Positions 1 through 64,000 of a DNA stretch of 64,000 bases are shown in pieces. The notes under the pieces were generated by a model that was given only the letters and a program-made list of their open reading frames with translations, ran no database searches and had not been told where the DNA came from. Position 1 is the first letter of the stretch; every line of letters starts with the position of its first letter. This DNA comes from a virus. The position numbers and the translations under genes are program-made. Where the stretch lies: the IMG/VR virus record IMGVR_UViG_3300006175_000002, positions 1 through 64,000 of that record. One strand, 5' to 3'.

Positions 1-1772
1 ACGCATAAGCGGACGGGCCCCCCGGCGGATGCCGACGGGGGCTCGTATTCACCAGCTTCGCTCGATGGTGACTCAGAGTGATTGTTACGGGGGTTTGTGA
101 CAACAGATTGTATACCTGTCACATCGTCACTTCCGTCACAACTGTCACAACGCTCGGTCTTCTCACTAACCCCTCTGTCACAAGAGAGAGTTTGTGACAG
201 CGTTGTGACAGGGGTGATAGTGGGGCTGACCTGCGGTTGTGACAGTTGTGACGATTGTAGGGGGATACGCGCGCGCGCGCGCGAGGCTGGTGACACCACG
301 TAGTTGCCCCTTGTGGGCGTTTCGAGTACTTTGCGGTCGACGAGGCGTCTGAGGGTTTGGCGGATGGTGGCTGGTTTGATGTCGTCGGCGAAGTGGTCGC
401 TGATCTGGCCGGCGCTGAGCGGGTGTCCGTATTCGGTGAGGTATTCGACGATCTGTTCGGCGATGTCTGACATTGGCTGTTCGACTTGGTGGGTACGGTT
501 GAGTATATTTTCGGCGGTTTGGTCGGTTTCTCCGGTCCAGCGGAGCCGGCCGACGTGGGCGTCGCCGTCGGCGGTTTCCAACGTGACCGAGTCGATCGTG
601 TAGGTGAGGTTCGGGAGGTCGCTGCGGCCGAGGTTGTTTTTGCCTTGGGACACGACGCAGGTGTAGTCGTCGGCGGTTTTGTCGTGGGCGATCGCGATGA
701 CGGCGCGGGCGACTTCTCCCCACGCCCGCGATCCGGAGATCATCGACAGGACGTCGGTGCCGGTGGACTTGTTGAAGTGGACGAGGGCGACGACGGCCAG
801 CTCCGCGACTTCGGCGGCGCGGCGCAACGGTTCGAGAGCATGCCGCAGGTCGTTCGCTTTGAACGTGTTGATCTCTTCGTCGATGAGGGACAGGATCGGG
901 TCGCACATCAGCACCGCGGCGTCGACTTTCGCGGCGACGTCGGGGAGGTGGCGGCAGTCGCGGGGCAGGTTCAGGGAGACGGGGTCGGTGCCGGCGGGTT
1001 CAACGTCGATGCGGTACACGAGGTCGAGGTTCGCGCCGGCGGCGAGCATGCGCGGGGCGATCGTGTAGTGCCAGGAGTCTTCGGAGGCGGCGTAGAGGAC
1101 GGCTTTGGGGTGGCCGTGGTGGAGGCCGGGGAGGTTGCCGTTGGTGATCGCGGCGGCCATCCAGGCGAGGTACGTCGACTTGCCGGTCCCTTCCCGCCCG
1201 GGGATGAGGGTGATTTCTCCCCTTGGGATGCGTTGGTCCCAGACCCATTTCACGGGGCGGATGTCGAATGAGCTGGCCCGGGTGAGGCGAATGTTGCCGG
1301 GGGTGCTGTGCCCGTTGCTCGACGGCGGTGTGAGGGCGTCGTGGGCGGCCTGTAGCGCCTCCTGGGCCAGTTTCGAGCGCTGGTCCGTGTCGGACAGCCC
1401 GGCGGCGTTGCGGAGCCTCTCAGCGGCGGCGTGGAGGGTGCGGGTTTGGTGGGCGTCGGTGACGATTCGGGCGTAGTGGGGTGCGTGGCTGGGGTCGGGG
1501 CATGCCTGCGCGCAGGTGTGCAGGTACGCGGCGCCGCCGGGCAGTCTTGCGAGCATGCCGGTTTGGGTGAGGTCGTGGGCGATGAGGATGTCGGATACGG
1601 GTTCGTGTTCGTCGACGCGGGCGCTGATCAGGGTCCAGATGTGGGCGTGGCGGGCGTCGGCGAACTGGTCGGGGGTGAGGAGGAGGGTGGTGAGGGGGGT
1701 TTGGAGGGCGGCGCCGATGAGTGCCTGCTCAGCGGCGGTGACGGTCGGATCCCCCACGACGGGTTGGGTCAC
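1..1772 (-). CDS. DnaB-like replicative helicase (3' end outside window)
   Basis: Probable replicative DNA helicase. It starts at a GTG whose GTGA overlaps the stop of the upstream gene, and the frame stays open to base 1, so about 590 codons are visible and the C-terminus is missing. A DnaB-N-like helical domain (about residues 10-115, with AEQALIGAAL) is followed by a RecA-like ATPase core. This has Walker A GREGTGKSTYLAW near residues 193-205, a Walker B-like VLMCDPILSL near 288 and VALVHFNK near 330. A winged-helix-like segment follows (about 435-490). The tail is low complexity, rich in VT and CDSCD, because the DNA there carries repeated GTGACA. It could also be described as a RepA/AAA_25-type helicase. 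Confidence 0.85.
   Translation of the reverse strand, partial: MTQPVVGDPTVTAAEQALIGAALQTPLTTLLLTPDQFADARHAHIWTLISARVDEHEPVSDILIAHDLTQTGMLARLPGGAAYLHTCAQACPDPSHAPHYARIVTDAHQTRTLHAAAERLRNAAGLSDTDQRSKLAQEALQAAHDALTPPSSNGHSTPGNIRLTRASSFDIRPVKWVWDQRIPRGEITLIPGREGTGKSTYLAWMAAAITNGNLPGLHHGHPKAVLYAASEDSWHYTIAPRMLAAGANLDLVYRIDVEPAGTDPVSLNLPRDCRHLPDVAAKVDAAVLMCDPILSLIDEEINTFKANDLRHALEPLRRAAEVAELAVVALVHFNKSTGTDVLSMISGSRAWGEVARAVIAIAHDKTADDYTCVVSQGKNNLGRSDLPNLTYTIDSVTLETADGDAHVGRLRWTGETDQTAENILNRTHQVEQPMSDIAEQIVEYLTEYGHPLSAGQISDHFADDIKPATIRQTLRRLVDRKVLETPTRGNYVVSPASRARARIPLQSSQLSQPQVSPTITPVTTLSQTLSCDRGVSEKTERCDSCDGSDDVTGIQSVVTNPRNNHSESPSSEAGEYEPPSASAGGPVRLC
97..295. repeat. Cluster of GTGACA/TGTCAC iteron-like repeats
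   Basis: Eight exact GTGACA or TGTCAC hexamers lie within 200 bases (97, 117, 144, 176, 194, 205, 239, 290), plus near copies at 125, 135 and 248. They sit in both orientations inside the 3' part of the helicase frame, where they encode VT and CD residues. A (CG)n run lies at about 268-283. The spacing is irregular. Inference: possible iterons of a replication origin or a protein-binding array. Confidence 0.5.
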
Positions 1773-2227
1773 GATGCCTCCCACAGCATGCGGGGGATGC
1801 CGTCCACGCCCCGGTCGGCGCGTGGCCGGCTCGGGGTGTCCCATCCGGTGCGGGCGGCTCGTTGGGCCACGACACGCCATCCTGCGGCCCGCAGCGACGC
1901 CCCGGACTCGCCGGTTTGGGTGTAGGTGATGAGGCGGGTGTAGCCGAGGGCTGTAGTGGCGCGCCAGCAGGCGCCGTACAGCATCGACGAGGTGTTCGGG
2001 GTGCCGTCGGTGGCGACGCGGGTGACTTCGAGGGTGGTGCCGTCGTCGAAGTGCCGGCCGACGGGTCGGCCGACGATCGCGACGCCGCGGAGCACGCGCG
2101 CTTCGTCGGCGACGCCGACGCTGAATTTGCAGCCTACGGGCGGTGCGTGGTGGCGGTGCCAGAGGGTGACGAACCCGCAGGCGTCGCGGAACGACACGGG
2201 GACGAGGGCAAGTTTGGGTTGGGTCAT
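1769..2227 (-). CDS. XF1762 family protein (GNAT-like)
   Basis: A 152-residue protein of the XF1762 family, common in actinobacterial phages and related to GNAT acetyltransferases; its substrate is unknown. Hallmark stretches are PVSFRDACGFVTLWHRHH at the N-terminus, VGVADEARVLRGVAIVGRPV, TLEVTRVATDG and ESGASLRAAGWRVVA. The chosen ATG at 2227 forms an ATGA overlap with the stop of the upstream PP-loop gene; an in-frame start further upstream would add about 18 basic residues and overlap that gene more. The stop overlaps the helicase GTG. It probably belongs to a translationally coupled operon with its neighbours. Confidence 0.85.
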   Translation of the reverse strand: MTQPKLALVPVSFRDACGFVTLWHRHHAPPVGCKFSVGVADEARVLRGVAIVGRPVGRHFDDGTTLEVTRVATDGTPNTSSMLYGACWRATTALGYTRLITYTQTGESGASLRAAGWRVVAQRAARTGWDTPSRPRADRGVDGIPRMLWEAS

Positions 2228-3117
2228 GTGTCCCCCTCGTCGGTGGTGGGGGCACCGGACCGGCAACCGTATGGGGAGCACCCGTCCGGGTCGCCGTCCT
2301 CATCAGGGTCGAACAGGGCCGGCTGGCCCCGGCTGAGGTCCAGGGCGGCTTGGCTGCGCCAGTCGATCGGGGCGATCGACAGCGGTACCCGCGACCGGTG
2401 CAGGTACGCGGTACCGCGCATCGCGTCGCCGCGGGCACCGCCGTGGCGGATCGCTTCGTCGAACTCAACCGCGTCAGCCCACTCGTCGGGGTGGTCGTCG
2501 CGGAGGGCACGCCAGCGGGCGTTGCCGTTGTAGGGGCAGCCGATGCACGCCGATTTCGCGACCCCGTGCCAGCCGTGATTGGTGAGCCACCGGGCGCAGT
2601 CGTCGCGGGTCATGCCCATGTCGATCAGCGGGTATGTGGGCTGCGCGTAGGCGGGTGCCCGGTCTGATACGCGTCCGATTTCGTCGGTGGTGAACCCGAT
2701 CCACTGCCGGGCGACGTGGCCTTTCGGTACTCGTTTGTAGTCGGGTGCGGCGGCGCCGAGGAGTTCCCGGACTTTCCGGTTGATGGGGGTGATTTTGTAT
2801 TCGTGGGTGCATTGGCGGCGGCCCATGCCGTCGCTGCCGTTGGGGTTCGCGACGTACCAGGGGATCGACGCGTAACGGTGGGTGGGGTTGAGGGTGTCGT
2901 GGCGCAGGTTGCCGGAGCTGACCCGGTAGAGGGGGATCCCGGCGCGGGTGAGGACGGCTTCGATACGGTCGAGGTGGGCGTACACGGCGGCGGGTTCCCA
3001 CCCGGTGTCAGCGAAGATGGCCCCGTCGAGGCCGGGGAGGGTGCCGTCGCAGGCCATGAGGGCGAGGGTGGTGGATTGGACACCGGCGCCGAGGCTGAGC
3101 AGGGTCAGACGCGTCAT
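2224..3117 (-). CDS. PP-loop phosphoadenosine phosphosulfate reductase-like protein
   Basis: A 297-residue protein with an N-terminal PP-loop ATP-pyrophosphatase signature (SLGAGVQSTTLAL, residues about 5-17), followed by IFADTGWEP, as in PAPS-reductase-like phage proteins. QCTHEYKITPINRKVRELLG and CIGCPYNGN near residue 200 are family-typical. Known relatives adenylate or transfer sulfur to substrates, and some take part in nucleic-acid modification; the substrate here is not determinable. The ATG at 3117 overlaps the upstream stop as ATGA. It sits between DUF5131 and XF1762, a recurring neighbourhood in actinophages. Confidence 0.85.
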   Translation of the reverse strand: MTRLTLLSLGAGVQSTTLALMACDGTLPGLDGAIFADTGWEPAAVYAHLDRIEAVLTRAGIPLYRVSSGNLRHDTLNPTHRYASIPWYVANPNGSDGMGRRQCTHEYKITPINRKVRELLGAAAPDYKRVPKGHVARQWIGFTTDEIGRVSDRAPAYAQPTYPLIDMGMTRDDCARWLTNHGWHGVAKSACIGCPYNGNARWRALRDDHPDEWADAVEFDEAIRHGGARGDAMRGTAYLHRSRVPLSIAPIDWRSQAALDLSRGQPALFDPDEDGDPDGCSPYGCRSGAPTTDEGDT

Positions 3118-4142
3118 GGGGTGGCCTCCTCGACGTTCGGGTACTGGTCCCAAGTGCGTCCGTCGAGGAGCCGGCCGGCGGCTTTTTTGCCAACACGGGA
3201 GATGATCGTGGCGCTTGCGGTGCCGGGTTCGTTGCGGAGCCGGGCCCGGGTTAGGTCCGTGGCTGGTGTTCCGCCGTGGAAGTGGGCGGTTACCGGTTCG
3301 TGGCGGCCGTCGATGACGATCACGTGGTCGGTGTCGTGGCGGCCGGCGGGGAGTCGGGAGCCGTCCTGCCACTCGCCCCACTGCTTGAACAGGAACGGCA
3401 CGCTAGCGGTCACGCACTGGTCGCGGAGGGAGCGGAACCAGTCCGGGTGTGCGGGGCGGGCGCCGGGCCCGGACTCGCCGCCGGTGACGACCCAGTCGAG
3501 GCGTCGGGTCGCGGTGAGCCACGGGTTCAGGAGGTGGACCGGGCCGAGGAGCGGTTCAGCGCTGATCCAGCGGACCACGGCGGGCGTGTTCAGCAGCGCG
3601 GGTACCCGGATGTCGGCCCACTGCTGGTTTTCGACAGACACACCCAACCAGCAATTGGGCAGCGGCCACCGGTCGCCGAGGATGTCGCCCTGGTCCAGGT
3701 TGTTGGCGAGGAACACCGATTCGCGAAACGTGTCGTTGGTCAGCAGCGACCGCATCCGGGCGTGCCGCTTCGTCAAGATCTGAAACGTGTGCTGCGGGGC
3801 GGCGGCCATGACCGCGAACACCTGGGCGATGTAGTCGTCCGGTACGCCGTCATGGAACAGGTCGCTCATCGAGTTGACGAAGATGCGGCGGGGCTTCCGG
3901 ATTCGCAGCGGGATCGTCAGTGCATCGTTGTGGACGGCCACCCCGAAGCCGGGGCCGCTGGTACGCGGGTCGCCGTCGGTCTGGTACTTCGCCGAGCCCA
4001 TGCCCTTGAGGCGCTTCGCCATCGTCATGGCGTAGCAGTGGTCGCAGCCTGATGACACTCGGTCACAGCCCGTGGTAGGGTTCCACACCATACCCGGCGA
4101 ACCGTCTGCGCCCCTCGTCCACTCAATTGATGTCGTGGCCAT
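3114..4142 (-). CDS. DUF5131 (phage Gp37/Gp68 family) protein
   Basis: A 342-residue protein of the Gp37/Gp68 (DUF5131) family, often regarded as radical-SAM-like. The N-terminus carries IEWTRGADGSPGMVWNPTTG and a cysteine cluster, GCDRVSSGCDHCYAM, at about residues 25-39. Downstream are IFVNSMSDLFHDGVPDDYI, FQILTKRH, GVSVENQQWADIR, ISAEPLLGPV and VTGGESGPGARP, all recognisable family blocks. The biochemical role is not established. The start overlaps the upstream HNH-like gene by one base (TAATG). It is probably co-translated with the PP-loop protein. Confidence 0.88.
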   Translation of the reverse strand: MATTSIEWTRGADGSPGMVWNPTTGCDRVSSGCDHCYAMTMAKRLKGMGSAKYQTDGDPRTSGPGFGVAVHNDALTIPLRIRKPRRIFVNSMSDLFHDGVPDDYIAQVFAVMAAAPQHTFQILTKRHARMRSLLTNDTFRESVFLANNLDQGDILGDRWPLPNCWLGVSVENQQWADIRVPALLNTPAVVRWISAEPLLGPVHLLNPWLTATRRLDWVVTGGESGPGARPAHPDWFRSLRDQCVTASVPFLFKQWGEWQDGSRLPAGRHDTDHVIVIDGRHEPVTAHFHGGTPATDLTRARLRNEPGTASATIISRVGKKAAGRLLDGRTWDQYPNVEEATP

Positions 4143-4636
4143 TACTCGGCTCTCCTTCGTTCGTGCTCTCGCCGGTGATGACAGGCCGAGCAGACCGCCT
4201 CGACGTCCTCGTGGTGGTCCGCGGCGTAGCCACGATGGTGGTCATATTCGTGTCGGATCTGACCTGGACCGGTTTCGTGCCCGCAGTCCATGCAAGCCAC
4301 ATCGTTGGGGGGCGGGATCTGGCCGATTTCGATCAGGTAGTTGACTCGTCGGCGGGCCTGGTGGCCGTCCCCGTCCCGCGCCGGAACGGTCCGCCTACCG
4401 GAGGGGACACGTTGCCGGGGTATGTACGCCGCCCTGCACTGTGCGTTTCGGAAGTCACGGCAGGTGGGGACCAGGCCGTCGCCTCGGCTGCGGTCTGTTG
4501 CGAACCGGTCGGCTGGATGCCAGGCCCTACAGCCCATGCACCACTTCTCGCCGGCCGCGCGTCGTCGGGTGTACTCCTCGGGGGTCACACCGATGCGGGC
4601 TGCCGCCGTTTTCAACGCTCCGGAGCCGCTACCCAC
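4142..4636 (-). CDS. HNH-like zinc-binding protein
   Basis: A 164-residue protein with a GTG start preceded by GGAGG. An N-terminal CMGCRAWHPADRF segment and a C-terminal CMDCGHETGPGQIRHEYDHH ... VCSACHHRREHERR arrangement suggest two zinc-binding units, the second resembling an HNH endonuclease fold (D-H-H with paired CxxC). It is short for a homing endonuclease. It lies directly upstream of DUF5131 with a one-base overlap. The function is inferred only from the metal-ligand pattern; it could be a structural zinc finger. Confidence 0.65.
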   Translation of the reverse strand: MGSGSGALKTAAARIGVTPEEYTRRRAAGEKWCMGCRAWHPADRFATDRSRGDGLVPTCRDFRNAQCRAAYIPRQRVPSGRRTVPARDGDGHQARRRVNYLIEIGQIPPPNDVACMDCGHETGPGQIRHEYDHHRGYAADHHEDVEAVCSACHHRREHERRRAE

Positions 4637-4742
4637 GGTCGCCTCCGACCGTGTGACGCCTGTCGATGCGACTAGGGTCGGGTTGCGGTGGTGACCCCCA
4701 CATGTTGTGGTCTACAGTGGTGGGTGTGCGGGAATGAGTCAT
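4629..4742 (-). CDS. Hypothetical 37-residue protein
   Basis: A short ATG frame with a strong ribosome binding site (AAGGAGG, about 9 bases before the start) that ends 8 bases inside the start of the HNH-like gene, the coupling style used throughout this operon. The peptide is polar and proline-rich (SRTPTTVDHNMWGSPPQP) with no recognisable domain. It may act mainly as a leader that couples translation into the HNH-like gene. Confidence 0.5.
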   Translation of the reverse strand: MTHSRTPTTVDHNMWGSPPQPDPSRIDRRHTVGGDRG

Positions 4743-4978
4743 GGAGCCGTTCCTCCTTGATGCCAGGTCGAGGAGACCGGTTGGTGGTGTTCCACGGTGT
4801 TTGGGGTGTTGCGGCCCTGCGGGAGTGTCTCAGGCTCCCGTGGGGCCGTTTCGTTTGTTCAAGGGGCGGGGCCTTTCCGGGGGGTGGTGGAAGTGTGCCA
4901 TCGACGTTGGCGGCGACGCACCCCCCGGCAGGTGCGGGTGATGCGTCGCCGCAGGGGGTGATGCGGGCCCGGCCGGGC
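4743..4978. other. Intergenic gap with two strong hairpins
   Basis: No convincing gene. Hairpin 1 (4812-4848) has a 14-bp stem with two G-U pairs and is followed on the + strand by TTTCGTTTGTT. Hairpin 2 (4910-4952) has an 11-bp stem, GCGGCGACGCA. Either could terminate or process RNA; no clear promoter was seen. Confidence 0.5.
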
Positions 4979-5176
4979 TTACCGTTTCGTGGCGGTGACA
5001 AGTCCGGTGACCGCGGCGGCGACAGCGGCGGTGAGGGCCAGGGCGGCGGCGAGGCGCCGGTTGTCGCGGCGGGTGGGTCGGCTGATCCGCCAGAGCCACG
5101 CCCCGACCAGGACGGTAAGGACGGCGGCGGCGCCGATCATGTCGCGGTGGGTCCAGCCCATGTCATGCCAACGCAT
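4979..5176 (-). CDS. Small membrane protein (two TM segments)
   Basis: A 65-residue protein with two predicted membrane helices (AAAVLTVLVGAWLW near residues 17-30 and LAAALALTAAVAAAVTGLV near 42-60) separated by a basic loop, SRPTRRDNRR. A clear AGGAGAAAA ribosome binding site precedes the ATG. It is placed after the lipoprotein gene in leftward order. No family is recognised; holin-like or membrane-modifying roles are possible but unsupported. Confidence 0.75.
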   Translation of the reverse strand: MRWHDMGWTHRDMIGAAAVLTVLVGAWLWRISRPTRRDNRRLAAALALTAAVAAAVTGLVTATKR

Positions 5177-5199
5177 GTGTTTTCTCCTCCAGAAACGGT

Positions 5200-5230
5200 G
5201 CGGGGCGGGCAGGGTCGCTGCCCGCCCCGC
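5200..5230. other. Perfect GC-rich hairpin before small membrane gene
   Basis: A 13-bp perfect inverted repeat (GCGGGGCGGGCAG ... CTGCCCGCCCCGC) with a 5-nt loop between the lipoprotein stop and the next ribosome binding site. It has no T-run on either side. It could be a U-tract-less actinobacterial terminator or an RNA stability element. Confidence 0.5.
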
Positions 5231-5237
5231 GGGTGGT

Positions 5238-5888
5238 TCAGCCCAGCAGTGCCGCGTCGGTGACGGTGTAGGAGCCGTGCGACACCCACACGTACCCGGT
5301 CTTCTTGGCGTACTCGACCTGGAACATTGTTGATTTCGCGACCTCGGAGCTGAATCCGTTGATCGTGCCCGCGAACGCCATGATGGGGTTGTTCCACTGG
5401 TCGCAGACTTGCGCTACTCCGGCGGTGCCGACGAATCGGTTCCGGACGGATCGCCACGCGAAGTTGACGAGGGGGATGCTGCGGTCGTTGTTGTGGATGC
5501 GCAGGTTCGCGAACTGTTGCGAGTCGGCGAACAGTGCTCCTTGGGCGTCGTCGGATACGTAGACGGTGGTGAATCCGACGGTGCGGATCTGGCTGTCGCC
5601 GCAGGTGATGAGCACCACGGATGAGTCGCCGGTCTTGTCGCCGTGGGCGTTGTAGACGTCGAATTGGTGGTCGGGGGCGAAGTCCATGCTGGCGCAGTGC
5701 GCGGAGTAGACGAGTTGCCCGTCCGGGCCGTAGTTGTAGACGGTGCCGGATGTGTGGCCGAGGGCGCGCATCGCGTCGGCGATCCAGTTCTTGGTGGATG
5801 AGCAGCCGCTCATGCTGGCCAGGAGTGCGACGGCCACGCCGACGCTGGCGATGGTGGTGGCGATTCGACGGTTCACGGTGATGTTCAT
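5238..5888 (-). CDS. Phage-encoded lipoprotein
   Basis: A 216-residue protein with an N-terminal signal (NRRIATTIASVGVAVALLAS) ending in a lipobox, LASMSGC, so Cys29 or nearby should be lipidated and the protein anchored outside the membrane. The mature part has several cysteines, aromatic-rich beta-like strands and repeated D/N residues, with no recognised domain. AGGAGGAG precedes the ATG. Phage lipoproteins sometimes block superinfection; that role is only a possibility here. It is flanked by small membrane proteins. Confidence 0.8.
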   Translation of the reverse strand: MNITVNRRIATTIASVGVAVALLASMSGCSSTKNWIADAMRALGHTSGTVYNYGPDGQLVYSAHCASMDFAPDHQFDVYNAHGDKTGDSSVVLITCGDSQIRTVGFTTVYVSDDAQGALFADSQQFANLRIHNNDRSIPLVNFAWRSVRNRFVGTAGVAQVCDQWNNPIMAFAGTINGFSSEVAKSTMFQVEYAKKTGYVWVSHGSYTVTDAALLG

Positions 5889-5916
5889 GGGGTGTGTGTT
5901 TTCTCCTCCTACGGAT

Positions 5917-5950
5917 GCCCGGCGGCGGAATGGTCGCCGGGCCCTTTTTC
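5917..5950 (+). terminator. Rightward-oriented intrinsic terminator-like hairpin
   Basis: An 8-bp stem (GCCCGGCG/CGCCGGGC) followed on the + strand by CCTTTTTC. It lies between two leftward genes, so as an intrinsic terminator it would stop antisense (rightward) transcription. Confidence 0.5.
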
Positions 5951-6155
5951 AGTGTGTTGGGCGTCGGTCAACGTGGCTGAGGGCCCAGCCGTACAACGCA
6001 CCAGCGACCACGCCGACAGCCCAGGTGACCAGTTGGCTATCAGGGTCTTTCTGCGCCCACGTGATCGGCGTGACCGTCACCAGGCCCGCGGCGGCGCCGA
6101 CGGTGATGCACCACAGCCGGCGACCGTGACCAACGGGGATGGGGGTGGCGGTCAT
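5949..6155 (-). CDS. Small membrane protein
   Basis: A 68-residue protein with two hydrophobic helices (LWCITVGAAAGLVTVTPI and VTWAVGVVAGALYGWAL) and short polar ends. The ATG overlaps the DUF2303 stop (ATGA), so it is translationally coupled to that gene. No family is recognised. It precedes the lipoprotein and another two-TM protein, forming a small membrane-protein cluster. Confidence 0.7.
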   Translation of the reverse strand: MTATPIPVGHGRRLWCITVGAAAGLVTVTPITWAQKDPDSQLVTWAVGVVAGALYGWALSHVDRRPTH

Positions 6156-6970
6156 GCTAGTGGGGTGCCGAGCAGGACCGGCCGCCCGATGTGCTCGGTG
6201 ACCTCACCCACAACGGCGGCGAATGCCCCGTCGATGACGTCGGCGAGCTGGACCAGCTTGTACGACAGGGTGAGTTTGTCGCCACGAACCCGGAACCGCA
6301 GCAGCGCGGTCAGGTCGACGGTGGTGGGCATGTTCCGCCACACCGGCAACCGGACCTCGATGGTGCGGGGGACCGCGATCGTTCCGGTGGACATGGACGC
6401 GTCGACCTGTTCCACGTACTGGAGCATGCGTTGCCCGGACTGCATCTTGACCGCCGACTTGAACGATGCGGTGGTCGTCGCCTCGAAGTGTTGAACCATT
6501 TCGACAAGGTCCGCAGCTTCGGGGGCAACGATGAAGGGCATCTGCTCGTCGAGGAACTCCCCGAACTGTTCCTGCGTCATGCCCTGATCGTTGAACTGCT
6601 TCCACGCCTTCATGGGGTCGGAGAGGGTGAGGGTGCACACGGCGCGGTGCTGCTGCCAGTCCGGGCCCATGCCGCCGGTGGCGTCGTGGGCGTCGAGGAC
6701 GGCCTCGAACCGGTGCCGGGTCGGGTCGGCGAACATGTCGCTGATCGGGTCGGCGTGCTTGTCCCAGTAAGTGAACAGAGACGCGATGTCGGTGACGTTG
6801 GTGGTGCCCCGGATCCGTTTGGGCGCGTCGGCCCACTGCTCGCCGGTGAGGTCGATTTCGACGATGCCGCCGGCAGGGTTGGGGATGGCGTAGTACTTGC
6901 CGGGCTCGAGGACCTGCGGTTCGTAGGCGGTGGCGGCGAGGTCGATGATGGTCTGAATGTCGTCGCTCAT
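6152..6970 (-). CDS. DUF2303 family phage protein
   Basis: A 272-residue protein matching the DUF2303 family found beside recombination genes in phages. Typical stretches are YWDKHADPISDMFADP, FEAVLDAHDATG, HRAVCTLTLSDPMKAWKQF, QFGEFLDEQMPFI and a C-terminal IEVRLPVWRN ... RFRVRGDKLTLSY beta-rich part. The molecular activity is unknown, although the context suggests DNA recombination or replication. The start forms ATGA with the preceding gene's stop. Confidence 0.85.
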   Translation of the reverse strand: MSDDIQTIIDLAATAYEPQVLEPGKYYAIPNPAGGIVEIDLTGEQWADAPKRIRGTTNVTDIASLFTYWDKHADPISDMFADPTRHRFEAVLDAHDATGGMGPDWQQHRAVCTLTLSDPMKAWKQFNDQGMTQEQFGEFLDEQMPFIVAPEAADLVEMVQHFEATTTASFKSAVKMQSGQRMLQYVEQVDASMSTGTIAVPRTIEVRLPVWRNMPTTVDLTALLRFRVRGDKLTLSYKLVQLADVIDGAFAAVVGEVTEHIGRPVLLGTPLA

Positions 6971-7332
6971 GTTTGGCTCCCTACTGCGTGGAGCGCACTC
7001 CGGCCGGCGACACCGGGTATCTCCAGTTGCCGCGGGTCGGTGCGGGACAGGCCACCCTCTTCGGTGCCGTAGAACACCCCGGTTGAGTCGTCTTTGGGTG
7101 TCCTCGACGCGATTACGGCGGTGATGTTCAGGGCGCCGTCTTGGCTGCCACCCTTGACCGTCGGTTCGACCTTGAACGTCAACGTCATTGTGCCGGGTTT
7201 GCCGGTGGTGATGACGGCGGCGACGAGGTCGGCGAGGGCTTCGGAGGCGCGGGCGGCGGCGGTGCCCCTTTGGATCTGTTGCAGGACTGTGCCGAACGGG
7301 ACAATTTCCCGATCAGCGTTCTTGTCGGCCAT
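6967..7332 (-). CDS. Hypothetical protein upstream of DUF2303
   Basis: A 121-residue protein with a GAAAGGAAA ribosome binding site before the chosen ATG. The sequence contains LADLVAAVITTGKPGTMTLT and KVEPTVKGGSQDGALNI, suggesting a small alpha/beta fold. It overlaps DUF2303 by four bases. Proteins of this shape commonly accompany DUF2303 in actinophages; no function is recognised. Confidence 0.75.
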   Translation of the reverse strand: MADKNADREIVPFGTVLQQIQRGTAAARASEALADLVAAVITTGKPGTMTLTFKVEPTVKGGSQDGALNITAVIASRTPKDDSTGVFYGTEEGGLSRTDPRQLEIPGVAGRSALHAVGSQT

Positions 7333-7366
7333 GTGGGGTTTCCTTTCGGTGAGGTGTGTCAGTGTC

Positions 7367-7882
7367 TCACAGGTGCGTGTCCACGCGCGAGGATGCATTG
7401 TCGGACACGTCGGTAATGGTGACCGTGACCCTGCCGTAGCCTTTCTTCCGCCCGATCGGTGGGCCGAATGTGAGGTGCGGCCCGTCGAGGTGGTCGGGGT
7501 CGTCGTCGGGAATGAGTCCGTATCCCAACTCGGTGACGATGCCCCCGGCGGCGGAGCGGCTGCGGTACTGCCGGCCGGGGCCGAGCGCGTCGACGAGGGC
7601 TTTGACGGAGTACGGCTGGTAGTTGGGTGTGTCGCGGCGGCCGGCGGTCGGGAACTGCAACACGACGTCGATGCGTGCCCGGGTCAGTCCTTGGGGTAGG
7701 TGGGCGTGTTGGGCGTAGGCGTACATCGCCTCGCGCCAGGTCTTTTTGTTCGGGGCGGTGACGCGCCAGTGTTTCGCGGTGTTGATGGACAAGATCTTGT
7801 CGGGGGCGGGGAAGGTGAGTACCCACCGGCCGGGGGTGTTCGTGTCGAGGGTGAGGAAGTCGACCAGGGGTGGTTGGGTCAT
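7367..7882 (-). CDS. RusA-like Holliday junction resolvase
   Basis: A 171-residue protein with RusA-type features: KILSINTAKHWRVTAPNKKT near the N-terminus, RARIDVVLQF, RRDTPNYQPYSVKALVDAL with the conserved acidic residue, then GLIPDDDPDHL supplying further aspartates. RusA enzymes are small Mg-dependent nucleases that resolve four-way junctions, fitting the recombination genes around it. The ATG at 7882 gives an ATGA overlap; an ATG two codons upstream is equally possible. Confidence 0.82.
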   Translation of the reverse strand: MTQPPLVDFLTLDTNTPGRWVLTFPAPDKILSINTAKHWRVTAPNKKTWREAMYAYAQHAHLPQGLTRARIDVVLQFPTAGRRDTPNYQPYSVKALVDALGPGRQYRSRSAAGGIVTELGYGLIPDDDPDHLDGPHLTFGPPIGRKKGYGRVTVTITDVSDNASSRVDTHL

Positions 7883-8073
7883 GGCCATACCGCCCGGATG
7901 ACGACGCCGTCGCCGGCGGCGTGGCGGCCCGTGTGGTTGTCCAGTCGGGTACAGAACCAGGCGGCCCACTCCGCGCGACAACGATTGTGGAACGTCATGA
8001 GGGGGGTGTAGTCCGGTGGCAGTGTTGACAGGTCGTTCAGGTTTGTTGAGTCCCATGCCATCGCCGGGATCAT
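7879..8073 (-). CDS. Hypothetical 64-residue protein
   Basis: A small protein starting at an ATG preceded by GGAAGGAAG. It contains FHNRCRAEWAAWFCTRLDNH and TGRHAAGDGVVIRAVW, with two cysteines and two histidines that might bind a metal. The stop overlaps the RusA-like start. No family is recognised. Confidence 0.7.
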   Translation of the reverse strand: MIPAMAWDSTNLNDLSTLPPDYTPLMTFHNRCRAEWAAWFCTRLDNHTGRHAAGDGVVIRAVWP

Positions 8074-8097
8074 CGGGGCTTCCTTCCGGGTGGTGGC

Positions 8098-8158
8098 CCC
8101 CGGGGCGGGTTGGTCCCTTCGCAGCGACAGCAGCGCCCAACCCGCCCCGGGGAGTTTT
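8098..8158 (+). terminator. Long perfect hairpin with T-run on + strand
   Basis: A perfect 16-bp stem (CCCCGGGGCGGGTTGG and its complement, 8098-8113/8137-8152) with a 23-nt loop, followed by AGTTTTCT on the + strand. It lies between leftward genes 8160-8492 and 7879-8073, so as an intrinsic terminator it faces against the operon. Confidence 0.5.
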
Positions 8159-8159
8159 C

Positions 8160-8492
8160 TCAGTGTGTAAACAGATAGACGATTTCGGTGGCGGCGCCGA
8201 AGAACCCGAGCGCCATCACGGTTGTCGCAAATGACTGGGGCCACGTCGTGGCCCGGTCGGTGCGGGCGAGCATCTCGACCTCGTGCCATTTGCAGTCGTG
8301 GACTTGGAACGCCAACCGGTTTTCCTCCTGGTTGTCGCCGCAGGCCCGGAACCCGCACGGGCACTGGACGTAGGGCAACTCCGGCGTGGTCGGTGGGTCG
8401 GCGACCGCGTCGGCGCGGTCCAAGCCAGCGACTAGGGCGGCGCGGCCCAACTCGTCCAGCGACGGCCGCGGATCATGCTGTGTGGTGGTCAT
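8160..8492 (-). CDS. Zinc-finger-like protein with C-terminal membrane segment
   Basis: A 110-residue protein with a central CPCGFRACGDNQEENRLAFQ ... HDCKWHE cluster (C, C, C, H, C), suggesting a zinc-binding unit, then a hydrophobic C-terminus (TTVMALGFFGAATEIVYLF) that may anchor it in the membrane. The ATG overlaps the upstream stop (ATGA). The function is unknown. Confidence 0.72.
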   Translation of the reverse strand: MTTTQHDPRPSLDELGRAALVAGLDRADAVADPPTTPELPYVQCPCGFRACGDNQEENRLAFQVHDCKWHEVEMLARTDRATTWPQSFATTVMALGFFGAATEIVYLFTH

Positions 8493-8860
8493 ACTTTCTC
8501 CGTTTTCATGATGTCGGCGAATAGGAACAGTTCGCCGGGCTCGGTGGGCAGGTTCGAGATCCCTATCACCCGCTGGCCGGTTCCACTGCCCTCGATGAGG
8601 GCGAACACGGTCCGGCCGCGGACCTCCTCCCATGACCTGACACCGCAGGCCCGGACGACGCGCATCACGAACTCCATGCCCCGCGCCGTCCCGACCCGCG
8701 GCCGGCCACGTTCGACGTGTTCGTCCAGCTCGTAGTTGCCTGCGCTCTGGCCGGCGCTACCGTAGTCGAGGGTCAGTGACGCGGTGAAATGGCCGTGGTC
8801 CTCGACGCCGAGGAACGTGCTGGTGATGCGGGCAATCTCCCGCCGGTAAATCTCAATCAC
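8489..8860 (-). CDS. Conserved-looking actinophage hypothetical protein
   Basis: A 123-residue protein beginning at a GTG eight bases inside the MazG-like gene. Blocks such as ITSTFLGVEDHGHFTASLTL, GTARGMEFVMRVVRACGV and SWEEVRGRTVFALIEG resemble a protein recurring in many actinophage genomes, without assigned function. It is predicted soluble alpha/beta. It is co-translated with the MazG-like protein. Confidence 0.72.
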   Translation of the reverse strand: MIEIYRREIARITSTFLGVEDHGHFTASLTLDYGSAGQSAGNYELDEHVERGRPRVGTARGMEFVMRVVRACGVRSWEEVRGRTVFALIEGSGTGQRVIGISNLPTEPGELFLFADIMKTEKV

Positions 8861-9188
8861 GATTCTCCTCCCGCCACCCGCGGCTGAAGAGAACGTCCAA
8901 CTTCGCCGCGATCGCCTTCGGCAGATCCACGCCCAACGTGACCGCCGAAACGAACGCGGTGATGACCACATCCGCCAACTCAGCCTCCACGTCGGAGAAC
9001 GGCCCCGACCGGCGGGCCAGACCTGACCAGCGGCGTACCGCACCAACGAACTCGCCGACTTCCTCGGCCAGCGCCAGAGTCTGGCGGGTGGCGGGCGCCT
9101 CGGTGTACCCGGCGCCCTTGATTTGCTGCTCGATCTCGTCGGCGATGAGCATCATGTCGCCAAGCGTGGCACGCTCGTTCGTCACCAT
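8853..9188 (-). CDS. MazG-like nucleotide pyrophosphohydrolase
   Basis: A 111-residue protein with the MazG-type helical motif: LALAEEVGEFVGAVRRW (EExxE metal ligands) followed by DVEAELADVVITAF (ExxD). These enzymes hydrolyse (d)NTPs, which in phages may adjust nucleotide pools or alarmones. The ATG at 9188 overlaps the exonuclease stop as TGATG. Length and motif spacing fit the family. Confidence 0.85.
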   Translation of the reverse strand: MVTNERATLGDMMLIADEIEQQIKGAGYTEAPATRQTLALAEEVGEFVGAVRRWSGLARRSGPFSDVEAELADVVITAFVSAVTLGVDLPKAIAAKLDVLFSRGWREENRD

Positions 9189-10012
9189 CAGTTCTCCTCC
9201 TTCAGTGGCAGCATCGGCCACGCTTCGTGAATGTCGCTAACCGCCTTGCCCTGCTTCTCGAAGTAGGCGCGTAACCCAACCGCCTGCTCCGCCTTCCACT
9301 TAACCTGCGCGGCGTGCAGCTGCTCCGGGGTGGACAGGGCGAGGTCTTTGAACCGGTCGGCGATCTCCTCCGGCTTGAACAGGTACCCCTTCGTGTGCCT
9401 CGGCGAATCATGGTAGAACTGCACCAACCGCCCGTGCGGCCACTGCGTCATGGCGGCGATCCGCCACGCCACCCGGGCGGCGGCGAGAGCATCGAACGTC
9501 GAGTCGTGGGCGCCGTCCATTTTGACGCCGTACCACTCCACGAGCCCGCCCTCCTGGGGGTCGGACAGGCGGCGGGTGCCCTTCCGAAACGGGTCAACGT
9601 GCTTGTCCAGGACGGAAGGGTCAACGACGGGGGCGATACTGTCGACACGCTCGGCGAGCGGCTGAACCTGGTGGCGACGCGCCTCCCTGTCGAGCATGGT
9701 CAGGTCATACGCGGCGTTCATGACAATGATGGGCGTGCCGTTGATCACTGCCCACGCGAGGGACTCGCAGATCTGGTCGAGGGCACCGGGTGGTTCGACA
9801 CCTTCAGCCACAGCCCGTTCTGTGGTGACCCCATGCACCGCTTGGGCTTCCGCGGGGATCTCCACGCCGGGGTTGATGAGCCACGTTTCGACTGTGGACT
9901 GTTTGCCGGGCTCAACCCAGACGATGGACGCGGTGACGATCCGGTCGTTGACCGCTGATACGCCGGTCGACTCGACATCGAAGGTGCACATCGAATCCAT
10001 GACCCACTTCAA
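9188..10012 (-). CDS. DnaQ-like 3'-5' exonuclease (DEDDh)
   Basis: A 274-residue protein with an exonuclease fold: MCTFDVESTGVSAVNDRIVT gives the first D/E pair, VMNAAYDLTMLD the second acidic motif, and HDSTFDALAAARVAW the His and last Asp of a DEDDh active site. It probably proofreads or trims DNA or RNA during phage replication. The TTG at 10012 overlaps the preceding stop (TTGA); an ATG at 10000 is a plausible alternative. The C-terminal 80 residues are helical and unassigned. Confidence 0.85.
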   Translation of the reverse strand: MKWVMDSMCTFDVESTGVSAVNDRIVTASIVWVEPGKQSTVETWLINPGVEIPAEAQAVHGVTTERAVAEGVEPPGALDQICESLAWAVINGTPIIVMNAAYDLTMLDREARRHQVQPLAERVDSIAPVVDPSVLDKHVDPFRKGTRRLSDPQEGGLVEWYGVKMDGAHDSTFDALAAARVAWRIAAMTQWPHGRLVQFYHDSPRHTKGYLFKPEEIADRFKDLALSTPEQLHAAQVKWKAEQAVGLRAYFEKQGKAVSDIHEAWPMLPLKEEN

Positions 10013-10554
10013 TGGAATCGCACCAGCCCTCCGTCGGCGGCCAACTCGAACGCGCGCAACCAGTCGTCGTACTTCAACGGGCGCCCACCGGCACCCTCGC
10101 CGACCGCCGTACAGGGCACGTACACGGCCCTGTGGACGCGGAAGTCGTCGAGCAGGTGAAATGCGGCTTCGGGGCCGATGCAGCCCTCGTTGTCGGCGAA
10201 CCAGATCAGCTCGTAGAACGGCAACTCGGGATCAGGCTCACCGTGGACGTCGCCGTCGCGCCACGGGTTGAACTGGTGGGCGAGATTGTCCCGCCACAAG
10301 GTGTACCCGGAAGACGAGCCGGCGTGGAAGTCGTACACCTGCGTCTTGTCGGTGCAGGTGTAGCAGCCACCGTCGAGAAATTCCCCGCTCAGCTTGCCGA
10401 CAATGGGGATCCCGGCGAACGAGGCGGGAAAACAGTCGTAGGCGAACGCCTTGATATGCGCGAGGTCGCCGTGCTCATCTTCGAGGGTGCACCAGCCGCA
10501 GGTGTGCGTCTCGACCGGGGCGAGGTGGCTGTAGGCGGTGACGTCAAGACCCAT
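10009..10554 (-). CDS. Hypothetical protein
   Basis: A 181-residue protein starting 11 bases inside DUF6205. The N-terminus MGLDVTAYSHL and later CGWCTLEDEHGDL, GCYTCTDKTQVYDF and ELIWFADNEGCIGPEAAFHL contain CxxC pairs, perhaps metal-binding. It resembles phage hypothetical proteins with an MGLDxxAY N-terminus. The function is unknown; it is co-transcribed with the exonuclease. Confidence 0.7.
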   Translation of the reverse strand: MGLDVTAYSHLAPVETHTCGWCTLEDEHGDLAHIKAFAYDCFPASFAGIPIVGKLSGEFLDGGCYTCTDKTQVYDFHAGSSSGYTLWRDNLAHQFNPWRDGDVHGEPDPELPFYELIWFADNEGCIGPEAAFHLLDDFRVHRAVYVPCTAVGEGAGGRPLKYDDWLRAFELAADGGLVRFH

Positions 10555-10912
10555 GGGGTGCCTCGACCTTGACCGCTTTACGGTCGTGGATCTCCAGCCG
10601 CCACACGTCGCCGCTGTCGTCGCCTTCGCAGTCGAGGCGGCCGGTGAACTCGTGGTCGGGGTAGGCGTCGATGGCCTCCTGGACGTGTTCGATGATGCTG
10701 TAGCCCTTGTATGGGCCCTCCATGATCGGCACGAGGGCAACGGCCTGCCGAACGGTCAGGGTGCCCTCGTCGGTGTCGCGGTACTGCACGTTGAGGTTGA
10801 ACATGACGTCCCGGTCAACGTTGACGGGATAGAACGGGGAGTCCTTTGCCTTGCCGAACGGGATCGGTGGGGTGATGGTGATCTCGCCGATGAAACTGGT
10901 CAGATAGCCCAC
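10544..10912 (-). CDS. DUF6205 family protein
   Basis: A 122-residue protein beginning at a GTG (GYLTSFIGEITITPPIPF). The KDSPFYPVN, RDVMFNLNVQ, RQAVALVPIMEGPYKGYSI, EHVQEAIDAYP and DSGDVWRLEIHDRKAVKVEA blocks match DUF6205, a family I know from actinobacteria and their phages. No activity is assigned. An AGGAG sequence lies upstream. Confidence 0.8.
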   Translation of the reverse strand: MGYLTSFIGEITITPPIPFGKAKDSPFYPVNVDRDVMFNLNVQYRDTDEGTLTVRQAVALVPIMEGPYKGYSIIEHVQEAIDAYPDHEFTGRLDCEGDDSGDVWRLEIHDRKAVKVEAPHGS

Positions 10913-10918
10913 AGTTGG

Positions 10919-11233
10919 TCACTCCTCCATGTCTAGGGCTTTACGGATGTCCGCCGTCGGCAGCCACGTGCGCCCAGCGGCGTGACAGGCATCAAGAAGG
11001 GCAACCACGCGGACCCGAACACCATCGGAGCGTTCGGTGAGCATCCGGTTCAGGTACACGTTGTCCTTGGTCAGCCGGGTAATGGTGGCGCCTTGGCGCT
11101 CCCAGTCGGCGCTGACCCGGTCGACCTGCGCGGCAAGCCGGTCAATCTCGGCGTGGAGCAGATCGACCGCACCCGCATCTCCGGCTTTCGCCGCGTCAAC
11201 CCACGCGGTCAGACGCTTCTCCAACGGAGTCAC
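10919..11233 (-). CDS. Hypothetical coiled-coil protein
   Basis: A 104-residue protein with a GTG start (GTGA overlap with the upstream stop). Most of it is amphipathic helix: LLHAEIDRLAAQVDRVSADW then ITRLTKDNVYLNRML, consistent with a coiled coil, ending in a short globular tail (GRTWLPTADIRKALDMEE). No family is recognised. Confidence 0.7.
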   Translation of the reverse strand: MTPLEKRLTAWVDAAKAGDAGAVDLLHAEIDRLAAQVDRVSADWERQGATITRLTKDNVYLNRMLTERSDGVRVRVVALLDACHAAGRTWLPTADIRKALDMEE

Positions 11234-11703
11234 GACTTTCCCCCCGGCATCAGCGCCGGCATGGTGTTGTTCTGATACGCGGCTTCGATCTGCGGCAACG
11301 CCCATTCCCCGACCGTGGACCCGTTCGGCATGACGGTGGAAGACAAAAACTCCTCCTCCACTGTGGTGATTTTCGCGGCGACCGCCTCGAGCTTGGCCTT
11401 GATGACCAGGGCGAGCGCCCGCCACGACTGGCGTACCGCCTGCTCATATGCGGCATCCCGGGCCGGCTGGCTACGGGGCAGCCCACGCGCCTCGGTGTGC
11501 GTGAACCGCCGTTCGTACGGGTCGGGCATCGGTAGCCGGTACCGGACGCGTCGCCCGGCAATCTCGAACATGATCGTGGCGGCGCCGGTGTCCCACCCGT
11601 ACCCGAACGCGGTCGCGTTGTAGCGGCGTAGGGTGGCTTCGATCTCGGCGCGGCTGCGGTCGCTGGGGACTTCGGTGTCCTGCGCGTAGCGGCTACTGGC
11701 CAT
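11230..11703 (-). CDS. Hypothetical protein
   Basis: A 157-residue protein. Blocks include EIEATLRRYNATAFGYGWD, TIMFEIAGRRVRYRLPMPDP and QSWRALALVIKAKLEAVAAK, suggesting an N-terminal beta-sheet and C-terminal helices, a pattern I associate with a common actinophage protein of unknown role. It overlaps the preceding gene by 11 bases and the next by GTGA. Confidence 0.72.
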   Translation of the reverse strand: MASSRYAQDTEVPSDRSRAEIEATLRRYNATAFGYGWDTGAATIMFEIAGRRVRYRLPMPDPYERRFTHTEARGLPRSQPARDAAYEQAVRQSWRALALVIKAKLEAVAAKITTVEEEFLSSTVMPNGSTVGEWALPQIEAAYQNNTMPALMPGGKS

Positions 11704-12097
11704 GACGTACCGCCTCAGCTGCTTCGTCGTTCCTATGGGTCCGGTGCGGACAGGCAAACGTCGTCGCTGGCCCACCGATCGGGCCGGTTTCTATCGCAAC
11801 CCGACCTTCGGGGCATGGCGAAGAGTGGTTGAACACAGGAATCATCGTTTTCCCGTCACTGGTCCAACCGTCCGCCCCTTGATGCTCCTCACATGTCCAC
11901 GAAAGGTAAGGGATAGTGCCCGTCGTCCCGGAATAGACCCGTGCTGCCGTCGCCGGGGCGCCACACTTGCAACCGCGCCGCCGGCCCTCCCCGTTGGACC
12001 GGCTCCACCGCCACTCGGCTTCGGCTTCGTCGCGGGTTACCTGTACCGACAGGTCAGCCTCCGGTGGGCGCGTCACCTTGGTGCGCCATAGCCTCAT
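11693..12097 (-). CDS. Hypothetical cysteine-containing protein
   Basis: A 134-residue protein whose ATG overlaps the RDF-like stop (TGATG). The middle contains CKCGAPATAARVYSG ... YLSWTCEEH, and near the end CPEGR ... FACPHRTHR, so two possible metal sites. The function is unknown. The tight overlap suggests expression coupled to the RDF-like gene. Confidence 0.68.
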   Translation of the reverse strand: MRLWRTKVTRPPEADLSVQVTRDEAEAEWRWSRSNGEGRRRGCKCGAPATAARVYSGTTGTIPYLSWTCEEHQGADGWTSDGKTMIPVFNHSSPCPEGRVAIETGPIGGPATTFACPHRTHRNDEAAEAVRHGQ

Positions 12098-13365
12098 CAC
12101 TTGATCAGCCCTCCCTGGATGGCCTCGACGAACTGTTGATGGGTGAACCCATCGGCGGCGACCGGATCCTTGCCCATCTCCTCCCGGAACCGACGCGACG
12201 TGGTCCCCGTGTCCCAGCCGAGCTTGCCGGCCAGGCTGAGCGCCTGCATCCACATCGCGTTCTTGTCCGGCTCCGCCTCACCCTCCACCGGCTCCTCGGG
12301 CGCCGGTTCGACGTGGGCGCCGCCGGACTCGATGGCACGCTTCCGCGCCCACCAAGCGTCCTTGAGTGTGCTGTCTTTCGTCTTAGCGACGTCGTTCCAG
12401 ATCGGACGGAGCGCCTCGACCGTGGTGGCGTCGGCGATCAGTTTCTCAAGACTGCCTGTGTCACCACCCGCTGCGGCCGGTGGCCGGGCCGGGCTGGTCG
12501 GGCGGGCCGCAGGTACCGGCGAGCGCGGCTGATCTGCGGAAACAGTGGGTCGGTTCCTATTTTCGGCCCCCGTTTGAGGCGCCTCGGTACGCGCCGGGCC
12601 GGCCGGCAGGGCGGGCACCTCGTCCTCTTCGTCGCCAACCTCGATCGCCAGCCGTGGCGCCACCCCCGACAAGATCTGCCGGGCCACCTGTCCCCGCAGC
12701 TCCATCACCACCACCTGAAACTGCTTGCCCGGCTTGGCCCGCTGCTCGATCCGCAACCGGATCGGCACCACCGGGTTCAGCCCGATGTACCCCTTGATCA
12801 GATCGACATAGCCGGCCATCTCCACCGCAGCGTTCACGGAATGCATGTCCAGCCGCCAGTACCCGAAGTCGTCCAGGTCAAGGAACACGTTCAGCCTCGT
12901 CGTGGCCTTACACGCGTCGCGCTGCTGCTCCTTGGTGAGATCTTCGCGCTCCCACCACGCCTCACCGAGGTCCTTGATGCACACGCATTCCTGCGGCTTC
13001 AGCATCTCCGTTTCCCCGTCACAGCGGCGGATGCACGTCGGGCCCTGCCACGCCTCGTAGTACGACGTAAGCGGATCCCCCGGCGGCAGCAACGCCTCGA
13101 TCGTGTCGGCTTCGGTGACCAGCCGCCACGTTTCCGGGCTGGCACCCTGCGGCTTCCACCGCTCGATCGTGCCGCCCCACCGGTCCGCGGCGATCTCCAG
13201 GTAGTTGCGCTGCGCGCTGGTGAGGATGAACGTCTTCGACTTCACCGGCCGGCGGTACGTCTTGCCGGGTACCTCCTCCGACCAGCCCGTACGGATCCGG
13301 CCCAACTCGCGCAGCCGGCGTTGCATGGTGACGATGCGGCGGGGGCCCGCAGGGACAACGGACAT
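12097..13365 (-). CDS. Recombination directionality factor-like protein
   Basis: A 422-residue protein resembling phage RDF-like (gp3-type) proteins: RRLRELGRIRTGW at the N-terminus, FILTSAQRNYLEIAADRWGG, WRLVTEADTIEALLPPGDP, CIRRCDGETEMLKPQECVC and CKATTRLNVFLDLDDFGYW, with WRLDMHSVNAAVEMAGYVDL. The Cys set suggests zinc binding. The family is named for factors that direct serine integrases, but many members sit in replication modules without a nearby integrase, as here. The C-terminal third is Pro/Ala-rich and then helical. Confidence 0.8.
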   Translation of the reverse strand: MSVVPAGPRRIVTMQRRLRELGRIRTGWSEEVPGKTYRRPVKSKTFILTSAQRNYLEIAADRWGGTIERWKPQGASPETWRLVTEADTIEALLPPGDPLTSYYEAWQGPTCIRRCDGETEMLKPQECVCIKDLGEAWWEREDLTKEQQRDACKATTRLNVFLDLDDFGYWRLDMHSVNAAVEMAGYVDLIKGYIGLNPVVPIRLRIEQRAKPGKQFQVVVMELRGQVARQILSGVAPRLAIEVGDEEDEVPALPAGPARTEAPQTGAENRNRPTVSADQPRSPVPAARPTSPARPPAAAGGDTGSLEKLIADATTVEALRPIWNDVAKTKDSTLKDAWWARKRAIESGGAHVEPAPEEPVEGEAEPDKNAMWMQALSLAGKLGWDTGTTSRRFREEMGKDPVAADGFTHQQFVEAIQGGLIK

Positions 13366-13381
13366 CAGATATCAAGACCTC

Positions 13382-14617
13382 TCAGAACGGAATATCGTCG
13401 TCGGGGAAGCTGCGCTGAATCCCCCGCATGGAGTCGAGCGTGGCGTTACTCAGCGCCGCCCGCCGTGGTGGTGGTACGTCGTCGACCGGCAGCGGCACAT
13501 CGACCGCGTCGAACACGTCACCACTCGGCACAGCCGGCGCCACCTTCCGCGCCGCGCGCTTCTTCGGCGGCGCCGGCTCGACGCCGGGCAGCGGCTGCCG
13601 CGGATGCGCCCGCACCAGCGTTGCCTCGTTGCCCTGCTCAATCAGCCAGTACGCGGCCGTGAGGATGCCCAGGAACGCCTGGTACGTTGCGTCGTTGGTG
13701 ACCATGAGCCGCCACCCGTACCCGTCCGGGCGGACCTGCACCACCAACGCCCCATCGTCGGGACGCAGCGGCTCCTCCGTCCCGTCCGGCAGCAACACTG
13801 CCTCGCCGCGGCGGTACGCGCCGAGCTGGAGCGCGTTGTCGGGCCAGAATGTGGCGTCTTCCTTCTCCCGCGTCTTCGTGTCCAGGGACAGCACCGGCGA
13901 CGGGTGCCCGACCCGCTCACACAACTCCCGCGCCTTTTTCGACGCCTTGTAGGAGAACTGGATCCGCGCGTCGAGGGTGCCACCCCACCGGTGGGTGCGG
14001 TTGATGACGGTCGCCTCTGCCATGAGCCACGATTCGACGGTCAACCCGAAGTCGGCAACGAATTGGAGGAACGAGTCCACGTACGGACTGGTCGCGGCCT
14101 CCCATGCTCGGACGTCGTCCTCCGACTGTCGGCCGCACTTGGTGCGCCAGAGTTGCCACGCCAGCGTTTCGTTGCCGTCGGCGAGGACCCACTCCTCCAC
14201 CCAGTGGTGGAACGCCGACCCGCGGTCGGTGGCCCGTGCCGACTCCCGGTAGTGCTCGTACGTCAGCGACTTGACCAGGCAGGGTACGCACTTGTCGCAG
14301 GCGCAGTTGTCGCACTTCACCCGCCAGTCGTGCTGGCGGGTGTCGGACCGGGAGCATGGTCCGTTTGTCTGTCCACAGTCGGGGGTCAGGGTGGCGGCGA
14401 CGAGTTCGGGAAGCCGGTTCACCGCGGCGCGGGCGGTCAGGCCCGGCCGCCACCGGTAGTCCAGGTCTTCCTTTCCGAGCCGTTCCAACGCGGTGGTGAC
14501 GGACAGGAACCGTTCGCCGGTGATGGGGTGGATGTACCAGAGGTTGTCTTTCTCGCGGACGCGGTGGGGTGGGCCGGGGTACGGGTCGTCGCGCGGCTGG
14601 TCGGGGTCACGCGCCAT
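13382..14617 (-). CDS. PD-(D/E)XK (RecB/Cas4-like) nuclease
   Basis: A 411-residue protein with the PD-(D/E)XK nuclease layout: RFLSVTTALERLG, GSAFHHWVEEWV, HRWGGTLDARIQF supplying the Asp, VLSLDTKTREKED supplying the D-x-K pair, and ALQLGAYRRGE. An N-terminal insertion holds a Cys cluster (CDNCACDKCVPC plus two upstream cysteines), which could carry zinc or an iron-sulfur cluster. It probably processes DNA ends in recombination or replication. GGAGG precedes the ATG. Confidence 0.83.
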   Translation of the reverse strand: MARDPDQPRDDPYPGPPHRVREKDNLWYIHPITGERFLSVTTALERLGKEDLDYRWRPGLTARAAVNRLPELVAATLTPDCGQTNGPCSRSDTRQHDWRVKCDNCACDKCVPCLVKSLTYEHYRESARATDRGSAFHHWVEEWVLADGNETLAWQLWRTKCGRQSEDDVRAWEAATSPYVDSFLQFVADFGLTVESWLMAEATVINRTHRWGGTLDARIQFSYKASKKARELCERVGHPSPVLSLDTKTREKEDATFWPDNALQLGAYRRGEAVLLPDGTEEPLRPDDGALVVQVRPDGYGWRLMVTNDATYQAFLGILTAAYWLIEQGNEATLVRAHPRQPLPGVEPAPPKKRAARKVAPAVPSGDVFDAVDVPLPVDDVPPPRRAALSNATLDSMRGIQRSFPDDDIPF

Positions 14618-15506
14618 CGGACACCTCCGCAGGCAGGAGGGCGGCGTCGAGCCGGGCCGCATAGTCGGGTGCGTGAAGGTCGAACACGGTCAGCTGGTGG
14701 TAGAACCGGAACCCAGCCCAGTTGTCAGGCGTGAGTTCCAACCCACCCACGTTGGCACGCAACTCCGTCAGGGCTATCGACCACCGTTCGTCGTCGGACA
14801 GGTCCCACCACTGCTCGCGTTCCGCCTCATGCCGTTCAGATGCTTTACTGTCCTCCTCCACCTCCGCCCACTCGGCAAGCCCTTCCTCGCTGGTGGCCCA
14901 CGACGGCACCCAATCGGCGGGCAACGGGGGCGCCACCCAGCCGTTGGAGTTCGGGAACTGGTCGCACACCGAGTACGACGTCACGACCGGTTCGTCATCG
15001 CGCGAGCGCAGGAGTGCAATAACCTCAGCCCACCCCTGGCTGAACTCGGGGTTACCCGGATGCTGGTGGCGGTAGATGCCGCAATCGAGTCCGGTCTGCA
15101 TGATGTCGGCCAGCCACGCCCGGTGGGGACCTTCGACGTAGGCATGGATTTCGCACTGACCGTGCAACCGGGCCGCCAACTTGATCTGGTCGTTGCCGAC
15201 AGCGGCAGCCGTGTTCAGGATCAACTCCCACGAGCCGATCGGCTGACCCTTCCATGACAGCACGGGCTCATCGCCCACGCGAAGCGCGGTGCCCATCTGT
15301 TGCACCCACCGGGCGTGGTTCATGTTCGGCGTGGCCGTCATGTAGTGGCCCGGGGTGATGAGTTCCTTGATCCGGTCGAGGTAAAACGATCCATCGAGGT
15401 GAAACAGTCCGATGGCGATGTCGTTGCACAGCCCGCCGAGGTACGCACGCTCGGAGCCGTGGAGTTCGGCCTGGCCGTGGCGGGAGTGGAAGTAGACGCG
15501 ACTCAC
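14607..15506 (-). CDS. Hypothetical protein
   Basis: A 299-residue protein with a GTG start and GTGA overlap. The N-terminus RVYFHSRHGQAELHGSERAY is characteristic of an actinophage protein of unknown role. A central DDEPVVTSYSVCDQFPNSN and C-terminal LTPDNWAGFRFYHQLTVFDL are also distinctive. It is likely enzymatic in size, but no catalytic motif is recognised. It lies directly upstream of the nuclease. Confidence 0.72.
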   Translation of the reverse strand: MSRVYFHSRHGQAELHGSERAYLGGLCNDIAIGLFHLDGSFYLDRIKELITPGHYMTATPNMNHARWVQQMGTALRVGDEPVLSWKGQPIGSWELILNTAAAVGNDQIKLAARLHGQCEIHAYVEGPHRAWLADIMQTGLDCGIYRHQHPGNPEFSQGWAEVIALLRSRDDEPVVTSYSVCDQFPNSNGWVAPPLPADWVPSWATSEEGLAEWAEVEEDSKASERHEAEREQWWDLSDDERWSIALTELRANVGGLELTPDNWAGFRFYHQLTVFDLHAPDYAARLDAALLPAEVSDGA

Positions 15507-15835
15507 TCGCCAGCCTCCAGCAGCGCCTTCGCGCGCTCGTGCGGGCACGGCCGCCCGTGCAAACTGTGGGCTTGGCAGTAGCCGTTGTGGTCGTACTCGC
15601 ACGGGTCAGGATCAACGAAGTCGGCGACCAACCCGCGCAGCATGGCGGCCTCGTCGGGGTCCGGTTCGTCGTCCATCATGCACGCGCCGACCATGCCCAG
15701 AATCGCCGACGCGTACGTCATGCTCATCACCACGTCGACTCGTTCGTAGTTACCCCCACGAACCGAGTCACGCGTCTGGTCCAATTTCAGCACAGCATGC
15801 CGAACCAGACGCAGCATTTCCTCAGTACTCGCCAA
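15503..15835 (-). CDS. Hypothetical protein with Cys/His-rich end
   Basis: A 110-residue protein beginning at a TTG overlapping the previous gene; an ATG six codons in is an alternative. The N-terminal half is helical (LRLVRHAVLKLDQ, SMTYASAILGMVGACMM). The C-terminus has CEYDHNGYCQAHSLHGRPCP, a possible zinc site. The function is unknown. Confidence 0.65.
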   Translation of the reverse strand: MASTEEMLRLVRHAVLKLDQTRDSVRGGNYERVDVVMSMTYASAILGMVGACMMDDEPDPDEAAMLRGLVADFVDPDPCEYDHNGYCQAHSLHGRPCPHERAKALLEAGE

Positions 15836-16094
15836 CAGAACGCACCCCCGCCAGGAACTCCATCGTCTGCTCTGCCGCCGCGTCAGCCAACAGCATCACA
15901 ATTGCTCGCTGCAATTGGGGCACCGTCAACTCGTCCAGCACCGAATACATGGCGTCCTGACACGCCGACGGGTCAACGTCCATGATCTCAGCCAACCGGT
16001 ACGAGACGAACGTTTCCGTTACCTCGTCGAGTGCCTCGGCGATGACCGCCTCGTCGAACCGGTCGTCCACATCCTCAGCCGTCAGATTGCACAC
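15822..16094 (-). CDS. Hypothetical protein
   Basis: A 90-residue acidic helical protein. The GTG start has a strong AGGAGGAG site inside the end of the HTH gene. The sequence includes RFDEAVIAEALDEVTETFVS and LDELTVPQLQRAIVMLLADA. No family is recognised. Confidence 0.68.
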   Translation of the reverse strand: MCNLTAEDVDDRFDEAVIAEALDEVTETFVSYRLAEIMDVDPSACQDAMYSVLDELTVPQLQRAIVMLLADAAAEQTMEFLAGVRSVGEY

Positions 16095-16488
16095 GATGCT
16101 CCTCCTCGTCGATGACCAACCTGATCCCCGGGCCCAGCACACGAACACCGCGGGCCACCCTGTGCGCGGCGTCGACCGTCAACCCGCCCGCGACGAGGCG
16201 ACCCATCATCGCCGCGACCGCCAACTCCGGCTCTGACCATTCGCGTTTCCACCCGGACCGGCCCGGACTCGGGTTGTCCGGGCGCAGCAGACCACGGCGG
16301 GCCCAGTCGTCGAGCTGCCGGTAGCTGACACCCTCGACCGGTGAGGGTGGGCGGCGCCGGGTCGAGGGGTGCAGGGTGTCGAGAGTGCCGGCGGCTTTGA
16401 GCCGGTCGAAGCAGACCACGCAGAGGCGGCGCCGCGACTTCGCGCGGGGCCGGGCGTGACACTCGTCGCAGAGTCTGGGGGTGGTCAC
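16075..16488 (-). CDS. MerR-like HTH regulator with zinc finger
   Basis: A 137-residue protein: an N-terminal CDECHARPRAKSRRRLCVVC zinc-finger-like segment, then VSYRQLDDWARRGLLRP, a winged-helix/MerR-like DNA-binding motif, and WSEPELAVAAMMGRLVAGGL. It probably regulates phage transcription. The GTG start overlaps the SLOG gene stop (GTGA). Confidence 0.78.
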   Translation of the reverse strand: MTTPRLCDECHARPRAKSRRRLCVVCFDRLKAAGTLDTLHPSTRRRPPSPVEGVSYRQLDDWARRGLLRPDNPSPGRSGWKREWSEPELAVAAMMGRLVAGGLTVDAAHRVARGVRVLGPGIRLVIDEEEHRVQSDG

Positions 16489-17051
16489 CGGTGTCCGCCC
16501 TTGACCAGCAGCCCGTCCACCGATGCGATGTGCAGGCCCTGCCGGATGGCGTACAGCAGACAATGCAGGGTGCCGGACTTGCCGGGGGTGGCGTCCCGGT
16601 CCGGGAACGCGACCACAACGTCCGGACGGGGCAGCGTATCCACCATGGCCTTATTGCGGCGCTGGCCGGCGAGTGGGCAGTACGCGGATCCGCTAGCGGA
16701 CACCTTCCGGTGCGGTCGGCGTGGGCACCAGTCCTTGTCGCAGTGCGCCCATTCGGCCGGGTACGGGTCGAGATCCCATCCCATGGTCCTCGCCGCATAG
16801 GCGGCGAGGGTGTCGGTACCGCCGGCCGCACCATGACGGAGCACCACGCGGCGGGTGTCGCCGGAGGCAGGTTGCACCCGACGAAGCCGGTCGGTGATCA
16901 ACGGTAGGTGCGTGTCGTTGGCGTACCGGCTGCCGGTGACCAGGACAACGAATGAGGCGGCGGCCCCGTCCGGGAGGTGGGACGGGGCCGCCTCATCCAC
17001 CCGCCCGGGGGGCCGGACCCCGGCAAGCGAGGGGTAACCCAGCAACGTCAT
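16485..17051 (-). CDS. SLOG/DUF2493 family protein
   Basis: A 188-residue protein of the DUF2493 (YspA-type SLOG) family: FVVLVTGSRYANDTHLPLI, VLRHGAAGGTDTLAAYAART, PAEWAHCDKDWCP, GQRRNKAMVDTL and VVVAFPDRDATPGKSGTLH. SLOG folds bind nucleotide-derived ligands and are thought to act in nucleotide signalling or stress sensing. The ATG overlaps the upstream HTH stop (TGATG). A 13-bp inverted repeat lies inside its 5' coding part (16959-16992). Confidence 0.85.
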   Translation of the reverse strand: MTLLGYPSLAGVRPPGRVDEAAPSHLPDGAAASFVVLVTGSRYANDTHLPLITDRLRRVQPASGDTRRVVLRHGAAGGTDTLAAYAARTMGWDLDPYPAEWAHCDKDWCPRRPHRKVSASGSAYCPLAGQRRNKAMVDTLPRPDVVVAFPDRDATPGKSGTLHCLLYAIRQGLHIASVDGLLVKGGHR

Positions 17052-17266
17052 CACGACCACAGCTTTTCTGACGCGACGATCTTCAGTAACGCCTCCACTG
17101 ACGACCGCGGGATCCGCCACTGACCATTCAGCAGCTGCGTCGCCCCGGGCACGAGGCGTTTCCGGCACCACCGCTGCACGCTTTCCTGACTTACCCGCGC
17201 ACCCCGGCGGTTCAATTCGTCGCGCACCTCAGCCGTCGTCAGCGTGGTGGTGGTGTCTTCGCCCAT
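17051..17266 (-). CDS. Excisionase-like HTH protein
   Basis: A 71-residue protein with TTAEVRDELNRRGARVSQES and WCRKRLVPGATQLLNGQWRI, a MerR/excisionase-type helix-turn-helix. It is predicted to bind DNA and act as a regulator. The start appears leaderless: a TACGCT -10 ends exactly 7 bases before the ATG and there is no ribosome binding site. Two 14-bp direct repeats overlap the promoter, which would fit autoregulation. Confidence 0.78.
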   Translation of the reverse strand: MGEDTTTTLTTAEVRDELNRRGARVSQESVQRWCRKRLVPGATQLLNGQWRIPRSSVEALLKIVASEKLWS

Positions 17267-17273
17267 GCCACCC

Positions 17274-17303
17274 AGCGTACGGTGTCTGCGGCTACTGCGG
17301 CAA
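17274..17303 (-). promoter_or_regulatory. Leaderless promoter for leftward HTH gene
   Basis: On the minus strand: TTGCCG (17298-17303), an 18-base spacer, TACGCT (17274-17279), then 7 bases to the ATG at 17266. The -35 element overlaps one of the two direct repeats. Confidence 0.6.
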
Positions 17304-17325
17304 GTGTCGCCTCTGCGGCTACTGC
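17285..17325. repeat. Two 14-bp direct repeats upstream of HTH gene
   Basis: TCTGCGGCTACTGC occurs at 17285-17298 and 17312-17325, 27 bases apart, overlapping the promoter of the excisionase-like gene. It is a candidate operator. Confidence 0.6.
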
Positions 17326-17336
17326 TGGTGTTGCGG

Positions 17337-18011
17337 TTAGTGGCTGTGCAGGTACTCCATCGTCTGCTCGAACGTCACCTCAGCCACCGGCTTGCCCGTA
17401 GCACGCGTCAACCACTCCCGGGTCAACTGCTCCACATTGCCGGCGGCAAGCGCCTCCGCCTCCCTAGCCAGCCGGGACGCGCGGGTCTTGATCGCCGCAG
17501 TGATCTGCTCCCGCCGTTCCCGCTCCAACGCCTCGGCCCGTTCAGCCCGGACCGCGACCGCCAGCATGCTCAGCCCGGCCTTGACCCGCTCCGCGCATCG
17601 GCGGGTGTCAGCGACCTCGCTGAGGTCCCCGTCGCGGATCAGGGCAACGATGTCGCCGCCGGTGAGGTTGTCGAACTCGGAATGGTCAGCGACGTCATGG
17701 TCGGGAATGGGAAACACCGACTCCGGCACCGTCTTCTTCGCCGCTGGTTTCTCAGCCACGGCTGTTCCGTTCACTGTCACAGGCTCCTCCTCCTGAGGAT
17801 TGTTCTTGTACCACTCCACAGCCTGTCTCACCCCGGTCGGGTCGCCGCCCCATTCGTCGATCGTGTCCTCAACGAACTTGACGTCGACTCCCTGAACGGC
17901 GGCGATCGCGTGCAGCTTCGTTCCCGGCCTAGTCGCGTACGCCTCCAACACCCGCATCTGTTCCGCGGTGGGACGCTGCGGTCCCCGCAGTACTGCTACC
18001 GAATCCGTCAC
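17337..18011 (-). CDS. Hypothetical HTH/coiled-coil protein
   Basis: A 224-residue protein starting at a GTG (GTGA overlap). The N-terminus TAEQMRVLEAYATRPGTKLH ... VDVKFVEDTIDEW looks like a small helix-turn-helix. A Pro/Lys-rich linker follows (about residues 70-100). The rest is strongly helical (RAERAEALERERREQITAAI, RASRLAREAEALAAG), suggesting a coiled coil. It may be a DNA-binding structural or regulatory protein; no family is recognised. Confidence 0.7.
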   Translation of the reverse strand: MTDSVAVLRGPQRPTAEQMRVLEAYATRPGTKLHAIAAVQGVDVKFVEDTIDEWGGDPTGVRQAVEWYKNNPQEEEPVTVNGTAVAEKPAAKKTVPESVFPIPDHDVADHSEFDNLTGGDIVALIRDGDLSEVADTRRCAERVKAGLSMLAVAVRAERAEALERERREQITAAIKTRASRLAREAEALAAGNVEQLTREWLTRATGKPVAEVTFEQTMEYLHSH

Positions 18012-18247
18012 GGCCGGCACCCCTGAAGCCCGACCCGGCCTCGCAGCCATCGAAACGCGTCCCCCCTCCGAGTAAACGTGTGGATCAGATGCGGCTCCGG
18101 TGACGTGTACCAAACACCGCGACGGTTCTGCGCCACCCACCCCAACAGGCGGCGGGTAGCGGATGTGTAGACGCGGGCGTACCGGTCGCTGGTTTCCCAT
18201 ACCACCGGTTCGCCGAAAACGCGCCTGTTCTGGCGTCGGGTGCTCAC
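18008..18247 (-). CDS. Hypothetical basic protein
   Basis: A 79-residue, Arg- and Trp-rich protein (RRLLGWVAQNRRGVWYTS, RGDAFRWLRGRVG). The GTG start and stop both overlap neighbours by GTGA. High basicity suggests nucleic-acid contact, but no motif is recognised. Confidence 0.68.
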   Translation of the reverse strand: MSTRRQNRRVFGEPVVWETSDRYARVYTSATRRLLGWVAQNRRGVWYTSPEPHLIHTFTRRGDAFRWLRGRVGLQGCRP

Positions 18248-18777
18248 GAGGCCACCCGGTTGGCGAGTACCACGGCGATCGGTTCCCGCGGTACCGCTGG
18301 TGGTACCGCTGTCAATGCCTTCGCCACGGGGGCCCAGGGCTGCTCGGGGGTGGTCTGCGCCCACCAATCCCGCGCCTGGGCGGTGATCTGCGCTCGCCGC
18401 CAGCCGACCGCGGTGCGCTGACCGGCCCACCACCACGTCCAGCCCCGGCCGAGTTGGTCGGCGAGGACGCTGCGACGCGTCGGTGCCCGGTGGCTGCGGA
18501 TCCCGCACCGCTTGTCACCGTCGGCAACGGCGGCGATCATGGCGACCTGCGCATCGTGGAGGATCCTGGGTTGAATGTAGTGCTCCGTCGGGACGGTGGT
18601 CGGGTACACGTCGTCGTCGGGTCGGCGTAGCTGTCGCACCATGTTCAGGCAGAGGGCCACGGCGACGAGAGACAGGGCGGCGACCACACCGGGGTGCGGG
18701 TCGGCGGTGAAGGTGTGGGCGATGCGGTCGGGCAGGGCGGTCAGGAACGCAATGACGGCACGGGCGATAGGCATCAT
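18244..18777 (-). CDS. Membrane-anchored hypothetical protein
   Basis: A 177-residue protein with an N-terminal hydrophobic region (ARAVIAFLTALPDRIAH, then VVAALSLVAVALCLNMV at about residues 31-47) and a Trp/Arg-rich cytoplasmic part (GRGWTWWWAGQRTAVGW, AQARDWWAQTTPEQPW). It starts at a tandem ATG overlapping the HTH stop. The architecture recalls plasmid or ICE transfer-associated membrane proteins; the function is unknown. Confidence 0.7.
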   Translation of the reverse strand: MMPIARAVIAFLTALPDRIAHTFTADPHPGVVAALSLVAVALCLNMVRQLRRPDDDVYPTTVPTEHYIQPRILHDAQVAMIAAVADGDKRCGIRSHRAPTRRSVLADQLGRGWTWWWAGQRTAVGWRRAQITAQARDWWAQTTPEQPWAPVAKALTAVPPAVPREPIAVVLANRVAS

Positions 18778-18959
18778 GTCTGTCCTTCGGGGTTGTTGAG
18801 GATGTCGTGTACCTGGTGTTTCAGATATCGGAGTCGGCCGCCGGGGAGTCGGATCACGGCCAGGCGGGGGTCGTTCCACCGTCGAACGGTCTTCGCGTCG
18901 ACACGGAACAGTTTGGCGACCTCCCTGGCGGTGAGTAGTTCAGGCGCGTCGTCGGTCAT
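18774..18959 (-). CDS. Excisionase-like (HTH_17) DNA-binding protein
   Basis: A 61-residue protein: LLTAREVAKLFRVDAKTVRR then WNDPRLAVIRLPGGRLRYLK, the classic HTH_17/MerR-like excisionase pattern. It is first in the leftward operon. No ribosome binding site is visible; TACTCT (complement of 18968-18973) lies 8 bases before the ATG, consistent with a leaderless transcript. It is a likely regulator at the divergent promoter. Confidence 0.82.
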   Translation of the reverse strand: MTDDAPELLTAREVAKLFRVDAKTVRRWNDPRLAVIRLPGGRLRYLKHQVHDILNNPEGQT

Positions 18960-19008
18960 GGTGTCCGAGAGTAGCGGTGATGGGTCACACCACGCTACCG
19001 TGACCGGT
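18960..19008. promoter_or_regulatory. Divergent leaderless promoter region
   Basis: A 49-base gap between divergent genes. Rightward: TACCGT (18996-19001) then 7 bases to the ATG at 19009. Leftward: TACTCT (complement of 18968-18973) then 8 bases to the ATG at 18959. Neither side has a ribosome binding site. No good -35 match was seen on either strand. Confidence 0.6.
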
Positions 19009-19152
19009 ATGAGTGATTCGGACCGTCCGTCGCCTCTGTTCACCCGACTGGTGTGGATTGGGGTGGTCCTTTTGGCGCTGTTGGTGTCGGCGGCGCTGGT
19101 GACGCCGACGAGCGCGCACCCGGCCCCGGCGTCGTGCGAGCGGGAAAAGTAG
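19009..19152 (+). CDS. Single-pass membrane protein
   Basis: A 47-residue protein with one membrane helix (LVWIGVVLLALLVSAALV) and a short C-terminal part ending in HPAPASCEREK. It could be a tail-anchored or signal-anchored peptide. It is first in the rightward operon, read from a leaderless promoter. No family is recognised. Confidence 0.68.
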   Translation: MSDSDRPSPLFTRLVWIGVVLLALLVSAALVTPTSAHPAPASCEREK

Positions 19153-19167
19153 GGACTTGCCGGCAGG

Positions 19168-19177
19168 TTCGCCCTTG
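19168..19177 (+). repeat. TTCGCCCTTG repeat copy 1
   Basis: A ten-base motif just upstream of the HTH gene at 19194, also found at 19519 and 19537. A partial copy (ACCCTTG) follows at once. Confidence 0.5.
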
Positions 19178-19193
19178 TGCGACCCTTGTGGGT

Positions 19194-19487
19194 ATGACGA
19201 CATACGCCGAGCTGCTGCACGCGCTGGCCGATGAGTTGCACGCGCTGGCCGACCGGCCGCCGATTGAGGTGGTGGGCCGGGCGGCGGAGCTGGCCAACCC
19301 GCGACACGAGGGCAGTCTGAGCCGGCGCATGGTGACGATCCGGCAGTCGGCGGCGCGGGCTGCGGTGGATGCTGCGGAGTCGCAGTACGCGGTGGCGAAG
19401 GTGTTGGGCATCGGTGAGCAGACGTTGTCGCGTCTGTTGACGGGAAACCGGAGGTCCCGGGCGAAGGTGGACACAACGACGGCCTGA
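19194..19487 (+). CDS. HTH DNA-binding protein (predicted repressor)
   Basis: A 97-residue protein with a helical N-terminus (AELLHALADELHALAD) and a C-terminal helix-turn-helix (QYAVAKVLGIGEQTLSRLLT). It is predicted to bind DNA, and TTCGCCCTTG repeats on both sides of the gene are candidate operators. No strong ribosome binding site precedes the ATG (CCCTTGTGGGT). It is the only clear regulator inside the rightward operon. Confidence 0.72.
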   Translation: MTTYAELLHALADELHALADRPPIEVVGRAAELANPRHEGSLSRRMVTIRQSAARAAVDAAESQYAVAKVLGIGEQTLSRLLTGNRRSRAKVDTTTA

Positions 19488-19518
19488 TCTGTCAGGTACT
19501 TGACAGTTCTGGGCCCTG

Positions 19519-19546
19519 TTCGCCCTTGCGCCGACCTTCGCCCTTG
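19519..19546 (+). repeat. Tandem TTCGCCCTTG repeats
   Basis: Two copies at 19519-19528 and 19537-19546, 18 bases apart, next to a promoter-like sequence. They match the copy at 19168, so they are a candidate binding site for the HTH protein encoded just upstream. Confidence 0.55.
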
Positions 19547-19555
19547 GGCTAAGTT
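19526..19555 (+). promoter_or_regulatory. Possible rightward promoter
   Basis: TTGCGC (19526-19531), an 18-base spacer and TAAGTT (19550-19555). It overlaps the TTCGCCCTTG tandem repeats and would drive the small-gene operon starting at 19798 with a leader of roughly 240 bases. Confidence 0.4.
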
Positions 19556-19730
19556 AGTGGAGTAAGGCAAGCACGGAACACAACTCCAGAGGCACCGAGC
19601 CACTCCGAACCGGAAGTCACGGCAGGGGAAGACGGGAGCGAATGCTCCTATCGAAATCCACTGACCGCCGGGACCGAGAAACCTAGATCGGGCCGAAGGA
19701 ACACACACAGCACCACCCGCGCCGCCCCGG
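19556..19730. other. Leader region, no gene seen
   Basis: About 175 bases between the possible promoter and the first tRNA-like element. No open frame with a ribosome binding site and no clear stable stem were seen. It is probably untranslated leader. Confidence 0.4.
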
Positions 19731-19777
19731 GAGCACGATGGGCGGTCGGGCCAGCCGGCTCAACACCGGCTGGGCTC
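19731..19777 (+). ncRNA. tRNA-like element E0 (divergent T-arm)
   Basis: A 7-bp stem CAGCCGG/CCGGCTG closes the 7-nt loop CTCAACA, resembling a T-arm. GAGC (19731-19734) can pair with GCTC (19774-19777). The connector contains GGCG (19741-19744). AGAAAGGAGG follows directly. It is a weaker member of the E1-E7 series. Confidence 0.4.
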
Positions 19778-19797
19778 ACGAGAAAGGAGGTGCATCC

Positions 19798-19890
19798 ATG
19801 TCTAAGCACCTTTTGCTTTTCGCCGCGATCGGATTCGCGGCGCTTGGAGTCGTTCTTGCCGTCCTGGCCTACCGCTCGGCGGTGGGCTAA
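19798..19890 (+). CDS. 30-residue membrane peptide
   Basis: A peptide consisting of a single hydrophobic helix (HLLLFAAIGFAALGVVLAVL) with a short polar tail. AGAAAGGAGGTG ends a few bases before the ATG, one of the strongest ribosome binding sites in the window. It could be a small holin-like, antiholin-like or membrane-regulatory peptide; no homologue is recognised. Confidence 0.6.
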   Translation: MSKHLLLFAAIGFAALGVVLAVLAYRSAVG

Positions 19891-19948
19891 GACAATCTCG
19901 GCTGGTACATCGTTGCAGGCCAGCCGGGAGCGAAAGGAGGTATCCACT

Positions 19949-20149
19949 ATGGATATCACTGTTGTTCTCAAGGTCAAGGTCGATCTCGACGCATGGCAAC
20001 TGGAGTACGGACACGCCAACACGGCTGCCGCACTCAAGGAAGCACTCGACGACATACGGCACCCCGACTGGTACCTCCAGGGCCAGAAGTGGGACGGCCT
20101 CGGCAAGGTTGAGAGCGTCAAAGCCATGGTCGACCTCGGCCAGATCTGA
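19949..20149 (+). CDS. Hypothetical 66-residue protein
   Basis: Starts at an ATG after GAAAGGAGG. The N-terminus ITVVLKVKVDLDAWQLEYG is beta-like, followed by the helix TAAALKEALDDIRH and a short C-terminal part. It resembles small phage proteins I have seen annotated only as hypothetical. It belongs to the rightward small-gene operon. Confidence 0.7.
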   Translation: MDITVVLKVKVDLDAWQLEYGHANTAAALKEALDDIRHPDWYLQGQKWDGLGKVESVKAMVDLGQI

Positions 20150-20157
20150 GACAAAGA

Positions 20158-20203
20158 CGAGCGGTGTTGGCGCACCTGCGGGGTTCAAATCCCCGGCCGC
20201 TCG
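20158..20203 (+). ncRNA. tRNA-like element E1 (acceptor stem + T-arm)
   Basis: CGAGCGGT pairs with GCCGCTCG (8 bp, last pair U-G). A 13-nt connector containing GGCG leads to a 5-bp T-stem CGGGG/CCCCG with loop TTCAAAT, so GTTCAAATC (20183-20191) matches the tRNA T-loop consensus exactly. The 3' acceptor strand follows the T-stem without a gap, as in tRNA. There is no D-arm or anticodon arm. AAAGGAGGT starts 2 bases downstream. Confidence 0.65.
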
Positions 20204-20218
20204 CGAAAGGAGGTGGTC

Positions 20219-20554
20219 ATGTTGACCACTACCAGCATCGTTGGTGACTTCGCTTTCCGTACCATCTGCGAACGGCACGGCTTCCGAGTGTTCGTCGGCA
20301 AGGACGTTCAGTTCGCGCTGGACTACTACGAATGCCCCGGCTGCGTTGCTGAGCAGGACGCAGAGTATGCGCGTAGCTGGCAGCCGTGCTGCTCACACGC
20401 GAACACTGACTGCTGCGGGCACGACGAGGAAATGGACACGCCGCACATGCGGACGATCACGCTGGTCAGTCCGAACTACTGCGACCACCAAGCGGGCCGG
20501 GTGTGCTACTACGGTCCGTGTCGTCACCGCGAGTGTGGCGAACCGCCGTTCTGA
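20219..20554 (+). CDS. Cysteine-rich protein
   Basis: A 111-residue protein from the ATG after GAAAGGAGGTGG. The N-terminus (TTTSIVGDFAFRTICERHGF) is followed by many Cys and His: YYECPGCVAEQD, WQPCCSHANTDCCGHDEEM, NYCDHQAGRVCYYGPCRHRE. Two or more zinc sites are likely. It could be a nucleic-acid or protein-binding adaptor; no family is recognised. Confidence 0.7.
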   Translation: MLTTTSIVGDFAFRTICERHGFRVFVGKDVQFALDYYECPGCVAEQDAEYARSWQPCCSHANTDCCGHDEEMDTPHMRTITLVSPNYCDHQAGRVCYYGPCRHRECGEPPF

Positions 20555-20561
20555 AACGGCG

Positions 20562-20607
20562 GCTTCCGGTCAGGCGACCCAGCCGGTTCGAGTCCGGCGC
20601 CGGAAGC
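20562..20607 (+). ncRNA. tRNA-like element E2 (acceptor stem + T-arm)
   Basis: GCTTCCGGT pairs with GCCGGAAGC (9 bp, last pair U-G). An 11-nt connector (CAGGCGACCCA) leads to T-stem GCCGG/CCGGC with loop TTCGAGT, giving the exact tRNA motif GTTCGAGTC (20586-20594). It begins 7 bases after the previous stop codon, and GAAAGGAGGT follows immediately. Confidence 0.68.
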
Positions 20608-20626
20608 GAAAGGAGGTACCCAACTT

Positions 20627-20782
20627 ATGGATATCAACTGCCAGTGGGGTGCGTGTGAAGACCACGAGGTTGAGGCCATTGCCACTGTGTACGGCCCGGA
20701 CGAGGAGGTTCTTGCCCGGGTGTGCGCCGAGGGCGCGCGACAGGCCAGGGCCAAGGGCTTCATCGTGAAGCGCGACATCTGA
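20627..20782 (+). CDS. Hypothetical 51-residue protein
   Basis: Starts at an ATG with GAAAGGAGG upstream. It has an N-terminal CQWGACEDHEVEAIATVYGP segment and a helical LARVCAEGARQARAKGF, with three Cys and one His that may bind metal. It belongs to the rightward small-gene operon. Confidence 0.66.
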   Translation: MDINCQWGACEDHEVEAIATVYGPDEEVLARVCAEGARQARAKGFIVKRDI

Positions 20783-20834
20783 GTGACCGGCCCGCAAGGG
20801 TGGCGGCGCCGAGGGTTCAAACGCCTCGGCACTC
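20781..20834 (+). ncRNA. tRNA-like element E3 (variant T-arm)
   Basis: GAGTG (20781-20785) can pair with CACTC (20830-20834). A 7-bp stem GCCGAGG/CCTCGGC encloses GTTCAAACG, which keeps GTTCAAAC but has G in place of the final C. The connector holds GGCG (20802-20805). GAAAGGAGG follows 2 bases later. It overlaps the stop codon of the preceding gene. Confidence 0.55.
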
Positions 20835-20852
20835 GCGAAAGGAGGTCAACAC

Positions 20853-21038
20853 ATGGCCACCAGCAAGACAACAACCTACCGGGTCCAGACCTCTCCCAAG
20901 CCCGGTGAATGGCAAGACTGCGGCGAGGAGTTCAGCACGCCAGACGCGGCACGCATGCACAGCTACGAACTGATCCGCACCGGCGTCACCGAAGCCTCCC
21001 GCGTTGTGGAGCGCGTCGAGCGCGTATTGCCTCGTTAG
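20853..21038 (+). CDS. Hypothetical 61-residue protein
   Basis: An ATG preceded by GAAAGGAGGTC. The sequence SKTTTYRVQTSPKPGEWQDC reads as a small beta-sheet, followed by a helix (DAARMHSYELIRTGVTEASR), a shape seen in small phage or plasmid proteins of unknown role. Confidence 0.68.
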   Translation: MATSKTTTYRVQTSPKPGEWQDCGEEFSTPDAARMHSYELIRTGVTEASRVVERVERVLPR

Positions 21039-21101
21039 ATCCCGAACCGGCCCGGCGGTGAATCCGGGGCACCTACCTCCGAGCACGGGTGTGCACGACC
21101 G

Positions 21102-21156
21102 GTACCGGCCCACGGGTCGGCCGGGAGAGGGCGAGTTCGAGTCTCGCCGGGGGTAC
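21102..21156 (+). ncRNA. tRNA-like element E4 (acceptor stem + T-arm)
   Basis: T-stem GCGAG/CTCGC with loop TTCGAGT gives GTTCGAGTC (21135-21143), an exact tRNA T-loop match. GTACC (21102-21106) pairs with GGTAC (21152-21156), possibly extended by CCC/GGG across a 2-nt bulge. The connector is longer (about 24 nt) and lacks GGCG. GAAAGGAGGT follows immediately. Confidence 0.58.
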
Positions 21157-21171
21157 GAAAGGAGGTACCGC

Positions 21172-21324
21172 ATGAGTACCGTGAATGACGACGAGTTCGA
21201 GAGCCTGGACTACGCCGACGAAGACGCAGACCACCTCTGCGACGACTGTGGTCACTTCCATAGCGGCGGGGAATGCCCCGACCCGAACGAACCGTGCGGC
21301 GACTACCGCTGCTGCATCAACTAG
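21172..21324 (+). CDS. Acidic zinc-finger-like protein
   Basis: A 50-residue, strongly acidic protein (DDEFESLDYADEDADH) followed by CDDCGHFHSGGECPDPNEPC and a terminal CC pair, a likely zinc knuckle. The acidic N-terminus could mimic DNA. GAAAGGAGG precedes the ATG. No family is recognised. Confidence 0.66.
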   Translation: MSTVNDDEFESLDYADEDADHLCDDCGHFHSGGECPDPNEPCGDYRCCIN

Positions 21325-21335
21325 GGGGGCGTCAC

Positions 21336-21503
21336 ATGGTCGAGTTTTTCCGGTCGGCACCTGCGTGGCTGATCTACCAGGTGGCCCACCACCCGCAGCA
21401 GACCGTGGGCGTGATCGCGATTGTGGTGGAAGCAGCCGCCGCCCTCGCGGTCATCCGTTGCGTGGCAGCGTTGCTGGCCAAGCGGCGCCGAGAACGACTC
21501 TGA
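21336..21503 (+). CDS. Single-pass membrane protein
   Basis: A 55-residue protein: an N-terminal amphipathic stretch, then a membrane helix (VGVIAIVVEAAAALAVIRCV) and a very basic C-terminal tail (KRRRERL). The ribosome binding site is weak (GGGGGG). Topology suggests the tail is cytoplasmic. Confidence 0.64.
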   Translation: MVEFFRSAPAWLIYQVAHHPQQTVGVIAIVVEAAAALAVIRCVAALLAKRRRERL

Positions 21504-21581
21504 ATCAAGGCGGTGGCCCGACGTGAGCCGGGCCGCGCGCCTTGACCGCCGGACAGGTTGCCGGCGGCAGGAGGAGGCAAG
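21504..21581 (+). other. Intergenic structured region
   Basis: TCAAGGCG pairs with CGCCTTGA (8 bp) around an inner GGCCCG/CGGGCC stem; a second hairpin, CCGCCGG/CCGGCGG, follows before GGAGGAGG. No T-loop consensus is present. Confidence 0.4.
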
Positions 21582-22088
21582 ATGTTTGACGAGGATGTGG
21601 AAGGCATCGACATCTTCCGGTCCAGTTCCATGGGTCAGGTCATCGCCGGGGCGCTCGGCTCCGACAACCCGTTCAACCGGCCCCGCCGGCGAACGGTCGA
21701 CCCGGTCGACGCCCGGGCCGCGCAGATCCTGCGCGAGCGGGCCGACGCCGACGAGGCGGCCCGCGTCGAAGTCGAAGCCCAGCGGAAGATCGCCGAGGTT
21801 GAGGCGCTCGGCGCCGACCAGTTGCCCGACGGGGCGGTTGTCGCGTTCACCAAGCAGCACACCGTACGGGGCCACGCGTTTTCGTACGCCGCGATCTACA
21901 TTGCCGGCCACTGGTACCTCACCGGCGGCAAGCATGGCGGGGCGAAGAAGACGAACGAGGAGTTCTGCCTGTGGTTGTTGTCTGGGCAGGGCTTCAACGA
22001 CTGGCAGGTGCTGCGCGGCGCACCCGAGGCGCCGCACGACGTTGTACCAGCTTCGTACCACGACAACGACGACGAGGAGCCGTTCTGA
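21582..22088 (+). CDS. Hypothetical protein
   Basis: A 168-residue protein after GGAGGAGG. An acidic N-terminus and basic linker (NRPRRRTVDPVDARAAQIL) lead into a long helix (ADADEAARVEVEAQRKIAEV) and a C-terminal beta-like domain (VVAFTKQHTVRGHAFSYAAI, GHWYLTGGKHGGAKKTNEEF). It is the largest soluble protein of the rightward operon apart from the last gene; no family is recognised. Confidence 0.7.
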   Translation: MFDEDVEGIDIFRSSSMGQVIAGALGSDNPFNRPRRRTVDPVDARAAQILRERADADEAARVEVEAQRKIAEVEALGADQLPDGAVVAFTKQHTVRGHAFSYAAIYIAGHWYLTGGKHGGAKKTNEEFCLWLLSGQGFNDWQVLRGAPEAPHDVVPASYHDNDDEEPF

Positions 22089-22134
22089 CCTGACCGGCCT
22101 GGGGAGGCTCCGGTCAATCCGGCGAGCACACGGA

Positions 22135-22191
22135 GCGCGTACGGCGTCCATGGCGTCGTACGGTCGGGGTCAGGACCCGACGCCGGAGCGC
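22135..22191 (+). ncRNA. tRNA-like element E7 (divergent)
   Basis: T-stem TCGGG/CCCGA with 7-nt loop GTCAGGA; CGGCG and GCGC (22135-22146) pair with CGCCG and GCGC (22181-22191) directly after the T-stem. GGCG lies in the connector (22152-22155). The loop lacks the TTC consensus, so this is a weaker member. Confidence 0.4.
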
Positions 22192-22217
22192 ACACAACAA
22201 CAGAAAGAGGGTGATGC

Positions 22218-22364
22218 ATGGCTGGCAAGGGGCCACGTAACACGGTCGGCGACAGTCGACCTCCGGGCCGGGACCGAACCGGTCAGGACATGGGCCAACC
22301 GGGAACACCCACCACGGGCAACCCGACCGGGCGCTACCCATTCCCGGGCACGTCGAGTAGGTAA
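22218..22364 (+). CDS. Gly/Pro-rich 48-residue peptide
   Basis: The ATG is preceded by AAAGAGGG. The peptide is Gly, Pro, Arg and Thr rich (KGPRNTVGDSRPPGRDRTG, PGTPTTGNPTGRYPFPG) and probably disordered. Base composition and position fit the operon, but coding status rests on the start site alone. Confidence 0.5.
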   Translation: MAGKGPRNTVGDSRPPGRDRTGQDMGQPGTPTTGNPTGRYPFPGTSSR

Positions 22365-22435
22365 GCCGTCGAACGGCTTCCATGACCCGCCACGGGGGGG
22401 CGGGTTGTGGTCCCCGTTTGAAGGAGGAACGGCAC

Positions 22436-22771
22436 ATGGCTCAGGAACTTCGTTTCACCGGCGACCAGCTTGAGTACCGGGTCGGTCGGATCACCATCAC
22501 CCTCCAGTGGGTTCGGGAGGGTGCGTACAACGTCACCGGCTACCAGGGCACGCTCCGGCTGGAGAGGCTTTGCAAGTCGTGGCCCACTGAGGATGAGGCG
22601 CGCGGGTGGGCACGGATGTGTGTCGCGGACGCCCGGTTCGAGCAGAACATGCCGGCACTGTGCGGCTGCCGGGGGGTCGGTTGGATTCCCCTGGACCGCA
22701 CGTGGGCACCGTGCATGGTCTGCAACAGTCGGGGCGGGCGCATTCCGGCACCGCCGGTTGCGGCTGGCTAG
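22436..22771 (+). CDS. Hypothetical zinc-knuckle protein
   Basis: A 111-residue protein after AAGGAGGAA. N-terminal beta-strands (LEYRVGRITITLQWVREGAY) lead to a C-terminal CGCRGVGWIPLDRTWAPCMV with a further Cys, a probable zinc knuckle. The function is unknown. Confidence 0.7.
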   Translation: MAQELRFTGDQLEYRVGRITITLQWVREGAYNVTGYQGTLRLERLCKSWPTEDEARGWARMCVADARFEQNMPALCGCRGVGWIPLDRTWAPCMVCNSRGGRIPAPPVAAG

Positions 22772-22864
22772 TTCGCAGCGGGCCACGAACACGCCTTCAC
22801 GGGTGGTCGTGGCCGGCTGGATCTCAGCCAGAGAGTTGGGACCGAAGCAGGAGGAGAAACACGC
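22772..22864 (+). other. Intergenic hairpins
   Basis: An 8-bp stem GGCCACGA/TCGTGGCC (22781-22814) and a 5-bp stem GGCTG/CAGCC (22815-22829) precede the GGAGGAG site. No T-loop consensus is present. Confidence 0.4.
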
Positions 22865-23191
22865 ATGGGAATGATCAAAAAGGTGCAGGACCTGGCGGAA
22901 GGCGACCAGTTCGCTCAGAACCAGACGCTTTATCGGGTGATGGAGATTGCCGTCGGCGAAACGATAGTCGGCGTGACAACCACGTACCGCGCCGAGGCGG
23001 CACAGCAATTTTACACCGTCCATGCGACGTACGAGGTTGACACAGAGGTGTACCTGCCGAACGTCGACGCGCACAACGCTCCGCCGCAGCCGCCCGTTTC
23101 GACCGCCCGGGTGGATGACTTCCTCCGGGAGCACACGGGGCAGGCCATCCGGCGCGAGCCGGGGCACATCCCGACCCAGTTCCCTCAGTAG
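22865..23191 (+). CDS. Hypothetical protein
   Basis: A 108-residue protein after GCAGGAGGAG. It is mostly beta-like (GDQFAQNQTLYRVMEI, YTVHATYEVDTEVYLPN) with a Pro-rich segment and a short C-terminal helix (ARVDDFLREHTG). It may be a small beta-barrel; no family is recognised. Confidence 0.68.
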   Translation: MGMIKKVQDLAEGDQFAQNQTLYRVMEIAVGETIVGVTTTYRAEAAQQFYTVHATYEVDTEVYLPNVDAHNAPPQPPVSTARVDDFLREHTGQAIRREPGHIPTQFPQ

Positions 23192-23269
23192 TTCCGCACC
23201 GCACACAGCGGGGCCCCGTCCCGTACGGGCCCACGCCGTGGCAGTCCGGCCAACCGAAGGGAGCACCAC

Positions 23270-23359
23270 ATGAGCAACCAGCAGGACCAGCAGCAGCCCG
23301 CCACAACCCAGCCGGAGCCGCAACGCCCCGACGGGTACAAGGGCAAGCACCGCCGCTGA
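23270..23359 (+). CDS. 29-residue Gln/Pro-rich peptide
   Basis: The ATG follows GAAGGGAGC. The peptide (SNQQDQQQPATTQPEPQ, then DGYKGKHRR) is disordered with a basic end. It ends just before two tRNA-like elements. It is short, and its coding status is supported only by the start site and operon position. Confidence 0.42.
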   Translation: MSNQQDQQQPATTQPEPQRPDGYKGKHRR

Positions 23360-23411
23360 ACGGTTCCCGCCCCGCCGGTACCTGCATTACCTGCCCACCG
23401 GGTTACAGTGG

Positions 23412-23460
23412 GCGCTCAGTCGAGGCGAAACACAGCCGGTTCGAGTCCGGCGCTGAGCGC
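23412..23460 (+). ncRNA. tRNA-like element E5 (acceptor stem + T-arm)
   Basis: GCGCTCAGT pairs with GCTGAGCGC (9 bp, last pair U-G). A 14-nt connector (CGAGGCGAAACACA) leads to T-stem GCCGG/CCGGC with loop TTCGAGT, giving GTTCGAGTC (23439-23447). The T-arm is identical to that of E2 although the acceptor stem differs completely, so the fold appears conserved while the stem sequence covaries. Confidence 0.68.
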
Positions 23461-23462
23461 GA

Positions 23463-23529
23463 GGGAAACGCGCTTGTAGGCGTAAGCGCCGCGACGGCGG
23501 AAGCCGGGATCGACACCCGGGCGTTTCCC
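23463..23529 (+). ncRNA. tRNA-like element E6 (mini-cloverleaf)
   Basis: A 9-bp perfect acceptor-like stem GGGAAACGC/GCGTTTCCC. Inside it lie a 4-bp D-arm-like hairpin (GCTT, loop GTAGGCGT, AAGC), a 4-bp hairpin with a 3-nt loop (GCCG CGA CGGC) in the anticodon-arm position, and a 5-bp T-stem CCGGG/CCCGG with 7-nt loop ATCGACA. It is 67 nt, with no usable anticodon loop and no encoded CCA. It lies 2 bases after E5. Confidence 0.6.
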
Positions 23530-23608
23530 CCCTCACCTCTCCTTCTCCGAAATCGTCAAGCCACGTCCGCGGGGGACGTTACTCGACGTCCACGAGAGGA
23601 GAACCACA

Positions 23609-23785
23609 ATGGGTGACGTAGTGACGATGTCGACGGTGAACACGCTTTCCCCGATGTCCCCGTTCGACCACGCACCAATCATCCTTACCGGAATCCACCT
23701 GCGCAACGACGCGGTCATCGAGCCGCACGAGCGGTGCGAGTTCCTCAACACCCCGTGCGACCAGCCGGAGTGCCCGGCGCTCTGA
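23609..23785 (+). CDS. Hypothetical 58-residue protein
   Basis: The ATG follows GAGAGGAGAA. The peptide contains PFDHAPIILTGIHLRNDAVI and a C-terminal CEFLNTPCDQPECPAL with three cysteines. It is placed after the tandem tRNA-like elements E5 and E6. The function is unknown. Confidence 0.6.
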   Translation: MGDVVTMSTVNTLSPMSPFDHAPIILTGIHLRNDAVIEPHERCEFLNTPCDQPECPAL

Positions 23786-23874
23786 GCACCGCCCATGGCC
23801 GACCGTCCCCCACCCCGGGGCCGGTCGACCGTGGGCCCCGCTCAGGGGAACCTACTAGCTCCGAGGAGGAGCCC

Positions 23875-24867
23875 ATGTACCAGCACCGTTTCACCAGGAT
23901 GCGCGTCAACGCGGCACCGGCGAACGTCATCGGTGCCGTGTTCTACGCAACAGTCGCGGTCATCGCCCTGGCTGGCCAGACCACATCCGCCACCGAATGG
24001 CTCCGGTGGCCCGTCCTGTTCGCAGCGCCCGCCGTGGCGGCGCTCGAACTCGGCGGTATCGCCTTGACCGCCCACGCCGACGTACGCCGCCGGATGGGTG
24101 AACGCGCCGTCGCCGCCCGGATCATGTCCGCCGCGGTGGCCGCGTTCGCGGTTGTCTTCAACTGGGTCGGTCACGCCGACCACCGCCAGGGCGTGTTCTT
24201 CGCCGGCATGTCAGCCCTCGGCTACGGGGTCTGGCTCATCAACGCCGGTGCCCGCCGCCGGGACCAGATGCGTTCCGACGGCACGCTTTCCCCCGTCGCC
24301 CCGGTCTACGGCTGGGTGCGGTGGGTGCGTCACCCGCTGCACACGTGGCAGGCCCGCGCGCTCGCGCTGGCCACCCCGCAGCTGGGGTTGTACGGCTCGC
24401 TGACGCAGGCCACCGCGGACACGCGGCGGGCGCGTCGTGAGGCAACGATCGCCGCGATCCTTCACCGGAAGCTGAAGGCGGCGAAGGACCCGCTGACCGC
24501 TGAGCTGGCGGTGACCGTGTTCGATCTCGACGAGATCGCGGCGCGGTTGACTGCGGGGGCTGACTACGCCGGGCTGACCGCGATGATCGCGGCTGACCTG
24601 ACGCCGACGGCCCTGGTCCAGCGGGAGGAGGAGGTGGCGCCGGTCGTGGTGCGGCCGGTGGCGGTGTCTGCGCCGGTGACCCGGCCGGAGACGCTGCCGG
24701 TGATGCCGACGCCGGTGCACCCGGTCGCGGCGATCCAGGCCACCACCGCTCCGGCTCCGGTGAGCCCCGCCCCGGTGCATGTGTCGCGTGCCCCGATGGC
24801 GCGGCGGCCGGTGAAGTCGTTGCAGCCGTTCAAGTCGCCGCTGACGGGTAACCAGATCGGCGGGTAA
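23875..24867 (+). CDS. DUF2637-like membrane protein
   Basis: A 330-residue protein after GAGGAGGAG. Four membrane helices are predicted: about residues 17-35 (ANVIGAVFYATVAVIALAG), 45-65 (WPVLFAAPAVAALELGGIAL), 80-97 (SAAVAAFAVVFNWVG) and 104-122 (GVFFAGMSALGYGVWLI). A cytoplasmic helical region and a Pro/Val-rich tail follow. The order recalls DUF2637/Spd-type proteins of actinobacterial plasmids and integrative elements. It is the last gene before the terminator. Confidence 0.72.
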   Translation: MYQHRFTRMRVNAAPANVIGAVFYATVAVIALAGQTTSATEWLRWPVLFAAPAVAALELGGIALTAHADVRRRMGERAVAARIMSAAVAAFAVVFNWVGHADHRQGVFFAGMSALGYGVWLINAGARRRDQMRSDGTLSPVAPVYGWVRWVRHPLHTWQARALALATPQLGLYGSLTQATADTRRARREATIAAILHRKLKAAKDPLTAELAVTVFDLDEIAARLTAGADYAGLTAMIAADLTPTALVQREEEVAPVVVRPVAVSAPVTRPETLPVMPTPVHPVAAIQATTAPAPVSPAPVHVSRAPMARRPVKSLQPFKSPLTGNQIGG

Positions 24868-24869
24868 GA

Positions 24870-24924
24870 CGCAGAGAGAGGCCCGACGGCCCGGAGTGAT
24901 CCGGTGCCGTCGGGCCTTTCTGCG
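24870..24924. terminator. Bidirectional terminator
   Basis: A 12-bp stem AGGCCCGACGGC/GCCGTCGGGCCT, an inner CCGG/CCGG stem with loop AGTGAT and outer CGCAGA/TCTGCG pairing. TTTCTGCGTTT follows on the + strand, and a TCTCTCTGCG run on the - strand. It separates convergent transcription units ending at 24867 and 24958. Confidence 0.82.
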
Positions 24925-24957
24925 TTTCTAGGGTGGTGCGCGAACTATGCCGGCGTG

Positions 24958-26244
24958 TTAGCTCCCTGAACGGGTCGGTAGAAGCGGTGTCCCGTCATCC
25001 CAGATGTTGCCTGACCACACGCTGCCCGGCTGGCTCGGATCCCAGTCGGCGACCGCACCCCAATAGGCGCAGGCCCGGATACTGCCGTTACCCGGGTCGC
25101 CGATGGCGGTGCCGTGTTGCATCACGTTGCCCGTGAACACGAGGTGATCGCCTGGGCCGCCCGGCTTTCCCGCCGTTGACCCGCCGTAGATGCAGTACGA
25201 CTCGGCGTCCTGCGGCCTGCCGGCGGCGTCCAGGTAGGTTGCCGACACCACAAGGTTGTTGTTGAAGGTGTAGTACCGCACCGGGCCGAAGTCGCCGAAC
25301 AGGTTGATCGCCCCGGAGCAGGACGACTCGCCGCCGCCGACGCTGGTCGGTACCAGGTCGCAGACGATGGTGTTGTGCTGGATCAGGCTCGGCGTGGTGG
25401 ACGACCCGCCCCCGTTGGACAGGAACCCGCCGAAGTGCTGGTCGGCCTTGTTCGGGTCGTGGACCTGGCCGTGCAGCCAGGAGTCCTTGACCACGCACAG
25501 GTCCACGCAGCCGACGGCGGTCTGTCCACCGTGGATGTTGCTGCGGAGCACCGTGAAGTTGGTGTGCCAGACGGCCGGGTTCTGCTCGGCGCCGGCGCTG
25601 ACCTCGGAGTCGGTCAGGGTGAACGAGTGCGCGTCCGTCTCGTCGTCGCCGATCGACCCGAGGATCAGCGACCGGGAGATCTTCACGCCGCTGGTGGTGA
25701 TGTGCAGGTCGCAGTTGACCGTCTTCGCGTCGATGACGGTACCGGCCACCGTGATCGTGCACGGCCCGGTGTATGCGGTGAGCTGCGTACCCGCCGGGAC
25801 GCCGGTGTTCGACGCGTCCGGGAACCCGCCGCTGGTTGGCGACGGACTCGGGCTCGGTGTCGGGCTGGGCCCGATCGTGGTCGGCGCAGGCGTGGGGCTC
25901 GGGCTGGCCGAGGTGGGCACCACCGTCGGGGTCGGCGCCCCGGTCGGTGACGCCGACGGCGACGGTGTTGGGCCGGGTGTGCGGGACAGGTCCGCGATTG
26001 CCCGCTGCGCGTCGGTGATGCAGTTCTGCGCCCGCTGCCGGGCTCCGGCGTCGAACGCGTCGTGCAACTCGACCTGACAGAGAGCGAGCTGGTTACGGGC
26101 GAAGGCGAGGATATCGCTGGTACTGACCGCCGCCGCGACGGGTGCGGATGTGGGCTTGACGGTGGCCGCTGCTGCCCCTGTCGCAACGAGCAGGGCTGCT
26201 GCCGCCAGCGCGGCCACTGCTCTACCAGACTTGATGATCGACAT
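24958..26244 (-). CDS. Secreted beta-helix-like protein
   Basis: A 428-residue protein with a signal peptide (KSGRAVAALAAAALLVATGA, likely cut after AAA), a helical segment, a long Pro/Ser/Thr linker (about residues 85-140) and a C-terminal domain of about 280 residues. That domain has repeated short beta stretches (VKISRSLILGSIG, FTVLRSNIHGGQTA, LIQHNTIVCDLV, YTFNNNLVVSATY, LVFTGNVMQHGT) typical of right-handed parallel beta-helices such as polysaccharide lyases. It probably acts on extracellular glycans; catalytic residues were not assigned. GAAGGAGGC precedes the ATG. It is the last gene of the leftward virion/lysis region. Confidence 0.78.
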   Translation of the reverse strand: MSIIKSGRAVAALAAAALLVATGAAAATVKPTSAPVAAAVSTSDILAFARNQLALCQVELHDAFDAGARQRAQNCITDAQRAIADLSRTPGPTPSPSASPTGAPTPTVVPTSASPSPTPAPTTIGPSPTPSPSPSPTSGGFPDASNTGVPAGTQLTAYTGPCTITVAGTVIDAKTVNCDLHITTSGVKISRSLILGSIGDDETDAHSFTLTDSEVSAGAEQNPAVWHTNFTVLRSNIHGGQTAVGCVDLCVVKDSWLHGQVHDPNKADQHFGGFLSNGGGSSTTPSLIQHNTIVCDLVPTSVGGGESSCSGAINLFGDFGPVRYYTFNNNLVVSATYLDAAGRPQDAESYCIYGGSTAGKPGGPGDHLVFTGNVMQHGTAIGDPGNGSIRACAYWGAVADWDPSQPGSVWSGNIWDDGTPLLPTRSGS

Positions 26245-26408
26245 TATGCCTCCTTCGAGGGCTGTGTTGCCGACCCGACAACGAATGTGCTCGTGACCGT
26301 GGTGGTCACCTGCGCCGTGGTCGTTGTGGTTGTTGCTGCCGTGCCCCCGTTGATGATCCACGTTGCCGCACGCTCAGGCGGCTCCGCTGCTGCTACTAGT
26401 GTCTTCAC
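26244..26408 (-). CDS. Thr-rich 54-residue protein
   Basis: The GTG overlaps the upstream stop (GTGA) and the TAA overlaps the next ATG (TAATG), so it is embedded in a translational chain. The composition is Thr/Ala/Val rich (TAATTTTTTAQVTTTVTST), probably a beta or disordered segment. The function is unknown; it may be a structural or coupling peptide. Confidence 0.6.
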   Translation of the reverse strand: MKTLVAAAEPPERAATWIINGGTAATTTTTTAQVTTTVTSTFVVGSATQPSKEA

Positions 26409-26734
26409 TCGACCGGCGCCTCCGGCACTCTCGGCTGTACCTGGGTGATCGTGTTCGCCGCTGAGTGCGCCGGCCCGGCGGCCGGCCGCGGGTACCGTTG
26501 CGCCGACTCGACCAGCACTGTTGTTGTCGGTGGTACCGGCAGCGGCGGCAGCGGGTCACTGCTGTTCGGGGTGGCGTAGGTGTGCAGGAACGCCGCCGCC
26601 CCGAACCCGATGAGGTACAGCCACTCCCACGACCGTGGCGCCCGCTGCCCCGCCAGGACGATGGTGAGCATCACTCCGATCGCCGCGTACACCCCGGCGA
26701 CCACAGCCTTATTGATTCTGTCGATGGAGCCCAT
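26405..26734 (-). CDS. Holin-like membrane protein
   Basis: A 109-residue protein with two membrane helices (VVAGVYAAIGVMLTIVLA and WLYLIGFGAAAFLHTYA) followed by a Pro-rich soluble tail. Size, two-TM topology and position behind the endolysin suggest a holin or holin partner. Confidence 0.66.
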   Translation of the reverse strand: MGSIDRINKAVVAGVYAAIGVMLTIVLAGQRAPRSWEWLYLIGFGAAAFLHTYATPNSSDPLPPLPVPPTTTVLVESAQRYPRPAAGPAHSAANTITQVQPRVPEAPVE

Positions 26735-27056
26735 TCACGTTCTCACTTTCCGGTGGTGCCGGTGGTGGGGAGTATTGCAGGAGTAGCGCGAACCGCCACC
26801 AGATGACACTGTCCATGGCCCCGAACACCAGGGCGTAGACCGGCAGCGGTAGCTTCACGTTGAACCCGAGCAGGAGAAGCGAAAGCATCTCTACGCCGGT
26901 GAAGAGGCTGAACAGCCACAGGTGCCAGGCCATCACCCGGTCCCGGTGGTCCTTGACCCGATTCGGGTTACCGAACCCGGCGAGGAAAAACGCGATACCC
27001 AGGACCGATGTGACGATCTCGCCGAGGATCAACGCGGTGACCAACCGGTCCGTCAT
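26709..27056 (-). CDS. Membrane protein of the lysis cassette
   Basis: A 115-residue protein with three to four hydrophobic helices (TALILGEIVTSVLGIAFFLA, MAWHLWLFSLFTGVEMLSLL, LPVYALVFGAMDSVIWW). The ATG forms ATGA with the upstream stop. It could be a second holin or an accessory lysis protein. Confidence 0.7.
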   Translation of the reverse strand: MTDRLVTALILGEIVTSVLGIAFFLAGFGNPNRVKDHRDRVMAWHLWLFSLFTGVEMLSLLLLGFNVKLPLPVYALVFGAMDSVIWWRFALLLQYSPPPAPPESENVNGLHRQNQ

Positions 27057-27256
27057 GCGTGCCTCCCCCGTAGCGCCTGCTCTGCTGCCCTGGTAAACGC
27101 GTCGGTGCGTCTCATGGCTTCCTGGCCGGCGAGCGTGATGTCTTCCACCCGCTTCTGTCGGTCGCGGGCGTCGTCGAGTTGCTGCTGTGCCACCTGGGCC
27201 GCTTCGTCGGCGCTTCCGTTGGGGGGACGACGCCAGATCCGCAGCCACGACCACAT
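27053..27256 (-). CDS. Small coiled-coil protein (DUF7620-like)
   Basis: A 67-residue protein with a Trp/Arg-rich N-terminus (WSWLRIWRRPPNG), then one long helix (EAAQVAQQQLDDARDRQKRV ... AEQALRGRHA). It resembles the small DUF7620-type proteins found in actinophage lysis regions. The function is unknown. Confidence 0.68.
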   Translation of the reverse strand: MWSWLRIWRRPPNGSADEAAQVAQQQLDDARDRQKRVEDITLAGQEAMRRTDAFTRAAEQALRGRHA

Positions 27257-27618
27257 CAGACGTTCTCCCTACGTGCAGATGTCGAGGTGGACGCGATCAG
27301 TGTGCGTACGAGCTGTTCCGTATCGCGTTGCGCCTCGATCAGTTTGTCGACGGTCGCTGCGAGCCGGTCAGTCTGCTCGGCGTTGATCTTGTTTGCGGCG
27401 ATCGCCGTTTCAGCGGTGTCTTTCCACCCGAGGAGATCCTTACGCATCTGTAGGTAGAGGTAGCGGGGCACGAGCAGCCCCGTCATCACCGCTATGACCA
27501 GCAAAGTTCCGAGGCCGCCTTGGAGTAGCCATGTGGGTACCGGTGATCCGTCGAAGACGTCCGCCGCCCAGTCCATAGCCCCCCGCGTGGCCAGTCCAGA
27601 GACGAGGAACAGGATCAC
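27256..27618 (-). CDS. Holin-like protein with coiled coil
   Basis: A 120-residue protein with a weakly hydrophobic N-terminal stretch, a strong membrane helix (GGLGTLLVIAVMTGLLVP) and a C-terminal coiled coil (TAIAANKINAEQTDRLAATV). It overlaps the endolysin stop. The topology fits a holin or spanin-like anchor. Confidence 0.7.
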   Translation of the reverse strand: MILFLVSGLATRGAMDWAADVFDGSPVPTWLLQGGLGTLLVIAVMTGLLVPRYLYLQMRKDLLGWKDTAETAIAANKINAEQTDRLAATVDKLIEAQRDTEQLVRTLIASTSTSARRENV

Positions 27619-28433
27619 GTCCCGAGACGGGCACGCTCCCGCGCGTCCGCCTCATCGCAGACCGCCTTAGCGATGTCAGGCAGCGTCGGAATCGCGGCCA
27701 GCACGGCAGTCGTGAACGCGGCCATCTGCGCGTCGGTGGGCGTCAACGTACCGACCGCGGCGATCGCCGCCGCGAGGTGGTTCACCTCTCCCCTGTTCGG
27801 GCCGCCGGCCACGTCGTGGTTGAACAGCAACGCCTCAACGCGCCACGCCTGCACCAAGGCGTCATTGTCGCTTAGTGCCATGTTGTCCCCTCCATTGATG
27901 ATGTTGGCGGCTTTCGTGATGATGAGTGTTTTCTGCGCCACGATCGCCGGGCCAGGGCAGTCGGAGTGCCCCCACGTCGGCCCGGTCCACGTGTCGGTCG
28001 GCACACTATGCCCGTTGGTGCCCATCGAGTGGTGCCCCAACCCCTTACCGAGCGGGCTCGTGGCCACCTGAAGTGGTGTGCCGTACAACTGGTGTGCCCG
28101 AGCCAGCAGCCGCGCGTTCGCGTCGACCTGCGCGTCGGTAAGCGCGTGCGGGGTGAACCCTTCGTTCTCGACGCTGATCCAATGCCCGTTCCCGTTCTGC
28201 TGCGTCCACGCCGTGTGGCTGTTAGCCGGCACGACCTGGGCGATACGACCGTCCTTGGCCACCACGAAGTGGCTGGACACCTCAGCAGCCGGGTTGTGCT
28301 GCCACTCGATCGTGCCCTCGTAGGAGCCCTCGGCGATGTGAAGCACCACGCCGCGGTGCTCATCCATCGGACCACCCTCGTTGACGGTCGGGCCGCGCCA
28401 CACCGCAAGGTCGGTCCAGATGTCGGCACTCAC
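27615..28433 (-). CDS. Endolysin: N-acetylmuramoyl-L-alanine amidase
   Basis: A 272-residue protein. The N-terminal amidase_2 (PGRP-like) domain has zinc ligands in RGVVLHIAEGSYEG (His), GHHSMGTNGHS and WGHSDCPGP (His, Cys), with SVENEG in the middle. It should cleave the bond between muramic acid and the stem peptide in host cell walls. The C-terminal 80 residues are helical and unassigned, perhaps cell-wall targeting. It is adjacent to the holin-like genes. Confidence 0.9.
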   Translation of the reverse strand: MSADIWTDLAVWRGPTVNEGGPMDEHRGVVLHIAEGSYEGTIEWQHNPAAEVSSHFVVAKDGRIAQVVPANSHTAWTQQNGNGHWISVENEGFTPHALTDAQVDANARLLARAHQLYGTPLQVATSPLGKGLGHHSMGTNGHSVPTDTWTGPTWGHSDCPGPAIVAQKTLIITKAANIINGGDNMALSDNDALVQAWRVEALLFNHDVAGGPNRGEVNHLAAAIAAVGTLTPTDAQMAAFTTAVLAAIPTLPDIAKAVCDEADARERARLGT

Positions 28434-28792
28434 GGCGTGTATCCGGGAATCGGCGGTAACGTTGCCGTGTCCTGGTTGACTCGACGCGCCATCAGCGACG
28501 GGTGCGGCTCACCCGGGCTCGACGACACATCCCACCCGGCCGTGTCCACCCAGTCCTCGGGGAACGACAGGCTCGCCTCGAGCGCGTCCAGGACCGTCCC
28601 CAACGCCATCGCGTTCGCCGTCGACGTCGCCGACGCGGTCGCTTCGGTGACGTTCCGGTTCGGGTCCTCCGCCAACATCGCGTCGATCAGCGGTTGCACC
28701 AGCGGCGGCGCCAACTGGTCAATCGCCGGCTGGACCTGGTACAGGTACGGGCCGTCCGGGGTCACCAGGATCGCCCACAGTGGATCTGCCAT
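28430..28792 (-). CDS. Minor structural protein (predicted)
   Basis: A 120-residue protein between a fibre-like protein and the endolysin. DPLWAILVTPDGPYLYQV at the N-terminus and a low-complexity helical middle are seen. No family is recognised; the position suggests a tail-associated protein. Confidence 0.62.
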   Translation of the reverse strand: MADPLWAILVTPDGPYLYQVQPAIDQLAPPLVQPLIDAMLAEDPNRNVTEATASATSTANAMALGTVLDALEASLSFPEDWVDTAGWDVSSSPGEPHPSLMARRVNQDTATLPPIPGYTP

Positions 28793-28805
28793 GCTTCTCC
28801 TCCTA

Positions 28806-29342
28806 CTAGTTCGACTGCCACACCCCGTCGCAGGATGGTTGCTGCTCAGCGGTCACAGACAGGTTCAGCGTGCCGCCGCCCTCGAAGAACGCTTGAATCT
28901 CGACGTAGTCGTTGACGTTGAGGAACAGCAGCGTGTTGCGGCCCGTCAGGGCGCCTGAGCTGGTCGACGACGATTGGAACTGGTTCGCGGTGCCGTTGAG
29001 TACGGTGCCGTTGACGGAGAACCGGACACCACGCCGCCCGGCCGGGGTAGCGAGGCTACTGAACCCGACACCACCACCGAACATGTACCAACCCGGGTAC
29101 ACGGCGGTGAACCGGGTCGCGTTCGTCACGGTCGAATGCATGCCGGTCGAGTCGACGTCCTCAGTGTCGAACGTGACCGCCTGGTACGACGCCGACGTAA
29201 GGGACTGCGCCGACGTTTGCCGGCACCGCACAATCGCTCGGGCGAGTAACCACCCGATCGGGCCGTTGATGTTCGTGTTGAAGTAGGAGGCTAAGACCAC
29301 CTCACCCGCGACAAACGAACGGGTTACGGGAACTGCCGTCAA
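28806..29342 (-). CDS. C1q/TNF-like tail fibre or adhesin
   Basis: A 178-residue, beta-rich protein. SASYQAVTFDTEDVDSTGMH, YPGWYMFGGGVGFSSLATPA, RRGVRFSVNGTVLNGTANQ and NTLLFLNVNDYVEIQAFFEG are typical of jelly-roll C1q/TNF-like receptor-binding heads. It probably trimerises at the tail tip and binds the host surface. Confidence 0.75.
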   Translation of the reverse strand: MTAVPVTRSFVAGEVVLASYFNTNINGPIGWLLARAIVRCRQTSAQSLTSASYQAVTFDTEDVDSTGMHSTVTNATRFTAVYPGWYMFGGGVGFSSLATPAGRRGVRFSVNGTVLNGTANQFQSSSTSSGALTGRNTLLFLNVNDYVEIQAFFEGGGTLNLSVTAEQQPSCDGVWQSN

Positions 29343-29373
29343 TGCGGCTCACCTCCTTCGGACGCGTGTGTGA

Positions 29374-29386
29374 TAACCTCGCCTGC
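29374..29386 (+). promoter_or_regulatory. Leaderless extended -10 promoter for HNH gene
   Basis: TGATAACCT (TGn plus TAACCT at 29374-29379), then exactly 7 bases to the GTG at 29387. There is no ribosome binding site. Confidence 0.62.
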
Positions 29387-30055
29387 GTGGCAACGGATGC
29401 AGCGCGACAGAGGGCATACCGCAAACGGCGGTACGCCGAAATCGACCAACTACCAAAGATCCCCTGCGGTTGTGGGTGTGGCTCCTTGATCGCCCCGGTC
29501 AGCCGTAAACTTCGACCTCAGATGTACGCTCACGGGCACAACCCGGGCGGCGAGGCGACACGTTTCAAGGTGGGCGACAAGGAGACACCGCGGCGAGGGC
29601 AGGCTGCTTTGCGGGCCAGCGGGCGAGGGTCACGTGAAGGTCACCATAGGTGGGGCGGCGGTGACTGGCGTGTCGGTGGCGGCTACGTGCGATCAACTAT
29701 CACGGCCGCCCAAGCCGCCCTCTGGCCGACGGCGCGAACCTATGTGTACCGGGATGGTGTATCTGTTTCTCGAAGCATCCAACGATCACATAAGGTTTGG
29801 AACGAGGTTCACCCGAACGATTTGGTCCAGCCAGGGGAACAGGTTCATCATCGGAACCGGATACGGGACGATGACAGGATCGAGAACCTCCAAAAACTTA
29901 CACCGGCAATACACCGTGCGATTCATCGCGCCGAACGTTTCGGTGCTCATCTCCCCACCGGTACCGGTCGCGCCAGTCCATCGGGAGCCACCCCGCCGAC
30001 CTGTGTAGCCGCGCCTCGCGGGTCATCACGTGCGAAGCCTGACCGTCTACTTTGA
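29387..30055 (+). CDS. HNH endonuclease (antisense moron)
   Basis: A 222-residue protein on the strand opposite to the surrounding tail genes. The N-terminus has a zinc-like CGCGCGSLIAP; the C-terminal part has PGEQVHHRNRIRDDDRIENL, an HNH_3-type catalytic motif (HH ... N). It is likely a homing or mobile endonuclease. Its 3' end overlaps the convergent gene at 29898-30353 by 158 bases. Lower GC in parts than neighbouring genes suggests later acquisition. Confidence 0.85.
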   Translation: MATDAARQRAYRKRRYAEIDQLPKIPCGCGCGSLIAPVSRKLRPQMYAHGHNPGGEATRFKVGDKETPRRGQAALRASGRGSREGHHRWGGGDWRVGGGYVRSTITAAQAALWPTARTYVYRDGVSVSRSIQRSHKVWNEVHPNDLVQPGEQVHHRNRIRDDDRIENLQKLTPAIHRAIHRAERFGAHLPTGTGRASPSGATPPTCVAAPRGSSRAKPDRLL

Positions 30056-30353
30056 GCAGCAGCGTCGGCCACGCGTCGGGGTGCGGGTCCAGGACCATGT
30101 TCCCCTCGTTGTCGTAGATCGGGGTGGCGGTGTTCGGGTTGGTGCGGACTCGCCAGCAGTTCCAGTCGATGCCGTCAGGGTCTTCGTGGGACACCTCGAG
30201 TACGCGGGCGGCGACGACGGGGCCGTTGTCGACTGCGCGGTAGAACACGCTGTCCCCGACGGCGGGGATCGGGGTGCGGTGTTCCTCGGGACGCCACCGG
30301 GCCCAGGTGATGGCTTCGGGGGGGTGGCGGTGCTCGGGGCCGGTGGCGCTCAT
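29898..30353 (-). CDS. Minor tail-region protein
   Basis: A 151-residue protein whose ATG overlaps the tail-tip gene stop (TGATG). The N-terminus PEAITWARWRPEEHRTPIPA and VGDSVFYRAVDNGPVVAARV suggest a small beta-barrel, with RTNPNTATPIYDNEGNMVL and WPTLLLKVDGQASHVM later. No family is assigned. Its last 158 bases are antisense to the HNH gene. Confidence 0.68.
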   Translation of the reverse strand: MSATGPEHRHPPEAITWARWRPEEHRTPIPAVGDSVFYRAVDNGPVVAARVLEVSHEDPDGIDWNCWRVRTNPNTATPIYDNEGNMVLDPHPDAWPTLLLKVDGQASHVMTREARLHRSAGWLPMDWRDRYRWGDEHRNVRRDESHGVLPV

Positions 30354-33300
30354 CAGTACCCCAAGATCGTTGTTGAGTCGAGTACCCCGTACGTGGTGTT
30401 CTCCAGAATCCACACCTGCGAAATGTCCACAGGGGACAGTTGTAGGGTTGTTTTCCACGTCGACGCGGCCATGTCAACCCCGTCGTGGCTGACTTTCTCG
30501 ACGAAGTAGTCCGCGCTCATCGTGAGCCCGACCCCGCTGTTACCGGCCTTCGCGCGCCGCTTCACCGTGACCCGCGTACCGATCTCGATCGTGAGCACCA
30601 GCGGCCACAGCGTCGGGTACGACACCGGGTTCAGCTCAATTTTGTCGACCCGCTGCGTTGGCTGCTTATGCTGATTCAGCAGATAGTTCGCCGCGTCGAC
30701 CGCTTCGTTATCGTCGAGAACGTTGATCGTGCGCGTGTACCCACGGTTGAAGAACCGCCGCGCGTACGCCGGGGAGGTGGGGGTGGCGACAGCGATGATG
30801 CCGTCGGAGTTGGTGACCTGCACCGTTTCGTAGACTAACGTCGGGTCGAAGTCGAACAGGATCTCCGGCTGGTACGGGAACTCCCCACCCGCGACGTTCT
30901 CCCCGAACGTGTACGACGACGACGTTTCGAGGTAACGGATTTCGCGGCCCGCGAACGTTGCCGCCCCGGTCGGACCAACCCAGAACACACCGTTCTCGGT
31001 GGTGGCCACGTTCTGGCAGGCGGTGAGGACATCCGTGCCGGCGGTGAGATCATCGGGGCCCATGACCGACAGGGCGAACGGGTCGATATTCGTCGGCCCC
31101 GGGTAGGTCGGTGCGACGGAGAACGACGCGTTCATTGTGGCACCGGTGAGGTAACGGGTGATCCGTTGCCCGGACGTTTCCCCCGACCAGCCCGTACCGG
31201 CCTGGTACAGGTTACTCACCTCGGTGGCGGTAAGCACCCGCAACCAGATCGCCATGTGGGCGTACGTGGCGTTGACGCCGTCGCCGATGTCGCCGCCGAA
31301 GTTCCCTCCGGCGATCTCGGCAACGTTGAGGTTGAACGCGGGGGTGGAGGTGCCGAACACGACCGATGCGGTGGAGGTGTTGGACACGTTGAGGGTGCCG
31401 TCGATGTAAAGGTTCGTGACGAAGGAGTCAGCGGCCAGCGAGTTCGTGACCACGAACAGGTGAGGCAGCCCGTCGGTGTAGGTACCCGACGCGTCCGCTG
31501 TGGAGGATCCGCCCGCCGCCGGTGTGTAGACCGTGCCGGAGAACGGGTGCAGATCACCGAACGCGGTCCGTAGCAGCGAGGTCATGTTGCCGGTGGTGAT
31601 GTTCGCCAGGTCGACGAACCCGAACGTGTTCGTGGTGTCGGTGGTTACCACCCATATCGCGAAGGACACCGCCCACGTGGCACCCACCGATGGGATCGCC
31701 AAGGGCTGCGTGGGGGTGGACTGCAACGTGACCCCGTGGTTCGTGGACGTCCCCCCGGCCGTGGTGACACCCGAACCGTTCGGGTCGCCGAGGATCCCCG
31801 TCGCGTCGCCGGCGGTTGCCGTCCCTCCCGCGGTTGTTGAGGCGGACACCACCACCATGGGTGGTCCGTTGTTCCCGGAGATCTCCCCGAACGTTTGAGT
31901 CCCCTGAGGTTCCCACAGCGGCCAGTAGTAGGCCGGGTCGGTGGCCAGGACAGCGGTCATGTACGCCGTGGCCAGGGGCGTCATGTTGAGCGGGCCGAAC
32001 GCGTCGACGCAGGTGATCCCCGCTAGGCCCTCGAAGCCCTGCGAGTTCGTCTGCCACGCCGAGGGCCACCGTTCGACGTAGTCGCGCAGCACCGGGTACA
32101 GCACGGTGCCCGTGGTCGTGAACGTGCTCGCCGACCCGGCTTCCTCGTGCTGAATGTCGTCGACGAAGATCGTGCCGTCCAGGCCAGCGGAGTTCGTTGC
32201 CGGCACATACAGGGCGAAGTTGTGGAACGGTTGCGTGGCGGTGTACGTCACCGACAAGCGCACATACGCGCCGGTGGTGGTCGTGGAGCTTCCGACCACC
32301 GACCCGACCGCGGTGTAGCTCGAGAACGTCAACGCGACCGGCAGGGTGTTGGTGTTGGACGCGTTGAGGACCGACCGGCAGCCCAGACCGCCGGCGGTGA
32401 GGAGGTTCGCGTCGAACACGCCGATAGTCCAGTCGCTGGGTTCGACCGTGCCGAGGATCCACGCCTTCGCCCGGAGCAGTGTGCCGTCGGTCTTGAACCG
32501 CATCTGCACCGACGTACCGGCGATGTAGGTGAACGGCAGCGTAGCGGTGGCAACGGACGTGGTGGTACCTGTGACGCGTCGCTGGACCCGCAACCCGACG
32601 GTGCCGTCGGTGTTGAACCGGACCTCAGCGAAGTAGTAGTTCGACGCGTCCACGAACCGGCTCACGATACCGGCGTCGATCTCGGCGCCCGCCGCGACGA
32701 CGGGCACGGTGACTGTGACCCGCTGGTCGGAGTCGAGGATGCTCGACGACGCGGTCGACAGGTGGACGGTGTTGACGGCCGCGTTGGACTGGGCGGCCGC
32801 CCCGAGCCACGGAATCGTCAGCGACGTGCCGGCGGTGGTGGAGTAGTCCGCCGCGGTACCGGACACGGTCCACGCGCCGCCGTAGTCGGCGGTGCCCCAC
32901 CCGGACGCGGTGGTCCGGTTGAACGCGTCGATGACTAGGTTTTGGTCGATGATGGCGCAGGTTTGCGTGTTCGCCGACGACTGGCGAATGTAGCCGCTGG
33001 TGGTGTACTGCACGCCGGGGGTGCACGGTACCGGGAACGACATGCCCTGGTTTTCGGCGGACAGGCCACCGGAACTGACGGTATAGGTGACGTCTTTCGT
33101 GCCGGTCCGGGGTGTGGTCGTGGACACCACCGGGTCAGGGGACAGGTCCGGGTCGCCGACGATCGAGATCCATGGCACCGTTGCCCCGGTGGTTTGGTTC
33201 TCGAACGACGGGTCGTAGGCGACTCCGGCGGGTGTGCCGGTCACCTGCGCCCGCGCGTTGGTGTTGATCAGGTTGCCGCTGCCGGGGTTGGCCCACATCG

Positions 33301-33571
33301 CCTGTAGCAGGCACTGCCGGTACGGGGCCACGTTCGGGTAGTACGGGCTGCTGGTGTTGGCGGGGTTGAGGTACTCGTTGACGTCCTGAACGATCATCGT
33401 CGGGGCGCCGGCCTGCGTCTGGTTCAGCTCGTACTGCCGGCCACGGGTGGCCTGGTTCAACACGCGCAGGTAGGTGGTCTGGTCCACCCAGATCGGTACC
33501 GCGCCTGGGTCGCCGGGGTCGCAGTTGAACGTGAACAAGTACCGCAGGTCGGGGCGCCAGTTCGCTGTCAC
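30353..33571 (-). CDS. Large tail-tip protein (Dit/Tal-like with jelly-roll domains)
   Basis: A 1072-residue protein directly after the tape measure gene. The N-terminus (TANWRPDLRYLFTFNCDPGD, then YELNQTQAGAPTMIVQDVNE) resembles siphophage distal tail proteins. The middle holds two or three beta-sandwich domains of LamG or carbohydrate-binding type (FNRTTASGWGTADYGGAWTV, WAVSFAIWVVTTDTTNTFGF, DGLPHLFVVTNSLAADSFVT). The C-terminal 250 residues (FWVGPTGAATFAGREIRYLE, YTRTINVLDDNEAVDAANYL) look like a tail-associated structural domain. It probably binds host glycans at the tip. Confidence 0.83.
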   Translation of the reverse strand: MTANWRPDLRYLFTFNCDPGDPGAVPIWVDQTTYLRVLNQATRGRQYELNQTQAGAPTMIVQDVNEYLNPANTSSPYYPNVAPYRQCLLQAMWANPGSGNLINTNARAQVTGTPAGVAYDPSFENQTTGATVPWISIVGDPDLSPDPVVSTTTPRTGTKDVTYTVSSGGLSAENQGMSFPVPCTPGVQYTTSGYIRQSSANTQTCAIIDQNLVIDAFNRTTASGWGTADYGGAWTVSGTAADYSTTAGTSLTIPWLGAAAQSNAAVNTVHLSTASSSILDSDQRVTVTVPVVAAGAEIDAGIVSRFVDASNYYFAEVRFNTDGTVGLRVQRRVTGTTTSVATATLPFTYIAGTSVQMRFKTDGTLLRAKAWILGTVEPSDWTIGVFDANLLTAGGLGCRSVLNASNTNTLPVALTFSSYTAVGSVVGSSTTTTGAYVRLSVTYTATQPFHNFALYVPATNSAGLDGTIFVDDIQHEEAGSASTFTTTGTVLYPVLRDYVERWPSAWQTNSQGFEGLAGITCVDAFGPLNMTPLATAYMTAVLATDPAYYWPLWEPQGTQTFGEISGNNGPPMVVVSASTTAGGTATAGDATGILGDPNGSGVTTAGGTSTNHGVTLQSTPTQPLAIPSVGATWAVSFAIWVVTTDTTNTFGFVDLANITTGNMTSLLRTAFGDLHPFSGTVYTPAAGGSSTADASGTYTDGLPHLFVVTNSLAADSFVTNLYIDGTLNVSNTSTASVVFGTSTPAFNLNVAEIAGGNFGGDIGDGVNATYAHMAIWLRVLTATEVSNLYQAGTGWSGETSGQRITRYLTGATMNASFSVAPTYPGPTNIDPFALSVMGPDDLTAGTDVLTACQNVATTENGVFWVGPTGAATFAGREIRYLETSSSYTFGENVAGGEFPYQPEILFDFDPTLVYETVQVTNSDGIIAVATPTSPAYARRFFNRGYTRTINVLDDNEAVDAANYLLNQHKQPTQRVDKIELNPVSYPTLWPLVLTIEIGTRVTVKRRAKAGNSGVGLTMSADYFVEKVSHDGVDMAASTWKTTLQLSPVDISQVWILENTTYGVLDSTTILGY

Positions 33572-36315
33572 TTGCGCACCCCGCCGGCGGTGCGTGGCGT
33601 TTCCAGACCGGTCGTGCCGGTACGGGCCAGGTACCGCTGCGCCGGCTCGATCAGCCCGGCGTGCAGCTCCTTCCCGTCGAGGTAGTTATGGGTGTGGACG
33701 TGCAGCACGATCGCGCCACCACCCCCGCCGCCGCCGTGGGAGCTGCCCAGGGCGTTACCGAACGCGAACGCCGGACCCTGCAACCCGCGGGCACCGGTGA
33801 ACCCGATGAGGCTGGCCACGGCTGAGGTGGCGTCGGCGGCGTTGTCGAGGATCCCCTTGACTAGGCCGCTGACGATGGATTCGCCGCCTTTCATGAACAG
33901 CCTCGAGGGGCTCTTGCCCTGGATGCCGTCCATGAAGCCGTGGAACAGGCTCGCCGCGAAGTCCCGGATCGTGTTCCACGCAGCGCTGAACATCGACTTC
34001 GCGCCATTGATCAACCCGGTGATCATGTCCCGGCCGGCGTTGTAGAGCCAGTGGGCGGCGTCAACCGCCGCGTTCTTGGCCATCGGGCCGAGGCCCTTGA
34101 GGAAGTCCCAGACGTTCTTTCCGAAGCCTTTCAGTGCCCCCCATGCCTTACTGATCCCATCGGTGAACAACCACTTGATGCCGTCCCAGGTGGCCACCAG
34201 CGCAACCCAGATGGCGTGACGGATCGCGTCGAAGGCTGCGGCCACGTCGTGGCGCATCTCGTCCCAGAAGACCCGGATCCGGTGGGGTAGCTGACTCGCG
34301 AAGTCGACGATCGCGTCGAGTCCTTCCAACCAGAGTCGCTTACCCACAGCCCACAATTCGGTGATCATGTGCCAGACCTGGCCGGGGAGCAGGAGGAACT
34401 CCCGGATCGTGGCGCCGATCCCGTAGCCCACGTTGTAGATGAATTGCTTCATGATGTCGTAGATGATGCCGGGGAGCCTTTGAAGGTAATCGGCGACCTT
34501 CCCGGGGATGGCCCCGATCCAGTCGAGAGCGGCAGAGATCGCCCCGGTGACGTCGTCCCAGATCCGGACGAAGAAGTCGGCGACAGCCTTCGCGGCATCT
34601 TTGATGTGACCCCACACGTCATCAAACGTGCGTTGCATCCAGTGCCAGATCCCGACGAAGAACCCGGCAACATCACCCGCGATCTTCTTGACAAACGCCC
34701 ACACGGTGTTCCAGTGCTTGACCAACTCGTAAATGCCGTAGGCGAGCGCGGCCACAGCGGCGAGGACGAGCAGGATCTCCCACGTCGCGGCGGCGTTCGC
34801 GATCGCGGCCGCAGTGGCGGCGTCGGCGTCGGCGATGAACGCGGGTACCAGGAACGCGTAAATCGCCCGGCCGAGCCCCATGACGTCCTTGACTAGGCCA
34901 GCGCCGGTGACGATGCCCCACCGGATCATGGCGGGGATGAGGAGTGCCGTCAGTATCTGGGCCAGCGTCTGGACGATAGGCGCCAACCCCTCCAGCTTCA
35001 TCAGGAGAGGAGTGATCCAGGTGACGATGACAGTAATCGCTTTGGCTATATCCAGCAGCGCCGGTTCGAGCGCGAGAATCAAAGCGACCAGTGTCGGGCC
35101 GAGAGCAACGAGGAGCTGCGCCAACGCGGGCAGCAGCTCAGCCAACACGTCGCCGAGGACCCCGAACAGCGTGTTCAGGACGTTGATGACGGTGGCGATC
35201 AGTTCCATGCCGGTGGCGGAGTTCAGGAACTCCGCCAACGCGTGCAGAAGTGTGCCGAGGATGCCAAGGCCACCCCCACCGGACTCCTGCAACGCCCGAA
35301 GGATGGGGTGGAGGATGTTCCACACATCCTTTAACAGCGGCACCAGCAGCTTCAGGGTGTCGAGCCCGGCCTGGATGAACGCCTCCAGCGATCCGTTACT
35401 CGCGACCTCCGCCATGAAGGCGCTGAACTTGTCCCCAAGCGCGGCGAACCCGGCACCCAGGCCGGGCAGGAACTTCGACCCGACCTCGACGAGATCGTTC
35501 AGGCCGGACAGGAAAGGCAGAAACGCGTGGCTGGCGTTCTCCCATCCCCGCCGCATGTTGTCAAGGCTGCTGGTAATCGACTTCACGGTGTCCGGGACGC
35601 GCAGCCACGCGGCGATCTCGTGGACGGTGCCCCCGAGTGCGGTGGCGATCCCCCCCAATTCGTGACGCAGGATCGGCAGGTACGTGTCCCCGACCACCTT
35701 GATGTCGTGAGCCCACTGCGAAAAGAAGCCCTGCTGAATCGTCCTATGCATCGCGTCGATTGCTGGCCGGAGCGCCAACATCTGTTTGACGGCCTCTTGG
35801 GCGGCGGGGGCGAGTTTCTTCATCGCTTCGGCGTACTTCTGCATGTCGCCGGACGCACCGGCTTTCAGCGCGTCTCCTACACCATGGAACGCCATCTTGA
35901 GAGTGATAAGCCCAGCGGCGGCAGTCGACGCCGCCGCCGGTAGCGCACCGAGGATACCCACCATGGGTGCCAGCGCCACCGCGGCCTGCGACGCCCCGTA
36001 GATCAGGGTCGTCCACATTGCTGGCATGAAAATCTTCCCAAGGCCACCGAGGATGCCGCCGCCGATGTTGCCGAAAACACCACCCAGCTTGGCCAGGGCA
36101 CCGTCAAGGGAGTGGATGAACCCGCGTTTAGCGACCTCCTCTTCCATACCATCAGAGAACTTCTTACCACTTTCCTTACCGGCGTCGTGCATCTTGTGTT
36201 CAGCGACCTCAGCGAACGTTTCGATCGCCGCGACGGCCTCAGTCAGGGCGAACGTGAGCCCGTCCAGGGAGCCGTCGATACGGAGGAGAATGTCGCCGAG
36301 TTCTTCAAACGACAC
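33568..36315 (-). CDS. Tape measure protein
   Basis: A 915-residue protein placed between the tail chaperone region and the tail tip, which fits a tape measure protein. The N-terminus (SFEELGDILLRIDGSLDGLT) is followed by a long helical region, membrane-like helices (ALAPMVGILGALPAAASTA, WEILLVLAAVAALAYGIYEL) and Trp-rich repeats (WHWMQRTFDDVWGHIK, IWDDVTGAISAALDWIGAIP), ending in LHVHTHNYLDGKELHAG. It sets tail length and assists DNA entry. The stop overlaps the tail-tip start. Confidence 0.92.
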   Translation of the reverse strand: MSFEELGDILLRIDGSLDGLTFALTEAVAAIETFAEVAEHKMHDAGKESGKKFSDGMEEEVAKRGFIHSLDGALAKLGGVFGNIGGGILGGLGKIFMPAMWTTLIYGASQAAVALAPMVGILGALPAAASTAAAGLITLKMAFHGVGDALKAGASGDMQKYAEAMKKLAPAAQEAVKQMLALRPAIDAMHRTIQQGFFSQWAHDIKVVGDTYLPILRHELGGIATALGGTVHEIAAWLRVPDTVKSITSSLDNMRRGWENASHAFLPFLSGLNDLVEVGSKFLPGLGAGFAALGDKFSAFMAEVASNGSLEAFIQAGLDTLKLLVPLLKDVWNILHPILRALQESGGGGLGILGTLLHALAEFLNSATGMELIATVINVLNTLFGVLGDVLAELLPALAQLLVALGPTLVALILALEPALLDIAKAITVIVTWITPLLMKLEGLAPIVQTLAQILTALLIPAMIRWGIVTGAGLVKDVMGLGRAIYAFLVPAFIADADAATAAAIANAAATWEILLVLAAVAALAYGIYELVKHWNTVWAFVKKIAGDVAGFFVGIWHWMQRTFDDVWGHIKDAAKAVADFFVRIWDDVTGAISAALDWIGAIPGKVADYLQRLPGIIYDIMKQFIYNVGYGIGATIREFLLLPGQVWHMITELWAVGKRLWLEGLDAIVDFASQLPHRIRVFWDEMRHDVAAAFDAIRHAIWVALVATWDGIKWLFTDGISKAWGALKGFGKNVWDFLKGLGPMAKNAAVDAAHWLYNAGRDMITGLINGAKSMFSAAWNTIRDFAASLFHGFMDGIQGKSPSRLFMKGGESIVSGLVKGILDNAADATSAVASLIGFTGARGLQGPAFAFGNALGSSHGGGGGGGAIVLHVHTHNYLDGKELHAGLIEPAQRYLARTGTTGLETPRTAGGVRK

Positions 36316-36330
36316 GACGACACCCCCCGC

Positions 36331-36798
36331 TCATCGAAGTAGTGCTTCCTGGACCGCGCGGCGTAGCTCGTGCAGGTACACCGCCCGGGCGGTTGGGCGG
36401 ACGATGTTCCACGCCGGTTTCAGGTGCGGTCGGGGCGGCAGGTACGTCTGATGGTTCCTGCCGGCCCAGCCGCCCAGCTCCTGGATCCGGGCGTACACCG
36501 CTGTCGACCCGACCGCCCCTTTCCAATGGGGGTGCCAGAACCCGCCGTACAGGTTCGGACCGAAGACCTTCACCGCGTCCGACAGGTGACCACTGATCCG
36601 CCACGGTGGTTCACCGGGCCGGGATCCGGTCGGCGTGTTCCTCGGGTGGACGCCGAGGTTGAGCAGGATCTGTTCCTGCCGGCCCACCCGGTCCAGGACC
36701 CGTCTCGTGGCCTGCCCCGCCGCTTCCACCGTCTTACGATTGATCAGGAACAGTCGCCGCTTGACCTGCTCCACGCCCTGGACGTACACGCCAGCCAT
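36331..36798 (-). CDS. HK97 gp10-like tail completion/minor tail protein
   Basis: A 155-residue protein. An N-terminal helix (VEQVKRRLFLINRKTVEAAG), then TGSRPGEPPWRISGHLSDAV and YARIQELGGWAGRNHQTYLP ... RPHLKPAWNIV, resemble HK97 gp10-type proteins, although it lies between the chaperones and the tape measure rather than near the connectors. The start abuts the chaperone stop (TGAATG). Confidence 0.65.
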   Translation of the reverse strand: MAGVYVQGVEQVKRRLFLINRKTVEAAGQATRRVLDRVGRQEQILLNLGVHPRNTPTGSRPGEPPWRISGHLSDAVKVFGPNLYGGFWHPHWKGAVGSTAVYARIQELGGWAGRNHQTYLPPRPHLKPAWNIVRPTARAVYLHELRRAVQEALLR

Positions 36799-37107
36799 TC
36801 AGCGCCTCCGCCCCTGCGCGCCCGCCTCGGCCATCAACGCCTCCACCGACTGGTTACCGGAGCGTTGGCTTTTCAGTTCCTGCACCACATCGTCAATGAG
36901 AACGACCGCCCACACCTTCAACCGTGACTCGGCGTCGACCTGCGACGGTGTCCACCCGAACCGGTCGGCGCACACCCAGTACGGCAACGCCGTATCCAAC
37001 AGCTCCTCGAGCGGTCCGACCGGTGCCCGGATACCCCTGCGCCCCGCCAGCTGCGCTTTCAGCCGCCAGCGGGCCTGGTAGGGGTTCCGGGCTTGCCCGC
37101 GTCGTCG
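36799..37107 (-). CDS. Tail assembly chaperone, frameshift extension (GT-like)
   Basis: A frame in -1 register relative to the preceding chaperone gene, overlapping its end. The coding-like part (NPYQARWRLKAQLAGRRGIR, PLEELLDTALPYWVCADRFG, DAESRLKVWAVVLIDDVVQE) has no good start codon of its own near the junction, so a programmed frameshift from the upstream gene is likely, as in lambda G/GT. No canonical slippery heptamer was found; the upper boundary is approximate. Confidence 0.65.
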   Translation of the reverse strand, partial: RRRGQARNPYQARWRLKAQLAGRRGIRAPVGPLEELLDTALPYWVCADRFGWTPSQVDAESRLKVWAVVLIDDVVQELKSQRSGNQSVEALMAEAGAQGRRR

Positions 37108-37463
37108 ACGCTGACCTTCCCGTTGATCAACGCCATGATCGGGGTGACGGCGCCGATGATGACGGCGTAGTCGGGCATCCGGAGCTTCTCCAGCACGCCC
37201 GGCGCGTTCTCGGGGATCGGTACATCGTCGGCGAAGTACTCCGTCCCCCGCGGCCCGTACGGGATGCTCCACTTCTTCACCATCAGTTCGGCCATGGTGT
37301 ACACCATGTCCATGGCCATGCCGACCCGCGGGGCGCTGGGGTCACCGTTGACGCCCGCCATGACGCGGCGGTGGTCGGCGCCGGTCAGGTCTTCCGGGTC
37401 GTGGAATTCGACCCACCCGCCAGAGGGCAGGTCGATGCGTTCGGGAATGATGCGTGTTGCCAT
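37059..37463 (-). CDS. Tail assembly chaperone (G-like)
   Basis: A 134-residue protein between the tail tube and the tape measure. IPERIDLPSGGWVEFHDPED, a helical middle (RVGMAMDMVYTMAELMVKKW) and RMPDYAVIIGAVTPIMALIN fit siphophage tail chaperones. AGGAGGAGA precedes the ATG. Its end overlaps a -1 frame that continues as the presumed GT extension. Confidence 0.8.
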   Translation of the reverse strand: MATRIIPERIDLPSGGWVEFHDPEDLTGADHRRVMAGVNGDPSAPRVGMAMDMVYTMAELMVKKWSIPYGPRGTEYFADDVPIPENAPGVLEKLRMPDYAVIIGAVTPIMALINGKVSVDDAGKPGTPTRPAGG

Positions 37464-37489
37464 AGTGCTGTCTCCTCCTGCGGTGGTGC

Positions 37490-38728
37490 TTAGTAGAACG
37501 GGTAGGTATTTGGAGCAGTCGCGTTCTGGATGGTGACGACCATCGGCCCGAACCCGGCCGACACGCCGGTGTTGGTGGTGTTAGCGATCGCCGCCCAGTT
37601 CGCGGCGTATTCCACGGCTGCCTTACCGCGCTGGATTTTCGAGTCGGTGAACGCGGCCAGCAGAACGTCGACCTGCATCGACAGTAGGCTGGAGCCGGCG
37701 AGCCCGTTGGAGATGATGAGCTGCAACTGTGGTTGCGTGTTGCTGTTGAGGTAGGTCAGGAACGTTTCGTTGTTCACGACCGCGTTCAGGGAGCCGCCGG
37801 CGGTGAGCCTGCCCCGCTGGATGAAGTACGGCGACTGGCTGTTCTGCGCCGTGTAGATCATTTCGAGTTCGCGGGTGAGGGTGAACGCGAAGTCGTTGAT
37901 CGTCAGGATCGGTGCGCCGGACACAGTGCCGGCCAAGCCGACCTGTGTCTCCCACGCCGGTTGCGCTTTGATCGCCGACGGGGACGACGCGAACGCCGCC
38001 GCCGACGCGGACGGCCAGCCCATGCCCTTCGCGGTGTAGTCGATCGACGATGACTCGACGGTGCCCTTGAACGCCAACTCCGAGAGGCACACACCCGGGT
38101 AGGCGCGGGTACCGGTCGATGAGGTCGGGCCCTGGTAATCGGTGAACGTGTGGCTCTTGGGCTGCGCGGAGCCGGTGTTGAGGACACTGAAAACAGTGGT
38201 GTACGGGGCGGTGATCGGCTTGACGACCACGCTGGACGAGTGGGCGTTGACGAGGGCGGTCGCGAACGTCACCGCGAACGGGCCGGCACCAGATACGCCG
38301 GTGGTGAGCCGAACCTCGCTGGCGGTACCGGTGTCGATCTGGATGAGAGTTCCGTTGGAGATCGACGCAACCGTGTTGATCGTGGTGGCGCCAATAGCGG
38401 AGGAGGAGCTAAGCGTGGTCGTTCCCGACCCCGTGTACGTTCCACTGTAGACAACATCGCCGAAGATGTTGGACAGGAAGTACGGGATCGTGTCGAAGAA
38501 CGCCGGGCCGCCGAAGTCGACTTCGGTGTGTTTGACGCCCTGGACCCGGTTGAACGGTTCCGTCATGGCACCGCGCAGCGCCTTGTCGTCGATCCAGACG
38601 GGCTGGTCGAACGGGTCGAACTTGTCGACGGGAACGGTGACGGTAGGGACGACCGCGGTGCCCTGTGTGGACTCGATGGCCACGCCTACGTGTTGGAGCG
38701 GTGAGGCATAGGTGGTGGGGTCAGCCAC
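37490..38728 (-). CDS. Major tail (tube) protein
   Basis: A 412-residue protein: PTTYASPLQHVGVAIESTQG, DDKALRGAMTEPFNRVQGVK and DFGGPAFFDTIPYFLSNIFG match siphophage tail tube proteins. An inserted beta domain (AIGATTINTVASISNGTLIQ ... VVVKP, about residues 105-160) interrupts the core. IYTAQNSQSPYFIQRGRLTA and IQRGKAAVEYAANWAAI are near the C-terminus. It forms the helical tail tube. Confidence 0.87.
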   Translation of the reverse strand: MADPTTYASPLQHVGVAIESTQGTAVVPTVTVPVDKFDPFDQPVWIDDKALRGAMTEPFNRVQGVKHTEVDFGGPAFFDTIPYFLSNIFGDVVYSGTYTGSGTTTLSSSSAIGATTINTVASISNGTLIQIDTGTASEVRLTTGVSGAGPFAVTFATALVNAHSSSVVVKPITAPYTTVFSVLNTGSAQPKSHTFTDYQGPTSSTGTRAYPGVCLSELAFKGTVESSSIDYTAKGMGWPSASAAAFASSPSAIKAQPAWETQVGLAGTVSGAPILTINDFAFTLTRELEMIYTAQNSQSPYFIQRGRLTAGGSLNAVVNNETFLTYLNSNTQPQLQLIISNGLAGSSLLSMQVDVLLAAFTDSKIQRGKAAVEYAANWAAIANTTNTGVSAGFGPMVVTIQNATAPNTYPFY

Positions 38729-38731
38729 GGG

Positions 38732-39100
38732 TCAGCCCTCCTTCGGGTGCTCGTCGACGTCGCCGCGGGCCTTGGCGGCCTCGGCTTCGGTCGGTTCGGG
38801 GCGGTAGTTGTCCGGCAGGGTGTTCACCGGTTCGTCGGTGGTGGTCCAGCAGCCGTCGCCCATGCCGGGGTCCGACGGCCAGGAGATGATCGTGCCGGTC
38901 GTGGCGGTGACGGGTACCTGGCTGTAGATGCGGTCCGGGCCGGTGTAGGCCCAGTGGGGCCAGGTGCCGTCGGCGCCCCACCCGTTGGAGTCGGGCTCCG
39001 GCTGGTCGGGCGTGGCCGGCGTTGGGGTGGGTTCGGTGGTGGGTGGGGTGCCCTCGGGCTCGACCTCGGGCGGGGGTGTAGCGGCCGGCTGGGTCGGCAT
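38732..39100 (-). CDS. Structural-region hypothetical protein
   Basis: A 122-residue protein preceded by AAAGGAG. The N-terminus is Pro/Thr/Glu-rich (AATPPPEVEPEGTPPTTEPT) and disordered; the rest (WPHWAYTGPDRIYSQVPVTA, DPGMGDGCWTTTDEPVNTLP) resembles a small phage virion-associated protein with a WPHW-type motif. It precedes the tail tube gene. Confidence 0.68.
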   Translation of the reverse strand: MPTQPAATPPPEVEPEGTPPTTEPTPTPATPDQPEPDSNGWGADGTWPHWAYTGPDRIYSQVPVTATTGTIISWPSDPGMGDGCWTTTDEPVNTLPDNYRPEPTEAEAAKARGDVDEHPKEG

Positions 39101-39135
39101 CGGGCAACTCTCCTTTGGGCGTGTTCGACATGCGG

Positions 39136-39148
39136 TACGGTGGGCGGC
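39136..39148 (+). promoter_or_regulatory. Leaderless promoter for rightward HTH operon
   Basis: TACGGT (39136-39141) then exactly 7 bases to the ATG at 39149. There is no AGGAGG-type ribosome binding site. Confidence 0.58.
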
Positions 39149-39520
39149 ATGGAGGAGTCAACGAAAGAGTTCGAGCAACTACATGCCAAAGTCGATTTCC
39201 TGCGCGCCGCGCTGACCCACGAGGCCAGCCAGGTTGATGCGGACGACAAGGCTTTTGTGTTGCTCGCGTTGGTTAACCAGATCGTCACCGATTGCCAGTT
39301 GCTGGCGGTCGCGGCCGGCCGGGTCGGACCGTGGGCGCCGATCTTCGATCGGATCGGGTCTGTGTTCGCGTGTGAGGACCCGCGCCCGCACTACCACTCC
39401 GATGGGCTGCGCGGCCCGTATCGGATTTGTGTGGAGCCGTCGCAGGGTTGCTACCAGGGCAACGGGTTCATGGTTCACAACTCGGCCACGTGCCAGTGCG
39501 TTCGGAGGCGATCGCGGTGA
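39149..39520 (+). CDS. Hypothetical protein, first gene of rightward island
   Basis: A 123-residue protein on the strand opposite to the virion operon. The N-terminal half is helical (KEFEQLHAKVDFLRAALTHE, KAFVLLALVNQIVTDCQLLA); the C-terminal half has Cys and His (FACEDPRPHYHSDG, YRICVEPSQGCYQG, ATCQC) that may bind zinc. It appears leaderless. It is co-transcribed with two downstream genes through GTGA and ATGA overlaps. Confidence 0.7.
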   Translation: MEESTKEFEQLHAKVDFLRAALTHEASQVDADDKAFVLLALVNQIVTDCQLLAVAAGRVGPWAPIFDRIGSVFACEDPRPHYHSDGLRGPYRICVEPSQGCYQGNGFMVHNSATCQCVRRRSR

Positions 39521-39789
39521 GCCAGGATCGGGAGATTCGTAACGTCTCAGTGTCGATCTTCGTGCAGGCTCGGGACGGTTGGTACCGGTGGACCTGCAAC
39601 CGGTGCGGCTACCGGTCAGACCCGGAGCCCGGCGACGGCAGTTCGGCCACGCAGGCGGTCATGGCGCACTACGAACCGCCCGGCTGCCCGGGGCCGCTGC
39701 CATTCGCGCCGCCCTCCGTAAAGCCGTGGCGCGCCTGGCTGAATCGGCTGTTCGACCGCCTCGACCACTGGTTGGGGCTGCCGTCATGA
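39517..39789 (+). CDS. Zinc-finger-like protein of rightward island
   Basis: A 90-residue protein with a GTG start overlapping the previous stop and GGAGG upstream. VSVSIFVQARDGWYRWTCNR then CGYRSDPEPG, and MAHYEPPGCPGP, give a CxxC ... H ... C pattern, likely one zinc finger. The C-terminus is helical and Trp-rich (WRAWLNRLFDRLDHWLG). Confidence 0.68.
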   Translation: MSQDREIRNVSVSIFVQARDGWYRWTCNRCGYRSDPEPGDGSSATQAVMAHYEPPGCPGPLPFAPPSVKPWRAWLNRLFDRLDHWLGLPS

Positions 39790-40088
39790 CCGCCGTCGTT
39801 CAGGTCAACGTCCCAGCCCTGTACGCCGCCCTCGACCAGACGCGGGAGCAACGCGGCCTCACCTGGCGGCAAGTCGCGATCCAATTACAAATCAGCCCGT
39901 CCACGTTCAGCCGCATGTCCGAGGGCGGCAAACCCTCAGCGGACATCTTCGTGTCATTGACATCATGGCTGCGTCAGCCGGCGGAAACGTTCACGATCGG
40001 CTCAGTCGACCCGAGTGCTACCAGTAGTGTCGGCGCCCACCGACCGGGCGACCGACCGAACCCAACACGAACAGTACCCCGCCGATGA
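39786..40088 (+). CDS. XRE-family HTH regulator
   Basis: A 100-residue protein with an ATGA overlap. LYAALDQTREQRGLTWRQVA then IQLQISPSTFSRMSEGGKPS and FVSLTSWLRQP form a Cro/C1-type helix-turn-helix. It is a predicted repressor with an unknown target. Its 3' end overlaps an antisense DUF6131-like gene by 71 bases. Confidence 0.8.
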   Translation: MTAVVQVNVPALYAALDQTREQRGLTWRQVAIQLQISPSTFSRMSEGGKPSADIFVSLTSWLRQPAETFTIGSVDPSATSSVGAHRPGDRPNPTRTVPRR

Positions 40089-40173
40089 TCAGCAGGATCA
40101 CCCCGATAGTCCAGAAGATCGGAATCCCGAGCAGGAACCCGATCACCATGAGGATGATACCGAGAGTGATCAC
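40018..40173 (-). CDS. DUF6131-like small membrane protein
   Basis: A 51-residue protein starting at a GTG with GGGGAAGG upstream. Two membrane helices (LGIILMVIGFLLGIPIFW and IGVILLIIGGVLFVLGSV) are followed by GRPVGGRRHYW, matching the small DUF6131-type proteins common in actinophages. The function is unknown; it may take part in lysis or membrane protection. It overlaps the rightward HTH gene at its 3' end. Confidence 0.75.
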   Translation of the reverse strand: MITLGIILMVIGFLLGIPIFWTIGVILLIIGGVLFVLGSVGRPVGGRRHYW

Positions 40174-40194
40174 AACTGGCCTTCCCCTTGCGTC

Positions 40195-40551
40195 TTACTT
40201 GCCCAGCGTGCGGATACCGATAGCTATAGCCAGAAGCGCAGCCAACCCCGCTATCACCGCCAGCAGCTTCTGCACCGGCGACCACGTCCGTTCCACCTGC
40301 GCCCGACGGGCCTCGTCGGCGTCCTTCAACGCCTTCGCGGTCGCGATCACCGTCGCCGCGTTCGCCTCAGCCTGATCCGCGAGGCGTTGCACCGCCAACG
40401 TCAACTCATGCATCTCGCGGGCAATATCGGCCAACGAACCGTTGATGGCTGCGAAGTGCTCGTCGTGGCCGGCGAGACGAGTCGCGATCTCGCCGGCCAC
40501 CACTCCCGCTTCATGGCCCCGACCGTAGGCGTCCTCGTCGCTGGCTGTCAC
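40195..40551 (-). CDS. Coiled-coil protein with C-terminal TM (XhlA-like)
   Basis: A 118-residue protein with a GTG start (GTGA overlap). A long helical region (GSLADIAREMHELTLAVQRL, ATAKALKDADEARRAQVERT) ends in a membrane helix (KLLAVIAGLAALLAIAIGI) and RTLGK. The topology is like XhlA or hemolysin-type phage membrane proteins; it is placed, unusually, next to the connector genes. Confidence 0.68.
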   Translation of the reverse strand: MTASDEDAYGRGHEAGVVAGEIATRLAGHDEHFAAINGSLADIAREMHELTLAVQRLADQAEANAATVIATAKALKDADEARRAQVERTWSPVQKLLAVIAGLAALLAIAIGIRTLGK

Positions 40552-41057
40552 GCCTGGATCTCCTCGACGATTTCGCACGTGATCGCCGCGTCGTACCGCC
40601 ACAACGCCTGATCCGCGACAGCCCGCGGCGGCGGCATCGTCGACGACAACCGCTCACCGACGGCCAGCAGTTGCGACAGTTGCCCGGTCACCGGATCCAT
40701 CGCATGGTCCGCGGCCTGGACCAGCGGCGCGTTCCGCAGCACCGCACACACAAAATCCACAATGGACGGGAACTGAAGGTCGACGTTGGGTTCGTCGAAC
40801 TGCCCGAACCACAACAACCACACGTCGATCTGCCACGTCAACTCTTTCAACCCGCCGGAGGACAGGACACCCGGCCGGGCCCGCGGGACCGCCTTACGCA
40901 CCTCGTCGTGGTGGGAGCCGTAAATGTAGGCACCAGCGTTCGCGGAGTCGTTGGCCGGCAACGGCATGATGAACGCCTCCAGCTGGCCGAGGCCGAGCGG
41001 AAGGTTCAAGCCGTTCAGTTGCGTGTACAGGTACTGCTGGCAGGTGTTGAGCGGCAT
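40548..41057 (-). CDS. Tail terminator-like / head-tail joining protein
   Basis: A 169-residue protein. QQYLYTQLNGLNLPLGLGQL, AGAYIYGSHHDEVRKAVPRA and LKELTWQIDVWLLWFGQFDE, then ADQALWRYDAAITCEIVEEI, suggest an alpha/beta tail-terminator-like fold. Its position after the connector gene and before the tail tube fits this role; homology is not certain. Confidence 0.65.
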   Translation of the reverse strand: MPLNTCQQYLYTQLNGLNLPLGLGQLEAFIMPLPANDSANAGAYIYGSHHDEVRKAVPRARPGVLSSGGLKELTWQIDVWLLWFGQFDEPNVDLQFPSIVDFVCAVLRNAPLVQAADHAMDPVTGQLSQLLAVGERLSSTMPPPRAVADQALWRYDAAITCEIVEEIQA

Positions 41058-41064
41058 GGGTGGG

Positions 41065-41250
41065 CTACCCCCTTCGGCTCCTGGGCTTCCACCCGGTACG
41101 AGCTATCCAATCTCTCGTTGCCTTACGCGCGCACGTTCGACATGAACGGCCACCTCTTGGAAGAATGTAAGTATTCTCCGTGTCGTAGGGGTGGCCTTGG
41201 GGGCAGTGAGTCTTCCGACTGTTGTTGCCCCACGGGGAAACTCCGCGGTC
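41065..41250 (-). pseudogene. HNH/zinc-finger-like remnant without a start codon
   Basis: The minus-strand frame ending at TAG 41065-41067 encodes KTHCPQGHPYDTENTYILPR and then CRTCARKATRDW, a signature I know from small phage HNH or zinc-binding proteins. In-frame TGA codons precede it and no ATG, GTG or TTG lies between the stop and the first cysteine. It is therefore either a decayed gene, a product made by frameshifting or a non-standard start, or a sequence error. It lies between the connector and terminator-like genes. Confidence 0.55.
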
Positions 41251-41280
41251 GGTGTTTCATGGGCCCTTGCGACAGGTTCT

Positions 41281-42234
41281 CTACAAAAACCTGCCGTAGC
41301 TGTGTATGAGTTCGTACGCGAGCTTCATCAACTGCTCCGCGGTCTGCGGGCCCCCGCCGGCCGCGCCACCCGACGTGGACTGCACCACTGTTGCCGTCGA
41401 CCCCCGCTGCAACGCCTGCGCCACCGCGATGTAGATCGCCGCCTGCATCAGGCCCTCAGGCATCGTCGTCACCAGAACGCCCGGGTCGTGGGGGAACGCG
41501 GTCGCGGTCGCCAGCGTCAGCGTCCCCGGACCAGATGAGGCGCCCGTGGTCGTCGGTGTCACCGCCGACACGGTTACGAACTCCTGGGACCCGCCCACGT
41601 CGTAGATGTTTGCCCCGGCCCCGGCTGCCCATCCGACGATGTCCGAGACAGTCAGCGACGTTGCCCCGACAGCCGCCGCCGCGGTCAGGGAGGTGTGCGG
41701 CCATCCGGACGTGTACGTGACCTCGATCGTGATGCCCTGCCGGCCACCCCACCACCACGACAGCCAGCCCGGTGCGACGAGGATCGCTTGCCCGCCGTCA
41801 CCAGCCGCCGACGGGGCTACCCCGCTGATCGGCTGCTCGGGGCGGAACTGGTCGGCGGGGATCGTCTGCCACTGCGGCGGGAACGCCCCGGTGGGGGTCG
41901 ACCGGCCGCTGACGATGCCGGTGACCGGGGTGGCGGAGGTGAGGAGCCGCCCAACCCCCGTGTTGACGTTGACGTTGCAGCGGAACGAGCCGGGCCCGAC
42001 GAACGTTTCCACGTTCAGCGCCGCCCGCAGCACCTGGTTCGCGTTCGACTCGAGGATCGCGCTGGCGCGGGCGCAGATGTTCATCTGCTCGTTCAGTTGC
42101 TGCTCTGTGGTGGCGCCGCGGTTGGGGATCGTGGCCCAACTGATCCCGGTCACCGACGCGCGGAGCACCGCTGGTGTGATGTAGGGGGTGCTGGGGCCGA
42201 TGATCGCTACCCCGGCGGGGTTGTCCGTGCCCAC
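41281..42234 (-). CDS. Head-tail connector (adaptor) protein
   Basis: A 317-residue protein between capsid decoration and tail genes. PYITPAVLRASVTGISWATI, TTEQQLNEQMNICARASAIL and CNVNVNTGVGRLLTSATPVT resemble phage adaptors. An inserted beta domain (AVGATSLTVSDIVGWAAGAG ... VSAVTP, about residues 190-245) is like the one in the tail tube protein. The C-terminus is helical (MPEGLMQAAIYIAVAQALQR). It joins the portal to the tail. Confidence 0.72.
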   Translation of the reverse strand: MGTDNPAGVAIIGPSTPYITPAVLRASVTGISWATIPNRGATTEQQLNEQMNICARASAILESNANQVLRAALNVETFVGPGSFRCNVNVNTGVGRLLTSATPVTGIVSGRSTPTGAFPPQWQTIPADQFRPEQPISGVAPSAAGDGGQAILVAPGWLSWWWGGRQGITIEVTYTSGWPHTSLTAAAAVGATSLTVSDIVGWAAGAGANIYDVGGSQEFVTVSAVTPTTTGASSGPGTLTLATATAFPHDPGVLVTTMPEGLMQAAIYIAVAQALQRGSTATVVQSTSGGAAGGGPQTAEQLMKLAYELIHSYGRFL

Positions 42235-42264
42235 AGCACACCTCCCTCGTTGGCTCGTTGCAGG

Positions 42265-42762
42265 TCAGGGCCGGGTACGTGGCCGGCCTGGGCCGCGCTT
42301 CTCCGGCACGCTGTCCGCAGGTACGTCGGACCCGTCGTCGCCGACCGGCTGCGTGGCTGTATCCGCCTGGCTGGCCAGCAGCATCCCGGTCAGCGCTGCC
42401 CGTTCCTCTGACGACAGGGCCGCGATCTGGGCCAGCAGCGACGGCGCCTCAGCCGGCGCCTGCGAGCCGGTGATCTTCGCGAACTCGGCGGCGAGGGAGC
42501 TGGGGTCGCCCCACGTGCGGTTGCGGCGCCGGTCCGCGTCCCGCTCCGCCCGCTCCGTCTCCGCGATCTCGTCCGGGGTGAGGGCCACCCCTTCCGGGGT
42601 CACCGCGGCGCCGGTCTTCATCGCCAGGATGATCGGCTCACACTTCTCGCACACGACTTCGCCGCGCTCGCCGGCGGGTCCGCCGTCGTGGGGTTCGCCG
42701 CAGCCGCCCCGCTCGACGGGGACGGTGATGCTCAGGTGATCGGTGGGTAGGAAGACGCTCAC
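42265..42762 (-). CDS. Structural-region hypothetical protein
   Basis: A 165-residue protein with a GTG start overlapping the previous stop. LPTDHLSITVPVERGGCGEP and VVCEKCEPIIL give a zinc-like cysteine set; the rest is helical (PSLLAQIAALSSEERAALTG) with a basic end, KRGPGRPRTRP. The AT-hook-like tail suggests DNA contact. The role is unknown. Confidence 0.68.
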   Translation of the reverse strand: MSVFLPTDHLSITVPVERGGCGEPHDGGPAGERGEVVCEKCEPIILAMKTGAAVTPEGVALTPDEIAETERAERDADRRRNRTWGDPSSLAAEFAKITGSQAPAEAPSLLAQIAALSSEERAALTGMLLASQADTATQPVGDDGSDVPADSVPEKRGPGRPRTRP

Positions 42763-43043
42763 GTCGACTCCTCCAGTGTTGTGGCGGCGCCGCAGCGTCC
42801 GCAGATCTTCGTCCATACGTTCCATAGCCGCGCCGGTTGGCACGACCGGCACCACCGGCCCCGGCGGGTACCGAGGTGGTGCTGTTCCCTCGCCACGATC
42901 ACCCCGGAGCCCTGGTACCAGGACTTCTGGATCGTGTCCACGTGCCGGTCGGCGACCTGCACAGTGCCACGCCGGTCAGCGTCGTAGCGGCGCCCGTCCG
43001 GGAAGTCGATACCGGTGCAACCCGGCGGCAACGCCACCCGCAT
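42759..43043 (-). CDS. Zinc-ribbon-like small protein
   Basis: A 94-residue protein: LPPGCTGIDFPDGRRYDADR at the N-terminus, then WCRSCQPARLWNVWTKICGR plus CG, two CxxC pairs forming a likely zinc ribbon. Similar small proteins occur in actinophage head modules; the function is not established. Confidence 0.7.
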   Translation of the reverse strand: MRVALPPGCTGIDFPDGRRYDADRRGTVQVADRHVDTIQKSWYQGSGVIVAREQHHLGTRRGRWCRSCQPARLWNVWTKICGRCGAATTLEEST

Positions 43044-43068
43044 AGTTCTCTCCTCCTCTGAGAAGCGG

Positions 43069-43338
43069 TCAGGTCTGGAGCACGCTGACTGTGGATGTAC
43101 TCGACGCCGTGATGGCGTACAACGCGTCGCCCGGGTAGAGGGGAATGTTGACGCTGGACGAGGTGGCCAGCGAATAGCCGGTCCCCGACGCGACGTGCGC
43201 GCCGCCGAGGAGAACAGCGGTGCCGGAGCCGTTGGCGACGAGGACGTTGCCGACCGGCCCAGGCGCCGAAGAGTTCGGCACCTGGGCCAGCAGCACGGCT
43301 GTCGTGCCCACGGTGTACTGCTGCGACCCGACAGCCAT
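43069..43338 (-). CDS. Small beta-rich capsid-associated protein
   Basis: An 89-residue protein of alternating small and hydrophobic residues (QQYTVGTTAVLLAQVPNSSA, GNVLVANGSGTAVLLGGAHV, PLYPGDALYAITASSTSTVS), typical of a compact beta-sandwich. It is probably a capsid decoration or stabilising protein downstream of the major capsid gene. Confidence 0.68.
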   Translation of the reverse strand: MAVGSQQYTVGTTAVLLAQVPNSSAPGPVGNVLVANGSGTAVLLGGAHVASGTGYSLATSSSVNIPLYPGDALYAITASSTSTVSVLQT

Positions 43339-43343
43339 CGACG

Positions 43344-43880
43344 TCAGCCGACCAGTCGGCCGATGAGCTGCGCGGCGTACACGGAGCTGGCGGTGGCGTT
43401 ACCGACCGCGTTCACCGTCACCGACGTGGACCCGTCCAGCACCGCAATGACTGGCCCGAACGGCACCGACCCGACCGCGCCGGTGGTGCTGATCAGACCG
43501 AACGGGATGTTCGTCAGAAGGGTCGTGGAACCCTTCTTGAGGTTGAAGTTGTGAGAGTCGGCGGCGACGACGGTGGTACCTGAGATTGCCAGGGTGCCGC
43601 TGATCTCGTACGTGCCCGCCGCCGGTGTGGTCAGCGTGGCAATGGCGGTACCGGCGGTCGGTGCCGCCGCGGTCGCGCTGTTCTGGACGGTGGCGGCCTG
43701 GTCGCGGTACTGGCCGACCCCGGCGTAGAACACGCCACCGCTGGCGCCGATCGACTTGACCGCGTTCCCGGACGTGTCCGACTCCGCGACCAGTGCGGCG
43801 GTGATCCCCGCCGCCGGCTGAATGAAGCCACCTGTGACTGGGCTGTCTGAGCCCTGTGCGATGAAATTGGTGTTGGCCAT
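43344..43880 (-). CDS. Predicted capsid decoration protein
   Basis: A 178-residue protein with an Ala/Gly/Thr-rich N-terminus and a beta-sandwich-like C-terminal domain (TTPAAGTYEISGTLAISGTT, DSHNFNLKKGSTTLLTNIPF, IAVLDGSTSVTVNAVGNATA). The latter resembles C1q-like or decoration domains. It is likely displayed on the capsid surface. Confidence 0.7.
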   Translation of the reverse strand: MANTNFIAQGSDSPVTGGFIQPAAGITAALVAESDTSGNAVKSIGASGGVFYAGVGQYRDQAATVQNSATAAAPTAGTAIATLTTPAAGTYEISGTLAISGTTVVAADSHNFNLKKGSTTLLTNIPFGLISTTGAVGSVPFGPVIAVLDGSTSVTVNAVGNATASSVYAAQLIGRLVG

Positions 43881-43881
43881 G

Positions 43882-44181
43882 TTACGCCGCCAACACTGCG
43901 GTCGTCGCGACCGTGATCGAGATCGGTGCCGTCAGCGACGTGTCCGCCCTGATGACATCCGTCACGATCGACTGCGTGAGCTGGTTCGCCGCACGGATCG
44001 TTGTCTGCGGCCAGTAGATCGTGACCGTGCCCGACGCGTTCGTTGCCGTCGCGTTCGTGTCCGATACCGACAGGATCGGTAGTCCGTTGAACTTCGCGGC
44101 GATCGTGTCCCCGTCACCGCTGGACGCGGCCACGACTGTGACGACTGTGCGCCACGTGGCCGTCCCCGAAATCAAACTCAT
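43882..44181 (-). CDS. Small beta-rich structural protein
   Basis: A 99-residue protein directly downstream of the major capsid gene. SLISGTATWRTVVTVVAASS, FNGLPILSVSDTNATATNAS and GTVTIYWPQTTIRAANQLTQ suggest a beta-sandwich. It may be a decoration or head-stabilising protein. GAAGTGAGG precedes the ATG. Confidence 0.66.
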   Translation of the reverse strand: MSLISGTATWRTVVTVVAASSGDGDTIAAKFNGLPILSVSDTNATATNASGTVTIYWPQTTIRAANQLTQSIVTDVIRADTSLTAPISITVATTAVLAA

Positions 44182-44212
44182 GGTTCCTCACTTCGCATTT
44201 TGCCCGCCCACA

Positions 44213-44247
44213 CCGGCACGGCCCGCTTTCCAGACGGGCCGCGCCGG
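44213..44247. other. Strong hairpin downstream of the major capsid gene
   Basis: CCGGC-A-CGGCCCG pairs with CGGGCCG-C-GCCGG (12 bp with one mismatch) around a 9-nt loop. It lacks a long U-run in either direction. It is a candidate attenuator or mRNA-stabilising structure that raises capsid expression relative to downstream genes. Confidence 0.5.
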
Positions 44248-44275
44248 CAATGGCTGTTTGGTGTGTGGGGACGGT

Positions 44276-46150
44276 TCAGGACCAGGTGCCGGTCGACCCG
44301 GAACGGTCGCTGGCCTGGATGCCCTGAAGGATCGCCGAGTACTGCGGCGCGTTCGCAACGACCGCGCCGTAGGTGAACATCGAGTACCGGAACGTCGCGT
44401 CGATGACCGGCCACGAGATCGACAGGTAGTCCTGGACCAGGTTCACCTCGAACGCGTTGCCCACGTTCGACCAGCCGAACGGCAGGTTGTACGACATCAG
44501 CAGAACGGTGCCCTGCGGGAACCACGGGTGGACCAGGATCCGCACAATGCTGCGCGTAACCGGGTTGACGAACTCGCTGACCGCCGCACCAGCCCGGACG
44601 CCGGGGGTGTCGGTCGGCTGAATGAACAGCCGGTAGTTCGTCGCGTTGCCCGACTGCACGATGTCGTCGGAGAGACGCATGATGTCGCCGCCCTCACCGA
44701 CCAACTCGGCCGGGTCGGCGCGGAACGCGCCGGAGCCGTCGTAGACACCCTTCAACGCGTTGTTGATGACCGAAATGCCGAGGGTGTCGCCCACGGACTG
44801 GTTGATGTAGCCGCCCTGCCAACCGGTCGGGTAGATGTTCCCCGCCGAGTGACCGGAAATGACCGACACCAAGCCCTCCTGGCTGTACGCCGAAGAGGTA
44901 CCTGTGTCCGACGACGGGGCCAGCGTGCCGGTGGTTGGTACCGCACCCTGCAAGGTGTAGTTCAAACCGCCGACCTTGGACACCATGATGTGGTAGGTGC
45001 TTGCCGCCGGGGCCGAACCCACCGACACGTAGATGTTGTACCAAAGCGCCCCGGCGACCGGTGCGATCTGCACATCCACCACGCTCGTGCCGGACGTCAC
45101 GGACGACGCGGCAGCAGCAGTCGACACCGCAGTCTCGCCGAACCATGTGGCGGCCGACACCTTGACGTCGAGGATGTTGCTCGTGATCGTGCCCGACAGC
45201 GCCGTCTCACCGGAGTTCGCGGCGCGGGTTGTCACGGTCGGGGCCGAAGGAGTGGTCAGCGCGGTGGAGGTACCCGCGATGTCCATGTACTCCTCGCCGA
45301 GCATGAACTCCTGCAAGAGGATGAGGTTCGCCAGGCCGGCGACGTCCTCGAAGCCCTGACCGGCGAACTGGGCCAGCCACGACACGTTCTCAGACAGACC
45401 GCTGAACCGGTACGGGACGAGGATGTTCACGGAGTCCTGCACACCCGATGGGGGCAGGTTCAACGGCCAGTTGTTCATGTTCGGTGAGCCGGACACCAGC
45501 TCGGGGATACCGAGGTTGACGACCTGACCACCGCTGGATCCGGTCTGGCTGCCGGAGATCCCGGTAACGACCTTCTCTTGGTACGAGGTGCCCTGACCCT
45601 GGGTGCGGGGCAGCTTGTTCCGGAACGGCGTGTACACCGGGTAGATCAGCCGGGTCGGTGCGACCAGGTTGTACGGCACGAGGCCGGTCGCGTTCGGGGC
45701 GGTGAGGGTGAAGTTCTTGCCGGTGAACTGCGTCAGTTGCTGCTGCAACTGGGCGGTCCACGCGTCCATCATGGCCTGCTGCGGCGTGTTCCCGAGGAAC
45801 GACCCGAAGCCCTTCCGGAATTCGGGGGTGAGGGTCTTGTAGACCTCACCGGGCGCGGCGAGGCTGCTGCGGACCGCGGCCTTCCACGCCTTCTCGGCCC
45901 GCATCGCCCGGGAGAACACCTTCTCCGGGTCGGTGAGTGGCTGGTTCGCGCCGGGGTTGATACCGCCGACGTACGCCTTGTCGGTGACGGCGTACCCGGC
46001 ACCCTTGACGAGGGTTGTCATGGCCTCGGTGAGGCGCTGCGCGGCGCGGCTGGGGGTGCCCGGGTCCTCACCGAACCCGCCGGTGATGGCGTAGTCGGGG
46101 TCCAGGCCGGTGGCCGCGGGCGCGACCACCGTTGCGACGTCTGTACTCAT
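44276..46150 (-). CDS. Major capsid protein with inserted beta-sandwich domain
   Basis: A 624-residue protein. The chosen ATG at 46150 (STDVATVVAPAATG) has GAAAGGG upstream; the frame upstream of it is the overlapping protease gene. An N-terminal helical arm precedes TGKNFTLTAPNATGLVPYNL (about 143-162) and LIYPVYTPFRNKLPRTQGQG, typical of HK97-fold capsids in actinophages. About residues 300-430 form an inserted Ig/FN3-like domain (VSAATWFGETAVSTAAAASS, ALWYNIYVSVGSAP, TYHIMVSKVGGLNYTLQG). The end has YLSISWPVIDATFRYSMFTY. Confidence 0.88.
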   Translation of the reverse strand: MSTDVATVVAPAATGLDPDYAITGGFGEDPGTPSRAAQRLTEAMTTLVKGAGYAVTDKAYVGGINPGANQPLTDPEKVFSRAMRAEKAWKAAVRSSLAAPGEVYKTLTPEFRKGFGSFLGNTPQQAMMDAWTAQLQQQLTQFTGKNFTLTAPNATGLVPYNLVAPTRLIYPVYTPFRNKLPRTQGQGTSYQEKVVTGISGSQTGSSGGQVVNLGIPELVSGSPNMNNWPLNLPPSGVQDSVNILVPYRFSGLSENVSWLAQFAGQGFEDVAGLANLILLQEFMLGEEYMDIAGTSTALTTPSAPTVTTRAANSGETALSGTITSNILDVKVSAATWFGETAVSTAAAASSVTSGTSVVDVQIAPVAGALWYNIYVSVGSAPAASTYHIMVSKVGGLNYTLQGAVPTTGTLAPSSDTGTSSAYSQEGLVSVISGHSAGNIYPTGWQGGYINQSVGDTLGISVINNALKGVYDGSGAFRADPAELVGEGGDIMRLSDDIVQSGNATNYRLFIQPTDTPGVRAGAAVSEFVNPVTRSIVRILVHPWFPQGTVLLMSYNLPFGWSNVGNAFEVNLVQDYLSISWPVIDATFRYSMFTYGAVVANAPQYSAILQGIQASDRSGSTGTWS

Positions 46151-46176
46151 GAAGTGCCCTTTCGGGTGCGCGTTCG

Positions 46177-49100
46177 CTAGCTGATTTTCGTGAGCAGTCG
46201 ACCCAACTGGTCTTCTGCCTGCTCGCGGATGGTCGGGTTGTCGGACCCGGCCATCTTTTGCAGGTAAGTGACGTAGTCGGCGTCGGCTGCCGCTTTTTGC
46301 AGTTGTGCCTGTTCGACCAGCGAAACGCGTTCCACGGGAACGATGGCGGGTGCTGTCGTCTGGGCTTTCGCGACGGTGACCGCGCCCCGGATCGGGGCCT
46401 GGGTCGGGTCGGGTGCTGCTCCCAACTCGTCGATTTCGGCGCGCAACGCGTCGATCTCGCGGCGGTGACTCTTGGTGGCCTTGACCACGGCGGACTTGAC
46501 GGCGCCCTTGATGAGCTGGGCGAGGGCGTACTCGTTGAGTCCGGCCGCCACGGGCGGCTGCTCGTCGTAGTCGTCGTCGCTGTAGCTCTTGGTGGCGTAG
46601 GCGATCGCGGCCGGGTCGGTGGGGTGGGGTCGGCTGGTGGCCTGCATGTCGGCGGGCATCACGGGCCGCGACTCGGCCATGGGGCACATGCCGGGAATCG
46701 TGGCCACCAAGTGGTCGTGCAACGCCTTCATTGTGGTCGCGACCGCGGCGCGGCTCGCGGTGGTGTAGAAGTCGCGGGCGGCGCCGGACGCGGTCGATGT
46801 GGTGGGCAGGTTATCGCCCCGGTCCGACGGTGACTGCGCCTGGTGCCCTTCGGTGATCAAGCCGCGGTGGAAGTCGTCGGGGTGGATGGTGTGCGCCACG
46901 GGCGGCACCATCGGGATCCGGGTCGCGGGGGCCGTCATGGTGGCGTGGCCGGCGGCGATGTAGCCGCGCCGGTAGTCCTCAGGCTGCGGCGGTGGCCCGA
47001 AACTCTTCGCGACCATGTCGGCGCGGGCGTCGGCGAGCATCGCCGGCTCGAGGTGTTGGACGATGATGTCGGCGTTGTCGTGGAGGACACCGGCGTACAC
47101 AACCTCGGTGGTGTTGCCCGTTTCGGCGGCCTTGAGGACGAGGGTGTCGAACACGGACGGGTCAACGGCGTCGGCGACGCTGCTGAGCGCCGGGTAGGCC
47201 TGGGTGACGGCGCCCCATTCGTAGGCGGGGCACAGCGCGTCGTGCATGCGTTGGGTGGCGTAGGTCTTCATCACGCTCGCCGAGACGTGGTCGTGTTCGA
47301 TGTCGGGTGTGGTGGTCATGCCTGCGTCGGCCTCCAGTGCTTCGACGGCGTCGCCGTCCGGCTCGCGGTGCGGCCCGGCGGGTAGGACGTCGGGCGGCAG
47401 GAGCCGCTTCTTGTCGGATGGGGGGGCGGTGCTCTTAGCCATGTCGACTCCTGCTGCCTTGATTCTGTGAATGCCGCGTAGTTTCGCGTTCCGGCCGTAC
47501 GCTCCGGCGAGTTCGTCAACGAGCATGGGTTTAGTGAAGGGCTTGCCGTTGCTGCGTTTCGTGTCAACGTTCCACCGGTCGGCGAGCGCCCGAAGTTCGG
47601 CCGCCTTCATGCCGCCCATGATTGAGGCGGCCGCATCGCGGTTGGATGCTCCGGCGAGTTTGCGCCACGCGGCGTCGCCCGGGTGCTCGCCCTGACTGAC
47701 CGATGCTCGGGCTGCTTCGTCGCGCGCCGCCTGCGATCCGGGCATCGCCCGGACCGGTCCGTGGCCGAGCGGAGTAGATCCGGACAGTGTTCGGACGGGA
47801 GGCGCGTCGATCATGCCGCCGCCGCGTCGCATCCGCGCCTCATGCGCCGCCTGGTTGCCTTGGACGGTGGGGTAGATGCCCATGCCGGTCGAGTCGCCGA
47901 GCCGCCCCACCTTCGCGTCGTGCTCAGCGCGGAACCGGGCCACCGCCTGCTCCACGGCCGCCGCCTGCTCCTCGCGGGTTAGTTTCCGGGGCCCGGACGC
48001 GTCGTGAATCTGGTTGCTGCCGTGCCCGTACGGGTTGATCGCGAACGAGTTCTCGAGCGCGCGGCGGTGTCGGTGTTCCCCGACCTGCCCGGCGATCTCG
48101 TGGGCCGGTGCGCCGCGGCGGGGCTTCACACCCTCCCGACGGGCCTCGGCCTGCCACGCGGGGCGGGACCGGCCGTCGAACGAGTCGTGACCGGGCCCCT
48201 TCGCCGGCTTCGCCCCACCCAACAGTTCGGTGTGGCGCTGCTCCCGCGCCTCCGCGAAGTGTCGGGCCGCGATCTCCCCGGCACGGGCCGCGGTCGTCGG
48301 CACCCGCTTCTGCGGCTTCTTGCCGTCGGCTTCCGCCCGTGCCCACTCCGCGCGTACCTCCTGCTCGATGCGGTGTTGCCTCTCAGTAAGGGCACGGTCG
48401 GCGTCATGCGTAGCCGGCACGTTACTGTCGTCCTCCGGTACCGGCCGTGCGTTGCCATGCGTGGACGGCACATTCCCGATGAACGAACCCGCCTTCGGCT
48501 CCGTTTCCTTACCGTGCCGCCGCTCCAACCGCTTCCGCTGCTCGTTCGCCTGCATCACGTGATGCATCGCCTGATCGTGCTGGCCGTGGGCGGCCTCGTC
48601 GTGCGCCATCGCCAAATGCTGATGCAGGTTCCGTTCCGCGACGGTCATCTTCCCCGACGTCGACGGCGCGCCGCTGGTGATCCTCCCGGCGTGCTCCATC
48701 AACCGGTCCGCCAACGCCTTATCCTTGTCGGAGTTGGCAACCATCGACGCCGCGTGCAGGTGGTTCGTCGCCTCAGCCCACTTGCCCTTAGCCATCGCCT
48801 CATGGTGGGCCTTCATGTGCCCATGCAGCCGCGGGTTCGGACCGGGCCCCACCCAGATCCAACCGTGTTTCCACTCGTGGACACCGGCCTTCGTCAGCAA
48901 CGCCTGCGCAGCCTTGCCGAGCATCTTCGGCAGCTTCTTCCCACAATCAGCGCAGCGCCGCGCGCCCGGCTCGTTGCTGGCACCGCACTTGAAACACTTC
49001 AACCCGCCGGCCTTCGTCACCATCGTGGCCTTCGGGAGTTTCTTGCCGCACCCCTCACACTTGCGGGTCTTCGCGTCCGCGTCATACGCCCGGCCGCACC

Positions 49101-50409
49101 CCTTGCACGACTTGCCGCCCTTGGTGAGGTCGGCCTCCATCATGTCCGTCTTCTCGTCCTCATCGTCGTCGATGGGGTCGTGGCGGAACGGGCGCTGCTG
49201 GCCTTGCAGGTTGTACGGCGCCAACCCGGTCGGATTCGGTGACGTTGTGGTGAAGTTCTTCCCCGTCCACGACTCCGGCAATGCCGCCTCGAACTCCGGA
49301 CCCTTCCGGCGAGCGATCGCGCGGAGCCGGGCCTTGAACTTACGCATCGGAATCAGCGGCTTCGCCCGGCCGTAGCTGGATACCGCGTCGGACACGTCAC
49401 CGGGGGAGTGGATCGGGAACCGGCGCCCGTCCGGGTCGATGAAGTCCTGCGCGTCCATCGCGTCCCGGTCGACGCCGCCACCCACGTTCGGGTCGACGTT
49501 GCGTTTCGCCAACCATGTCTGGTAGCCCTGCGCGGTACCGTCCAACCCCAACTCGTGGCCCTCAGCGTCCCACGCCTCCCACTGGCTCATCGCGGCCATC
49601 TTCGCCAGGAACGCGGTACCGGGGCCGATGTCGCTGGCGGGGGCCTTCGGTTCCCGGGCCAACCAGTCGGCGCGGGCCGTAGCGTACGACTTCTGCGTGT
49701 CCTCGGGCTCGCCGTCGTCTTTCTTGCCGTCGCCGTTGTCGCCGCCGTCGGTGTCGTCTTCCTGCTCCTGCACGTCCTCGTCCTGAGCGTCGTCAGCTTC
49801 CGCCTTGCCGCCCTTCGCGTCGCCCTCGTCGGGCTTGCCGCCCTTGGTCACCAGCGCCGCCGCCTCGGCCTTCACGAGCAGGTCAACAAGGTCACCGTGA
49901 GTCCACGCCGCGTCGTCGCCGGCGGATTTGACCAGCGTGATCCCGCACCCGTCGTTCGCGGGCCGGTCCACGAGGCTGATCTCCGCTACTTCCCCGCCGG
50001 TCACGATCCCACCACGCGCCTTACCGGTGAGGTCCCGTTTGATCGTGGGCCGGGCGATCCCGACGGAGTAGGCGCGGAGCACACCGGCGCGGACCAGTTT
50101 CATCGCGGTCGGTTCCACGATCAGCGACTTCACCCAGTGCCCGCCGTCGCCGTCGCGGTCAACCTCGACGGAAACACCGCGGCCGGCTGGATAGAGCTGT
50201 GGATTATGGGAGACGCGTACGTTTCCGCCCGTCTCGAGCCATTTCTGGATCGCCGATCCGGACCACTCCGGCGAGACAACTTGATCATCGGCATCGACAC
50301 GACCATCGCTCGCCTTGCCATAGACCATGATGCCGTCGTCGACCTCCTCCATCTTGGCGATGGGGATGCTCATGTAGAGCTTGTGGTCTGCTGCCAAGGT
50401 GGCGGCCAT
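46177..50409 (-). CDS. Giant prohead protease/scaffold fusion
   Basis: A 1410-residue protein. Residues about 10-170 form an HK97-type prohead protease: DGIMVYGKASDGRVDADDQV, NVRVSHNPQLYPAGR (His) and RAGVLRAYSVGIARP (Ser). Then come an acidic region, a segment shared with the major capsid protein (TGKNFTTTSPNPTGLAPYNL near 385), two zinc ribbons (CKGCGRAYD ... CEGCGKKLP; CFKCGASNE ... CADCGKKLP), HGWIWVGPGPNPRL near 515, a Lys/Gln-rich helical stretch and a SAP-like helix pair (ELRALADRWN ... KPMLVDELAG). A long scaffold-like C-terminus with HDHLVATIPGMCPM ends in DYVTYLQKMAGSDNPTIREQ. It is far longer than typical proteases (about 200 residues). Confidence 0.85.
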   Translation of the reverse strand: MAATLAADHKLYMSIPIAKMEEVDDGIMVYGKASDGRVDADDQVVSPEWSGSAIQKWLETGGNVRVSHNPQLYPAGRGVSVEVDRDGDGGHWVKSLIVEPTAMKLVRAGVLRAYSVGIARPTIKRDLTGKARGGIVTGGEVAEISLVDRPANDGCGITLVKSAGDDAAWTHGDLVDLLVKAEAAALVTKGGKPDEGDAKGGKAEADDAQDEDVQEQEDDTDGGDNGDGKKDDGEPEDTQKSYATARADWLAREPKAPASDIGPGTAFLAKMAAMSQWEAWDAEGHELGLDGTAQGYQTWLAKRNVDPNVGGGVDRDAMDAQDFIDPDGRRFPIHSPGDVSDAVSSYGRAKPLIPMRKFKARLRAIARRKGPEFEAALPESWTGKNFTTTSPNPTGLAPYNLQGQQRPFRHDPIDDDEDEKTDMMEADLTKGGKSCKGCGRAYDADAKTRKCEGCGKKLPKATMVTKAGGLKCFKCGASNEPGARRCADCGKKLPKMLGKAAQALLTKAGVHEWKHGWIWVGPGPNPRLHGHMKAHHEAMAKGKWAEATNHLHAASMVANSDKDKALADRLMEHAGRITSGAPSTSGKMTVAERNLHQHLAMAHDEAAHGQHDQAMHHVMQANEQRKRLERRHGKETEPKAGSFIGNVPSTHGNARPVPEDDSNVPATHDADRALTERQHRIEQEVRAEWARAEADGKKPQKRVPTTAARAGEIAARHFAEAREQRHTELLGGAKPAKGPGHDSFDGRSRPAWQAEARREGVKPRRGAPAHEIAGQVGEHRHRRALENSFAINPYGHGSNQIHDASGPRKLTREEQAAAVEQAVARFRAEHDAKVGRLGDSTGMGIYPTVQGNQAAHEARMRRGGGMIDAPPVRTLSGSTPLGHGPVRAMPGSQAARDEAARASVSQGEHPGDAAWRKLAGASNRDAAASIMGGMKAAELRALADRWNVDTKRSNGKPFTKPMLVDELAGAYGRNAKLRGIHRIKAAGVDMAKSTAPPSDKKRLLPPDVLPAGPHREPDGDAVEALEADAGMTTTPDIEHDHVSASVMKTYATQRMHDALCPAYEWGAVTQAYPALSSVADAVDPSVFDTLVLKAAETGNTTEVVYAGVLHDNADIIVQHLEPAMLADARADMVAKSFGPPPQPEDYRRGYIAAGHATMTAPATRIPMVPPVAHTIHPDDFHRGLITEGHQAQSPSDRGDNLPTTSTASGAARDFYTTASRAAVATTMKALHDHLVATIPGMCPMAESRPVMPADMQATSRPHPTDPAAIAYATKSYSDDDYDEQPPVAAGLNEYALAQLIKGAVKSAVVKATKSHRREIDALRAEIDELGAAPDPTQAPIRGAVTVAKAQTTAPAIVPVERVSLVEQAQLQKAAADADYVTYLQKMAGSDNPTIREQAEDQLGRLLTKIS

Positions 50410-50486
50410 CGCGACTCCTTACTTCGACATTGGTGCGCAAGAGATCTGCGCACCCGACAGGGCGCGCTGATGGAGGGGGTGGCGGG

Positions 50487-53400
50487 TCAGGCGGCGAGGA
50501 GTACGGTGCGGGCTTTCCACACGTACTCGGCGGCGCGGAGGATCATGCTGTATTCGTCGGCGGTCAACGCGGCCTTGTTCGCGGAGCCTTGCGCCTGGGC
50601 GCGGCGTACCCGCTCCTCCCAGTCGGCTTCGATCCGGTTCGCGACTTCGGTGTAGAGCTTGGCCATGTCCTGCCACGTCTTGTACCGGTTGTCGTAGCGG
50701 CCGAGGTCGCTGGCGTCGGCGTCGGCGATGTTGCGTTGCCGTAGCTCGGCGGCTTCCCGCAACCGCTGCACGGCTTCGGTGGGGGACAGCCGGTTCGCGA
50801 CGGAGGTGTTGCGGTGGAAGCCTTGCAGGATCTGTTGCAGCGTCGAGTCTGCCGCCTGGGTGGTGCCGTACTGGTTGGTCAGGCCGGATGGTACGCCGAG
50901 CCCGTCGGCGGCTTCTGTGATGTGCTGGGCAACGTTGGCCGGGGTGAACGGCATGGGTTTGGGTCCGTACCGGTGGACGTGGGCTTGTTCCGCGGCGGCG
51001 TGGGCGAGGCTGCCGGTGGTGTGGTTGGTGGAGTCGTGCGAGACGAGTTTGGTACTGCCGCGCCGTTCAGGTTCGACAACGATCGCCGAGTACGGATCTG
51101 AGGGTTTGCGCTCATCAGGTACGACCCATGCCCGGTTCGTGCCGGGTGCGGCGTCCCAGACCCGTCCGGTGCGTTGACTGGTGGTGCCGTCTTCGTGGTG
51201 GTGGGTCCAGGCAACCTTGGCGCCGGGGTCCAGGCCGGTCGGTTCAACGTAGTTGACCTCGGCGGGGGCTTTCGGAGCGAGGCCATGGGTACCACGGCGG
51301 GCCGGCTTCGGGATCAGCGACGGCAGCGGCTTCACCTTGACCGGTGGGGCGTCCTTCACGTGGGGTTGCAGGACGGCCTTGATTTCCTCCAGCGACCCGA
51401 ACGGCTTCCCCTCGTTGTCGGACGCCTGGGGCCGGTCGGGGTGCCACCGGTTCGCGCGGGCAGCGGCGATGGCTGGACCCTCGTCGATCGTGCCGGTCGG
51501 GAGGACATGGAACTTGTCGCGGTTGAAGCCGGCAGGGACCTTGACGGGGCTGCTGGTCGGGTGGTCGCCGAGGTCGCCGTACCGCAGCGGATGGTACGTC
51601 TTGACTTCACCGTCCTTGCTGGCGCTGGCCACGCGAACCAACTCGAACTGCTTGCCCTCCTGCCGGCCGCCGCCCTGGTGGTACGTGGTGGACGTGGTTT
51701 CGCGGATGGCGAGGTCACCATGCTTGGCGCGGGCGCCGGTGACTACCGGCCGGCTGGCGGCGAGCGCCTGCCGGGCCGCTGCGGCGCGGGTCGCTTGCTC
51801 GGCTGCGGCGGCTTCCGCCCGGACTCGTTCGGCGGCGGCCTGCGCCTGCATCTCCTTGACCTTGGCGGCTTCGCCTGCGAGGACCTTTGCGTCTTCGTCG
51901 GTGGGCTTGACGTGGATCTGGTTCAGCGGTACCCAGTTCGGGTACTTCCGCTCGCCTTCGGTGGAAACCACGGCGCCGTCGATGCCGTGGTTTCGTTCGA
52001 GTCGTACGACGTGGCCGGTGCTGAACCCACCGTGCTTGACTCGGTCGCCGGCCTGGACCGGGCGGGATGAGCGGGTGGCGGGCATCGTGAACTCGTGCGC
52101 GTCGTTCGGCCGGGCCGGCTCGCCGAGCGAGGCAGGCAGGTCGGTCTGCGACACCCGTGGCATCTCGGTGCCGGTACGCCCGAACACGCTGCCCGGCTTG
52201 CGTAGCTGCCCGGTCCGCTCCTTGTAGCCGACGGATTGGTTAACCAACTGTTCGATCAAGTCGGCTTTCTTCGTCTTCCTGGGGCCGAATGATCGGTAAT
52301 TGTGCTGACGCCGGTAGGAGTCGTTGATGTCGCGCAACTCGGTCATGCTGCGACCTTGGAGCATCGCCCTAGCCTGGTCCTTGCTGGTGGCCTCGTGGAG
52401 TCGCCTGGATACCTGCCACGATTCTTCTTTGGGCGGCTCGGGCGGCTTGACAATGCTCTCCGGCACCGCGACGGCAACGGCTGGCGCCTCCGCCTTCGGT
52501 GTCGCCGGCCGGTGGTCGGTGACCCGCGCCCACGGGTATTTGACGTCCATGCCGCGACCGGCGTCGATCTGGACGGTCTTCTCGTTGGCTTTCTGGACCC
52601 GCCACCACGTTCCGTCGACCTTGATAGCGTCCCCGGCCGACACGGTGTGCTTGCTGTACTTGCCGGCGGCGTCCCGCCGGGCGGTCAACTCCTTGAGTTG
52701 CGCCTCGGCGCGGATGTGCTGCGACTGGGCTGCGTCCCGCGCTTTGCGCGCCTCGACGTAGCGGCTCAGTTGCGCATCAGTGCTGCCCCGCCGGCCACCG
52801 CCGCTGCCGCCGGTACCGAGGGGGAAGTGTTCCCCGAGTGCTTCGGCTTTCGGGTCACGGGATGCCGCCTGAAATGCTGCCTCGGCCCGGTCGAGGCGTT
52901 CCCGGGTGACCTTGACGCGGGCCTCAGCATCGGCGATCTTACGGTCACCACCCGATGGCGCCGCCGCCGGCAGGTCGGCCTTTTGGCGCTCGATCTCGCT
53001 CCGGATCTGGTCGTACAGGCTCCGCGGCGGGGGGTTGGCCGTGTTCGCGAACACGGCGTCCAGGTTCTCGTCGGTGGGTTCATCCGTGCGCCCCTCGCGC
53101 ACCACGTCCGCGATCCACTTGCCGGCGAACGACGAGGCGCGGCTCTGGTCCTTGGCCTCTTGCGACCCCCGCGCAGGTACCGCCGCTGCCGGAGTTGGCG
53201 CAACGGGCGCCGGCGGCTTGACTACCGCCGCCGGGCCCATGCGGTCCGTCTGCACCTGCGCATCCGCCGCCAGCCGATGCTCCGACTCGGACAGTGGGCG
53301 CTTCTTCGACGCGTTGTGCGCCACCCGGGACACGAAACTCATCCGCTCCGGCCCGGTAGCGGAATGCTCGAACGCCGCCTTGTGACCCGAGGAGAAGTGA

Positions 53401-53633
53401 ACCTCGCTGGTCTTCTTCCCCGCCCGTACCACCCTGCCGTGCCCGTGCGTCGGGTGGTGCACCAGCGAACCGACACCGGGTGCCCCGACGAAGATCCAGC
53501 CGTGTTCGTAGCCCTTCGGGCCGACCTTCAGCAGCTCCGCCCGTGCCTGCTCGCAGACCATCGGATCCGCCGACTTCGTCAGCCCAACTAGGTACGCCAC
53601 GTACTCCTCGTCGACCAGTACGGCAGTGTCCAC
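50487..53633 (-). CDS. Large modular head-module protein
   Basis: A 1048-residue protein with a GTG start. The N-terminal repeat (EYVAYLVGLTKSADPMVCEQ) is followed by GPKGYEHGWIFVG and an SH3-like module (HHPTHGHGRVV ... VHFSSGH). Further beta modules (AGDAIKVDGTWWRVQKANEK; AGDRVKHGGFSTGHVVRL; GAKVAWTHHHEDGTTSQRTG) alternate with helical linkers, including a SAP/Rho-N-like pair (TELRDINDSYRRQ ... KADLIEQLV). No enzyme motif is recognised. It is probably an internal or capsid-associated virion protein. Confidence 0.75.
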   Translation of the reverse strand: MDTAVLVDEEYVAYLVGLTKSADPMVCEQARAELLKVGPKGYEHGWIFVGAPGVGSLVHHPTHGHGRVVRAGKKTSEVHFSSGHKAAFEHSATGPERMSFVSRVAHNASKKRPLSESEHRLAADAQVQTDRMGPAAVVKPPAPVAPTPAAAVPARGSQEAKDQSRASSFAGKWIADVVREGRTDEPTDENLDAVFANTANPPPRSLYDQIRSEIERQKADLPAAAPSGGDRKIADAEARVKVTRERLDRAEAAFQAASRDPKAEALGEHFPLGTGGSGGGRRGSTDAQLSRYVEARKARDAAQSQHIRAEAQLKELTARRDAAGKYSKHTVSAGDAIKVDGTWWRVQKANEKTVQIDAGRGMDVKYPWARVTDHRPATPKAEAPAVAVAVPESIVKPPEPPKEESWQVSRRLHEATSKDQARAMLQGRSMTELRDINDSYRRQHNYRSFGPRKTKKADLIEQLVNQSVGYKERTGQLRKPGSVFGRTGTEMPRVSQTDLPASLGEPARPNDAHEFTMPATRSSRPVQAGDRVKHGGFSTGHVVRLERNHGIDGAVVSTEGERKYPNWVPLNQIHVKPTDEDAKVLAGEAAKVKEMQAQAAAERVRAEAAAAEQATRAAAARQALAASRPVVTGARAKHGDLAIRETTSTTYHQGGGRQEGKQFELVRVASASKDGEVKTYHPLRYGDLGDHPTSSPVKVPAGFNRDKFHVLPTGTIDEGPAIAAARANRWHPDRPQASDNEGKPFGSLEEIKAVLQPHVKDAPPVKVKPLPSLIPKPARRGTHGLAPKAPAEVNYVEPTGLDPGAKVAWTHHHEDGTTSQRTGRVWDAAPGTNRAWVVPDERKPSDPYSAIVVEPERRGSTKLVSHDSTNHTTGSLAHAAAEQAHVHRYGPKPMPFTPANVAQHITEAADGLGVPSGLTNQYGTTQAADSTLQQILQGFHRNTSVANRLSPTEAVQRLREAAELRQRNIADADASDLGRYDNRYKTWQDMAKLYTEVANRIEADWEERVRRAQAQGSANKAALTADEYSMILRAAEYVWKARTVLLAA

Positions 53634-53636
53634 CGG

Positions 53637-55088
53637 TCATGCCCCCTTCGGCGGTTTCGGCAACGCGTTCGCGTACTGGTCAAGCTTCTCCGCCAACTCG
53701 CGGGCCTGAGCAGGCGTCAGGGACGACATCCACCCCTGCTCCCGCTCGTCCTGTGACATCGGATCCCACGGCTTATCGCCGCGCTCATGGGCGGTGACAC
53801 GAATGATCGGCTGGTCGCCGGTGGTGTCGAGGTGCATGTGCAGATCAGTCGGGTCCATGTCTAGGTCCCGCTTTTCCTTCACGACCCGGCGGAGCCGTTT
53901 CTCATCCACGCTCGATGCTGGGATATGCGGGGCGAGGAGGGCGAGGAGGTCCTTGTAGGTGATCGGTAGTTCCTCGCCGTCGATATCCATCTTGTCGCCG
54001 AGTTCGATCCGGTTCCGTTCGGCGTAGTTCTGGATCAGTTCGGCAGCGCGGGAGTGTTTCGTCGGCTTCGTGATGGTGGGTTTCTCACCCGACTCAGCAA
54101 TCGTGGCAAGGTCGCGGAGGTGGTCGGCGGCCTGGCGGGCGCCTTTCGCGTCGAGGTTGGCCGTCGATGGCGTCGTTGATCCGCTGGTGGTTTCGACACC
54201 GATTTCGGGGGCATCGTCGTCGTAGTTGAAGATGTGCAGATCAACGGGGGTGTTGCCGGTTTCGATGCGGTGGCTGGCGTGGTAGGTGATACCGGAATGA
54301 TTCGCCCGACCGCTGGTGTATCCGAGCGCATCATGCACACCCGCGTCGACGGGGATCCATCCGTGCCAGTACTTCTGGCCCGGCTTCGGGATCCGGTCCC
54401 CTTCCGCCTTGATTAGGGTGGCCGCCGCGTTCTTCTTCTTGACCTTGTGGCCCTTACCCCACGCCGCCGTGGCCGCCGACAGGGCTGTCTGCTCGGCAGA
54501 GATTCGGCTCTCGACGGCCTTCAGCGCGGCAACGGCCCCGACCCGGCGGCGAGCCATTGTGGCCTGCGTGTGGGCGGTCGCGTTGGCTTTGCCCGCTTCG
54601 GCGTCGAGCGCGGCGACCCGGGCGGCGAGTTTCGCCTGTCGGGCTTTGAGGTGGGCCATGGTGACGGCGATACGCAGGATCGCGGCGGCGGCAGCCCGTT
54701 TCGCCGGCGACATGTGCCGCATGCTGTTCGGGATGCCGTACTGTTTGCGGGCGGCTTCCCGGGCGGCGTGGGAGTCGGCGTAGCCGCTGTGTGCGGCATC
54801 GTCGCGGGCGAGCCGGTCAGCGACCTCGCCGCCCTGGACGGCGTCGTCGTAGCGGGACTGGGCATCGTGCTGGCGGCGTTCCCGCCCGCGGCGCTGCGAC
54901 GTTTCGGACGTGGTGGTAGTGGTACCACCAGTGGTCCACCGGCCGGCGGCGCGGGGTTCGGCGAGGTTGAACCCGTACTTGAGGAGCGTGTCACGGGCCT
55001 GCTCCGCGGTGGTGCGGTCAGCGGATTTGGTGAGCACTGTGAGGTAGGCGATGTACTCGTCGGGGTCGACGTTGGTTAGGACAGCCAC
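53637..55088 (-). CDS. Head-module protein with HGW motif
   Basis: A 483-residue protein with a GTG start overlapping the upstream gene. The N-terminal repeat (DEYIAYLTVLTKSADRTTAE) is followed by a Gly/Thr-rich linker, a long coiled coil (LKARQAKLAARVAALDAEAG), and KPGQKYWHGWIPVDAG near residue 243. A beta domain (HRIETGNTPVDLHIFNYDDD) and a second alpha/beta domain follow (MDPTDLHMHLDTTGDQPIIR). The function is unknown; probably virion-associated. Confidence 0.72.
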   Translation of the reverse strand: MAVLTNVDPDEYIAYLTVLTKSADRTTAEQARDTLLKYGFNLAEPRAAGRWTTGGTTTTTSETSQRRGRERRQHDAQSRYDDAVQGGEVADRLARDDAAHSGYADSHAAREAARKQYGIPNSMRHMSPAKRAAAAAILRIAVTMAHLKARQAKLAARVAALDAEAGKANATAHTQATMARRRVGAVAALKAVESRISAEQTALSAATAAWGKGHKVKKKNAAATLIKAEGDRIPKPGQKYWHGWIPVDAGVHDALGYTSGRANHSGITYHASHRIETGNTPVDLHIFNYDDDAPEIGVETTSGSTTPSTANLDAKGARQAADHLRDLATIAESGEKPTITKPTKHSRAAELIQNYAERNRIELGDKMDIDGEELPITYKDLLALLAPHIPASSVDEKRLRRVVKEKRDLDMDPTDLHMHLDTTGDQPIIRVTAHERGDKPWDPMSQDEREQGWMSSLTPAQARELAEKLDQYANALPKPPKGA

Positions 55089-58000
55089 GGTGTCATCTCC
55101 CTAACCAGGTCGGGCTTCTTCATACGTTTCACCTCGTCGCGCCCGCCGAGCGTGCCGACGATGCCGTGCAGGCGGGCCAGCTCGCGGAGCGCGGCGACGG
55201 GGAGCGCCTTGAGGGTGGTTTCGGTGTCGCCGCCGGCCCGCAGGTGCTGGAGGGCTTCCTGGGCGGCTTCGGTCGGACCCAACTTCGTCGGCTTCGGGGC
55301 GGTAATCGGGTCCAGGCGCTGCCCCTGGCCCGGTACGCGTTCCTCGATCTTGATGTCGTGGGCTGCGTCCACGATCGGCATGCGGCGCTCGCGGCGCCGC
55401 TGGTTCTCGGGGCCGCCGTTGATCCGGTCAATGTGGTGCTGGCGCAGCGCCAGGGCTTCCTCTTCGCTGCCGGCGTGGCCGAGGACAGCGGTCGTCTGGC
55501 CACGGTTGTTGACCTGCACCACCTGGTACTGCACCGGCCCGGCCGGGCTCGGCGGGGTTTCAGCGGCGCGTACCGCGGCCGGACGGCGCCCACGGGGCGC
55601 GATCGCGACCCGGGCCGGCACGTCCGGGGTACCCGCCGGCTGGACCGTAGCCCGTGACACCGGCACCCGCTCCCCGCCGGGCAGGGTCGCCACGTGCCCA
55701 GGCCGGACGATCTCCACCTGGCTGCCTTCACGCAACGGCTGCCCGAACGGATCGTGCGCGCCCCGATTGAACGGCACAACCTCGCCGGCGGAGCCGACCC
55801 GCTCGAGGCCGGCCTGGGTCGCCATATGGTCGGCGGCGGCGAGGAGGGTGGGCGGGTCGTCGGCGAGGGTGGCGAGGTGGGTGGTGTCGACCCCGACGCG
55901 GTTGCCGTGGGCGGTGATGCGGGCCCGTAGGGCCTGCGGTGAGGCGCCGTGGTTGACCAGTTCGTGGGCTTCGGCGACGACACCACCGACGGCGCGGGCC
56001 CGGTCGATGTGGGCCTGCCGGGTCCGGGCGGCGTCCTCCGCCGAAACGGTTGGCGTTCGCCGTTCCCGGATGGCTGCCGCTGTTTCCCGGATGTGCGTGG
56101 GCGCGCCGGGCCGGTCCATGGCGAGGATGCGATCCTCCGCCGCCCGAGTTACTTCCGACGCCACCGCAGGCGTGGCCGCCAACTGGTCGGCCCGGGCCCG
56201 CATCTCGTCGACCTGCTGTTGCTGCTCGAGTCGCCGCTGCCATTCGGCGGTCGTGGCGCCCTGGCCGGTACCGACCGGGCCGGCGGGTGTGTGGTGGCGG
56301 CGGCTGGTGGATCCGGCGGCGGGTAGCCCAGCGTCCAGGGCGCGCTGCCGAGCTGCGGCGTGGACGCGCAGCGCCTCGGCCTCCATACGCGGCGACACCA
56401 CCGGTGCGGCGGGTGCGGGTGTTGGCATGACCCGGTCGAGCAGTTCCGGGGATGCGTTCCCGCGTCGCAGCAACTCCACCTCAGTCGCCGCCGCGCTCAG
56501 CCGGTCGCCGAGCGGGGTGCCGCGATGCCGGCGCGCCTCCTGCTGCAACACCGCCGCCTCATACCCCCGGCCGCGCTGCGCGCCCGCCAGCGTGCGGAGC
56601 ACCTCCGACGTGGCCGGCTTGCCCCGCAGGGGCTGCGTAAACCGCGGGTCGGCCTCCATCTCGCGGCTGAGGTTCGCCAGGTAGGCGGACTCAACTGACC
56701 GGGCCCGGACCACGTTGCCGGGCAACACCTGCTCCGTGGTGCCATCGGCGAACCGGACCGTGGCGAGATGATGGCCGCCGACGCGGGCGGTGCCGATGTC
56801 GAGGACGGTGGCCTGCTGGTCGGTGCGGTTGTGAAGGGTGGTGGCGATGGTGACGGTGTCGCCGGGGACGAGAGCCGTTCCGTGGGCGTCGGTTTCCGGT
56901 TCCACCCCGGAGCGTGTCAGCGGCTGAATGCCTGGTGTCGGCGCGGTGTTACCTCGCCCCATCGCAATCATGTGGCGGTCGCTGTCACCGAGCCGGACCG
57001 CTGCCGCCCGGTCCCGCGAACGCAACGCCCTAGTGTTGTCGACCGGGGCCACGCGTACGCCGGGCTCCCGGGCCAACTCGCCAAGGGCCGCATCCACCTC
57101 GCCCCGGTTCAGGTCGCCGAGGTCGTCACGTAGATCGGCCAAACCAACCCAGCCGCCGGGAGCCTTGGGTCGCGCGTCGTAGGCAGCCCGAACGCGATCT
57201 TTTACCTCAGCCGTCGACCTAGTCGCCGACAAGGGTGTGACGTGGGTGCCGGGCGCCACGTACGCCACTCCCCGCCATCCGTTCGCACCACCAGGCGTTT
57301 CCGTGACCTGTACCGCGACCGCGTCACGCTTCTTACGCCCGCGGGCCCCGATGCGTACCCCGGTCGGCTGGGACACGTAGCCGCGCAGGGTGATCGGTTT
57401 CCCGTACTGGTCCTCGCCGACCACCTCGGCGTAGTTGCCGTGCTTCAACTGCTCCACCGGGACCGTTGTGGCCGGCGGGGGTAGGCGCTCGAGCCAGTTT
57501 CCGCCGCGCATAGCCGCCGAGTCGAGACGCGCCCCGACGGTGGCGTGGACGATTCCCTCCCGGCGCTGCCCCACCGGCCCCCGACTGACTGACAGGTGAT
57601 CGGCGAGGGCTTGCAGCTCTTTGCCCTTGATGCCGGCCACGTACTGGCGGGCCTCGTCCCGCGACGACATGGCGTGCAACCGGTCGTAGTGCTCGGCCGG
57701 GGTGGGTGTGCGGGGCACCGTATGCGTCAACTCGCGGGGCAGCCCTGGCGGGAAAACGTCGGGCGTGATGTCCTCTGGCCCTTTGCCGAGGCCGAGCCAC
57801 CGGTTGCGTTCCTCTGGGGGCATGGCGTCCCAGATTCGCAGCTTCTGGGCGTTCGTGTACTTCCGGGGCCGCGCCATCGGCGTCTCGGGCTTCTTCGGCG
57901 CGGCGCCCGGTGGGACGTAGCCGGACAGCATGTCTGCGGACACCATGCCACCGCTACCGTCGTCGAACTCCACATGGTGGGCGCTGCCGCCGCCAGCGCG

Positions 58001-58861
58001 GCCGGTGGAGTCCATGTCGTCGGGTCCGCCGTAGATGACCGGGCCACGGTTCCGGTGGATGAGTCGGTCCCCGACCTTCCACCCCGACCGGATCTGCGTA
58101 TCCCGGGCAGCATGCCCCGTCAGCTCGGGCGTTGCCGGCTTGGCTGCTGCTTCCAGCCGCGCGGCGAGCGCCCCGGCCCGGGTGTGGATCTCGTCGCCCG
58201 GCTGGCTCCGACGCGGCCCCTGCAACCGGGCCAACGCCTCCCGAACCGCAGTCCTGTCCTCGTCGGACATCGCCCGCCAGTCCGGGCCGGTCAACGCCTC
58301 CATGGGCCGTATCGCGCTGTACGGGTTGCCGCTCCACGAATGGGTCGCCGCTTCCCTCGCCCGCTCGATCCGGGCCGACTGGCCACCAGCAGCGACCGCG
58401 GCGCGGGACGCGTCCCGCGCCGCCCGCTCCTCCGGGCCGGTCCCCGAGCCGTGCCCGGGTCGGCCGATGAAGTGCGACCCGCCTACGCCCGGCGCTTCCG
58501 GCTTGTGCTCGAACGCGTGGTACCCCGAGTCGAACTGGATCCCGACCGTTTTCGATCCCCGGCGGGTCATCACGCCGCGGCCCAGTTCGGGGTGATGCAC
58601 CTCGAACGGGTGCGTCAGCTTCGCCGGCCCGACGTAGATCCACCCGTGGATGTAGCCCTTCGGACCGACTTTGATCAGATCAGCGGTGACCGTCTTCACC
58701 CACGTCGGGTACGGCAACTCCAACCCGAACGCGTCGCCCTCACCAGCCCACTCCGACCACGCCGCCCGGCCCAGCCCACCCATCTTCGACAGGGCAGGCT
58801 CCCGCGCCGACCAGTCAGCGCGCAACTCCTGGTACACGGCCAGCAGCGACGTGTCAGTCAC
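55076..58861 (-). CDS. Very large modular head-module protein
   Basis: A 1261-residue protein. The N-terminus (ELRADWSAREPALSKMGGLG) matches part of the protease fusion. GPKGYIHGWIYVG (near residue 68) and an SH3-like module (HHPELGRGVM ... IQFDSGYHAFEH) follow. Further beta modules (GDRLIHRNRGPVIYGGPDDM; HGNYAEVVGEDQYGKPITLR; GDTVTIATTLHNRTDQQATV) alternate with SAP/Rho-N-like helices (KELQALADHLSVS; ALRELARLHGIVGTLG ... KKPDLVREMTPWLS at the end) and a long helical region. No catalytic motif was recognised. Confidence 0.75.
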   Translation of the reverse strand: MTDTSLLAVYQELRADWSAREPALSKMGGLGRAAWSEWAGEGDAFGLELPYPTWVKTVTADLIKVGPKGYIHGWIYVGPAKLTHPFEVHHPELGRGVMTRRGSKTVGIQFDSGYHAFEHKPEAPGVGGSHFIGRPGHGSGTGPEERAARDASRAAVAAGGQSARIERAREAATHSWSGNPYSAIRPMEALTGPDWRAMSDEDRTAVREALARLQGPRRSQPGDEIHTRAGALAARLEAAAKPATPELTGHAARDTQIRSGWKVGDRLIHRNRGPVIYGGPDDMDSTGRAGGGSAHHVEFDDGSGGMVSADMLSGYVPPGAAPKKPETPMARPRKYTNAQKLRIWDAMPPEERNRWLGLGKGPEDITPDVFPPGLPRELTHTVPRTPTPAEHYDRLHAMSSRDEARQYVAGIKGKELQALADHLSVSRGPVGQRREGIVHATVGARLDSAAMRGGNWLERLPPPATTVPVEQLKHGNYAEVVGEDQYGKPITLRGYVSQPTGVRIGARGRKKRDAVAVQVTETPGGANGWRGVAYVAPGTHVTPLSATRSTAEVKDRVRAAYDARPKAPGGWVGLADLRDDLGDLNRGEVDAALGELAREPGVRVAPVDNTRALRSRDRAAAVRLGDSDRHMIAMGRGNTAPTPGIQPLTRSGVEPETDAHGTALVPGDTVTIATTLHNRTDQQATVLDIGTARVGGHHLATVRFADGTTEQVLPGNVVRARSVESAYLANLSREMEADPRFTQPLRGKPATSEVLRTLAGAQRGRGYEAAVLQQEARRHRGTPLGDRLSAAATEVELLRRGNASPELLDRVMPTPAPAAPVVSPRMEAEALRVHAAARQRALDAGLPAAGSTSRRHHTPAGPVGTGQGATTAEWQRRLEQQQQVDEMRARADQLAATPAVASEVTRAAEDRILAMDRPGAPTHIRETAAAIRERRTPTVSAEDAARTRQAHIDRARAVGGVVAEAHELVNHGASPQALRARITAHGNRVGVDTTHLATLADDPPTLLAAADHMATQAGLERVGSAGEVVPFNRGAHDPFGQPLREGSQVEIVRPGHVATLPGGERVPVSRATVQPAGTPDVPARVAIAPRGRRPAAVRAAETPPSPAGPVQYQVVQVNNRGQTTAVLGHAGSEEEALALRQHHIDRINGGPENQRRRERRMPIVDAAHDIKIEERVPGQGQRLDPITAPKPTKLGPTEAAQEALQHLRAGGDTETTLKALPVAALRELARLHGIVGTLGGRDEVKRMKKPDLVREMTPWLS

Positions 58862-58903
58862 CAGCGCACCCTCCGGCCGTGATGGAAAGATTCGATCATT
58901 GCG

Positions 58904-60100
58904 TTACTTATGGCCGCGTTCCATTGCGGCGTGTGTGGCCGGGTAGAACCCGAGGGCCCCCTTGTGGCGCAGGTTGCAGAACCCCTTGGCCTGGTCCGGG
59001 CGCATGTGCTCCGCCGCGATCGCCACGCACCGGTCGAAGTCGCCGTCCGTGCCCCACCCGATTCGGGCTGCGCCTTCGCCGTGCTCGTACCAGCGGATCA
59101 GATGCCGGGCCCGGTACTCGCCCACGTCACCCTCGTGGTCTTTGGTGAGCAGGGCGCGGCGGGCCAGCTCCTCCACGAGCTGGATGCCTTTGGGGGTCAG
59201 GAACTGGCCGTCTGCGACCTTGTCGGCGTGCTGCTCGTGGTGCAGGGCGTGTTGTAGGTTCTTCGCGGCTTCCTCGACGGTGATCCCGGCGGCGTCGGCG
59301 GCGGCTTGCAGGTCCTCGATCGTGATGTGCCGGTGGTCGTCGTGTCCGTTGTGCGGCATGTCGCAGCCGCAGGTAAGGCACTTGTTGATCGGCGCCGCGG
59401 GTAGCAATCTAAGGATCTTCCCGAGATCGTCACCAAGCTCCGGGCGCAACGCCGGATTGTCAGCCAAGTGCGCCGGATCCCACCACACGAGGGCTTCGAT
59501 CCGGTCCCGGTCCGGGTCGTCCGGGTTCGTCACGTGATCCCGGTCGCCAAAGATCGGCACGTCCGCCTCATGCGGGATCGTGAGGACGTAACCGTGGTAC
59601 ACGCCGTTATCGCTGACCCACTCCCCGCCCGGCGTGCCCTTCGGCACAGGGCAGCCCGTCTCCTCCGCCCACTCGCGGCGAGCAGCGTCGATCGGCTTCT
59701 CCCCGGGGTCTAGTCGCCCACCGGGGAACTCCCACGTCCCCGCGGCCGGGTCCTCGTCGCCGTCCTCCGGCAGGGCGCGCTGAAGCATCAGAACCCGGCC
59801 CGTGTCGGCGGCGCGCACAGCCAGGCCTGCCGCGTCGGGGGTCTTCCCCGCCTTCGTCGCTGGCTTGTCCGAACCGGCACCACCCATGATTTCCTGTGCC
59901 CGCTGGTGGAACTCGTCGTCGTCGCCGTCGATGTCCACGTAGTGCAGGTTGTAGTCCGACTTCGCCCCCCGCGGGTGGAACGGGCCGTCAAGGTGCCGCT
60001 GCGACCACTGATCCTGCCACGTGGCAAGCGCGGCGAGCCGTTGGCGTACGTCGTCAGGCGGCGGCACAGGGGGTGTGGTGTGGCGTTTCTTCACAGCCAT
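58904..60100 (-). CDS. Nudix hydrolase fused to phage capsid-type C-terminal domain
   Basis: A 398-residue protein with a GGAGGG-preceded ATG overlapping the portal stop. The Nudix box is complete: GGRLDPGEKPIDAARREWAE followed by ETGC (about residues 130-153). Nudix enzymes hydrolyse nucleoside-diphosphate derivatives. The C-terminal domain (YRARHLIRWYEHGEGAARIG, GDFDRCVAIAAEHMRPDQAK, GFCNLRHKGALGFYP) is one I recall at the ends of actinophage head-gene products. A middle CGCDMPHNGHDDHRH may bind metal. The placement suggests packaging with the virion. Confidence 0.82.
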   Translation of the reverse strand: MAVKKRHTTPPVPPPDDVRQRLAALATWQDQWSQRHLDGPFHPRGAKSDYNLHYVDIDGDDDEFHQRAQEIMGGAGSDKPATKAGKTPDAAGLAVRAADTGRVLMLQRALPEDGDEDPAAGTWEFPGGRLDPGEKPIDAARREWAEETGCPVPKGTPGGEWVSDNGVYHGYVLTIPHEADVPIFGDRDHVTNPDDPDRDRIEALVWWDPAHLADNPALRPELGDDLGKILRLLPAAPINKCLTCGCDMPHNGHDDHRHITIEDLQAAADAAGITVEEAAKNLQHALHHEQHADKVADGQFLTPKGIQLVEELARRALLTKDHEGDVGEYRARHLIRWYEHGEGAARIGWGTDGDFDRCVAIAAEHMRPDQAKGFCNLRHKGALGFYPATHAAMERGHK

Positions 60101-63100
60101 TTCACACCCTCCCAGTCGGAGCCGAGGAGGGCCAGCTTGCCGGGCCACGTGTCGTCGCGGCCGGCGCCGGCGGGTCGGCCCAGTTGGGAAATCTCGAACG
60201 GTGTGACGTGCTCACCCGCGTCGATCCTCGCTAGGAGGGCTTTCGCTTCCCGCCGTTCGGGAGTATCGGGCGACGAGTCGAGCGCATGCATACCGATGGC
60301 TGTATGTGCGTCGTCGTAGAACTCATAGCTTCCCAGGCTTTCGCCGTTGGTCGTGACGGTGTAGTTGCCGTCCTTGTCGAAGTCGACATGGTAGTCGTGC
60401 GAACGGTGAGGAGCGATGGCTTGGACGAGACGATCCCGGATTGAGCTGGGGACCTTGCCGTCGCGCCACGTGTACCCGGCTCTCGACCAGGCGTAGCCTC
60501 CAACATCAATGTCGGCGCGGAGTTCGATCCGCTGGATGCCGGATTCGCGGTACCAGTCTTCGAGCTGCCGGTTGAAGCTCTGCGCGAATCCTTGCCCACG
60601 AGTGTCGGCGCTGACCTTGAGCAGTACGTGGGTGGCGAACAGGTTCCCGTCCTCGTCCCGGCCGATGGTCCGCACGGCGTGGCCGATCTGCTGGCCGGTG
60701 TGGTCGTGAATGGACAGGTCGGCCTCAAAGTACCCATCGTCGGCGGCGAGTTTCTTCAGCTTGACCGACAGTCCACCGTGGACGCCTTCAAACACGTTCT
60801 TCGCGGCGTCGAGTGCGGCGGGGTCGGTGACCTCCTTACCGTTGGCGCTGGACACGTCGTCGAGGAGGTCTTTGGCTAGTTTCTTCTTGCCGTCTTTCGC
60901 GGCTTGCGGTGCCCTGTGCCTGCCCGCACCGTGCGTCTTGTTGGGTGCGATCCCGGCGGCGTGCGGGAATGTGCGTTCCTTCCCGTCCGGGAATATGACC
61001 TTGATGCGGGTTTTCGTGACCCCGGTGACGTGGCCCTTCCCGAATCCCTTGTGGTCGATGGTGGTGCCGACGGCGGTCGGGCCGTGCCATACCCAGCCGT
61101 GCGACCAGGGGTGCTCTTTCCAGTCTCGCGGGCCCGGTGGCAGCCGCCCTTTGTCCAGGTCGGCGCCGGCTATCTTGTTCGCTGGGTCGGCGCCGTGGTG
61201 GAACTGCCACACATGCGTCTCATCCCACGGCCCACCGTCGGCATCGACGGTGCCGACGTAGGCGCGTACCGGCTGCCCGTTTTCGCGGGCGGCGAGGGTG
61301 CGGTGGTGCCCGTCGATGATTTTGATTTTGTCGCCGCCGGGTTCCTGGACCGCAACGACGGGCTTGACGTCGTTGCCCTTGCGGAGTTGCTTCGCGAAGT
61401 GCTTGACCCGCGCCTTGTCGTGGCTGGCAGCCCACCGGTCGATGTCGTCGAAGTCGATGCTGTCCAGCGGCACATCGACCGGGCCGGACCACTGGGCGCC
61501 CTTCATCCAGCCGAGCGCTTTCGGCGGGTAGTTCTCCCGCATCTGCTGCGTCACCGCAGCGCCCGGGTCGGGCTCGTCGTCCTTGGCGGCCTTCGTGACC
61601 AGCCACGTCCGCAGCGCGTTCGCGCCGCGGGTCGCCGCAGTCAGAATGTCCTTCAACAGCCCCATCAGCCAGCTGCGCTGCGCTTCGGCCCGCTCGTCGG
61701 CGAGGTCGGCCAGCACCAGCGCCAGCGCCGCGTTCGGGTCGTCGTCGTTCAGGGCGCGACGGATCGCCTGCGCGTCCTGGGCCCGCTGGTCCGCGGCGGC
61801 GAGCTGCTCAGGTGTGGGAGTGGTGTCGGCGTGACGGAGTTGGATCGCCTCGACCTCGGCGGGGCTGGCCAGCCGATACGCCAGCCGGCACCGGCAGCGC
61901 GGACCGCCCTCGCACACGGTAGCGTCGGCGCCGAACCCGCCCTGGCCGGGCATGCCGGGCAGCGTGTCGGCGGTGTGGAGCATCGTGGACCAGGTGTCGC
62001 ACAGGTCGCACGCGTCGGGTCGGGCGTGCCACTCGATGACGATGTTGTCGGGGTTGTCGTGGGCGCCGATCGTGGCGAGCCCGTACCCCATCTCGTACGC
62101 CTGCGCGACGGTGCCGGCGTACAACCCGAACCGGCCGTCGAGCCCATCAACCCAGCCCGGCCCGTCGCCGGTGGCTTTGGTCGCCCACGCGGTGCGCTGG
62201 GTGGCCCGGCCGGCGTCGACCAGGGCGTGACCGGTACCGAGCCGCAACCCCTCGTGGATGCTCGAGCGGAGCAGCGCCACGGCGGCGTCGATGAACCCGG
62301 GCGTGGACAGCGACCCGTCTCCGACCTGCGCGGCGAGGTCGTGGAGACTGTTGATGACCTGCTGCTGCGTGGCGGCGAGCGCGGTGTCCCGGCGTTGGCG
62401 CTGGCCGGCGTCCTTTACCACCATCCGAGCCTTGGCCACGTCACCGTCGGCGCGGAGCGTGTCGAACACGTCGGCGGGTAGGTGCCGGTTTACCCACCCG
62501 TTCAGGCCAGCACCTTTGGTAAGGCGGTGGCCGATGAGGTCCAGCTCCCGGAGTGCGGCGGGCACGTCGACCGTGGTGACGAGGCGCGGGCCGCGGTCGA
62601 ACGCGGCCTTGACCTGCTCGACCGGCTCGTCGTCTTCGTAGAAGGTGCCGAGGTCGGCGCCCTTGGCCAGCAGCGCCCGCTGCACATACCGGTCGGCCGC
62701 CTTGTTGATCGGCTTACGGTCCAACGGCGAGTCCGGATCCTGATGCGCCAGGACTGGTTTCGGCAACGGCTTCGGATGCGCCGGCAGCATCTGCCCACCC
62801 GCCGCCGCCTGCGCACCGGCGTGCGCCGGTGTCGGCGCGCCCCCGCCGGGACCTTTCGGCCCGTTCGGACCCTTCGGCTTCGGCTTGCCCCCGCCGCCGC
62901 CCGGCTTGCCCGGACCACCCGGGCCGCCACCGAACGCGGGCGGCGCACCCGGCACCACACCCGCAGCGGCCTGCATCGCGTTCGCCGGCGGTGCCCCGAC
63001 CGGCGCACCCGTAGACATGTCGATAGACCCGAGCGGCGTAATGCCCGTCGCGGTGAAGTACACCGGCTCGCTGGTCATCGGAATTCCCCACGGCTGGTGG

Positions 63101-64000
63101 CCGCGGATAACTCGCGCCTCATCAATGCTAACCAGACCGTGCGTCATTTCGTTGACGAGTACCTCCACCGTGGCGGCCTCGTCCTCGCCTTCCTCCAGCC
63201 CTTCCCAATGCCATTGCATGTCGGGTTGGCCCATGTGCTCACGGATCGCGTAGTCGAAAATGTTTGCTTTCAACCACTTCAGCAGCGGCTTCAACGCCTT
63301 CCGCTCGTTGATTTTCTCGCTGGCTTTCGCGATCTGCGACGCCGCACCCATCGCTGACTTCGACCCCGATGTGGAGATCCCCAACTCCATCGGCATCACG
63401 TCGAACGCCATACACACCTGCGTCATGACGATCTCGTCGAACTGGTCAGCCAGCGGTGTCGGCCTGATCGGGTCGATTTTCGACCCACCCGGAATCACGA
63501 TGATCTTATGTTTCCACGCGGGGTCGCCGGCCATCGCGTTCAACGCGTCCTGCAACTCGCGGCACTGGTTCGGCGTGGAGTTCGGATCCCCGGTCGACAG
63601 GAAAATCCCCGGCGTCGACCCCTGCGAGTAGTAGTCGAGCTGCCACTGTTGGCGTTGCAGACCGGACGTGATCGGTACCAGCGCCTGCTCGATCAGCGAC
63701 AACCCGTACGGCGTCCACGAGCGGGGCGTGAACGGCAGGTACATCATCTGGTCGGCGCGGTACTCAGTCGTCAACGCGTCTTTCATGTCCTTGACGTCTT
63801 CGCCCATCCACGACGTCATCAGGTCAACGCGGGGTACCCCGTACTGGTAGATCTGCCATGCCGGGTTCGGTGGCTGCGGGATCCCGCCGCGCAGGTCCAG
63901 CATCGGCCGCACAATGTCGCCGGAGATCAGGCACAGCGCGCCGAGGTTCGACCCGGGAATCCCGCGGGCCTTGCCCCGCTGCCGGGACGGTTGCAGGTAC
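60091..64000 (-). CDS. Portal-MuF-ParB-acetyltransferase fusion (5' end outside window)
   Basis: 1302 residues are visible; the frame is open to the window edge, so the true start lies beyond 64000. Order: portal domain (NLGALCLISGDIVRPMLDLR, QWQLDYYSQGSTPGIFLSTG, AFDVMPMELGISTSGSKSAM); a Gly/Pro-rich linker; a MuF-like domain (WHARPDACDLCD, LPGMPGQGGFG, near residue 656); a ParB/sulfiredoxin-like domain (KIKIIDGHHRTLAARENGQP, near 896); SHGWVWHGP plus an SH3-like module; and a GNAT-like acetyltransferase (FATHVLLKVSADTRGQGFAQ, near 1130; YAWSRAGYTW). A stop at 60091 overlaps the Nudix gene. Portal-MuF fusions are known; adding ParB and GNAT domains is unusual. Confidence 0.87.
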   Translation of the reverse strand, partial: YLQPSRQRGKARGIPGSNLGALCLISGDIVRPMLDLRGGIPQPPNPAWQIYQYGVPRVDLMTSWMGEDVKDMKDALTTEYRADQMMYLPFTPRSWTPYGLSLIEQALVPITSGLQRQQWQLDYYSQGSTPGIFLSTGDPNSTPNQCRELQDALNAMAGDPAWKHKIIVIPGGSKIDPIRPTPLADQFDEIVMTQVCMAFDVMPMELGISTSGSKSAMGAASQIAKASEKINERKALKPLLKWLKANIFDYAIREHMGQPDMQWHWEGLEEGEDEAATVEVLVNEMTHGLVSIDEARVIRGHQPWGIPMTSEPVYFTATGITPLGSIDMSTGAPVGAPPANAMQAAAGVVPGAPPAFGGGPGGPGKPGGGGGKPKPKGPNGPKGPGGGAPTPAHAGAQAAAGGQMLPAHPKPLPKPVLAHQDPDSPLDRKPINKAADRYVQRALLAKGADLGTFYEDDEPVEQVKAAFDRGPRLVTTVDVPAALRELDLIGHRLTKGAGLNGWVNRHLPADVFDTLRADGDVAKARMVVKDAGQRQRRDTALAATQQQVINSLHDLAAQVGDGSLSTPGFIDAAVALLRSSIHEGLRLGTGHALVDAGRATQRTAWATKATGDGPGWVDGLDGRFGLYAGTVAQAYEMGYGLATIGAHDNPDNIVIEWHARPDACDLCDTWSTMLHTADTLPGMPGQGGFGADATVCEGGPRCRCRLAYRLASPAEVEAIQLRHADTTPTPEQLAAADQRAQDAQAIRRALNDDDPNAALALVLADLADERAEAQRSWLMGLLKDILTAATRGANALRTWLVTKAAKDDEPDPGAAVTQQMRENYPPKALGWMKGAQWSGPVDVPLDSIDFDDIDRWAASHDKARVKHFAKQLRKGNDVKPVVAVQEPGGDKIKIIDGHHRTLAARENGQPVRAYVGTVDADGGPWDETHVWQFHHGADPANKIAGADLDKGRLPPGPRDWKEHPWSHGWVWHGPTAVGTTIDHKGFGKGHVTGVTKTRIKVIFPDGKERTFPHAAGIAPNKTHGAGRHRAPQAAKDGKKKLAKDLLDDVSSANGKEVTDPAALDAAKNVFEGVHGGLSVKLKKLAADDGYFEADLSIHDHTGQQIGHAVRTIGRDEDGNLFATHVLLKVSADTRGQGFAQSFNRQLEDWYRESGIQRIELRADIDVGGYAWSRAGYTWRDGKVPSSIRDRLVQAIAPHRSHDYHVDFDKDGNYTVTTNGESLGSYEFYDDAHTAIGMHALDSSPDTPERREAKALLARIDAGEHVTPFEISQLGRPAGAGRDDTWPGKLALLGSDWEGVKWL

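What the first reader, a model, noticed from the sequence alone, without database searches (positions are those of the whole stretch)
19731..23529. A family of tRNA-like RNA elements punctuates the rightward operon
In seven intergenic sites of this small-gene operon the sequence folds into an acceptor-like stem, a short connector and a 5-bp stem with a 7-nt loop, the 3' acceptor strand following the T-stem directly as in tRNA; an eighth site (E3) is a variant with a 7-bp stem and 9-nt loop. In four (E1, E2, E4, E5) the loop is GTTCRANNC, the exact tRNA T-loop consensus. The stem sequences differ completely while the fold persists (E2 and E5 share the T-arm, not the acceptor stem), which points to selection on structure. 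There is no anticodon arm except a rudiment in E6, so these are not ordinary tRNA genes. I know of no described phage RNA class with this layout.
Basis: partly seen in the sequence, partly recalled or inferred. Interest (0 to 1): 0.95.

Follow-up and report, generated by a model that had tools for sequence, protein, structure and literature searches.

The report
tRNA-half elements between phage genes
Between the small genes of this phage, and between the genes of several unrelated, long-cultured phages of Streptomyces, Mycobacterium and Gordonia, the messenger RNA carries about 40-base copies of the top half of a transfer RNA that nobody appears to have annotated, and they probably mark where the host's tRNA-trimming enzyme cuts the long message into separate ones.

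Summary
The core observation is real, though not at all eight sites. Three elements are clean (20159-20202, 20562-20607, 23412-23460): a 7-9-bp acceptor-like stem, an 11-14-nt connector and a 5-bp T-arm with TTCRANN loop. A fourth has a consensus T-arm but a poor acceptor (21102-21156); 23463-23529 is fuller, with D-like and rudimentary anticodon arms; 20798-20834 is a variant; 19731 and 19897 are weak. None is an ARAGORN tRNA or a gathering-level Rfam hit. The operon itself has no relatives in the collections searched. The same layout recurs in independent phages: 11 copies on one strand of a complete 61-kb IMG/VR phage, and cultured Streptomyces phages Joe, Alsaber and phiScoe55, Mycobacterium phages Oaker, Konstantine and LittleE, and Gordonia phages Trine and MakoManhole. 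In five of these, 41 of 43 T-arms lie in intergenic gaps and 40 of 52 gaps hold one. Twenty-eight distinct copies show strong covariation in both stems, plus two D-loop/T-loop-like contacts. So this is a structured RNA class mimicking the acceptor-elbow half of tRNA. The likeliest role is RNase P cutting of polycistronic phage mRNA, as in mitochondrial tRNA punctuation; cleavage is inferred, not shown. No earlier description was found.

The parts
19731..19777 (+). weak/variant site before the first small ORF: GAGC/GCTC outer stem (4 bp), 8-bp inner stem, loop CTCAACA, then GAGAAAGGAGG
   Evidence: fold; no T-loop consensus; counted as doubtful
19897..19930 (+). simple hairpin (9 bp, 14-nt loop) directly before GCGAAAGGAGG; no T-arm
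   Evidence: fold (z -2.6); not a member of the class by structure
20159..20202 (+). Element A: acceptor GAGCGGT/GCCGCTC, connector GTTGGCGCACCTG (holds GG), T-arm CGGGG-TTCAAAT-CCCCG, followed by GCGAAAGGAGG
   Evidence: best lax Rfam match mascRNA-menRNA, E 0.023, below gathering
20562..20607 (+). Element B: acceptor GCTTCCGGT/GCCGGAAGC (9 pairs), connector CAGGCGACCCA, T-arm GCCGG-TTCGAGT-CCGGC, followed by GAAAGGAGG
   Evidence: top hit in the whole 103-kb record of model R1, which was trained only on other phages (E 0.019)
20798..20834 (+). Element C, variant: outer stem GGGT/ACTC, 7-bp stem GCCGAGG/CCTCGGC, 9-nt loop GTTCAAACG, followed by GCGAAAGGAGG
   Evidence: sequence and (5.4 kcal/mol above MFE)
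21102..21156 (+). Element D: T-arm GGCGAG-TTCGAGT-CTCGCC with a weak acceptor GTACC/GGTAC and a long connector, followed by GAAAGGAGG
   Evidence: tRNA-like fold 8.8 kcal/mol above MFE
23412..23460 (+). Element E: acceptor GCGCTCAGT/GCTGAGCGC (9 pairs), connector CGAGGCGAAACACA, T-arm GCCGG-TTCGAGT-CCGGC
   Evidence: third-ranked hit of model R1 in the 103-kb record (E 0.11)
23463..23529 (+). Element F: 9-bp acceptor GGGAAACGC/GCGTTTCCC, D-like arm GCGCTT-GTAGGCGT-AAGCGC, small arm CGC-GACG-GCG, T-arm CCGGG-ATCGACA-CCCGG
   Evidence: MFE fold; loop lacks T54
19798..23785 (+). operon of about 13 small ORFs in whose gaps the elements lie; no Pfam family for the operon ORFs scanned
   Evidence: gap table; Pfam; PHROG hit for the 21582-22088 ORF, unknown function

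Best explanation
The elements are cis-acting mRNA structures that copy the top half of a tRNA: the acceptor/T-arm stack plus the D-loop GG that docks on the T-loop to form the elbow, with no D-stem and no anticodon arm. They sit at gene junctions of polycistronic early phage mRNAs. Most likely the host RNase P, which measures exactly the elbow-to-acceptor-end distance, cuts at the 5' side of each element (possibly with a second cut on the 3' side), so that one long transcript becomes separate gene-sized mRNAs. In the window the remaining stem lies directly before the Shine-Dalgarno sequence GAAAGGAGG, giving each downstream message a structured, protected 5' end. Shown here: recurrence, genomic position, co-direction with the genes, covariation of both stems, the GG and elbow contacts. 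Inferred: that RNase P cuts, and what the cut is for.
For: Window: four consensus T-arms at gene junctions (P about 1e-5). Model R1, built without any window sequence, ranks element B first and E third in the 103-kb record, which also holds 33 real tRNAs. G008, a complete phage with a 123-bp terminal repeat: 12 scanner hits on the gene strand (0.7 expected by Markov control), 11 of them good elements, and only 3 hits on the other strand, at the chance level of 2.7. Cultured phages: Oaker 9 hits (0.2 expected), Konstantine 8 (0.4), Joe 8 (0.2), Alsaber 7 (0.0), phiScoe55 6 (0.0), 0-1 on the other strand; 41 of 43 T-arms intergenic, 40 of 52 gaps of at least 50 nt hold one. When only the T-arm is required, 50 of 54 have an acceptor in one fixed frame, against 7 of 432 in shifted frames. 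28 distinct gapless copies: 98.6% of cells paired, 11 of 13 pairs with double changes, covariation 0.608 against 0.162 shuffled, 0/500. Contacts not used for selection: GG near the start of the connector in 17 of 17 (p 0.0004; one of these, L106, was later dropped as an attachment site); connector-T-loop pair A-U/G-C/C-G/G-U in 27 of 28; base after GG with loop base 6, Fisher 2e-9. An orthologous gap in Joe and Alsaber differs by four double changes that all keep pairing. R and C follow the acceptor in 36 of 38 copies, like R73-C74 of a tRNA. Bacterial RNase P RNA cleaves hairpins made only of acceptor stem, T-stem and T-loop, and RNase P measures from the elbow (PMC11143913, PMC4919913). No U-run follows the elements (1 of 54).
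Against: No cleavage, RNA-seq or probing data were available. The window operon has no relatives, so the window copies themselves are untested by comparison; portal relatives share the structural genes but not this operon. Model R2 (cultured phages) matches the window copies only in the T-arm. Elements C and D fold poorly as tRNA-like. Helix covariation is partly helped by choosing copies with complete stems, and copies within one phage are not independent. In G008 the ribosome-binding site lies well downstream of most elements, so the direct junction to the Shine-Dalgarno sequence is not general. No full CCA follows the elements.
Confidence: 0.5

Rival explanations
1. The elements are road-blocks: the compact elbow fold stops an exonuclease (RNase J from the 5' side or PNPase from the 3' side), so each gene keeps its own stable mRNA end without RNase P being involved.
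For: Position at most gene junctions and, in Konstantinevirus, a second stem-loop directly after most elements. Elbow contacts are kept, which a simple hairpin would not need.
Against: The R-C dinucleotide after the acceptor and the T-loop to stem-end distance of about 11-14 bp match the tRNA-processing ruler better than a road-block needs.
Confidence: 0.15
2. The elements are binding sites for a tRNA-binding protein or ribosome-associated factor (EF-Tu, a synthetase, a modification enzyme or a phage protein) that regulates translation of the downstream gene.
For: In the window the element abuts the Shine-Dalgarno sequence at a constant distance. Multiple tandem copies stand in the leader of one gene in G020 and G019.
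Against: In G008 and in the cultured phages the ribosome-binding site lies farther downstream, so a direct translational switch is not the common denominator.
Confidence: 0.15
3. They are intrinsic transcription terminators or attenuators without U-tracts, as I recall being reported for the phiC31 early region.
For: GC-rich hairpins at the end of each gene; actinophage early regions have been said to carry terminators lacking poly-U (own recollection, not found in the held library).
Against: No U-run after the elements (1 of 54). A terminator does not need a T-loop consensus, GG and elbow covariation. The phiC31 stretch scanned shows no convincing element and its genome has no R2 match. Gaps of 80 nt leave little room for a promoter after each element.
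Confidence: 0.1
4. They are decayed tRNA genes, attachment sites or a mobile DNA repeat, not functional RNAs.
For: The phage carries 33 tRNA genes. One candidate (L106) is indeed a tRNA 3' end next to an apparent integrase end.
Against: Acceptor stems are kept by double changes, copies are all on the gene strand, and each phage has many different stems with the same elbow.
Confidence: 0.05

Closest known systems
Plant mitochondrial t-elements and mitochondrial tRNA punctuation (Ojala 1981; Forner 2007, as cited in PMC8003010)
   Same: tRNA-like structures between protein genes of polycistronic RNA; the proposed role is endonucleolytic punctuation by RNase P/Z
   Different: Phage, not organelle; reduced to the acceptor-elbow half with a 9-14-nt connector; many copies per operon; cleavage not yet shown
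mascRNA / menRNA (RF01684, MALAT1 and NEAT1 3' ends)
   Same: tRNA-like element embedded in a long RNA and excised by RNase P and RNase Z (PMC12941219); lax Rfam match to element A, E 0.023
   Different: Below the gathering score (26.7 against 42.5 bits); mascRNA keeps more arms, is a single copy at a 3' end and is eukaryotic
RNase P minimal substrates (acceptor stem + T-stem + T-loop hairpins, McClain and Altman; PMC11143913)
   Same: Same minimal architecture and similar length of the coaxial stack
   Different: Synthetic substrates; here natural, and the D-loop GG is retained
Bacterial tRNA-like Y RNAs (YrlA)
   Same: T-arm-bearing tRNA mimic in phage and bacterial genomes; this phage encodes a Ro60/TROVE protein with T-arm motifs upstream
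   Different: The operon elements are multi-copy, lie between other genes and lack a long Ro-binding stem; relation not tested
Ordinary phage tRNA arrays
   Same: T-arm and acceptor consensus; 33 tRNAs in this phage
   Different: No anticodon arm, connector 9-14 nt instead of about 40

Membership tests
tRNA (RF00005) | cloverleaf with anticodon arm, detectable by ARAGORN or Rfam | tested here: not met
   0 tRNAs in the window; no Rfam gathering hit; no anticodon arm in A-E
tRNA (RF00005) | acceptor stem continuous with a 5-bp T-stem and TTCRANN loop | tested here: met
   A, B, E; cultured phages
mascRNA-menRNA (RF01684) | score at or above the curated gathering threshold | tested here: not met
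   26.7 bits against 42.5, element A only
t-elements / tRNA punctuation | tRNA-like fold at gene junctions of polycistronic RNA | tested here: met
   (position and covariation; transcription itself not measured)
t-elements / tRNA punctuation | endonucleolytic cleavage by RNase P and/or RNase Z | not testable with these tools
   needs 5'/3' end mapping or in vitro cleavage
RNase P minimal substrate | acceptor stem + T-stem + T-loop stacked to about 12 bp, with R73-C74 3' of the stem | tested here: met
   stack of 11-14 bp by sequence; R-C after the acceptor in 36 of 38 copies
Intrinsic terminator | GC-rich hairpin followed by a U-run | tested here: not met
   TTTT within about 20 nt in 1 of 54
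YrlA Y RNA | tRNA-like module joined to a Ro60-binding stem | not tested
   no Y RNA model was built; the operon elements lie about 65 kb from the TROVE gene

The most novel reading that the evidence does not exclude
Phages of actinobacteria, and probably others, use tRNA punctuation: RNase P cuts polycistronic phage mRNA at tRNA top-half mimics placed at most gene junctions. It would be a bacterial-virus counterpart of mitochondrial tRNA punctuation, present but unannotated in phages that have been in GenBank for years.
Probability: 0.5. Interest if true: 0.92.

Novelty: new variant of a known kind. Interest (0 to 1): 0.86.

Why it matters
It is a multi-copy structured RNA class that tRNA finders, Rfam and GenBank annotation all miss, in phages that are grown routinely in teaching and research laboratories. 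If RNase P does cut at these elements, it explains how phage early operons of many tiny genes are divided into separate messages, shows tRNA punctuation outside organelles, and gives natural minimal RNase P substrates. The sequences, positions and predicted cut sites are specific enough to be tested directly in Streptomyces or M. smegmatis laboratory strains.

Tried and rejected
Operon relatives: blastn against phages and peptide-pattern scans of IMG/VR and genomes with operon proteins found none; one search used a wrong frame. Portal relatives share structure genes but not the operon; a portal scan of bacterial genomes found none. L106 looked like an element but is a tRNA 3' end with ACCA beside an apparent integrase end; it was dropped, although it was still counted. 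The L325 family upstream of a structural gene (GGGTAAGC + T-loop-like hairpin + GGGCA, sometimes permuted) is conserved but was judged a different family. Large ordinary tRNA arrays in G016, G025, G026 and G027 were separated from the class. MAFFT alignment of mixed connector lengths misplaced the acceptor, so gapless sets were used for models. Model R2 does not match the window elements over their full length. Vardy and CaiB intergenic repeats (PMC9671010, PMC9302106) were read as possible earlier reports; they are promoter-like or other motifs. Camvirus paper PMC10656467 does not mention tRNA, hairpins or intergenic repeats. phiC31 and VWB stretches scanned as controls show no convincing elements.
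Full report
1. What was checked. The window is the first 64 kb of a 103,389-base virus record whose ends repeat over 110 bases, so it is probably a complete genome. It carries 33 ordinary tRNA genes at 74.5-77.8 kb, outside the window. ARAGORN finds no tRNA in the window and Rfam no family at gathering score. In the operon at 19.8-23.8 kb, four GTTCRANNC T-arms with 5-bp stems occur. Whole-record shuffles give about 3.4 per strand, so four in 3.8 kb has a probability of about 1e-5. Elements A (20159-20202), B (20562-20607) and E (23412-23460) have complete acceptor stems of 7-9 pairs across connectors of 13, 11 and 14 nt. D (21102-21156) has the T-arm but a weak acceptor; C (20798-20834) is a variant; F (23463-23529) folds with D-like, small middle and T arms. 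The first two sites, 19731 and 19897, are plain or weak hairpins. In A, B and D exactly 14 nt separate the T-loop from GAAAGGAGG, and the sequence allows the same reading for C.

2. The elements in other phages. Thirty-six had a fully paired T-stem; 21 of these were ordinary tRNAs and 15 were not. One led to G008, a complete 61-kb phage with a 123-bp terminal repeat. Its gene strand has 12 scanner hits against 0.7 expected, of which 11 are good elements; the other strand has 3, against 2.7 expected. Typical copies read GACCCCG-agcggtcacag-CGCGG-ttcgact-CCGCG-c-CGGGGTC. A second scan added phages G017, G018, G019, G020, G021, G022, G023 and G024. In G020 and G019 several copies stand in tandem in the leader of one gene.

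3. Cultured, annotated phages. Homologues of that gene, and a short blastn hit of one element, led to GenBank phages. Streptomyces phages Joe, Alsaber and phiScoe55, Mycobacterium phages Oaker, Konstantine and LittleE, prophage prophiBWHA-1 and Gordonia phages Trine and MakoManhole all carry the elements; in the short blastn hits no annotated feature lies under the match. In five of these loci, 41 of 43 T-arms lie in gaps between annotated genes although gaps are only 11-30% of the sequence, and 40 of 52 gaps of at least 50 nt hold one. A covariance model from these copies, R2, finds 47 matches at E <= 1e-3 in seven cultured phages and prophages (many of them training copies) and 17 in four IMG/VR phages that were not in the training set, always on one strand within a phage. 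Trine and MakoManhole, whose copies have a 6-bp acceptor, fall below that threshold. Optimus, Mattes, phiC31, VWB, PIS136, GMA1, Medea1 and wV8 have none.

4. Selection on structure. Twenty-eight distinct copies align without gaps over 40 columns. 98.6% of cells are paired, 11 of 13 pairs change on both sides, and the covariation score is 0.608 against 0.162 in shuffles and at most 0.126 in slid versions. These copies were chosen for complete stems, so two tests avoid that choice. First, when only the T-arm is required, 50 of 54 have an acceptor in one fixed frame, against 7 of 432 in shifted frames. Second, contacts that were never selected: GG occurs in every connector of 17 copies found without using it (p 0.0004), at connector position 2-4 in 16 (0 of 5000 shuffles); one of the 17, L106, later proved to be an attachment site. 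A connector base pairs with the last T-loop base in 27 of 28 copies, as A-U, G-C, C-G or once G-U. The base after GG goes with loop base 6 (C with G, U with C or U; Fisher 2e-9, not corrected for relatedness). In tRNA the GG is G18-G19 of the D-loop, which docks on the T-loop. The element is thus the acceptor-elbow half of tRNA without D-stem or anticodon arm. At the orthologous gap before the HNH gene, Joe and Alsaber differ by two double changes in the acceptor, one in the T-stem and one in the elbow pair, all compensating (sequences).

5. Does the window belong to this class? Model R1, built from six copies of G008, G017, G024 and L006 and none of the window, ranks element B first (E 0.019) and E third (E 0.11) in the whole 103-kb record, among 33 real tRNAs. 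The connectors of A, B and E hold GG. R2 matches the window copies only in the T-arm, probably because their acceptors are longer. The window copies are best seen as a longer-stemmed variant. Direct comparison at their own junctions was not possible: no relative of the operon was found.

6. How it most likely works. Bacterial RNase P RNA cleaves model hairpins made of acceptor stem, T-stem and T-loop (PMC11143913), and RNase P measures from the tRNA elbow to the acceptor end (PMC4919913). The elements supply exactly those features, plus a purine and C after the acceptor in 36 of 38 copies, as at R73-C74. The closest Rfam family to element A, although below its threshold, is mascRNA, which RNase P and RNase Z excise from MALAT1 (PMC12941219). 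Plant mitochondria use tRNA-like t-elements as cleavage signals between genes (PMC8003010). The proposal is that host RNase P cuts 5' of each element and turns one long early transcript into separate messages; in the window the leftover stem abuts the Shine-Dalgarno sequence. Cleavage is inferred. Rivals are an exonuclease road-block, a protein-binding regulatory site and a terminator; the last is disfavoured by the lack of U-runs (1 of 54) and by the elbow covariation.

7. Novelty. No Rfam family covers the elements, and full-text searches of open-access papers found no description; papers outside that library were not searched. As an RNA family it appears undescribed; as an idea it is a variant of tRNA mimicry and tRNA punctuation.

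Noticed in passing
G000 87357-88991 (L005:3357-4991), outside the window: Ro60/TROVE gene (Pfam TROVE 1.3e-19), with T-arm-like motifs at 87053 and 87219 just upstream: candidate tRNA-like Y RNAs. Portal relatives G028, G033 and G034 also have the gene, with T-arms nearby.
   Followed up: partly
G000 74.5-77.8 kb (L004): Array of 33 ARAGORN tRNA genes covering most amino acids.
   Followed up: no
L265 minus strand 5500-6100; L266 minus strand 4230-4640: Leaders of a conserved gene (MRIEMIGTAPLLMHN...) hold tandem mini tRNA-like elements separated by NNGGC repeats; the Escherichia phage wV8 homologue has a GGT-repeat leader without T-arms.
   Followed up: partly
L325, L327, L329, L330, L337, L388, L391, L393, upstream of a TNFPHGI-type structural gene: Conserved GGGTAAGC + 5-bp hairpin with TNNRANN loop + GGGCA; the TGTCCC partner lies 5' in some phages and 3' in others, like a circular permutation; no Rfam match at gathering.
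   Followed up: partly
Oaker and Konstantine gaps (L408, L409): Most tRNA-like elements are followed by a second stem-loop such as GAATCAG-CACAAGA-CTGATTC before the next gene.
   Followed up: no
G000 65247-68339: Terminase ORF that by eye appears to be interrupted by an intein-like insertion (translation).
   Followed up: no
window 23786-23874, 22365-22435, 21504-21581: Other gaps of the operon hold strong plain hairpins (z -3.3 to -4.0) without a T-arm.
   Followed up: no

Follow-up and report, generated by a model that had tools for sequence, protein, structure and literature searches.

For most uncultivated phages, neither the position at which the capsid protein is cut nor the site choice of the maturation protease is known. 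In herpesviruses, the assemblin protease is fused to scaffold-like sequence and cuts itself at release and maturation sites with a shared consensus. The capsid protein of phage HK97 is cut during maturation between K103 and S104, and the mature protein starts at S104 (PMC10275583). Before cleavage this stretch is disordered in the proheads of both HK97 and D3, and the authors of the D3 study suggested that the disorder might make the site accessible to the protease (PMC12749128, PMC10275583). The protease gp245 of phage SPN3US cuts both itself and head proteins after the motif AXE, and its self-cleavage has been demonstrated (PMC10052503). Cleavage motifs common to head proteins and a phage protease are already known, but the literature that we searched, which covered few subscription journals, holds no description of a site copy of 18-20 residues that is matched to the phage's own capsid. 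A copy of such length, matched in this way, is an unusual variant of a shared site. Here we describe a probable case from IMG/VR, in a virus record that is 103,389 bases long and whose positions 1 to 64,000 form the stretch analysed (the window).

A capsid segment repeated in the protease fusion

The two genes and the segment that they have in common are located as follows.

44276..46150, minus strand: major capsid protein (MCP), 624 aa, with an N-terminal helical scaffold (delta) domain, an N-arm and an HK97 fold (profile and model)
46177..50409, minus strand: prohead-protease fusion of 1410 aa, encoded immediately upstream of the MCP (PHROG profiles, gene order)
45665..45724, minus strand: shared segment of the MCP, residues 143-162, with a putative cut at or next to the K145-N146 bond (45718-45713) (model, alignment, conservation)
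49207..49266, minus strand: shared segment of the fusion, residues 382-401, with putative self-processing between K384 and N385 (49260-49255) (sequence comparison)

The MCP segment, TGKNFTLTAPNATGLVPYNL, and the fusion segment, TGKNFTTTSPNPTGLAPYNL, are identical at 16 of 20 residues and 46 of 60 bases. When the whole MCP was compared with the whole fusion by BLASTP, the segment was recovered with E = 2e-7 and no other notable match was found outside it. A profile built from both copies scored 99 and 95 for the two copies and below 34 for every other open reading frame (ORF) of the 103,389-base record, which thus revealed no further copy, for example in a second scaffold or the portal. The MCP block scored 84 against the fusion, compared with a mean of 24.7 and a maximum of 47 for 2000 shuffles of the protease. 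From the ORF-scan and shuffle scores we conclude that the likeness is real and far from chance, and chance resemblance is ruled out by these two analyses together with the BLASTP E value. The sequence-only reading, which had noticed a near copy of a capsid segment in the protease fusion, is confirmed on this point.

The scaffold/N-arm joint of the capsid protein

The MCP is a member of phrog_13692 (E 2.8e-65), and a sequence search found no solved structure for it. It was modelled from 84 relatives (mean pLDDT 77), which replaced a model from 19 sequences (pLDDT 43.5). Two domains flank the shared segment.

45725..46054, minus strand: MCP residues 33-142, predicted helical delta/scaffold domain (model)
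44303..45646, minus strand: MCP residues 169-616, HK97-type capsid fold (model and structure alignment)

Among solved structures, HK97-type capsids have the most similar folds, with Foldseek E values as low as 9e-11 and Z scores of 16.8 over 267 residues for the mature HK97 capsid and 20.1 for SPO1. In the model, the helical N-terminal domain (helices 33-50, 75-98, 100-106, 109-120 and 124-142) precedes the N-arm and ends at the shared segment, and residues 142-168 form a disordered stretch (pLDDT<50) between the delta domain and the HK97 fold. Residues 305-400 (window 44951-45238) form a confidently predicted insert rich in beta structure, Ig/FN3-like by eye, which relatives also have.

Structure alignment placed HK97 residue 104, the first of the mature protein, on model residue 144, in agreement with the placements of D3 residue 124 on 154 and T5 residue 166 on 151; because the alignment ends in a low-confidence stretch, the position of the mature N-terminus is good to a few residues only. 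Model residue 144 adjoins the conserved K145, with which the shared block opens. In the 39 MCP contexts whose blocks align without gaps, there is free variation at residues 139-144 and then an abrupt onset of conservation at residue 145, which is lysine in 36 and arginine in three. The pattern [KR]-x-[mostly hydrophobic]-[TSDN] is present in 69 of 76 distinct contexts. The model and the sequences together suggest that the segment is the delta-domain/N-arm joint, the most likely place of capsid protein cleavage, and that the delta domain is presumably removed by proteolysis at or next to K145.

The copy in the fusion

The fusion comprises four recognizable regions besides the copy.

49915..50382, minus strand: serine protease domain, residues ~10-165, with conserved residues including H68, S115 and D148 (profiles, alignments)
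49267..49458, minus strand: domain RRFPIHSPGDVSDAVSSYGRA...RRKGPEFEAALPESW, residues ~318-381, conserved in most relatives
48940..49107, minus strand: double zinc ribbon, residues 435-490 (Pfam DZR, paired CxxC motifs)
46180..47262, minus strand: C-terminal region, residues ~1050-1410, conserved in all aligned fusion relatives

The fusion matches the head maturation protease profile phrog_80 (E 1.8e-4) and phrog_21715 (E 3.6e-15), and all relatives examined likewise have the protease gene followed by the MCP gene. A Pfam search gave no peptidase match for the fusion itself; the protease of MMB025, a distant relative, matches Peptidase_S78_2 (XkdF, PF14550) at 6.7e-6, over the curated cut-off. 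H68 and S115, presumably catalytic, are invariant in three copy-bearing fusions and also kept in a wider alignment of 13 fusions. Judged by its sequence, the domain at residues ~318-381 is probably helical. The zinc ribbon matches Pfam DZR at E 8.5e-5, under the curated cut-off, and the C-terminal region may be scaffold-like.

The copy fills the linker between the helical domain and the zinc ribbon. Lying between conserved domains, it is better kept than the linker on both sides: the fusions of the near relatives L004 and L010 retain K...NLQGQ between flanks of differing length and sequence.

Compared with its counterparts in L004 and L010, the fusion has ~550 additional residues, at ~500-1040 (window 47290-48912), and these include an HGWI-type element (like KVGPKGYxHGWIxVG). 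This element occurs in four consecutive ORFs of the head region (window 46180-58903), all on the minus strand, at 55079-58903, 53640-55100, 50490-53636 and 46180-50418, the last being that of the fusion itself. Relatives have similar elements too: L129 in two ORFs, and L113, L155 and L076 in one ORF each. A second short module common to neighbouring proteins was observed at the C-terminus of the fusion, YVTYLQKMAGSDNPTIREQAEDQLGRLL (46180-46300); the ORF upstream begins with a similar stretch at its N-terminus, YVAYLVGLTKSADPMVCEQARAELLKVG (53500-53633).

Relatives with and without the copy

Loci were gathered from viral contigs with MCP and protease queries and yielded 76 distinct protease/MCP pairs. 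A clear copy, at the shuffle floor, was found in six: the window, its near relatives L004 and L010, the distant MMB025 and Thermoanaerobacterium phage THSA-485A, and L203, a near-twin of THSA-485A. In the other 70 pairs a segment resembling the phage's own MCP was unrecognizable in the protease, with scores spread like those of shuffles. The copy is likewise absent from relatives in Herbaspirillum, Neisseria and Brevundimonas and from those phages of Streptomyces, Rhodococcus and Arthrobacter that were examined. Since these 70 pairs keep the protease and the MCP, the copy is not needed in general, and a property of the whole family is ruled out. Surveys of the genomes of one phylum for XkdF or phrog_13692 gave nothing new.

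A tree of the MCPs unites the window with L003, L004, L005 and L010 in a supported clade and sets MMB025, THSA-485A and L203 apart as another group far from it; the L003 contig stops before the relevant part of the protease. The presence and absence of the copy require at least four changes on this tree, and the copies at its two ends either date far back and have stayed in step or were acquired more than once. The sequence-only reading had named absence or lack of conservation in relatives as the result that would count against it, and the outcome is divided: the segment is absent from 70 of the 76 pairs, but two near relatives retain it, and two distant lineages (MMB025 and THSA-485A) have one of their own that matches the local capsid.

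Two observations concern relatives without a copy. The protease at L005:860-3116 lacks the helical domain and the segment, both missing together. A calcium-loop-like acidic stretch, F-x-GAAxPFDGxDxDGDG, often occupies the same place in the protease linkers of copy-less relatives (L006, L008, L014, L043, L045 and L184); the idea that GAAxPFDG is a worn-down copy was formed by eye, and the likeness does not rise above shuffles.

Match to the local capsid

Each protease copy was ranked against 59 distinct MCP motifs. The phage's own motif ranked first for MMB025 and THSA-485A, second for the window and L203, third for L010 and seventh for L004; for the window and L203, the top-ranked motif was that of a sister phage. 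In MMB025, KTLDTSSGLQPYNL corresponds to KTFDTSSGLQPYNL, with DTSSGLQPYNL common to its protease and MCP, and the same agreement between the two proteins is seen for VASGL..YNL in THSA-485A, PLSSGLVPFNL in L010 and TGL.PYNL in the window. At shared residues, synonymous codons were identical at 10/14, 7/11 and 10/15 positions, against 8.0, 7.1 and 6.1 expected from codon usage. This agreement barely exceeds expectation and leaves recent gene conversion unsupported; silent sites are near random, and the likeness therefore lies at the protein level. Together with the match to the local capsid, this indicates that protein selection or old, repeated copying keeps the copies alike.

These data bear on whether the copy is a functionless relic, left when recombination carried an MCP fragment into the neighbouring gene. 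Its patchy distribution, which takes four or more changes on the tree, and the adjacency of the genes would suit such an origin. We nevertheless regard a relic as highly improbable, as 11-15 of 18 residues are kept while silent sites are near random, the linker around the copy is not kept, and the copy recurs in distant lineages, each time with the sequence of its own capsid.

All six protease copies have lysine at the supposed cut (slash): K/NFT, K/DIT, K/NIT, K/TLD, K/DLT and K/DLT. Autoinhibition, in which the substrate-like copy would occupy the protease's own active site in cis until assembly, to be released when MCP sites outcompete it or when it is cut, has in its favour that such a sequence lies in the same chain, one conserved domain past the protease. 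If the copy were a pseudo-substrate that resists cleavage, loss of the cut residue would be expected, yet the lysine is retained throughout, and we consider this explanation very unlikely.

The best-kept half of the copies is GLxPYNL, which belongs to the N-arm and lies 11-17 residues downstream of the supposed cut. This speaks for a mimic or docking tag, by which the copy would imitate the start of the N-arm and bind the inner surface of the shell, either recruiting the fusion into the procapsid or holding the N-arm site until expansion. Tracking of the phage's own MCP is also what a partner surface would require. On the other side, the copies retain the lysine and the x-hydrophobic-T/D stretch at the supposed cut as well, most relatives have the same fusion without a copy, and the N-arm is disordered in the procapsids of HK97 and D3, so no groove for it is known there (PMC10275583, PMC12749128).

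One cleavage site, probably used twice

We propose, with moderate confidence, that one site of the maturation protease is present twice, on the MCP and on the protease fusion. In a few related lineages the copy resembles the capsid protein of the same phage, so that a single cut site is probably common to enzyme and capsid. On the MCP, the protease would remove the scaffold at the delta/N-arm joint after procapsid formation, probably after K145. On the fusion, the same active site would probably cut the linker after K384, separating the protease part (residues 1-384) from the zinc ribbon and the C-terminal part during maturation. We infer cleavage at either site, the exact bond and self-processing alike; a self-cut is the most likely event at the copy, because the protease chain holds the cut sequence of its capsid in an accessible linker. 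Self-processing would also fit known practice, by analogy with gp245 of SPN3US, which cuts itself as well as head proteins.

Of the two roles suggested by the sequence-only reading, a recognition site common to both proteins is now the better supported, given the location at the scaffold/N-arm joint, which is where proteases of the HK97 type cut, the conserved Lys/Arg at which conservation begins and the alignment with the mature N-terminus of HK97. Mimicry of the capsid by a scaffold is less favoured and has no direct support: in the procapsids of HK97 and D3 the stretch is disordered rather than docked (PMC10275583, PMC12749128), and for this reason we favour a free substrate over a docked arm. 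Two features do not fit a plain cut site. Known phage cleavage motifs have 3-4 residues, far fewer than the 18-20 shared here, and cleavage alone does not account for how strongly GLxPYNL is conserved, as far as 17 residues downstream, which may reflect a longer recognition sequence for the protease or capsid docking. Because this conservation is unexplained by cleavage alone, our confidence in the shared site goes no further than moderate, and the mimic is kept as an unlikely alternative.

The copy might also do both jobs, with the fusion cutting itself at K384 and the released C-terminal part docking as an N-arm and staying in the virion, which we think quite unlikely. If this were so, the released part (~1000 aa) and the mature capsid protein would have the same first residues, and the phage would possess an internal head protein tagged with a self-made capsid N-arm and kept in step with the capsid.

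A protease that carries its capsid's site, as proposed here, names that site in sequence, and pairing the two across lineages offers a cheap prediction of cleavage sites and protease specificity. MMB025 and THSA-485A provide small natural pairs for telling shared recognition from capsid docking.

Comparison with known systems

The locus resembles gp4/gp5 of HK97 in the order of protease and MCP, in the N-terminal scaffold domain on the MCP and in the capsid fold. The junction of scaffold and N-arm is cut after lysine in HK97, between K103 and S104 (PMC10275583), as we infer for the present MCP. Unlike in HK97, the protease here lies within a fusion of 1410 aa with helical, zinc-ribbon and C-terminal regions, and it carries a long copy of the MCP site. 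We know of no report of a capsid-site copy in the HK97 protease. With gp245 of SPN3US the locus would share the use of one recognition motif in head proteins and protease; the SPN3US motif is fixed and has three residues, whereas 18-20 residues are shared here and change together with the local MCP. In the herpesvirus assemblin system the major capsid protein is not a substrate and the consensus is short, unlike here. A further counterpart is MMB025, an Alicyclobacillus phage with a Peptidase_S78_2/XkdF-like protease, which has a related protease domain, a similar helical domain and, at the same place in the protease, a copy of a segment of its own MCP. Its MCP is ~25% identical to that of the window, and the sequence of the copy is its own.
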